The notes beneath the pieces were generated by a model. The model was not told the DNA's origin. It searched no databases and saw only the letters and a list, made by a program, of their open reading frames with translations. A program made the position numbers and the translations under genes. Positions 1 through 25,947 of a stretch of DNA of 25,947 nt are shown here, one piece after another. Origin of the DNA: a virus. The stretch is taken from positions 1 to 25,947 of the IMG/VR virus record IMGVR_UViG_3300046167_000224, one strand, 5' to 3'. Within the stretch, counting starts at the first letter, position 1. Each line of letters begins with the position of its first letter.

Positions 1-45
1 ACTACAATAAAAAGTAGCACACGCGCAGACCCCCCGTCCCTTTGT

Positions 46-85
46 ACATGAGCCACCCTCATGTTAACTTGAGAAAAACTCATGT
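46..85. promoter_or_regulatory. ACATGAG/CTCATGT repeat cluster, possible activator site
   Basis: ACATGAG (46-52) and CTCATGT (58-64) form a perfect 7-bp inverted repeat with a 5-nt spacer, and CTCATGT occurs again at 79-85. The cluster lies just upstream of the first sigma54-type promoter, where an enhancer-binding activator could sit. The repeats are seen in the sequence; the function is inferred. Confidence 0.4.
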
Positions 86-89
86 AGAC

Positions 90-106
90 TTGGCACGTCT
101 TTTGCA
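90..106 (+). promoter_or_regulatory. Sigma54-type -24/-12 promoter, copy 1
   Basis: TGGCAC (91-96), five bases, then TTGCA (102-106) matches the sigma54 consensus, with the invariant GG and GC dinucleotides 10 bp apart. Transcription would begin near 117, toward the gene at 371. The match is exact, but no sigma54 activator gene is visible in the window, so activity is unproven. Confidence 0.6.
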
Positions 107-136
107 TGCTCAAGTTTGCTCAAGGCCATGCAATAT

Positions 137-179
137 GTATGCCAAAGTGTGAGGATCGCTAAAGTACCCTTTGGCATAC
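137..179. repeat. 11-bp perfect inverted repeat between the two sigma54-type promoters
   Basis: GTATGCCAAAG (137-147) and CTTTGGCATAC (169-179) are perfect reverse complements with a 21-nt spacer. The right arm ends 2 bp before the -24 element of the second promoter. It could be a binding site for a regulator, or a hairpin in transcripts starting at the first promoter. There is no T-tract, so a terminator is unlikely. Confidence 0.5.
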
Positions 180-180
180 C

Positions 181-197
181 TTGGCACACATCTTGCA
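181..197 (+). promoter_or_regulatory. Sigma54-type -24/-12 promoter, copy 2
   Basis: TGGCAC (182-187), five bases, then TTGCA (193-197) repeats the layout of the copy at 90-106, again with GG-N10-GC. The shared bases reach one further on each side (TTGGCAC-N5-TTGCATG), so the two look like a duplicated promoter. The predicted start is near 208, giving a leader of about 160 nt to the gene at 371. Confidence 0.6.
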
Positions 198-246
198 TGG
201 TCATCTCGACTGTTTCCTTTATATACATACGCACACAAAAATAATC

Positions 247-258
247 TTACAATTGTAA
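247..258. promoter_or_regulatory. 12-bp palindromic operator TTACAATTGTAA, copy 1 of 6
   Basis: A perfect palindrome in the leader of the first gene, 112 nt before its start and about 40 nt after the predicted start of the second sigma54-type promoter. It is identical to five other copies in the first 3.8 kb. Confidence 0.6.
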
Positions 259-324
259 AAAAAGGTTTGTGTTCAGGGTCAATCTATGAGACGGTTCACT
301 CATCGGCGGCAAGGAAGTCACCGA

Positions 325-344
325 CACTGTATAAACATACAGTA
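325..344. promoter_or_regulatory. LexA/SOS-box-like site
   Basis: The site has CTGT-N8-ACAG at its core (327-342) and matches 17 of 20 bases of the enterobacterial LexA consensus TACTG(TA)5CAGTA. It is a 7-bp perfect inverted repeat with a 4-nt centre, 26 nt before the ATG at 371. LexA binding would link early expression to host DNA damage. It could also act as a small RNA hairpin next to the ribosome site. Confidence 0.5.
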
Positions 345-370
345 CAATCAAAAACATAGGGATATACGAA

Positions 371-916
371 ATGACACTTAACAAAGCAATTGCAAACGAG
401 ATCATGACCGCCGAGCAAGCCAAGGCATCACGCGAACTGGTACGCAAGATGATCGCCAACGAAACGAAAGCAAAAATCCAAATGGCTGAATTGTTCGAGA
501 TATTCAAGCCAGCGATTCACGGGCATGATGAAGCGCAGTTCAAGGCATTCCAGACGGCTTTCGTTAATGCGGCAGGATTCAAGAATGCTAGTGAGATGAG
601 CAAGCAAGACGGATGCACACGGATTGGCGTCACATTGTCCGAGTTTAAAAAGTATTGTAAGGATTTTGCTGGTGCTCCTGAGTGCTACGTCGACATGGTG
701 GCTGAGATTAAAGCTGCGCGTGAAGCGACCAAAGCCGAGAAAAAGCCAAGCAAGGCAAGCGCTGGTGGCGGTGAAGGCGAAGAGGAATCGACCGATAGTG
801 GTGCGCCCAGCGGCCTAGTGAATCCGGTGCTGATCGAGTTTTTTAACAAGGTATCGGCGGAATCGCCCGAGGTACAAGCGTATTACGCCAAGCAATTGCT
901 GGCGGCGATTAAGTAG
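371..916 (+). CDS. Hypothetical early protein, 181 aa
   Basis: Not recognised. The ATG at 371 follows an AGGGA ribosome site. Residues 1-120 are charged and probably helical, with Lys/Glu-rich stretches near the start. Residues 125-148 are a low-complexity linker rich in Lys, Gly, Glu and Ser, and a short helical tail of about 33 residues follows. No membrane segment, signal peptide or cysteine motif is seen. It is the first gene after the complex control region, so it is probably expressed immediately after infection and may act on the host or on early control. It is followed at once by a hairpin that may end or attenuate the transcript. Codon usage and flanking signals support a real gene. 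Confidence 0.75.
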   Translation: MTLNKAIANEIMTAEQAKASRELVRKMIANETKAKIQMAELFEIFKPAIHGHDEAQFKAFQTAFVNAAGFKNASEMSKQDGCTRIGVTLSEFKKYCKDFAGAPECYVDMVAEIKAAREATKAEKKPSKASAGGGEGEEESTDSGAPSGLVNPVLIEFFNKVSAESPEVQAYYAKQLLAAIK

Positions 917-931
917 ACTCAGGGATCAATG

Positions 932-955
932 GCCTGCTAGAATGCTCTGGCAGGC
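932..955 (+). terminator. Terminator- or attenuator-like hairpin after the first gene
   Basis: GCCTGCTAGA and TCTGGCAGGC pair as a 10-bp stem with one G-U wobble and a 4-nt loop (ATGC). The following bases are only moderately T-rich, so termination may be partial. It lies 16 nt after the stop of the first gene and 8 nt before the second palindrome copy, separating the first gene from the next group. Confidence 0.5.
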
Positions 956-962
956 TTAGAAT

Positions 963-974
963 TTACAATTGTAA
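963..974. promoter_or_regulatory. 12-bp palindromic operator, copy 2 of 6
   Basis: TTACAATTGTAA ends 18 nt before the ATG at 993. The bases between it and the start (A-tract, AGGATAG, A-rich) are nearly the same as at copies 3 and 4, so the palindrome belongs to a repeated leader cassette. Confidence 0.7.
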
Positions 975-992
975 AAAATTAAGGATAGAAAA

Positions 993-1199
993 ATGTTGAT
1001 GAGCATGAAGCAAATGAACACGGTGATTGATATGCAACCGGCCAAAAAGAATCAGGCATTGACTAGGAAATACCTATGTGAGAACCTGTACTCAATCGAG
1101 GGGACGTTCGACGCGCTACGGGAAATGACCGACAACGACCGTAGAATCTTGAGAAAAGTGATTGAGATTGTGGAAAAGGAAAAGGAATTGGAATCATGA
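993..1199 (+). CDS. Hypothetical small protein, 68 aa
   Basis: Not recognised. It is a small charged protein; residues 24-68 are predicted mostly helical, with a Lys/Glu-rich end that could form a short coiled coil. The ATG at 993 has an AGG ribosome site 8 nt upstream within the conserved palindrome leader. The stop overlaps the next start (ATGA), so it is translationally coupled to the small membrane protein that follows. Both probably answer to the palindrome at 963. Nothing suggests an enzyme. Confidence 0.7.
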   Translation: MLMSMKQMNTVIDMQPAKKNQALTRKYLCENLYSIEGTFDALREMTDNDRRILRKVIEIVEKEKELES

Positions 1200-1345
1200 A
1201 CAGCATGAGAGATTTTGCGCCACACAAGCGCGACGATAAACCAAGGCGGCACGATGGTGTGCTGCCAGCGATCCTAGGCGGAACCATTGTCATGGCTATG
1301 TGGCTTGGCATTGTGTATATGTTCGTGCTAGAATTGACAGCATAA
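1196..1345 (+). CDS. Small single-span membrane protein, 49 aa
   Basis: The start overlaps the stop of the preceding gene as ATGA. The first 20 residues are soluble and basic (KRDDKPRRHD), and residues 22-46 are strongly hydrophobic with Gly-Gly, making one likely membrane helix. By the positive-inside rule the basic N-terminus would stay in the cytoplasm. Small one-span proteins of this kind in phage early regions often act on the host envelope or on superinfection, but nothing here identifies the target. The overlap, the single clean span and the palindrome leader that follows directly support a real gene. Confidence 0.6.
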   Translation: MNSMRDFAPHKRDDKPRRHDGVLPAILGGTIVMAMWLGIVYMFVLELTA

Positions 1346-1348
1346 AAT

Positions 1349-1360
1349 TTACAATTGTAA
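1349..1360. promoter_or_regulatory. 12-bp palindromic operator, copy 3 of 6
   Basis: TTACAATTGTAA lies 17 nt before the ATG at 1378, followed by an A-tract and AGGGATAG. A TTGACA hexamer at 1334-1339 lies just upstream, but the matching -10 (TGTAAA, inside the palindrome) is poor. If it is a promoter, a protein on the palindrome would cover its -10. Confidence 0.65.
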
Positions 1361-1377
1361 AAAACTAGGGATAGAAA

Positions 1378-1986
1378 ATGTCAGGATTCAAAAAACACAA
1401 TGTGCTCATCAATGAGTACGCACAACAGTCACCGGAAAACCTGCAGGACATGGTCATGATGGTGGTGCTATCAATACAACAGCCGTGGTATAAAGTAGGC
1501 GAACAGATGATTGACTACCGCAAACTTGGGTCAGACTCCCGTTTTGTTTGGGGTAATAAACTCAAGACATACAGGTGGTTGCGTGCAAATGTTAAACCAC
1601 TGTATGATGATGCCATGCAAGCGATTGCAGATCACAAGGGTCGAGAATTAGACTTGCACTTGATGGATATATTCCTGCGAGTCGAGGGTCTTGGGTTAGC
1701 TAAGGCAGGGTTTTGTTGCCAACTGTTTGCTGGTAGAGTAGGATGTATCGACGTTCACAATCTCCGGCGGCTTTCGATACCTGAGTCTGTGTTGACATTC
1801 AGCAAGAAAGTACAGCCAGCGACTAGGCATAAAAAGATTGCAGCCTATGTGGACGCATGTCGCCAGCGTAGGTGCTCATGGCTCTGGGATAGCTGGTGCG
1901 ATCTAATCGCCAAGAAGCAGCCAAAGCATTGGGTTGACGGCGAGCAAGTGTCACAGGTACACTATGACTATCTAGCGGCGAGGTAA
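1378..1986 (+). CDS. HhH-GPD-like (DNA glycosylase fold) protein, 202 aa
   Basis: Residues 102-131 resemble the core of endonuclease III-type base-excision enzymes: a helix-hairpin-helix (VEGLGLAKA, 102-110), a helix, then IDVHNLRRL (124-132). In that family the hairpin is LPGVGxKTA and the second motif is VDTHVxRL, carrying the catalytic Asp (here Asp125). The Lys of the hairpin is shifted one place (Lys109), so lyase activity is uncertain. The C-terminus is rich in Trp, Cys and Lys, but no four-Cys iron-sulfur loop is seen. It may act on modified bases in phage or host DNA, or simply bind DNA. The start follows the palindrome leader and an AGGGA site. The assignment rests on motif similarity only. 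Confidence 0.55.
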   Translation: MSGFKKHNVLINEYAQQSPENLQDMVMMVVLSIQQPWYKVGEQMIDYRKLGSDSRFVWGNKLKTYRWLRANVKPLYDDAMQAIADHKGRELDLHLMDIFLRVEGLGLAKAGFCCQLFAGRVGCIDVHNLRRLSIPESVLTFSKKVQPATRHKKIAAYVDACRQRRCSWLWDSWCDLIAKKQPKHWVDGEQVSQVHYDYLAAR

Positions 1987-2036
1987 TCCCTAGCCACCTG
2001 AGTATGTGGATAAACTACTCACCCATAAACAAGAAT

Positions 2037-2048
2037 TTACAATTGTAA
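2037..2048. promoter_or_regulatory. 12-bp palindromic operator, copy 4 of 6
   Basis: TTACAATTGTAA lies 17 nt before the ATG at 2066, with the same A-tract and AGGATAG leader as copies 2 and 3. It sits in a 79-nt gap with no other clear signal. Confidence 0.7.
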
Positions 2049-2065
2049 AAAAACGAGGATAGAGA

Positions 2066-2335
2066 ATGAACTTTCATAATGTAAAAAAAGTAACGATGAC
2101 CACCCATGATAATGGGGATGACCTGACTTGGACTAAACTTAATATCCGACACGCCGTACACTTAAAGGTGGACAGAAGTGTGATGGAAAGAATAGCTGAA
2201 CGCATACACACAGATAAAAAGATTGTGCGTGAGGTTATACGTGAGCTAAACTGGGAGCGGTGGGGCGACGTAGAAGAAGAAGTTGTATTCTTTCATGATG
2301 ACGGATTCAGATTTCAAATAGGCGAGGATGACTAA
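2066..2335 (+). CDS. Small protein with a possible helix-turn-helix, 89 aa
   Basis: Not a recognised family. Residues 38-61 (VMERIAERIHTDKKIVREVI and the bases after) look like two helices joined by a tight turn, resembling the helix-turn-helix of small transcription regulators. An acidic tail from residue 69 follows. Its start lies behind palindrome copy 4, so it could bind that palindrome and regulate itself and its neighbours; this is a hypothesis. An AGG ribosome site lies at a normal distance. The stop overlaps the next start (TAATG). Alternatively it is just a small charged early protein. Confidence 0.65.
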   Translation: MNFHNVKKVTMTTHDNGDDLTWTKLNIRHAVHLKVDRSVMERIAERIHTDKKIVREVIRELNWERWGDVEEEVVFFHDDGFRFQIGEDD

Positions 2336-2499
2336 TGGACAGCGAAGAACTACAGCTAGTAGACTACGACGAGTGCGACCACGAATGGGAACACCACCCA
2401 GCAGAATGGGAGCACCTGTCAGGCAGAGCAACAGTGATGCAGTATGCAGAATCATACTACTGTCACAAGTGCGACACATGGGAGAGTGAGCTTGATTGA
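2335..2499 (+). CDS. Small acidic zinc-ribbon-like protein, 54 aa
   Basis: The start overlaps the previous stop as TAATG. The protein is very acidic and has possible metal ligands: Cys14 and His16 near the start, then CHKC at 43-46. These could bind one zinc ion. The final part (YYCHKCDTWE) resembles the second half of a zinc ribbon, as in small phage proteins that touch RNA polymerase or nucleic acid, but the family is not recognised. A sigma70-type promoter begins at its stop codon. Confidence 0.6.
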   Translation: MDSEELQLVDYDECDHEWEHHPAEWEHLSGRATVMQYAESYYCHKCDTWESELD

Positions 2500-2524
2500 C
2501 TCACTCAAAATTCACAAGTATAAT
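2496..2524 (+). promoter_or_regulatory. Sigma70-type promoter
   Basis: TTGACT (2496-2501), a 17-bp spacer, then TATAAT (2519-2524): 5 of 6 and 6 of 6 matches to consensus with the ideal spacing. The start would be near 2531, ahead of the ATG at 2556. The -35 overlaps the stop of the preceding gene. Confidence 0.75.
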
Positions 2525-2555
2525 ACACAACATCAAAACCACTAGGAGAACTACA

Positions 2556-2753
2556 ATGATCTATCGACTACGAGTAAACAAGCGCCGCTTCGGTTTGACT
2601 TCAGGCTCCCATTACTTGGGTGTGCATCTAGGCAAGCGTAGCTGGTACTTCCCTCAGACCAAGAGGCTCAAGTCCATGACCGTGGAGGACGTAGCTGGGT
2701 TGCAGACTATCGTCACCACCTACTACAAAAAAGTTACAATTGTAAATAAATAG
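2556..2753 (+). CDS. Small basic protein, 65 aa
   Basis: Not recognised. The ATG at 2556 follows a strong AGGAG site (2544-2548); an earlier in-frame start at 2496 overlaps the promoter and lacks a ribosome site. The protein is rich in Lys, Arg and aromatic residues, so it may bind nucleic acid. Its last codons (KVTIVNK) are encoded by palindrome copy 5, so the operator lies inside the end of the gene. It is the first gene after the 2496 promoter. Confidence 0.7.
   Translation: MIYRLRVNKRRFGLTSGSHYLGVHLGKRSWYFPQTKRLKSMTVEDVAGLQTIVTTYYKKVTIVNK
2734..2745. promoter_or_regulatory. 12-bp palindromic operator, copy 5 of 6
   Basis: TTACAATTGTAA lies 18 nt before the ATG at 2764 and is part of the coding end of the preceding gene. 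The fact that the palindrome is kept while coding suggests selection for the DNA or RNA site. Confidence 0.65.
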
Positions 2754-2763
2754 GAGAAAGCAA

Positions 2764-3003
2764 ATGCAATTCTACAAGGTAAACAAATCAGCAGCGCCCG
2801 AGCAACTACATTCACGAGGCAAAGGCAGTTGGAAACCATTGTTGCAGAACATGCGAGAGGGAGAGTGGTTCTTGGTGGAAAAGACCAAGCGTGCTAATGT
2901 GCATAACGCAGCACATAAGTATTGCCGAGGGCGCTACAATCTCTACATGCACCCCAGTAAGAAAGATGTGTTCGTTTTCAAACTCAACAAAAATGCAGAC
3001 TAG
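2764..3003 (+). CDS. Hypothetical small basic protein, 79 aa
   Basis: Not recognised. The ATG at 2764 follows AGGAG at 2752-2756 and palindrome copy 5. The sequence is basic and mixed helix/strand in character, with a core from about residue 22 to 75 (WKPLLQNMREGEWFLVEKTK and an aromatic stretch). No cysteine cluster or membrane span is seen. A 9-nt gap with AGGAG separates it from the next gene, so the two are probably co-transcribed. Confidence 0.7.
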   Translation: MQFYKVNKSAAPEQLHSRGKGSWKPLLQNMREGEWFLVEKTKRANVHNAAHKYCRGRYNLYMHPSKKDVFVFKLNKNAD

Positions 3004-3012
3004 GAGCAAGTA

Positions 3013-3288
3013 ATGAGTAACAGAACCAAGTTTGGCAAGAGCGTAGATGTGTCACAACCATATGCCACATTCAAGAATCCACAGGGATGGGAGTGGCGTG
3101 TACTCAAGACATACCAGAGTGTGAAGAAGGAGCGCGACAACCCATATGCACGATGGTTTGTTGCAGCCAAGTCACCATTGACGTATGATAGCTGGGAGTA
3201 CGGTGACACATACGCAAAAGAAGTCGAGCAGTACGGTCACCTAACCTCAGCAACAGATGAATGGTTAAAGGAGTATTTATATGAGTGA
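3013..3288 (+). CDS. Hypothetical small protein, 91 aa
   Basis: Not recognised. An AGGAG site sits 6 nt upstream of the ATG. The sequence is rich in aromatic residues (Trp and Tyr), with a core GWEWRVLKTYQ around residues 25-35 that looks like a beta-rich fold. The gene overlaps the next one by 8 nt, typical of translational coupling. No catalytic motif is visible. Confidence 0.7.
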   Translation: MSNRTKFGKSVDVSQPYATFKNPQGWEWRVLKTYQSVKKERDNPYARWFVAAKSPLTYDSWEYGDTYAKEVEQYGHLTSATDEWLKEYLYE

Positions 3289-3508
3289 TTCATATAGCTA
3301 CGATGCAGACGTGACAGATCCCAATGAGCTAGATCCCATTGAGCGCATGTGTCGAGAGCTAGTGGACTATCGCATCAACGTCATGCCAGTGAGTGAAATG
3401 CTAGTCATATGTGCAGACCACCTCATGCAGGACTTAGAGAACAGACCACTGTCACAGGTACAGGCGATGCACGACCAGTTGTTCAACAGCTCAGGAGAGG
3501 TACACTAA
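3281..3508 (+). CDS. Hypothetical acidic protein, 75 aa
   Basis: Not recognised. The ATG at 3281 follows AGGAG and overlaps the previous gene by 8 nt. The first 18 residues are acidic and probably disordered; residues 19-68 look like two or three amphipathic helices (IERMCRELVDYRIN and following). The stop overlaps the next start (TAATG). It may be a small protein-protein partner, but no role can be named. Confidence 0.7.
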   Translation: MSDSYSYDADVTDPNELDPIERMCRELVDYRINVMPVSEMLVICADHLMQDLENRPLSQVQAMHDQLFNSSGEVH

Positions 3509-3684
3509 TGCGCTGTAAGGCATGTAACACACTGCTTGAGGACTATGAGTCAGTCAGGAAAGACAAGCAGACAGGTGAGTTCCTCGACCTATGTGACGAG
3601 TGTTTACACACCAGCAATCAAACACTATTCGACATGACAGAGGAGGAAGATGGTACTATTTTGTACGATGCTGTTGACAATTGA
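3508..3684 (+). CDS. Small zinc-finger protein, 58 aa
   Basis: Two CxxC pairs (CKAC at 3-6 and CDEC at 29-32) with a 22-residue gap make a single-zinc ribbon. The rest is acidic. The ATG at 3508 overlaps the previous stop and follows AGGAGAGG. I recognise this type as a common small phage protein of unknown function; zinc ribbons of this size often contact nucleic acid or RNA polymerase. The sigma70 promoter for the replication operon starts inside its last codons. Confidence 0.75.
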   Translation: MRCKACNTLLEDYESVRKDKQTGEFLDLCDECLHTSNQTLFDMTEEEDGTILYDAVDN

Positions 3685-3702
3685 GCAACGCATCTGTATA
3701 AT
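3674..3702 (+). promoter_or_regulatory. Full-consensus sigma70 promoter of the replication operon
   Basis: TTGACA (3674-3679), 17 bp, then TATAAT (3697-3702): all twelve hexamer bases and the spacing are consensus. The transcript would start near 3709. It overlaps the end of the zinc-finger gene and drives the SSB, primase, polymerase and later genes. Host RNA polymerase would be enough to use it. Confidence 0.85.
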
Positions 3703-3705
3703 ACT

Positions 3706-3764
3706 ATAGTGTTAGACAACGAAAATAAACTTACAATTGTAAATTTATAGCTGTCTAGCACTAT
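3706..3764 (+). promoter_or_regulatory. Structured leader: 13-bp stem around palindrome copy 6
   Basis: ATAGTGTTAGACA (3706-3718) pairs with TGTCTAGCACTAT (3752-3764), perfect apart from one G-U wobble. The 33-nt loop holds the 12-bp palindrome, so the leader could fold as a two-tier hairpin. The left arm includes the predicted start of transcription, and the ribosome site (AGGAG at 3781-3785) lies 16 nt after the right arm. The structure may protect the mRNA 5' end or control access to the operator. Confidence 0.65.
3731..3742. promoter_or_regulatory. 12-bp palindromic operator, copy 6 of 6
   Basis: TTACAATTGTAA lies in the loop of the leader hairpin, about 22 nt after the predicted start of transcription and 50 nt before the SSB gene. 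A protein here could block a strong promoter by roadblock. Confidence 0.65.
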
Positions 3765-3792
3765 CATCAATCGGTAACTATAGGAGAAATAC

Positions 3793-4281
3793 ATGCCGGT
3801 AATTGAAGGTAAAGCAAACTTCGTACACGTTAAGCAAACTGAGGAGTTCCAAGGTAAGGACACAGGACGATTCAGTGTTCTCATGACATTGAGTGATACC
3901 GATGCCCAGACTTTTGAGAACATGGGTGTACGTCTCAAACCCTTTGGTCAACCACCCGAGCAGATCATGCAGCGTAAGTTCAATAGTAACTTCCCTGTGA
4001 AGCTCATTACGAATGATGGTGTAGACATACGTGCTGTGTCTGACTTCATCGTTGAGCAGCAGGCTGAAGATAACTTGGATGAGGAAGCAGCTATTGCAGC
4101 AGCGGTGCAGGAGTACGGTCAGGCAGCGGTGGACTTAGCTTTGGCTGAGGAAATACCCGGTGGTAACTTCCGTGTCTCATTTGAGTTCGGTAAGATGCAC
4201 CCTCTACATGGGGTACCTGTGTACATGAATGGTATTCGTATCCTCCAAGCAGATTCTGCTAGTGTCGATCCAGCACTCTAA
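3793..4281 (+). CDS. Single-stranded DNA-binding protein, gp2.5-like, 162 aa
   Basis: Binds single-stranded DNA at the fork and works with the polymerase and primase-helicase. The early core GKANFVHVKQ, FSVLMTLSD and GVRLKPFG, then GGNFRVSFEFG and a YMNGIRIL strand, fits the OB-fold arrangement of the T7-group SSB proteins. An Ala/Glu-rich insert lies at residues 94-115. It is shorter than T7 gp2.5 (232 aa), and the end (ADSASVDPAL) lacks the long acidic tail, which is unusual. The ATG follows AGGAG at 3781-3785. It is the first gene behind the consensus promoter and directly precedes the primase-helicase, which supports the call. Similarity is moderate, so the function is mainly by context and motif. 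Confidence 0.7.
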   Translation: MPVIEGKANFVHVKQTEEFQGKDTGRFSVLMTLSDTDAQTFENMGVRLKPFGQPPEQIMQRKFNSNFPVKLITNDGVDIRAVSDFIVEQQAEDNLDEEAAIAAAVQEYGQAAVDLALAEEIPGGNFRVSFEFGKMHPLHGVPVYMNGIRILQADSASVDPAL

Positions 4282-5884
4282 GTTTGTACGTCATGAGCCA
4301 TGCAATGCGTGTGGCTCCTCTGACGCTAAGGCAGTGTACGAAGATGGAGGTAGCTATTGCTTCTCCTGCCATGACTTTAGTACGGGTGGCAGCAATGTCA
4401 CCTCTACTAAACCAACTGAACTAAGGAGGAAGCTAGACTTGACAGGAGTAGTAGCCGACATCCCTGAGAGAAGTATCACCAAAGCCACCTGTGCTAAGTA
4501 CGGTGTGACAGTGGAGTACGACTCATCAGGCAAGATAGCGAAGCATATCTACCCTTACTATGCCTGTGATACTGACGAGGTGAAAGGTACCAAGGTCAGG
4601 CTGGTGCAGAACAAAGACTTCTTTGCCACTGGCAGCACTGAAGGTGTTGGACTGTTCGGTCAGCAGACATGCAGAGGTAGCGGTAAGTTCCTAACAATCA
4701 CAGAAGGAGAAGTGGACTGTCTGTCAGTAGCAGAGATGTTCGACAGGAGATACGATGTAGTGTCCTTGAGATCCGGTGCCTCATCAGCATCCAAGGAAAT
4801 CAAGGAGCAGCTAGAGTGGCTCGAAGGGTACGATAACATCGTGCTGTGCTTCGATAACGACAAGGCTGGTAAGCAGGCTGTAGCAGATGTAAAGGATCTG
4901 TTCAGTCCCAACAAGCTGAAGATCGTTAGGCTCCCACTCAAGGATGCCAATGAGATGCTACAGGCCAGACGGGTGAAGGAGTTTGTGTCCTCATGGTGGG
5001 ATGCTAAGGTCTATCAGCCAGACGGTATTGTCTCAGGCAATGACACATGGGATGCCTTGACCAACAAGATCAAGGTCAGTTCAGTGCCGTATCCTTGGCA
5101 AGGTATGAACACATACACCAAAGGATTCAGGCCATACGAACTGGTGACAATCACAAGTGGCTCTGGCATGGGTAAGTCACAGATAGTCAGAGAGCTAGAG
5201 TATTACCTACTAAACGCTACGGAGGACAACATCGGTATCCTAGCTTTAGAGGAGGACGTAGCTCGCACTGCACTAGGTGTTATGTCAGTAGCAGCAGACT
5301 GTCCCCTGCACTTGGAGGAAGACCTAGATCCTGAGGTTGCCTTCCCATTCTGGGAGCAGACTATGGGCACTGGTCGCTACTATCTGTTCGATCACTGGGG
5401 TAGCACTAGCGAAGACAATCTGTTGGCTCGCGTGCGCTACATGGCAAAAGCGTTAGACTGCAAGTGGATTATCCTTGACCACCTGTCCATCGTTGTGTCA
5501 GCACAGGACAACGCAGATGAGCGCAAGGCTATCGACGCTATCATGACTAAGCTACGGTCACTGGTGCAGGAGCTAGGCGTAGGTCTCTTCCTTGTGTCAC
5601 ACCTCAAGCGTACCCAAGGCAAGGCACATGAGGACGGTGGGCAGATAAGTCTAAGTGAACTGCGTGGATCACAGGCTATCGCTCAGTTGTCCGACATGGT
5701 GATTGGTCTTGAGCGTGACCAGCAGAATGAGAACGAGGAGAGACGCAACACAACCACAGTGCGTATCCTGAAGAATCGTTATGCTGGACTCACTGGTGCA
5801 TGCTGCTACCTGAAGTACGACAAGATCACAGGCAGGATGCGTGAGGTGCCCAAGCCACAGGAGGATAAGGCGAATGCACTCTGA
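4229..5884 (+). CDS. DNA primase-helicase, T7 gp4 type, 551 aa
   Basis: Unwinds DNA and makes RNA primers at the fork. The order matches T7 gp4: a zinc-binding domain (CNAC at 25-28, CFSC at 44-47), a TOPRIM primase core (EGEVD from Glu159, FDND with Asp209 and Asp211), then a RecA-like helicase with Walker A GSGMGKS (311-317), Walker B ILDH (Asp417), and HLKRTQGKAHE and ELRGSQAIAQLSD motifs. Length is close to T7 gp4A (566). The start is uncertain: ATG 4229 lies inside the SSB gene with no clear ribosome site; GTG 4262 (after 11 codons) is an alternative nearer the zinc domain. It overlaps the polymerase gene by 11 nt. Confidence 0.95.
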   Translation: MVFVSSKQILLVSIQHSKFVRHEPCNACGSSDAKAVYEDGGSYCFSCHDFSTGGSNVTSTKPTELRRKLDLTGVVADIPERSITKATCAKYGVTVEYDSSGKIAKHIYPYYACDTDEVKGTKVRLVQNKDFFATGSTEGVGLFGQQTCRGSGKFLTITEGEVDCLSVAEMFDRRYDVVSLRSGASSASKEIKEQLEWLEGYDNIVLCFDNDKAGKQAVADVKDLFSPNKLKIVRLPLKDANEMLQARRVKEFVSSWWDAKVYQPDGIVSGNDTWDALTNKIKVSSVPYPWQGMNTYTKGFRPYELVTITSGSGMGKSQIVRELEYYLLNATEDNIGILALEEDVARTALGVMSVAADCPLHLEEDLDPEVAFPFWEQTMGTGRYYLFDHWGSTSEDNLLARVRYMAKALDCKWIILDHLSIVVSAQDNADERKAIDAIMTKLRSLVQELGVGLFLVSHLKRTQGKAHEDGGQISLSELRGSQAIAQLSDMVIGLERDQQNENEERRNTTTVRILKNRYAGLTGACCYLKYDKITGRMREVPKPQEDKANAL

Positions 5885-7586
5885 TCTATTCCTAGACATA
5901 GAGACCAATGGTCTTGATCCTGACACCATCTGGGTAGCAGTGACTATGCAGGACGGTGAAGCTCAGGCTCACTATGACAAGGACAGTCTCTCACAGGCGC
6001 TACAGGGTGACTTCCCAGTGGTAGGTCACAACCTCATAGGCTTTGACTTGCCGGTGCTAGAGAAGCTCTGGGGTATCACAGTGGACAAGCGTAGGGTGGT
6101 GGATACCTTGGTACTATCAAGGCTTGCTAACCCACAGCGTGAGGGTGGACACAAGCTGGCTAACTTCGGAGGCAAGGGAGACCATGATGATTGGTCATGC
6201 CTATCCAATGAGATGGTTGAGTATTGTATCCAAGATGTCCGTGTGACGGCTCAGGCATACCACAAGCTCAAGCTAGAGCTACGTAGGTTTAGCCAAGAGT
6301 CTATTGACCTTGAGCATGAGGTGCAGTGGATTGTGCAGGAGCAGATAGCTAACGGCTGGCTCTTGGACATGAGACATTCCGCTGACTTACTGGCTACCCT
6401 GAAGGAACGTAAGCTGGCTGTAGAGGATGAAGTGCATGAGGTGTTCAAACCTAAGTGGGTTGACGTTAGACAGGTGGTGCCCAAGACCAAGAAGGATGGC
6501 AGTCTATCTAAGGTAGGACTCACTGACGATGAGTACCAGCGTGTGATGGACACTGGTGACAGGTCTCCCTTCATGCGTAAGATGCTCAAGCCATTTAACC
6601 TTGGGTCTCGTCAGCAGATAGGCGAGTACCTAGTAGACTTCGGATGGAAACCTAAGAAGCTGACACCTACAGGTCAGCCAATGGTAGATGAGTCAGTCCT
6701 GTCTACAGTGAAGGACATACCTCAAGCAGCTATGATCGCTGAGTATCTGATGTTACAGAAGCGTGTTGCTCAAGTGCAGTCATGGGTAGATGAAGCTAAC
6801 CCAGACACAGACAGAGTGCATGGATATGTAAACACTAATGGTGCTGTCACTGGTAGGATGACACACTCTAAACCTAACCTAGCCCAAGTTCCGGCAGGCT
6901 ACTCACCGTATGGCAAGGAATGCCGACAGTGTTGGATTGCAAGGGATGGATACAAACTTGTAGGGTTTGACGCTAGTGGACTAGAGCTACGTATGTTGGC
7001 TCACTACATGGACGATGAGGAGTACACTAATGAAGTCATTGGAGGAGACATACACACTGCTAACCAACAGCTTGCAGGACTTGAATCAAGAGATCAGGCT
7101 AAAACTTTCATCTACGCACTGCTGTACGGAGCAGGAGATGCGAAACTTGGTACGGTGGCAGGAGGAGGCGCAAGTGCTGGTAAGCTGCTTAGAGAACGAT
7201 TTATGTCTAATCTCCCAGCATATGCAGATCTTAAAGGACGAGTTGCAAAAGAGGCGACCCAAGGCTGTATCAATGGGTTAGACGGTAGGAAACTATACAT
7301 ACGATCAGAACACGCAGCACTGAATACATTACTACAGAGTGCCGGTGCAATCGTTATGAAAAAAGCCTTGTGTTTATTACAGGAGTATGCTATACTATGG
7401 AACTTAGATTATTACTTTGTTGGAAATATCCATGATGAAGTACAAGCAGAGGTTAGAAGATCCCAAGCAGACAAGTATGGAAGACTTGCAGTCTCATGTT
7501 TGGAAGCAGCAGGAATTGAACTTGGGCTTAAGTGTAGGCTCACAGGAGAGTACCAAGTCGGAGAAAGCTGGGCGGATACTCACTGA
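5874..7586 (+). CDS. Family A DNA polymerase with 3'-5' exonuclease, 570 aa
   Basis: Copies the phage genome. The N-terminal exonuclease has FLDIETNG (Asp8, Glu10), HNLIGFD and YCIQD motifs. The polymerase has motif A FDASGLELR (Asp366), motif B RDQAKTFIYALLYGAG (Lys410) and motif C NIHDE (His520, Asp521, Glu522). The closest architecture is T7 gp5, though it is shorter (T7 704 aa). The phenylalanine/tyrosine position in motif B, which governs dideoxynucleotide sensitivity, is Tyr (FIY). The ATG at 5874 follows GGAGGAT and overlaps the primase stop; an ATG at 5841 is less likely. The catalytic set is complete and no break is seen. Confidence 0.96.
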   Translation: MHSDLFLDIETNGLDPDTIWVAVTMQDGEAQAHYDKDSLSQALQGDFPVVGHNLIGFDLPVLEKLWGITVDKRRVVDTLVLSRLANPQREGGHKLANFGGKGDHDDWSCLSNEMVEYCIQDVRVTAQAYHKLKLELRRFSQESIDLEHEVQWIVQEQIANGWLLDMRHSADLLATLKERKLAVEDEVHEVFKPKWVDVRQVVPKTKKDGSLSKVGLTDDEYQRVMDTGDRSPFMRKMLKPFNLGSRQQIGEYLVDFGWKPKKLTPTGQPMVDESVLSTVKDIPQAAMIAEYLMLQKRVAQVQSWVDEANPDTDRVHGYVNTNGAVTGRMTHSKPNLAQVPAGYSPYGKECRQCWIARDGYKLVGFDASGLELRMLAHYMDDEEYTNEVIGGDIHTANQQLAGLESRDQAKTFIYALLYGAGDAKLGTVAGGGASAGKLLRERFMSNLPAYADLKGRVAKEATQGCINGLDGRKLYIRSEHAALNTLLQSAGAIVMKKALCLLQEYAILWNLDYYFVGNIHDEVQAEVRRSQADKYGRLAVSCLEAAGIELGLKCRLTGEYQVGESWADTH

Positions 7587-7881
7587 CAGTAACAGGAAAG
7601 GAGACTTGGCTGAGTATTATGCAGTTACTTGGCTATGGGACAACGGTTATGAAGTGTTCATGAACTCAGGATCTACCGGCCCTATTGACATGATAGCTTT
7701 CAAACTAGAGACGAGAGAGTTTATTCTTATAGATGTAAAGATGGCTAGGATAGGGAATAATCCGAAGAATGCCACAGATACTCCTAGACAGAGAACTCAA
7801 GAGCAAAAAGATTTAGGAGTAGTGTTCCTTATCTTTGATCCCTACAATAGAAAACTTAACTTCGTTAAACATAGAGAGTAA
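7477..7881 (+). CDS. PD-(D/E)XK nuclease, resolvase-like, about 134 aa
   Basis: The conserved part is NRKGDLAEYY (first Glu), GPIDMIAF (Asp) and ILIDVKMAR (Asp and Lys), the pattern of small PD-(D/E)XK endonucleases such as archaeal Holliday-junction resolvases. It would cut phage or host DNA or process recombination intermediates. The gene overlaps the polymerase end, and the start is unresolved: ATG 7477 is the nearest upstream of the core, ATG 7432 has a GGAAA site, and no ATG lies between the polymerase stop and the core. A lost start codon or an indel is possible. The 3' end is 1 nt before the next gene. Confidence 0.7.
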   Translation: MEDLQSHVWKQQELNLGLSVGSQESTKSEKAGRILTDSNRKGDLAEYYAVTWLWDNGYEVFMNSGSTGPIDMIAFKLETREFILIDVKMARIGNNPKNATDTPRQRTQEQKDLGVVFLIFDPYNRKLNFVKHRE

Positions 7882-7882
7882 T

Positions 7883-8746
7883 ATGAAAACAACTAACACA
7901 TTGATAGATGACATCTACGATCTTGTGAAGTTTAAGTCACCTGACAAGTCAGTAGATGCAGAGCAGATCATTGATGACTTCGGTGAGGCATGTAAGGATC
8001 TTATGCGTAAGGAGTTTACCCAGCGTGGTAGCTTTGATGCACGTAAGCTGCGTATGTCTAACATAGGTAAGACTGATAGGTTCCTGTGGAATCACTACAA
8101 TAATGTTGGCCCAAAGGAGAAGATGCAGCCTCACACCCTTGTGAAGTTCATGTACGGACATCTGATTGAGGAGATGCTGCTCTTGTTTGTACGCTTGGCT
8201 GGTCACACAGTGACACATGAGCAAGCACAAGCTACTGTACAGGGTATCTCAGGTAGCATGGACTGCAAGATTGATGGCATAGTGACTGACGTTAAGTCTG
8301 CCAGTACCTATGGATTCAAGAAGTTCAAGGATGCTTCACTTGCATTTGATGATCCCTTTGGATACATAGATCAGATCAAGGGATACGCTAGGTCTGAGGG
8401 TGAGACACAGGTAGGCTGGCTGGCTATGGATAAAGCCAATGGTCACCTGACTTACCTGAAGTATGACCTAGAGGACAAGCAGGCTCCTGTCTATGAGGTT
8501 CTAAAGAAGGACATAGAGGATCGCATCATCCATGTGAAGGAGATGGTAGAGCAGAAGGAACCACCACCCTTGTGCCATGACACAGTGCCTGACGGCAAGT
8601 CTGGTAACAAGAAGCTGGCTATGGGTTGCTCTTACTGTCACTTCAAACATGCTTGCTACCCTAAGCTACGTACATTCCTGTACTCTACTGGCCCAAGATA
8701 CTTAACGGAGGTAGTCAATGAGCCTAAAGTCCAAGAGGTCACGTAA
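7883..8746 (+). CDS. Cas4/RecB-type exonuclease with Fe-S cysteines, 287 aa
   Basis: A PD-(D/E)XK nuclease: Asp127 and Asp131 (GSMDCKIDG), then Asp136 and Lys138 (DVKSA), with a preceding Glu-rich helix near residue 95 (HLIEEMLLLF). Four cysteines (231, 249, 252, 258) are spaced as in Cas4 and AddB-type enzymes that hold an iron-sulfur cluster. It likely resects double-stranded DNA ends for recombination, or degrades host DNA, filling the role of T7 gp6 exonuclease. The ATG at 7883 lies 1 nt after the previous stop, with only a weak ribosome site. It overlaps endonuclease I by 29 nt. No motif is missing. Confidence 0.85.
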   Translation: MKTTNTLIDDIYDLVKFKSPDKSVDAEQIIDDFGEACKDLMRKEFTQRGSFDARKLRMSNIGKTDRFLWNHYNNVGPKEKMQPHTLVKFMYGHLIEEMLLLFVRLAGHTVTHEQAQATVQGISGSMDCKIDGIVTDVKSASTYGFKKFKDASLAFDDPFGYIDQIKGYARSEGETQVGWLAMDKANGHLTYLKYDLEDKQAPVYEVLKKDIEDRIIHVKEMVEQKEPPPLCHDTVPDGKSGNKKLAMGCSYCHFKHACYPKLRTFLYSTGPRYLTEVVNEPKVQEVT

Positions 8747-9107
8747 GCAAAGCATCTATAGGTCTGGACTAGAGAAACGCTTTGCCCAGACAGTGCCCAA
8801 GAGGAGATACTTGTATGAGCCATATGATGTACCATACGTGATGCACAGGAAGTACAAGCCAGACTTTGTGGACAAGAAGACGGGTGACTACATTGAGACT
8901 AAAGGATTCTTTAGGACAGGAGACACCCAGAAGTACACATCAATACGTGACAGCATTAAACCAATCAAGTTAATCTTTGTACTGTCAGACCCTAACAAGA
9001 AGGTTCGCAAAGGTTCTAAGATTACGATGGGTCAGTGGTGTCACAAGGAAGGCTTTGAATTTTACACAGTGGATGAGTATGTAGAACATGTCACTAACAA
9101 TGGATGA
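8718..9107 (+). CDS. Endonuclease I (Holliday-junction resolvase), T7 gp3-like, 129 aa
   Basis: Cuts branched DNA and helps break host DNA. The catalytic residues match T7 endonuclease I: Glu19 (SGLE), Asp49 (KPDF), Glu60 and Lys62 (ETKG). The order is the same as in T7 gp3 (149 aa), and the VPYV motif before the Asp is kept. The end is shorter than T7's. The ATG at 8718 follows GGAGG and overlaps the exonuclease end; the next small gene overlaps its stop. Assignment is firm. Confidence 0.93.
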   Translation: MSLKSKRSRKQSIYRSGLEKRFAQTVPKRRYLYEPYDVPYVMHRKYKPDFVDKKTGDYIETKGFFRTGDTQKYTSIRDSIKPIKLIFVLSDPNKKVRKGSKITMGQWCHKEGFEFYTVDEYVEHVTNNG

Positions 9108-9267
9108 AATTAAGGAGCGGATATTGAAGCGGTATGATGCTGATGATATACTAGAGGCACTGGACATATCCGCTGAAGAACTGCTGGACAGGTTTGAGGA
9201 TAAGTTTATCAACAGGCTGCACCAGTTTGAAGAAGAAACAAATGGAGATGAATGGGATGAGTATTGA
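9100..9267 (+). CDS. Small acidic hypothetical protein, 55 aa
   Basis: The ATG at 9100 overlaps the endonuclease I stop, which has no spacer. The protein is acidic and mostly helical (MDEIKERILKRYDADD and following, then ELLDRFEDKFI), with no cysteine or membrane motif. I recognise the type as a recurrent small neighbour of phage nuclease genes, but not its function. It is followed by the DUF3310 gene, whose start lies inside its end. Confidence 0.6.
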   Translation: MDEIKERILKRYDADDILEALDISAEELLDRFEDKFINRLHQFEEETNGDEWDEY

Positions 9268-9626
9268 TAACGCAACACCAGAAGAGTGGAATGCACTTAG
9301 GAAAAAAACTGCTACTCCTGTAGCTGACACATGGAATCATATCTATGATGATGACAACGAGCCTAACGACCACCCACTGTACGGAGACTATAAGTACGAC
9401 AATGTACACCGGCCAGAGCATTACAACACTGGTAGCATAGAGTGTATTGATGCCATCAAGGGGTATGCTCAATCACGACGAGTACATTGGATACCTACGT
9501 GGTAATGCTTTGAAGTACATGTGGCGCTTCCGCTATAAGAAGAGTCCTATCGAAGACCTACGTAAAGCTAGGTGGTACGAAGAGCGATTGATTAGTTACA
9601 TGTTGGAGCATCCTAGTGACAAGTAA
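9257..9626 (+). CDS. DUF3310-like (phage nucleotide kinase-type) protein, frameshifted
   Basis: The motif VHRPEHYNTGSIECIDAIKG followed by EYIGYLRGNALKYMWRF is diagnostic of DUF3310 phage proteins, often annotated as nucleotide kinase-like; the true reaction is not established. The two halves lie in different frames. One extra G in a run of four (9460-9463) explains it: without it the text reads IKGMLNHDEYIGYL straight on to the stop at 9624-9626, giving 122 aa. The open frame as given stops at 9505. The start at ATG 9257 follows GGAG at 9244-9247. It overlaps the nrdA start by 11 nt. The gene is probably intact in the real phage. Confidence 0.8.
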
Positions 9627-10929
9627 GGTAGGCGTACAGGATTACTTAGGTATCCAGATTGATTATGACAGAGAAGAAAATCTTAATGTGTTCTCACTAG
9701 AGACACTGAAGGATAGATATTTCTGGGGAGATGAGACACATGCCCAAGAAGCATTTGCCAGAGCGTCGGTCTATGGTGCAACGTATCAAGGACATACTGA
9801 CTACAATCTTGCACAGCGACTTTATAACTACGCAAGCAAGGGGTGGTTCGGTTTTAGCACTCCTATACTTAGTAACGGGGGAACCACTCGTGGTTTACCT
9901 ATTAGCTGCTTTCTCAATTATGTTCCTGATTCAAGGCGTGGTCTTTCTGATCACTACGATGAGAACATATGGTTGGCAAGTGGAGGTGGAGGCTTGGGTG
10001 GATATTGGGGTGCTGTTAGAAGTAATGGCGTTTCAACTGCTAACGGTAGTCAGTCTACTGGTAGCATACCTTTCATGCACGTAGTTGACAGTCAAATGCT
10101 TGCCTTTAACCAAGGCGTAACACGGAGAGGATCTTATGCAGCGTATATGGACATCAGTCACCCAGAAGTGGAAGAGTTTATCGCTATGCGAAAGACTACT
10201 GGGGGTGATCTTAATCGTAAGTGCCTTAACCTTCACAATGGAATTACAATCACAGATGAGTTCTTGGCCGCCGTCATGTCTGATGATAGCTGGAGGTTAA
10301 TAGATCCTAAGTCCAAGCAGGCAATCAAGACTGTGTCCGCTAGGGACTTGTGGTGGCAGCTAGTACACACCAGAGCGGAGACAGGTGAACCCTACATTGT
10401 TAACCTAGATCGCTGTAACGAGGCTCTACCACAGTCACAGAAGGACATGGGACTAGAGGTACGCCAGAGTAACTTATGTTCTGAGATCACACTGCCAACC
10501 AGTGAGGATCGTACAGCAGTGTGCTGCTTGTCTAGTGTTAACCTAGAATACTTTGATGAATGGAAGGACGATGAATTGTTTATCTTTGACATGATTAACA
10601 TGTTGGATAACATCATTGAACACTTCATTGACAACGCTATTCTAGACACAGGCATGAACGTGTCAGCAGATAGCATAGAGGAGTTTATGTCTTATGTTAG
10701 AGAAGATAAAAAAGGGTTTGCAAAAGCCGCTTATAGTGCATATAGAGAACGTGCGGTCGGCCTTGGAGCGATGGGTTTTCATAGTTACCTTCAACGTAAT
10801 GGAATCCCTTTTGAAGGAATGTACGCCTCCAGCTTCAACAATAGAGCGTTTAAGACAATCAAAGAAAGAGCTGAGAATGCTTCCAGAAGTCTGGCTAGAG
10901 ACCGTGGGGAGGCTCCTGACATGGCTTGA
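9616..10929 (+). CDS. nrdA: Ribonucleotide reductase class Ia large subunit, N-terminal part (frameshifted)
   Basis: Reduces ribonucleoside diphosphates to deoxynucleotides with NrdB. Visible: redox Cys98 (ISCFLNYV), the active-site triad Asn286, Cys288, Glu290 (NLCSE) and a second redox Cys at 303 or 304. The N-terminal ATP-cone is missing, so it should lack dATP feedback inhibition. The GTG at 9616 follows GGAG and overlaps the previous gene. The frame ends early at 10929 because of an extra T (10926-10927); one base removed joins PDMA to DSGRRNSHLLAI and the rest of the protein. Total would be 627 aa, shorter than E. coli NrdA (761) but usual for phages. Confidence 0.93.
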   Translation: MTSKVGVQDYLGIQIDYDREENLNVFSLETLKDRYFWGDETHAQEAFARASVYGATYQGHTDYNLAQRLYNYASKGWFGFSTPILSNGGTTRGLPISCFLNYVPDSRRGLSDHYDENIWLASGGGGLGGYWGAVRSNGVSTANGSQSTGSIPFMHVVDSQMLAFNQGVTRRGSYAAYMDISHPEVEEFIAMRKTTGGDLNRKCLNLHNGITITDEFLAAVMSDDSWRLIDPKSKQAIKTVSARDLWWQLVHTRAETGEPYIVNLDRCNEALPQSQKDMGLEVRQSNLCSEITLPTSEDRTAVCCLSSVNLEYFDEWKDDELFIFDMINMLDNIIEHFIDNAILDTGMNVSADSIEEFMSYVREDKKGFAKAAYSAYRERAVGLGAMGFHSYLQRNGIPFEGMYASSFNNRAFKTIKERAENASRSLARDRGEAPDMA

Positions 10930-11500
10930 TAGTGGCCGTCGCAATTCCCATCTGCTTGCTATCGCCCCTAATGCTAGTTCTAGTATTATATGCGGTGGAA
11001 CAAGTCCTAGTATTGAGCCTACTCGCGCTAACGTATTTACGCACAAGACTCTAACAGGATCATACAAAGTCAAGAACAAATACTTGGAGCGACTACTTGA
11101 AGAGAAAGGTACCAACACCGAAAAAACGTGGAAAGATATTGCTGCTGCTGAAGGCTCTGTTAAAGACCTACCGGAACTATCGGAAGAAGAGAAGGCCGTA
11201 TTTAAGACAGCGCCTGAACTTAACCAAATTTGGGTCATTGAACACGCCTACCAAAGACAGAAGTACGTCTGCCAAGCACAGTCAGTAAACTTATTCTTTG
11301 AGCCGCCACCAGCTACAGCACCACAGGAGATCCACGATGAGTATCTGGAGTATGTTAATAGCGTACATTGGACAGGAGCTAACAAACTCAAATCTATGTA
11401 TTACCTGCGAACTACAGCGGCTAGAAATACAGAGAATGTTAACATCAAGATACCAAGGATCAACCTTGAAGACGGAGAGTGTTTAAGCTGTGAAGGGTAG
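10928..11500 (+). CDS. nrdA: Ribonucleotide reductase class Ia large subunit, C-terminal part
   Basis: Continues the gene above in another frame. It begins at DSGRRNSHLLAIAP, which lines up with the family motif TGxRNSHLLAIAPN, so the break falls between conserved residues. The Tyr-Tyr radical relay (MYYLRT) and the final CLSC thiol pair are present, so the C-terminal half has the parts it needs. It ends at 11500, with the following small membrane protein overlapping by 11 nt. It lacks its own start with a ribosome site, so it is not expected to be made separately unless a programmed shift occurs. Confidence 0.9.
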   Translation, partial: DSGRRNSHLLAIAPNASSSIICGGTSPSIEPTRANVFTHKTLTGSYKVKNKYLERLLEEKGTNTEKTWKDIAAAEGSVKDLPELSEEEKAVFKTAPELNQIWVIEHAYQRQKYVCQAQSVNLFFEPPPATAPQEIHDEYLEYVNSVHWTGANKLKSMYYLRTTAARNTENVNIKIPRINLEDGECLSCEG

Positions 11501-11654
11501 AGCTTGGACAATTTGGAAGTACACTATAGGAAGTTTTAGTGATGATAAAACAGTGGAGCATGATGATGCTATAGCGATTTTAAGAACTTTTATTGTTATA
11601 GTTAACTTCTTAACTTGTTTTTTTATAATGGCTAATGTAATAAATAAGTGGTAA
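11490..11654 (+). CDS. Small membrane protein, 54 aa
   Basis: GTG start at 11490 overlaps the nrdA end, with GGAGAG about 11 nt upstream. The first 27 residues are soluble (KGRAWTIWKYTIGSFSDDK and an acidic stretch), followed by one hydrophobic span at about 28-51. I recall the KGRAWTIWKYTIGSF opening from other aquatic phage genomes, where it is also unassigned. It might sit in the host inner membrane. It differs in tone from its soluble neighbours, which suggests an independent role such as envelope or lysis control. It was found by reading, not by homology search. Confidence 0.6.
   Translation: MKGRAWTIWKYTIGSFSDDKTVEHDDAIAILRTFIVIVNFLTCFFIMANVINKW
11602..11629 (+). promoter_or_regulatory. 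Possible weak sigma70 promoter
   Basis: TATAAT at 11624-11629 is a perfect -10; the best -35 is TTAACT at 11602-11607 (4 of 6) with a 16-bp spacer. It lies inside the small membrane gene and would feed the gene at 11658. It is weak evidence. Confidence 0.3.
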
Positions 11655-11657
11655 GAT

Positions 11658-11918
11658 ATGAAAGATAATGATGAACACCCAGCGTACAGAGCAAAGTTCT
11701 ACATACCTGAGCTAAAAAAGTATACCAATTGGTCTGACTATCTGGTATACTATAAGGAACAGGATGACAAGATTATGTTGTTCAGTAACTACTGTATGCA
11801 GATGTGGTCTAGTTACATGAGCAACAAGATCAAACAACAAGAGGCACCCCTGAGCTACAAGGAGTACCTGAGTAAGTACAAGCAATTACTGGAGGATGGA
11901 TACAGTGATAGACCCTAA
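11658..11918 (+). CDS. Hypothetical protein, 86 aa
   Basis: Not recognised. It is rich in Tyr, Lys, Gln and Met and mostly helical (YIPELKKYTNWSDYLVYYKE and a second helix near residues 63-79). The ATG at 11658 follows only a weak ribosome-site match, 3 nt after the previous stop. A perfect 9-bp inverted repeat (AGTATACCA, 11719-11727, and TGGTATACT, 11743-11751) lies inside the gene. It overlaps the next gene by 14 nt. No function can be given. Confidence 0.65.
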   Translation: MKDNDEHPAYRAKFYIPELKKYTNWSDYLVYYKEQDDKIMLFSNYCMQMWSSYMSNKIKQQEAPLSYKEYLSKYKQLLEDGYSDRP

Positions 11919-12108
11919 GATTAGCGCCATGAAGCGTCTGTACAACGCTGAGATAGACGTGTACAAGGCAGAGGTGCAGAACTACCTAGACAATCCTGTG
12001 GCTGTAGGTGAGCATGGTAACTTGATTGAGACTATGGACAAGCTGGTGCAGAAGATTGCTGAAGCAGAAGATAAACTGATTGTACTGGAGACACACTTTA
12101 GTGAGTAA
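11905..12108 (+). CDS. Small hypothetical protein, 67 aa
   Basis: Not recognised. Two starts are possible: ATG 11896 directly abuts GGAGG, while GTG 11905 lies 9 nt after it, so the GTG is preferred. The rest is amphipathic helix (ISAMKRLYNAEIDVYKAEVQ), a short break, and a second helix from residue about 38, giving a possible helical hairpin or coiled coil. The stop overlaps the next gene's GTG by a few bases. Tight packing indicates co-expression with the reductase genes. Confidence 0.6.
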   Translation: MIDPKISAMKRLYNAEIDVYKAEVQNYLDNPVAVGEHGNLIETMDKLVQKIAEAEDKLIVLETHFSE

Positions 12109-12316
12109 TGTAATTAACCTAATGCCTACACAAGCAACCGCTGACGAGGTACTAGAGGACTGTAAGGGTGAGTTTAATCACGTACTGGTACTAGGGTGGA
12201 CTGAAGATGACGCTCTGACAGCTAAGGCTACAGAGTCTATGGACTTGAAGGAGACCATCTACTTGGTGGAAGTATTCAAGCAAGCAGTAATTATGGCAGG
12301 ACATGAAGTAGAATGA
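12101..12316 (+). CDS. Hypothetical phage protein, 71 aa
   Basis: GTG start at 12101 overlaps the previous stop and follows GGAG 10 nt upstream; an earlier in-frame ATG at 12080 lies inside the previous gene without a ribosome site. The sequence resembles a recurrent phage protein with the pattern ADEVLE...VLVLGWT...ETIYLVEVFKQ, seen next to nucleotide-metabolism genes, whose function is unknown to me. The stop overlaps the MazG-like start as ATGA. No catalytic residue set is visible. Confidence 0.6.
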   Translation: MSNVINLMPTQATADEVLEDCKGEFNHVLVLGWTEDDALTAKATESMDLKETIYLVEVFKQAVIMAGHEVE

Positions 12317-12618
12317 GTGATGAACTAATACACCTGATTAGCCTGTGGGCAATGAAGCGTGGTATACTTAACAACAGCACACCTTTAGCACAGTTTGCTA
12401 AACTTGTGTCTGAGATGGGAGAGCTAGGGGATAACATAGCCAAGCAGCGTGATGTGACTGATGACATTGGTGACTGCTTGGTGGTGTTAAACACCTTAGC
12501 AATTATGAATGACACTACCCTAGAGGAATGCCTGAAGGTAGCGTATAATGATATTAAGGATCGCAAGGGACACATGAACAGTCATGGTGTCTTTATCAAA
12601 GAGGGAGATGCAGCTTGA
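12313..12618 (+). CDS. MazG-like nucleotide pyrophosphohydrolase, 101 aa
   Basis: An all-helical protein with the MazG metal signature: EMGE (Glu34, Glu37) and DIGD (Asp51, Asp54). MazG enzymes hydrolyse dNTPs or related nucleotides; in phages they may remove modified or damaged nucleotides, or alter the host alarmone pool. The first acidic residue of the second motif is Asp rather than the usual Glu, which is acceptable in this group. The length (101) fits the phage MazG type. It shares overlaps with both neighbours and lies directly ahead of nrdB, so it belongs to nucleotide supply. Confidence 0.75.
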   Translation: MSDELIHLISLWAMKRGILNNSTPLAQFAKLVSEMGELGDNIAKQRDVTDDIGDCLVVLNTLAIMNDTTLEECLKVAYNDIKDRKGHMNSHGVFIKEGDAA

Positions 12619-13610
12619 GTTTAAGATCAACTAGAGATTACTACAAACCGTTTGACCATCCTTGGATGTTCGACTACTACTCACAACAGAACCAGATGCA
12701 CTGGTTTCCAGAGGATGTACCTCTGCACAATGACGTTAAAGATTGGCAGACAATGACTGATGAGGAGAAGAACCTACTGACTCAGATCTTCCGTCTATTT
12801 ACACAGTCTGATGTAGATGTCAGCAATGGCTACGTTGATAGGTACATGCGTATCTTTAGAAAGCCTGAAGCACGTATGATGATGGGTGCATTTAACAATA
12901 TGGAGTCTATCCATCAACATGCATACAGCCTGCTGCTAGACACCGTAGGAATGCCAGAGGTAGAGTATAAGGCGTTTGCAGAGTATGAGGCTATGGCTGC
13001 TAAACATGACTATATAAACTCTGTAAAGCTTCCAGAGAAAGCTGCTACAAGCTCACTTGTGCCCGATAGACGTGCTATTGCAAAAGCCTTGGCTATCTAC
13101 TCAGGTTTTACTGAAGGACTACAACTCTTTAGTAGCTTCATCATCCTGTTAAACTTCCCAAGGTTTGGCAAGATGAAGGGCATGGGGCAGATTATTACTT
13201 ATAGTATACGTGATGAATCTCTACACGTAGAGGCAATGACTAAGCTGTTCCGGGAGTTTATTCAAGAGAATATTGACATATGGACAGACTCTTTCAAGAA
13301 AGAAATCTATAAGGCTTGCCGCCAAATGGTTGACCTAGAGGATAGGTTCTTGGATCTTGTGTTTGAACAGGGTGACATTACTGGTCTAACAAAGGAAGAG
13401 ATGAAGCAGTACATCAGGTACATTGCTGATCGTCGTTTACTACAACTAGGCTTGAAACCTAACTATGAAGTAAAAGACAATCCACTAAACTGGCTGGATG
13501 ATGTGTTAGGTGTAGAGCATCAGAACTTCTTTGAAGGCCGTGCAACTACCTACATGAAGGCTGGACTACGTGGCGATGTAGGGAAGGTTAAGTTTGCTAA
13601 TGTAGCTTGA
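12615..13610 (+). CDS. nrdB: Ribonucleotide reductase class Ia small subunit, 331 aa
   Basis: Holds the diiron-tyrosyl radical that drives NrdA. Iron ligands and radical are present: Asp66 or Asp68, Glu97 and His100 (ESIH), Tyr104 (radical, HAY), Glu167, Glu201 and His204 (DESLH). The order matches E. coli NrdB. The start is a TTG at 12615 overlapping the MazG stop, with GGGAG upstream; no ATG gives a better start. The gene is intact and ends 8 bp before a terminator. It is separated from nrdA by four small genes, a layout unlike bacterial nrdAB. Confidence 0.95.
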   Translation: MSLRSTRDYYKPFDHPWMFDYYSQQNQMHWFPEDVPLHNDVKDWQTMTDEEKNLLTQIFRLFTQSDVDVSNGYVDRYMRIFRKPEARMMMGAFNNMESIHQHAYSLLLDTVGMPEVEYKAFAEYEAMAAKHDYINSVKLPEKAATSSLVPDRRAIAKALAIYSGFTEGLQLFSSFIILLNFPRFGKMKGMGQIITYSIRDESLHVEAMTKLFREFIQENIDIWTDSFKKEIYKACRQMVDLEDRFLDLVFEQGDITGLTKEEMKQYIRYIADRRLLQLGLKPNYEVKDNPLNWLDDVLGVEHQNFFEGRATTYMKAGLRGDVGKVKFANVA

Positions 13611-13618
13611 GAAGACTT

Positions 13619-13642
13619 GGGGGCGCAATGCCCCCTTTTCTT
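13619..13642 (+). terminator. Rho-independent terminator between convergent operons
   Basis: GGGGGC, GCAAT loop, GCCCCC, then TTTTCTT. It ends the plus-strand operon 9 nt after nrdB. Its T-tract touches the stop of the convergent minus-strand gene at 13641. On the minus strand the stem lacks a clear T-tract, so it works mainly for the plus strand. Confidence 0.9.
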
Positions 13643-16600
13643 AAAGTCCAGTGAGTACCTTGTTCTTAGCTTCTTCTTCATCAATGCGTTCTTGTCTTTT
13701 CTCCATGCCTCCACCAAGGAATGTGTAGTATAGTTTACCCAGTACGCCTACATTCTTTAACGCTCTCTCAACCTCATCGTTATCCAGAGATTTTGTTTTT
13801 GCAACCTCTACTAATGCTGTACCAACATCATCTATTACGTTTAGAGCAGGAGGAGTAAATGTTGCAGAGATAGCCTCTCCTAACTTACCTTCACTTATGT
13901 ATCTATCAACAAGATAGCGGTTTAGGAAAGTTGTAGCCATTAAAGTATTGATAAAGTTATCTGTGTAGTTGCTCGGCGTAAGTGCTCTTGAGTCTCCGCC
14001 TGATAAGTAGTAGTCTCTTAATGTACCTACTGCAGCATTGCCTAAACCAACAGTTCCTGCATACCTAGCAAGATCACGCAGTCCTTCTAATCTTGTCTCT
14101 TTATCCTTTGACTGCATCTTAGCTATGCTCCTGTTTCTCACAAGATCTAGCTGCTTAATCATATAACTTTTTAAGCTATAGAATATACGGCCATTAGGAT
14201 TCTTCAAGTATGCTTCAGGCATCTCTGTTAAAGTTACAGGCTGAACATCCGTTAAGTCATTCCAAACTAAAGTCTTAACTCTATCTGTTATCTTTCCGCT
14301 TTGAAGCTCCTGTGTAAGTTTGCTTATGTCTCCTCCAAACACATCGCCCCATTGCTTCTCAAGTTTACGTCTTCCTTCTGGAGTAGCTGACATCTGCCGG
14401 TATTTACGCAAAGAAGAATTAATAAGAGCGTTTTTACCTACCTTGTCCATAAACTTAAAACCTGAAAGTCTAAGAGTAGTATCCATAGCTTTACTAAAGC
14501 CGCCACCACTGTTCATCTCAGCAGCTACGTTATCAATAACACCTAACTCTTCAGCAGTCAGTTGTTTTTTACCCATCAAAGAAGCAAACGTGTTCTTAAG
14601 TCCGTTTAAGTAAACCGCACTACCTACGTCTCCTAACTGAACTAAAGCAGAGTCTAGCTGAGCCAGTAAAGCTATGTACTGTAAGTCTCTACCTTTAGCA
14701 ATAGTATCATTCATCTTTAGGTCTTCACCTTCAAACCTAGCGTTAATAAGGTCTGTAAGCTCATCCACCTGCTTCTGTGGTAGGTCTTCCGTTAGCTCAC
14801 GTATCAGTGATCCAGCAGAGTTACGGTAGTCTAAGTCCTCGCTGCCTTCTCTCTTCATGCCGTTTTTACCAAAGAACCTACGCTTCTCAATCTCACGTAT
14901 AGACTTGTTAACGTACATCTGCAAGGACTCAGGAGCAGAGTGGTAGAACCTTTGCAAGTTTTCTTCTAGATATGGGATCTTACGTGAACTAGTTAAACGC
15001 TTCAGTCCTTTAGGTGTCGGCCTGTAACCCATAAGAACTTTGTTTATGATGTCATCTTTCTGTGCAAGAGTAAGCTCATAGTCATCCTTGCTTTTTAACT
15101 TTGCTATTCTTAATCTTTCAGCTTCTAAGGCTTGACTGATATAGCTCTTGGTCTTAGAGCCTATAGCCATCATTAATCCTTCACGATCCTTTACAAACCG
15201 TGGGAAGAAGTCATCAAGATACTTAACGTCTATGCCAGATTCTTCTAGTTCTTTGAATAAGTTGTCCAGAGTTGAACGTATCTTGGGTAAAGTCTTAACT
15301 ACTTCAGGAAAGTGCTCAGTAGCAATCTTCTCTGCCCTAGCGAAGTTGTTGTTCATTAAGGCATTCTCAAGACTAGCCCAGTTAGGATTACCTTCTTTAA
15401 CTTTTTTCATACCTACGTTAAAGAAATCTTGGAACTCTCTGCTTGTGTCACCAATGCGCTGTAGTGTCTTACGGTCTACTTCTCTAAGAGAAACCATTAA
15501 AGGTTTACTGAGCTTACCTATCCTAGAAGATATTGGTGCTAGTAGTGGGTCTAATTTTTTAGCTAGTAAAGACTTGGCGTACAGAGGATTCTCAATCTGC
15601 CTAACAATCTCAAATGCTTCTTCTTTAGTAGGTACTACAAAAGGTCTATCAGCATCAGCCAAAGTCCTAGTTACTTTAGCGGTGTCATATCCAAGATTAG
15701 CTTGTACTAGAGGAAGCACCTTATCCTCTGGTATTCCTTTGGTCACTAGCCTAGCTGCTTCTTCTTCCATAGCAGTCAAGGTGTTGTTAGCTGCATCAGC
15801 AGACTTCTGACTCGGAGTACGTCTATCTGCCATGTTTATGATAGAGCGTCCTGCATTTGCTAGTTTTTCTTTACTGGTTGCTATAGCAGAAGGAGCTTCT
15901 TTGAATACCTGTCCTGCTCTTGTAACAGCCACAGGTAAAGTAGCGCCTAGCACAGTATAACCAACCAGATTAGCTGCATCAAACTCATTCTTAGCAGCCT
16001 GTGAAGCAAGTCCTGACGTAAGACCTACGCCTCCACCAATAGCCAGCATAGCCTTGGTGCTTTGGCCTACAGGCAACAGAACACTAAGGTCTAAAAGTCC
16101 TTTGGTCAATGTTCCACCAACATTGGCACCAGTGCTTCTACCCCAGACTTCTTGCTTGGTTAAAGTGTCAGCATGTTCTTCTGCTACATTAGCTGCCTTG
16201 TTCTCACGAAGGCGCTGTAGTCTTTCATCGTAACTAAGACTTTGAAACTCGTCGCCTAGCCCCATCTGCATAGTAGGCAGTAGGCTACCTTCTTCAAAGC
16301 TAATTGCTACTGTAGACTGTGGGAATGCAGCGGTAAGGACTGTGTTAAAGTCCTCCGTCAAACTACTGCCTTGGTCAAAAGCTAAATGAGCTTCCTCCAT
16401 AAACGTAGGTTCTTCTACAGTTTCCTTGAGGATCTCACGCTGCGCCTCTAGCTGCTCTTGCTGTACCTGTTGTTCTCTTTCTTGTTGAAGTTTAAGCATG
16501 TCACCCACGAAGAACTCTTCATCGTTAGGCGTGTACACAGGGAAATCATCAGATGCTGTAGGGTCATAGCCAAAGTCTTGGACAGTAGCATGCCCGCCTT

Positions 16601-16685
16601 TGATAGCAAACTCCATGATCTCAACATCAGAAGTTCCTTCAGGTACTCCTGACAGTATAGTGCCGTTAGGTAGAGATACGTTCAT
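13641..16685 (-). CDS. Large internal virion / DNA-ejection protein candidate, 1014 aa
   Basis: Not recognised to family level. The start is set at 16685 (ATG, MNVSLPNGTILSG) because the longer frame from 16721 overlaps the preceding gene. Order: a short N-terminal region, a Gln/Glu coiled coil at about 63-92, a Gly/Ala-rich hydrophobic part at 187-256 that could insert into membrane, and a long charged helical remainder. A protein this long at the end of a podovirus structural operon, after two other virion-like genes, fits the internal core proteins that form the DNA ejection channel (T7 gp15/gp16). No transglycosylase motif was found. It may be a large polyvalent-type protein. Confidence 0.6.
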   Translation of the reverse strand: MNVSLPNGTILSGVPEGTSDVEIMEFAIKGGHATVQDFGYDPTASDDFPVYTPNDEEFFVGDMLKLQQEREQQVQQEQLEAQREILKETVEEPTFMEEAHLAFDQGSSLTEDFNTVLTAAFPQSTVAISFEEGSLLPTMQMGLGDEFQSLSYDERLQRLRENKAANVAEEHADTLTKQEVWGRSTGANVGGTLTKGLLDLSVLLPVGQSTKAMLAIGGGVGLTSGLASQAAKNEFDAANLVGYTVLGATLPVAVTRAGQVFKEAPSAIATSKEKLANAGRSIINMADRRTPSQKSADAANNTLTAMEEEAARLVTKGIPEDKVLPLVQANLGYDTAKVTRTLADADRPFVVPTKEEAFEIVRQIENPLYAKSLLAKKLDPLLAPISSRIGKLSKPLMVSLREVDRKTLQRIGDTSREFQDFFNVGMKKVKEGNPNWASLENALMNNNFARAEKIATEHFPEVVKTLPKIRSTLDNLFKELEESGIDVKYLDDFFPRFVKDREGLMMAIGSKTKSYISQALEAERLRIAKLKSKDDYELTLAQKDDIINKVLMGYRPTPKGLKRLTSSRKIPYLEENLQRFYHSAPESLQMYVNKSIREIEKRRFFGKNGMKREGSEDLDYRNSAGSLIRELTEDLPQKQVDELTDLINARFEGEDLKMNDTIAKGRDLQYIALLAQLDSALVQLGDVGSAVYLNGLKNTFASLMGKKQLTAEELGVIDNVAAEMNSGGGFSKAMDTTLRLSGFKFMDKVGKNALINSSLRKYRQMSATPEGRRKLEKQWGDVFGGDISKLTQELQSGKITDRVKTLVWNDLTDVQPVTLTEMPEAYLKNPNGRIFYSLKSYMIKQLDLVRNRSIAKMQSKDKETRLEGLRDLARYAGTVGLGNAAVGTLRDYYLSGGDSRALTPSNYTDNFINTLMATTFLNRYLVDRYISEGKLGEAISATFTPPALNVIDDVGTALVEVAKTKSLDNDEVERALKNVGVLGKLYYTFLGGGMEKRQERIDEEEAKNKVLTGL

Positions 16686-16689
16686 AAAA

Positions 16690-17997
16690 CTAACCTTTTT
16701 TTGGTGATGTACCCCAAGCAACTACCGGGCCGTCGTTAGTTGCAGCAGGTGCTGAAGGAGCAGCGGGTCTCTCTATAAACTCACTAAGATCAGGGACAAC
16801 AAAGCTAGATCCTCCAAAATCATACAACCCTTCTTCCGCAGACATATATTTAGAACTCATCACATCCTTAAACGCTGTTATCATTTCTTGCTGAACAGAT
16901 GTTTTATTAAGTTTAGCTCTTTCTTCAGCTATTCGCATTACTGTTACATTGAAATTAAACTGCGCAGCAGGAGGAAGCTCTGTCCAATTTTCTTTCATTA
17001 CTTCAGGCAGTAAATCTTCTGTTTCTAAAATAGTTTCAAGCGTCTTTCCTGTAGATGGCTTTATTGAAGGGACAGTAGTTGATCCTTTGATAATAGGAAA
17101 CACAGGATTCTCTGCACTTACAGGCACCCATTCTCCTCTCTCAAGAGTAGAGTACACTCCATTAATAGTGGATGTTATTTTAGCTGACCCGTCCGGCCCT
17201 ACAACAGAACCGACTTCTGGCTTGGTAGATTTAATACCGGCAGCTAAAAAAGAACCTACTTGTTTTCTATCTAAAAACCCATTCTCTACCAAAGGTCTCA
17301 GTGTTTCTATCTGCTCTGTAGATTTTAATGAATCTAAATAATCTAAAGCAGATTTCTTTTGCTTGCCTTTCTCTGCTCTACCTAGTAAAAAACTAAGTGT
17401 TCCTTGAGACATAGGTTTGGAATCTTTGCCGTACAGACTAGAAAACATATCTTGTTTTTCATATCCCAAAGAGCTTACCAGACTACGTTGCTGTTCTATA
17501 CTATCTTCGTCAATAGATTTAGCTCTACGTTGAGCAGCTAGATAACTAGACCCTTCTTGAGGACTATATGTTCCGTCTCTAACATATGCAGCTTCTTGAG
17601 TTTCTCCTATGTTTTCTAAAGCAGTAGCTACTCTTTCTATTCTGCTAACTCTACGCTGTTCTGTAGCTGCTGTCCTAGCATCACTAGCCATCTGTCTACG
17701 TAACTGTACTGCTTGCTGTCCTAGTGTATTCCTTTTGTCTGGATCTGTTTCAAACTTGAGCCTAGCTTCAATAGCTTCTAGTTGACCAGCAGCAGTAGTT
17801 CTATCTATGCCTGCTGTAGCGGATAGTATCTTTTCTTCAGGAGTCCTCATGTCAATCCCAAGCACACCACCAATGTTCCTAGCAGCTTGCTGTGCAAACG
17901 GACTTAGTGCTGGCTGACCTGTAAGTAAACCAGAAGTTCCTTGAGTAGGAGATACTTTGTAGCGATCTAATACGCCTGTTCTTTCTAAAAGTCCCAT
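16690..17997 (-). CDS. Internal virion protein candidate, 435 aa
   Basis: Not recognised. The ATG at 17997 lies 2 nt after the stop of the preceding gene. The protein is helical and charged, with repeated Gln/Arg/Glu segments in residues 60-180, a mixed region from about 240, and a Pro-rich end (RPAAPSAPAA). No membrane span or catalytic motif is visible. It lies between the 400-aa and 1014-aa proteins and probably belongs to the same inner core. Translation seems coupled in the order 400, 435, 1014 aa. Confidence 0.6.
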   Translation of the reverse strand: MGLLERTGVLDRYKVSPTQGTSGLLTGQPALSPFAQQAARNIGGVLGIDMRTPEEKILSATAGIDRTTAAGQLEAIEARLKFETDPDKRNTLGQQAVQLRRQMASDARTAATEQRRVSRIERVATALENIGETQEAAYVRDGTYSPQEGSSYLAAQRRAKSIDEDSIEQQRSLVSSLGYEKQDMFSSLYGKDSKPMSQGTLSFLLGRAEKGKQKKSALDYLDSLKSTEQIETLRPLVENGFLDRKQVGSFLAAGIKSTKPEVGSVVGPDGSAKITSTINGVYSTLERGEWVPVSAENPVFPIIKGSTTVPSIKPSTGKTLETILETEDLLPEVMKENWTELPPAAQFNFNVTVMRIAEERAKLNKTSVQQEMITAFKDVMSSKYMSAEEGLYDFGGSSFVVPDLSEFIERPAAPSAPAATNDGPVVAWGTSPKKG

Positions 17998-17999
17998 GT

Positions 18000-19202
18000 T
18001 TAACTGATTCCTAACATACTTAAAATATCGCTGCCTACGTCACCTATCTCACCAAACAAGCCACCTATGCCTGAGCTAATTCCGCCTGCTGAAGCAGCCG
18101 CTTGTTGTCCTTGAGCGCTCAGTAAAGCACTGTATATCTGTGCTATATTGGCTGCTCTAGCTTGTTCAGCACCTACAATATCCTCTAGTCCAGATACGCC
18201 TGCTTCAGTCATTAATCCAGCACCTTGTCTACGACCAAGATCAGCAAGACTAGCAAGCTGAATGCCGGGAGTTAGTGAAGCAAGTAACTGTTGCTCTGGT
18301 AAGTATTGTAACCCTAAAGCAGCACCAATGTTACCTAACTGTCCTTGCTGTAAGGAAGCAGGTAGTGCAGCAGCACCAGAGCCTAAACCAAACATACTTT
18401 GTGCAAGTCCTGCTTGTTGTAGTTGTTCTGCTTGTGCTTGTCCTAACGCACCTAGAGATGCTCTAGCCTTAGCTTCTTCCTGTGCCTGTGCTAAAGCAAA
18501 CTGCTCTGGAGAACCACCAAACTGTGCTGTACGTAGACCTGTACGTCCCTGTGAAGCTAGGCGTTCTTCCAATGCAAGCTGGGCACGTTGCTCTTCAGGC
18601 CGTTGAGTAGCTCTAATGCGCTCATAGACATCAGCTTCTCTCTGTGCCATAGGAGCCATAGCACCCGTTAGGAAGCCACCTACGCCTCCTAGAGCCTGTT
18701 CTTGGATACCTGATACATCTGGTATACCTGCGCCCATACCACCCAGTAAGGTGCCTGTGAGAGCTTGTAGCTTACGCTGTTGTTCAGCTTGCTGTGGGTC
18801 TAGTGTAGTAGCAAACCCACCTTCAGGTGTGGTACTTACGCCACCAAAGCCAGTAGAGACAGTGAAGGGTTTGAAGGCTGCTGCTTCTGCACCAGTTCTA
18901 CCAATCTCAGCCATACCTGTGGATGCTTTTTCAGCTACATCACGTAAGGAATTAAGCTCATCAATGCTAAGTCCTGCACCTATTAGTGATCCACCAGCAC
19001 CGCCTAAGAATTTACCTAATGAACCACCGAGGTTACCAAGGTTTTCAAAGAATCCTCCAAGACCTGTACCTGTACCTGTACCTGTACCCGAACCAGAAAA
19101 AGCATTCATGTAATTTGCTGCTGTAGGTGCAAGAGTAGTTCCCGGCTTTCCCATAAAAGCATTCATGTAATTTTCTGCTGTAGGTGCTAATTCTGTTGCC
19201 AT
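18000..19202 (-). CDS. Internal virion protein candidate, Gly/Ala/Gln-rich, 400 aa
   Basis: Not recognised. Residues 6-35 hold a duplicated peptide (LAPTAxNYMNAF, at 6-17 and 24-35). A Gly-Thr run follows (about 38-48, from a hexamer DNA repeat). The rest is unusually rich in Gly, Ala, Gln and Leu and has glycine-zipper-like stretches that suit a channel or pore. Small-residue-rich podovirus proteins at this place act during DNA ejection. The ATG at 19202 follows AGAGAG. The unit repeats at the N-terminus may be a processing or packaging signal; this is inference. Confidence 0.55.
   Translation of the reverse strand: MATELAPTAENYMNAFMGKPGTTLAPTAANYMNAFSGSGTGTGTGTGLGGFFENLGNLGGSLGKFLGGAGGSLIGAGLSIDELNSLRDVAEKASTGMAEIGRTGAEAAAFKPFTVSTGFGGVSTTPEGGFATTLDPQQAEQQRKLQALTGTLLGGMGAGIPDVSGIQEQALGGVGGFLTGAMAPMAQREADVYERIRATQRPEEQRAQLALEERLASQGRTGLRTAQFGGSPEQFALAQAQEEAKARASLGALGQAQAEQLQQAGLAQSMFGLGSGAAALPASLQQGQLGNIGAALGLQYLPEQQLLASLTPGIQLASLADLGRRQGAGLMTEAGVSGLEDIVGAEQARAANIAQIYSALLSAQGQQAAASAGGISSGIGGLFGEIGDVGSDILSMLGIS
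19063..19086 (-). repeat. Hexamer tandem repeat (CCTGTA x4 on the plus strand)
   Basis: Four exact copies of CCTGTA lie inside the 400-aa protein gene and encode the Gly-Thr run. Such tracts are prone to slippage and could vary in length. Confidence 0.9.
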
Positions 19203-19215
19203 CTTTATATTCTCT

Positions 19216-19443
19216 CTATGTCAATACTGTTGTTATCACGGAGGCTGCACCTGTCACCACAACAGTAACAACAAGCCAAGCCAGACGCTCCCACTTCATT
19301 GCATGGGCAGCAGCTAGTTCTTTAAGCTGCCGAAGTTCAGCAGTTGCTTCACCCCAGCGTTCACCACATTCTTTCTCATGTTGAGCTATCTTCTCTAGTG
19401 CTTCTAAAGCCAAGTCAAGTGTTTGCGTCTGATCTTGCTTCAT
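19216..19443 (-). CDS. XhlA/holin-like membrane protein, 75 aa
   Basis: Residues 1-50 are charged with a heptad-like helix (LALEALEKIAQHEKE and a second Glu-rich stretch), followed by a single span at about 54-74 and only a short tail. This layout (N-terminal coiled coil, C-terminal membrane anchor) resembles the XhlA-type lysis proteins and some holin partners. The ATG at 19443 overlaps the previous stop (TAATG). A TTG at 19449 is possible but less likely. It is 13 nt from the next gene. A lysis role is a guess from shape and from its place beside the tail genes. Confidence 0.55.
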   Translation of the reverse strand: MKQDQTQTLDLALEALEKIAQHEKECGERWGEATAELRQLKELAAAHAMKWERLAWLVVTVVVTGAASVITTVLT

Positions 19444-19736
19444 TACCAAGGTGTACCAGTTGATGTTACAGGTGCTTTCTGCTCTGCAATGTTAGCTGTA
19501 AGTGCTGCTTCAATTGCATCCTTGTCTAACTGTTCTTGAACCCACCCAAGTACCGTAGCTTCGCTAAGGTCTGCATAAGCCACAAAGCCTTCAGCAGATG
19601 CGTCAGGTGTAAAGCCTACAGTGCCATAGGAAGATGCAGAGTAATCTCCATCTACTTCAGATACTCTCCAGTGTGCAACAGTTACACCACCGTCTGATGT
19701 GTTGCGTTCAAGTGTTGATATAGTCCATGTAGCCAT
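19443..19736 (-). CDS. Tail-fibre-associated small protein (DUF7936-like), 97 aa
   Basis: The opening MATWTISTLERNTSDGGVTV is a pattern I recognise as a small phage family that follows tail fibre genes (DUF7936 type). It contains VAHWRVSEVDG and a helical second half (LSEATVLGWVQEQLDKDAI). The ATG at 19736 overlaps the fibre stop (TAATG) and the stop overlaps the next start. It is probably a structural accessory or a fibre assembly factor; the family function is not known. Confidence 0.65.
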   Translation of the reverse strand: MATWTISTLERNTSDGGVTVAHWRVSEVDGDYSASSYGTVGFTPDASAEGFVAYADLSEATVLGWVQEQLDKDAIEAALTANIAEQKAPVTSTGTPW

Positions 19737-20647
19737 TAGTTGTTCTCCAGTTGTGCCACGCGAGCGCGTAGTGATTGTATTTCTTTAACTAGCATTGGAA
19801 CCAGCTTGCTGTAGTCCACGCCCATCATTTCGTCTGAGTCAGGGTCACCACTGACAGCCTCTGGTGCAACAGTCTGTAGCTCTTGAGCAATCATGCCGTA
19901 GTCTTGATGAGTGCCGTTAACCTTCCAATCAAACTTGCGTACTTGGATAGCGTCTACTTTGCTACCTGCATCATCAGCGTCTGCAATGTTGTCTTTGAGG
20001 CGTTGGTCTGAACTGCTTGTGTAAGAGATTGTGTTAGTGCCGTCAAAGTCTATAGAACCTCGGTCAGACCCATTACAGTAAAAGCGAACAAGATCTCCTG
20101 CTGACGCATTTCTGGCAACAATCATAGATTCACCGCTAGAATCACGACTGAATATCGCGCTGTCGCCACCACGGATGCTATGTCCGTTTCCTGTAGCACC
20201 TGCTGACGTGCGCCCCACCAGCACGATGCCTGAATTATCAATACGCAGGCGTTCTTGAGGATCAGTGTCGCTTGCACCGCCACCATTTGTATAAAAACTT
20301 AATCCTGCTTTGAATCCTGCATCCCCACCGCCTGAATTTGAAGATGTAGCCTCCATCACTGTATTGATGCTTGCGTAGTTTCTTACAGCGTTTCCGTAAT
20401 CCCTACCAATAAAATTAATACCAAAACCAAACCCAGAATATGGGTACGCCACAGTGGTGCCGCCGTCAAGGGTTACATTAGAGACAATGGTATTTCTGCT
20501 TGAACTATTACCTGTTACTTGAAGTTTCGTGCTAGGCGAAGCACCAATACCGACATTTTCAGAGCTATCAATAGTAATAGCCGTGTCATTCCCGTTATCT
20601 ACAATGCTTGTACTCAGGAGTCCTCTGGATACTTGTGTTAAAGCCAT
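19736..20647 (-). CDS. Tail fibre with S74 chaperone domain, 303 aa
   Basis: A receptor-binding fibre part. Residues 1-40 (ITIDSSENVGIGASPSTKLQ) are the usual stem pattern of repeat fibres. The middle is Gly/Ser/Asn-rich beta structure. Residues 213-303 form an S74 (endosialidase-type) intramolecular chaperone: SSDQRLKDNI near 212-221 has the Ser-Asp where these domains cut themselves after trimer folding, then DYGMIAQELQ and a C-terminal helix. The ATG at 20647 follows AGGAG, 12 nt after the previous fibre's stop. The gene is intact. Confidence 0.88.
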   Translation of the reverse strand: MALTQVSRGLLSTSIVDNGNDTAITIDSSENVGIGASPSTKLQVTGNSSSRNTIVSNVTLDGGTTVAYPYSGFGFGINFIGRDYGNAVRNYASINTVMEATSSNSGGGDAGFKAGLSFYTNGGGASDTDPQERLRIDNSGIVLVGRTSAGATGNGHSIRGGDSAIFSRDSSGESMIVARNASAGDLVRFYCNGSDRGSIDFDGTNTISYTSSSDQRLKDNIADADDAGSKVDAIQVRKFDWKVNGTHQDYGMIAQELQTVAPEAVSGDPDSDEMMGVDYSKLVPMLVKEIQSLRARVAQLENN

Positions 20648-20658
20648 TATGTGTTCTC

Positions 20659-21639
20659 CTAGATTGCTGAGATGATGAAGGCGAGTAGTTCAGAGTAGCG
20701 CACACCTAAGCGTGTACGTTCTTCACCAGTTTCTTCATCAGTCCATGTGCTTGATATAAACATTGCATAGCGTCCAGCATCCAAGCCTTCAGCAGTAAAT
20801 GCGTCTTGTAGGTCTTGTGCAATGATTCCAAAGTGGATACGAGCATCATCACCGTTTTCTTCTACGCTAGACTTCCAACGGAACTTGCGTAGTAAACCTT
20901 TGGCTGCTACAGCAACACGCTGCTCTGCGTCAGACAGTGCTTCAATGTTTTGCTTCTCATTGCGGTCAGAAGTTTGAATAGTGCCATTAGTGGCGTAGAT
21001 GTCATCAAACCTAGCGCTTGGGCCACCCATATCTAAAGCGTTATCTCTGACTGTATTTGAGGAAACAGAGTGTGGCTTTATGCGATTAGCATCATCATCA
21101 AATAACAAAGCACAGTTCAGTCTTCCTATCGCAATCTCACCGTCCCAAGTAGCAATGACACCTACGGCTGAGCCGTCCTTGTAAAACCCAACAAGCTCAC
21201 CGTCGTTAGTGTTTTTGTTGACAGTAAGAGTTGGCTGACCTGAAGTGCCTGTTCTACTTATTGCAGCAAAGCCACCACCTTGAAGAGACAAACCTGTATT
21301 TGTATTGCCAACACCCACTGCGGCATCAGTAGTCCCCACCAGCAAATTGCCTGATGAGTCAATACGCATTGATTCTGCCCACGAAATGCTTGAATCAGCT
21401 GATCCGCTTGCAGCACTAAACCAACGATGTGTCCCGCCTGTCTGCTCATAGGAGTGAGCGTAGCCAGTTCCAATGCGCTTATAAGCGCCATCGTAGTAAG
21501 CGTTACTAAACACTCGAGCGTTATCGCCGCCTGAAGTTATTAAAGATGCAACACCAACTTGTAAGACTTCAGTAAATGCAGAATGCCATGCTTCTGGAAC
21601 AACACCAATACCCACGTTGCCAGAGGAGTCAATACGCAT
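20659..21639 (-). CDS. Long tail fibre, C-terminal part with S74-type domain
   Basis: This is the distal part of the long fibre that starts at 23651; two indels split it. It opens with the fibre motif MRIDSSGNVGIG and repeats it near residue 91. Residues 224-326 are a second S74-type chaperone (SDRNEKQNIEAL, HFGIIAQDLQDAF). The ATG at 21639 is an internal Met rather than a true start; no ribosome site is seen. In 21640-21788 the correct frame reads GIGTSSPNASADLHVADTSD and more, confirming one continuous gene. The rebuilt protein would have 997 residues. Confidence 0.85.
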   Translation of the reverse strand: MRIDSSGNVGIGVVPEAWHSAFTEVLQVGVASLITSGGDNARVFSNAYYDGAYKRIGTGYAHSYEQTGGTHRWFSAASGSADSSISWAESMRIDSSGNLLVGTTDAAVGVGNTNTGLSLQGGGFAAISRTGTSGQPTLTVNKNTNDGELVGFYKDGSAVGVIATWDGEIAIGRLNCALLFDDDANRIKPHSVSSNTVRDNALDMGGPSARFDDIYATNGTIQTSDRNEKQNIEALSDAEQRVAVAAKGLLRKFRWKSSVEENGDDARIHFGIIAQDLQDAFTAEGLDAGRYAMFISSTWTDEETGEERTRLGVRYSELLAFIISAI

Positions 21640-21788
21640 GCGTTCTGTAAATGAAGAACCTGTGGTAAATACCAGACCATCAGAAGTTCCTACGTGTCAC
21701 CGCTGGTAGCTTCTAGCCAAATACGAGCGTCGGAAGTGTCTGCAACGTGTAAATCAGCAGAAGCATTTGGGCTGCTAGTGCCAATACC

Positions 21789-23651
21789 CTACGTGCCTGA
21801 ATCATCAATAATCATACGCTCAGTACCAGCAGTATCAAAGCGTATCTTATCTTCATCACTGGACTCTTCTACTTGTACTTTGGTATCACCATCAGCATCC
21901 TGTAGAATAGAAGCAGTATTGATTGTAGTAGTGTTAAGTGTAATAGCTTCTACAGCAGAACCAGTAGGAGGTGCAGTAGAGAATGTTAAAGTAGTACCAG
22001 AGACACTATAGGTGCTTTTGTGTTGAGTTACGCCGTCAATAGTTACAAAGGTAGCATTCTCATTAACAGGAGCATTAGTAAGCGCAAGTGTGGTATCAGA
22101 ACCATCACCTGTCATTGTGTCAATACTAGGTGCTACTCCACCACCACCGCCAGCAATAGCTCCCCAAGCGTCTGTGTAGCCTTCAAATCCACCTGTAGTG
22201 CTATTGTATCTAAAGTATCCAGCAGCAGGACTTCCGGGTCTTTGTGCAGTAGTACCTACAGGTACGTGCATAGCGTCTGTGTTAGATCCAATATCTAAAG
22301 AAACTGAAGGAGATGCTTTATTAATACCTACACGCTTGGTAGAAACATCTGCAATTAACAAAGACTCTGCGGCACCTCCACCTTCAGATGCTAAAACATT
22401 AAAGTCTCCATCTATTACTTGAAGTGACGTTAAGTTACCAACACTTGTAATGTTAGTCTGTGCAGCAGTACTCAGAGTACCTGTAATAGCACCAGAGGCT
22501 CCTAGAGTAGTAAAGCTACCAGCAGCAGCGGATGATCCACCAATAACAGTACCGTCTATAGCTCCACCATTGATGTCAGCAGTAGGTATGGTAGTAGTGC
22601 CTGTGAATGTAGCTCCAGCAATTGGAGCCTTAGCATCCAACTGTGTTTGTACATTAGAAGTTACACCGTCTACATAGTTAATTTCTGCTGTAGTAGCTGT
22701 AACACCATCTAAGAGATTTAGTTCAGCAGTAGTGCTTGTCACACCGTCTAGAATGTTTAGTTCTGCTGTAGTGCTGGTAACTCCGTCAAGTATATTTAGC
22801 TCTGCTGTTGTGCTTGTGACACCATCTAAGATATTAAGTTCAGCAGCAGTAGAAGTAACGCCATCTAAGATGTTAAGTTCTGCTGCGGTAGACGTTACGC
22901 CATCAAGAATGTTTAACTCAGCAGTAGTGCTGGTGATACCGTCCAGTACATTTAGCTCTGCTGTAGTTACTGTAGCACCATCCAAAATCTCCAGTTCTGC
23001 TTCAGTGATCGTAGCGGAGCCAATAGTAAACGAAGTACCAATAGTAGGTGTGTTAAGCGTAGGTGACGTAAGCGTCTTATTGGTTAGCGTCTGTGTGCCT
23101 GCTAGAGTAGCTACAGTAGCATCAATAGCTAGAGTAACTCCAGTACCTGAAGCAGTAGAGTCAATACCTGTGCCACCTAAGATACCTAGAGACTCAGAGT
23201 CCAAGTCAATGTCAATGCTTGTGGAGCCATCAGTTACATCAAGATCCTGTGCAGTTACCTGTGAGTCTACGTATGCTTTGATTGACTGTTGTGTAGCTAG
23301 TTTGGTTGCACTGTTGGAAGACATATCGTCTTCATCTTTAATACCAGTTACAGTAGCTCCGTCACCAGCAATATTAATGCTAGTGTTAGCTACAATGGTT
23401 GTACCTGTAATAGCAGCAGCAGTAGATGCACCTACAGTAGTCCCGTCTATAGCACCACCGTTTAGATCTACAGTGGGTATAGTCACAGTACCTGTAAACG
23501 TAGGGCCAGCTATGTCTGCTTTAGTTGCTGATGCAGTAGCAATGTTATTGAACTCTGTGTCAATCTCAGCGCCTTTAACAATCTTAGCAGCGTTACCTGA
23601 AGGTAGTGAGTCCTTTGCTGCAAAGTTTGTAGTCTTAGTATAATTACTCAT
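21789..23651 (-). CDS. Long tail fibre, N-terminal part, 620 aa (interrupted)
   Basis: The proximal part of a long fibre. It starts MSNYTKTTNFAAKDSLPSGN, the usual virion-attachment opening of such fibres, with an ATG overlapping the preceding stop. The Thr/Ala/Gly-rich middle holds nine near-identical 13-residue units (AELNILDGVTSTT) in residues of the central stem. The frame stops at 21789 (TAG) at GTxGIG; the expected text is GNVGIG, and one missing T (plus strand near 21794) and one extra C (21787-21789) explain it. A second break lies near 21694. It probably forms a trimeric beta-helical shaft. Confidence 0.87.
   Translation of the reverse strand: MSNYTKTTNFAAKDSLPSGNAAKIVKGAEIDTEFNNIATASATKADIAGPTFTGTVTIPTVDLNGGAIDGTTVGASTAAAITGTTIVANTSINIAGDGATVTGIKDEDDMSSNSATKLATQQSIKAYVDSQVTAQDLDVTDGSTSIDIDLDSESLGILGGTGIDSTASGTGVTLAIDATVATLAGTQTLTNKTLTSPTLNTPTIGTSFTIGSATITEAELEILDGATVTTAELNVLDGITSTTAELNILDGVTSTAAELNILDGVTSTAAELNILDGVTSTTAELNILDGVTSTTAELNILDGVTSTTAELNLLDGVTATTAEINYVDGVTSNVQTQLDAKAPIAGATFTGTTTIPTADINGGAIDGTVIGGSSAAAGSFTTLGASGAITGTLSTAAQTNITSVGNLTSLQVIDGDFNVLASEGGGAAESLLIADVSTKRVGINKASPSVSLDIGSNTDAMHVPVGTTAQRPGSPAAGYFRYNSTTGGFEGYTDAWGAIAGGGGGVAPSIDTMTGDGSDTTLALTNAPVNENATFVTIDGVTQHKSTYSVSGTTLTFSTAPPTGSAVEAITLNTTTINTASILQDADGDTKVQVEESSDEDKIRFDTAGTERMIIDDSGT
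22662..23012 (-). repeat. 39-bp tandem repeat in the fibre stem, about 9 units
   Basis: Each unit codes 13 residues of the form TAELNILDGVTST. The DNA copies differ at synonymous positions while the protein is nearly constant, so selection keeps the peptide. The edges are approximate. Repeats like this allow the fibre to change length. Confidence 0.8.
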
Positions 23652-24001
23652 TAAATTGTTCTACCTATGAATGCTTCAATGTTTACATCTTGTATTGAAA
23701 ATGACTTGTCATTAATCGTGGCATCTAAACCAATAGTGACTACTCTACCAGATCCAGTAGCTTTAGTCGTTGCTTTGTTTACAATGATAGATGCGTTGTA
23801 CTGCGAGGTTGCTACGTTGTACTCAGAGATACCGTACTCTGCAATAGACGCATCGTCTACTGTTAACAGTTGCTTGGTGTATCCTTCAGTATAATCGTAA
23901 CCCCAGTTTAACAATAGGTCTGTGCCTTGACCACCTACAATAGTAAATGTTATTTCTTTTAGAATCTTTAGTTTACTAGCGTCACCAAACGACAAGAGCA
24001 T
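23651..24001 (-). CDS. Tail nozzle protein, C-terminal part (frameshifted)
   Basis: Last part of the nozzle protein starting at 25188. Text such as FGDASKLKILKEITFTIVGG and GRVVTIGLDATINDKSFSIQDVN resembles the ends of phage tail nozzle or stabilisation proteins. The frame joins upstream near 23990: one base too many in CTTGTCG turns NALSFGD into a stop. The Met at 24001 is probably not a true start. Its stop overlaps the fibre start (TAATG). Confidence 0.75.
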   Translation of the reverse strand: MLLSFGDASKLKILKEITFTIVGGQGTDLLLNWGYDYTEGYTKQLLTVDDASIAEYGISEYNVATSQYNASIIVNKATTKATGSGRVVTIGLDATINDKSFSIQDVNIEAFIGRTI

Positions 24002-24233
24002 TAGTGTAATACTTCATTGTGTAAGTAGAAGTATCGTCTAGGAAACCAGAGTATTCATTGATACCTTTAGAGTTACCAAAGTAAACTTCATTGTTGTCTG
24101 TAGTTGTAGCACACAAGATACCAGTAAACGGCCATGTAGTTACCCTACTAGCTCCATTCTCTAGCTTACCACGCATGTCAAAGCAGAACACAAGGTTGTT
24201 AACTTCAGGTAAGATCAGCAGATAAAAAGGCAT
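23982..24233 (-). CDS. Tail nozzle protein, middle part (frameshifted)
   Basis: Connects the two other nozzle fragments. It reads YLLILPEVNNLVFCFDMRGK and later GNSKGINEYSG, continuing directly from EENAF of the upstream part once one A is removed from the run of five at 24224-24228 (plus strand). No ribosome site precedes the ATG at 24233. The part is about 80 residues and is not an independent gene. Confidence 0.75.
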   Translation of the reverse strand: MPFYLLILPEVNNLVFCFDMRGKLENGASRVTTWPFTGILCATTTDNNEVYFGNSKGINEYSGFLDDTSTYTMKYYTNALVVW

Positions 24234-25188
24234 TCTCTTCGCTATAGACTGCTTTAATGTTACCTGTCTCTACTGCCGCTGCCTGTACTAAGTCATCACG
24301 TACATTTACAGATACGTCACCAATAGGGTTAGACTTCTCTTGTATAACTCTGCCCAAGCTACGGACACCAGAGTCAGACAAGAATATAAGGTCTGATCCT
24401 GTGGACTGTACGCTGTCTCTAGCAATACAGCCAATGTTAGTAATGACATCAGCTAGTACCATACTAGAAGGTGAACTAGCACCAGAGTACAAGATAATAC
24501 TACGCTTACCAAAGATAACTAAGAAGTCGTTAAACTCTGATAACGCTACAATCTCATCATGACCTGTAGGCCATACAGTTGTAATGTCTAAGGAACCTGA
24601 AGAACCTCCTGTCCACGCATGACCAGCTAGTAAGTCAGACCAGTAAACAGTATGCTTGTTACCGACAACATCAGCAACCCATACACGACCAAAGGCTGCT
24701 AGAGCTTCGTTGGCTTGCGGTGGTGTACCTGTAGCGTGACTGTGGTCGCTAAACTTTTCTAATACTCCACTACCAGACTCATCAGTGTAAATAAGTGGCT
24801 CTTGCCCACGCTGCCAAAAGTAAGCATGGTTATTAAAGTTTATGATCTTCCAATTGTTAGCACTGACTGTATAGCTACCGGGAGTAACATCAGTAAGTGT
24901 AGTAGTGCCTGTAAAGATCTTGTTGTTACCAGTAGAGAATACTGTCTTATCACCGCTATGGTCTACAAACTCAAAGATAGACTCAATGCCATCACTAGAT
25001 CCTAAAGGCGTAGCACTGGTCGTTAGTTTCTTCAGACCCTTACGCGCACCAATACGACCAAACTTGTCTATCACCATGTTCTCAGCAATAGCAGCAAAGG
25101 TAGCGTCTTGAGCTACAGGAGAGTCCTGTGTGTTAAGACCCTTGAACCCCGGAGCAGCAATGTATATGTGTTCTCTGTTCTGAGCCAT
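24205..25188 (-). CDS. Tail nozzle / stabilisation protein, N-terminal part, 327 aa
   Basis: Forms the distal tail tube of podovirus-like virions. It starts MAQNREHIYIAAPGFKGLNT with repeated beta-blade sequences (ARKGLKKL, AYFWQRGQEPLIYTD, RVWVADVVG, LVIFGKRSIILYSG) that suggest a propeller, as in P22 gp10-like or T7 gp12-like nozzles. The ATG at 25188 overlaps the adaptor stop (TAATG). It ends too early at 24205 because of a homopolymer insertion. The rebuilt gene runs 25188-23651 and codes about 511 aa. Gene order (adaptor, nozzle, fibre) supports the role. The exact family was not tested. Confidence 0.78.
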   Translation of the reverse strand: MAQNREHIYIAAPGFKGLNTQDSPVAQDATFAAIAENMVIDKFGRIGARKGLKKLTTSATPLGSSDGIESIFEFVDHSGDKTVFSTGNNKIFTGTTTLTDVTPGSYTVSANNWKIINFNNHAYFWQRGQEPLIYTDESGSGVLEKFSDHSHATGTPPQANEALAAFGRVWVADVVGNKHTVYWSDLLAGHAWTGGSSGSLDITTVWPTGHDEIVALSEFNDFLVIFGKRSIILYSGASSPSSMVLADVITNIGCIARDSVQSTGSDLIFLSDSGVRSLGRVIQEKSNPIGDVSVNVRDDLVQAAAVETGNIKAVYSEENAFLSADLT

Positions 25189-25841
25189 TAGGGAGTAGTC
25201 CAGATAAACTCTTCAGGATTCTTATAGGCATCTAAAGCAATAGCATCAGATAGATGTTTGTCTGCAATCAAGAAGTAATCCTGTGCTGTAGTTCCACCAG
25301 TTTCACCACGCTCCCTAGCCAACAAAGCTACAGCGTTGTGTACTATAGCGTTCTTAGGTAAGACTGTAGTATCTGTATCTAAAGACAGTTCATCTTCTCT
25401 AGCAATTAAATCAAAGCGTAAGTTAAAGACACCTGATGGTTTAGGGTATACTTTTACTTTAGTATCACTGTTACCATCAATACCACTAAAGGTATATGAG
25501 TCAGGACTACCAGTTACTTCACCAGAGATGTAATAAGCATTGTTAAACCAGTTAGGTGACTCATAACGCATAAAGAAGTTTGATGTGTCGTTAATGACAC
25601 TATATATTCTAACACGTTCTCCAGCGTTTGTCAAGCTATATTCTGTAGTATCTGCTACAGTAGGTACTACAATAGTTGTACGTAGTGTAGACCACTGATG
25701 TGAGTCTTCTACAATCTGCTTTGCATCATTAACAAAGTCACCTACCATCTTGCTGTAGGTGTTCTGTGTAATGGTGGATACTTCTTCTTCTCGTAGCCTA
25801 CGTAGTACCTCGTTGACTATGTTCAAATAACTGGTACTCAT
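25188..25841 (-). CDS. Head-tail adaptor / tail tubular protein A-like, 217 aa
   Basis: Joins the portal to the nozzle. The N-terminal half is helical (NIVNEVLRRLREEEVSTI, then a long helix) and residues 60-150 are beta-rich, followed by a helical end; this matches T7 gp11-like and P22 gp4-like adaptors. The ATG at 25841 overlaps the previous stop (ATGA). It directly precedes the nozzle gene, as in other podovirus-like phages. No catalytic function is expected. Confidence 0.78.
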   Translation of the reverse strand: MSTSYLNIVNEVLRRLREEEVSTITQNTYSKMVGDFVNDAKQIVEDSHQWSTLRTTIVVPTVADTTEYSLTNAGERVRIYSVINDTSNFFMRYESPNWFNNAYYISGEVTGSPDSYTFSGIDGNSDTKVKVYPKPSGVFNLRFDLIAREDELSLDTDTTVLPKNAIVHNAVALLARERGETGGTTAQDYFLIADKHLSDAIALDAYKNPEEFIWTTP

Positions 25842-25947
25842 ACTATATTCCTAAACATTCCTTGAGGTGCTGTGTATTGCGCTAGTGGTACTGTACGTGC
25901 TATTAATTCAGGAGTTTGATACTTCTTTTCAAATAGGAAATCTTCAA
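25838..25947 (-). CDS. Partial structural gene, last 35 residues
   Basis: The minus strand reads EDFLFEKKYQTPELIARTVP and on to MFRNIV, then stop TGA at 25840-25838, overlapping the adaptor start (ATGA). The start lies outside the window. The place suggests a virion protein next to capsid or portal genes, but the piece is too short to name. Confidence 0.6.
   Translation of the reverse strand, partial: EDFLFEKKYQTPELIARTVPLAQYTAPQGMFRNIV

Follow-up and report, generated by a model that had tools for sequence, protein, structure and literature searches.

A conserved cluster of sigma54-type promoter elements at the head of a phage early region, and what it may do

The usual view is that the early genes of a phage are transcribed either by the host's sigma70 polymerase or by a polymerase belonging to the phage. 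The stretch of DNA considered here, referred to throughout as the window, is the whole of IMG/VR record IMGVR_UViG_3300046167_000224, a linear fragment of 25,947 bases, and its first two hundred bases raise the question of whether a phage could begin its gene programme through sigma54. The initial annotation had drawn attention to two exact copies of TGGCAC-N5-TTGCA on the plus strand, 91 bp apart and sharing a longer TTGGCAC-N5-TTGCATG frame, and had proposed that they are sigma54 promoters which drive the early region. Both copies are present as described (Table 1), but their number is three rather than two, as an inverted element lying between them had been overlooked.

The sigma54 identity of these elements is, on sequence grounds, near certain. 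In all three, GG-N10-GC stands within an exact TGGCAY-N5-TTGCW context, and the three are the sole exact matches to the motif in the 25,947 bases of the record, where random sequences of the same length hold a mean of 0.07 such matches. Two exact matches within 120 bp of each other were seen in none of 400 random runs, and the earlier remark that chance is an unlikely source of the pair is thereby upheld. When the window was scored with a matrix made from 50 intergenic E. coli sigma54 motifs from ChIP-seq (PMC4591121), the two copies first noticed led the window together with their inverted companion, the three scoring 20.05, 19.70 and 19.20 bits and the site ranked fourth 12.5. Maxima from random sequence on the same matrix are 14.2 +/- 1.7, with 19.2 attained in none of the runs. 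For genuine E. coli sites the leave-one-out median is 14.6 and the 90th percentile 17.2, such that the window's elements (19.2-20.0) are comparable in score to experimentally bound sites and, indeed, at or above most of those in E. coli (PMC4591121). They have in common with bacterial sigma54 (RpoN) promoters, for example those of E. coli glnA, pspA and hypA/hycA (PMC4591121), the same boxes, the GG-N10-GC spacing and a purine at -20.

Table 1. Features of the control region and early arm. Positions are those of the window, except where a relative's locus is named; predicted +1 positions were set 19 bp from the motif centre, following PMC4591121.
Feature	Position	Strand	Sequence	Remarks
C-rich tract	32-42		CCCCCCGTCCC	
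Indel-free conserved control block	41..199	.		contains all three elements; 0 gapped of 159 positions, 15 genomes
Two adjoining inverted repeats	45..86		ACATGAG..CTCATGT and AACTTGAG..CTCATGTA	mostly kept in alignment
Sigma54 element 1	90..106	+	TTGGCACG-N4-TTGCA; TGGCAC-N5-TTGCA exact at 91-106	predicted +1 ~117, toward early arm; boxes invariant in 15/15 genomes
Sigma54 element 3, inverted	145..129	-	TTGGCAT-N5-TTGCATG; TGGCAT-N5-TTGCA exact at 144-129	predicted +1 ~118, toward packaging arm; overlaps element 1 start; boxes invariant in 15/15 genomes
Degenerate partial element	171..180	+	TTTGGCATAC	adjoins element 2; conservation incomplete
Sigma54 element 2	181..197	+	TTGGCAC-N5-TTGCA; exact at 182-197	predicted +1 ~208
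First rightward gene	371..916	+		181-aa all-helical protein, function not assigned
Sigma70-type promoter (11/12)	2496..2524	+	TTGACT-17-TATAAT	within early arm; conserved in relatives
Perfect sigma70-type promoter (12/12)	3674..3702	+	TTGACA-17-TATAAT	within early arm; conserved in relatives
Leftward sigma70 promoter loci	L006:5507, L008:5467, L004:1589, L005:2782	-		upstream of putative small terminase
Palindrome, six copies	246-259, 962-975, 1348-1361, 2036-2049, 2733-2746, 3730-3743		TTTACAATTGTAAA	0-1 mismatch

Conservation among related phages, which had been put forward as a check on the pair, extends to the trio. Fourteen close relatives (84-93% identity), found with the first early protein as the query and not with the motif, all keep the three elements, arranged + - + at unchanging distances, and have the trio in no other part of their records. 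In the alignment of the 15 genomes only one of the 33 box columns is variable, as against 8 of the 15 spacer columns (Fisher p = 1.3e-4), and elsewhere in the alignment the count is 28 of 111. In other words, the boxes are conserved and the spacers between them are not. The sole box variant, found in one of the 15 genomes, is a C-to-T change at -21 of element 2, where T is still a sigma54 letter. Just downstream of the indel-free block that contains the elements, 25 of 161 columns are gapped. The inverted repeats inside this block could be the site of an activator (enhancer), a role which we infer, and comparison with known activator sites established no match.

Rightward genes run from 371 to ~13,600 and include those for a helicase-like protein, a DNA polymerase and endonuclease I together with ribonucleotide reductase-like genes; the remainder of the record consists of leftward genes. 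What lies to the left of the window can be seen in two relatives (L006 and L008), where leftward genes encode a 129-aa protein, an M15-type peptidase, the large terminase and the portal, the first of these being called a putative small terminase from its position only. The control region in which the elements stand is therefore divergent, with the packaging arm leading leftward from it and the replication (early) arm rightward. Elements 1 and 2 point at the open reading frame at 371-916, in keeping with an early bias found across the family, and the predicted leaders to position 371, of 254 and 163 nt, exceed most E. coli sigma54 leaders. The product of this gene has no match in Pfam or PHROG, and its all-helical fold is a structure prediction in which one of five models was good.

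The early arm contains conserved sigma70-type promoters of its own, and a perfect TTGACA-17-TATAAT promoter reads leftward into the putative small-terminase gene and is kept in those loci of the window's own family that cover it. Both arms are thus already served by conserved sigma70 promoters, which counts against reading the sigma54 elements as early promoters. The original proposal, that the elements are promoters of the early region, accordingly holds in part: sequence and spacing, conservation and an early-facing orientation across the family speak for it, but the elements are not the sole early promoters, given those at 2496 and 3674. For the first early genes (to ~2335) no sigma70 promoter scoring at least 11/12 was found, such that the sigma54 elements would be the best promoters that these genes have. 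In possessing conserved TTGACA-17-TATAAT promoters the phage resembles the sigma70-type systems of lambda, T5 and early T7, in which likewise the host polymerase acts at the head of the early arm; it is unlike them in that the sigma54 holoenzyme can open DNA only with the help of an activator driven by ATP.

Two further sequence features were recorded. The palindrome TTTACAATTGTAAA, expected 0.16 times with two mismatches allowed, is confined to the early arm, where its six copies lie mostly just upstream of gene starts, and it resembles an operator for a repressor or a signal of middle genes. The C-rich tract, which separates the sigma54 cluster from the packaging arm, is present at syntenic places in most clades, also in longer forms, and could be a packaging or origin signal.

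The direction in which the sites face was followed in two samples. Among the loci found with the motif, 63 have a small-terminase homologue, and in each the cluster lies upstream of it; grouped at 80% identity, their proteins form 11 clusters, and most sites are directed toward the early arm in the one representative examined from each (11/11; 49 vs 6 sites, p = 0.001), with sites of the same direction mostly 25-28 bp apart. The second sample was drawn without use of the motif, its members being relatives chosen by their large-terminase protein (the closest 80 of >556), of which 48 loci have at least 2.4 kb upstream. Strict sites are present in 21 of these 48, with 62 facing early and 17 late and a late majority in none, and absent in 27, six of which have one weaker early-facing site. 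The trait is therefore frequent but patchy among terminase relatives, and the impression given by the motif-chosen loci, that the clusters are universal in the wider family, was dropped. Several clades have early-facing sites only. In one relative (L128) the packaging genes are near-identical (TerL 96%) and the control sequence is wholly different, evidently through modular exchange, and it too has three early-facing sites (7071-7213).

Beyond the family, clusters of 2-11 sites are found in >200 IMG/VR loci, and the statement of the initial annotation that sigma54 promoters are rare in phages is in this respect wrong. A scan of viral contigs for face-to-face pairs returned 79 loci with an N5 spacer and none with N6, while tandem and back-to-back pairs with N5 were each found in at least 120 loci. 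For tandem pairs an N6 spacer, taken as the control, returned 12 loci, with spacings all multiples of three as in coding repeats; with 12 loci set against at least 120, an artefact of tandem duplication was rejected. Over the 233 loci listed, the N5 spacer accounts for 1114 sites and spacers of 2-4 and 6-8 for 3-10. In 180 of the 233 at least three sites lie within 300 bp, the maximum being 11, although only the sites beyond two are unselected, since the loci were chosen for holding two. The positions which the search left free also match sigma54 sites, with a purine at -20 in 95% and a pyrimidine (T/C) at -27 in 85%. The same face-to-face scan of bacterial and archaeal genomes (257 billion bases) gave 11 loci, mostly simple pairs. 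Divergent sigma54 pairs do exist in bacteria, as at hycA/hypA (PMC4591121); what is unlike bacterial sigma54 promoters is the setting in a phage control region, where 2-11 sites, in many cases on both strands, follow one another at steps of 20-28 bp, and with no cognate activator gene of the phage found in the fragment records. At such steps, seen in several clades, neighbouring sites could not form open complexes at the same time, an unexpected arrangement for ordinary promoters.

It is, in our estimation, probable, if well short of assured, that the early arm is headed by clustered promoters which the host's sigma54 holoenzyme reads, alongside the conserved sigma70 promoters, and it is likely that the elements drive early transcription. 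The three would be -24/-12 sites to which the host's sigma54 RNA polymerase holoenzyme binds, with elements 1 and 2 most likely starting transcription of the first early genes, from 371 to ~2335, and element 3 presumably reading toward the packaging arm. As elements 1 and 3 are face to face with overlapping starts, it may be expected that only one of the pair is occupied at a time. The opening of sigma54 promoters requires an enhancer-binding ATPase, in the absence of which the holoenzyme forms stable inactive closed complexes (PMC7057263). At the window, the holoenzyme would wait in such a complex until an ATPase of the host opens the DNA, a host activator being invoked since none was found encoded in the phage records searched. 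A link of this step to the nitrogen or stress state of the host, as first suggested, is speculation. The searches behind this picture returned the RpoN DNA-binding domain (PF04552) in none of 49 cluster-bearing records, with the positive controls detected, and the activator domain (PF00158) only in two unrelated large records with weak scores, which gives no convincing phage activator; both absences are provisional because the records are fragments. The single-subunit RNA polymerase (PF00940) was seen in none of 13 records, likewise fragments, in a search whose control genomes gave no signal either.

Since the sigma54 holoenzyme binds DNA without an activator, the elements could act as a decoy, holding the host's holoenzyme in inactive closed complexes as the phage DNA multiplies, such that the genes which the host controls through sigma54 (for stress, envelope and motility) would be shut off. 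The closeness of the window's sites to consensus, nearer than most E. coli sites, suits this idea, as do the clades in which as many as 11 sites, divided between the two strands, occupy <300 bp, the stability of the inactive closed complexes (PMC7057263) and the failure to find a phage activator in the fragmentary records searched. A decoy needs no direction, yet the sample drawn by terminase protein leans 62 to 17 toward the early arm, several clades have no late-facing sites and the place of the sites ahead of the early arm does not vary; a decoy and nothing more is hence unlikely. A double role is conceivable, if doubtful, for the dense two-strand clusters of many unrelated phages, which might be both early promoter and a copy-number-driven trap, such that phage development would first be coupled to the sigma54 stress responses of the host and these would then be silenced.

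It is rather improbable that the cluster is instead a replication origin or some other nucleoprotein site, at which the sigma54 holoenzyme opens or marks the DNA or blocks passing polymerases and does not serve gene expression. In the L030/L069, L119, L131 and L151 clades, DnaA boxes (TTATMCACA) are concentrated beside the cluster (12 in 26 kb vs 2 in 192 kb; 11 in 6 kb vs 0 in 60 kb), and an origin function there is conceivable; most clades also have a C-rich tract upstream of the sites, and the spacing is rigid within the window's own family. The control region of the window's own clade, however, contains no such DnaA boxes, and from clade to clade the number and arrangement of sites are free to change while the direction toward the early arm is kept. 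Very unlikely is an operator for another protein, of phage or host, which shares the sigma54 consensus by happenstance. Neither a sigma54 activator site nor an rpoN-bearing host is proved, and many small early genes are without known function, any of which leaves space for such a protein, but the spacing, the box letters and the free positions all fit sigma54 sites, and the same motif is found again in phages with no shared proteins. An RNA hairpin formed by pairing of the inverted elements 3 and 2 in a transcript, or a chance repeat, has next to no probability: the arms at 126-151 and 175-200 are complementary at 85%, but the N5 spacers of the two copies show no co-variation (3.13 of 5 matches vs 3.27 shuffled), which argues against a hairpin, no Rfam family matches, and chance is excluded by the matrix scores and the random-sequence counts.

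If the promoter reading is true, there is a class of phages whose first decision passes through a polymerase that depends on an activator, and the physiology of the host could gate infection directly. The cluster would also be a sequence signature that predicts RpoN-bearing hosts, and might offer phages a route to disarm sigma54-controlled responses, for example the phage-shock system. While sigma54 promoters are known, a cluster of them heading the early region of a phage appears to be new; no report of such clusters in phages was found in the open-licence literature, a scope which does not take in preprints. The cluster, together with its counterparts in many other uncultured marine phages, suggests that a host transcription system previously unlinked to phages within the searchable literature may be tied to the start of a phage gene programme.

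As to hosts and cultured relatives, a TerL search of 369 Gammaproteobacteria and 385 Alphaproteobacteria gave one relative at 48% identity, on a 7.3 kb contig (L245, G176:C2) of a gammaproteobacterial genome which has rpoN; the region upstream of this relative contains a sigma70-type promoter, and sigma54 sites are absent there and from the phage contig. The closest cultured phages by DNA polymerase are Pelagibacter HTVC115P, HTVC104P and HTVC103P (47-48% identity), and by portal the HMO-2011-type phages (20-25%), such that these Pelagibacter/Roseobacter podoviruses are distant relatives. None of the 18 cultured or fosmid relatives examined has the site cluster: HMO-2011 and HTVC033P have single stray matches, and HTVC104P/115P and CRP-1/3/345 have none. 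A resistant Vibrio strain selected by the distantly related Vibrio phage CHOED had a deletion in rpoN (PMC6596326), but this case was set aside as support, as the phage has no sigma54 site and the motility and virulence defects of the mutant are explained, in the published account, by loss of the flagellum (PMC6596326).

Larger records gave a separate observation. Of the 20 strict sigma54 sites in one whole genome, a Flavobacteriales bin, 14 are on a single contig of 157,908 bp (L109, VFKM01000012.1), and a 147 kb record (L144) also has many; sigma54 promoters may be in use throughout large phages or plasmids.
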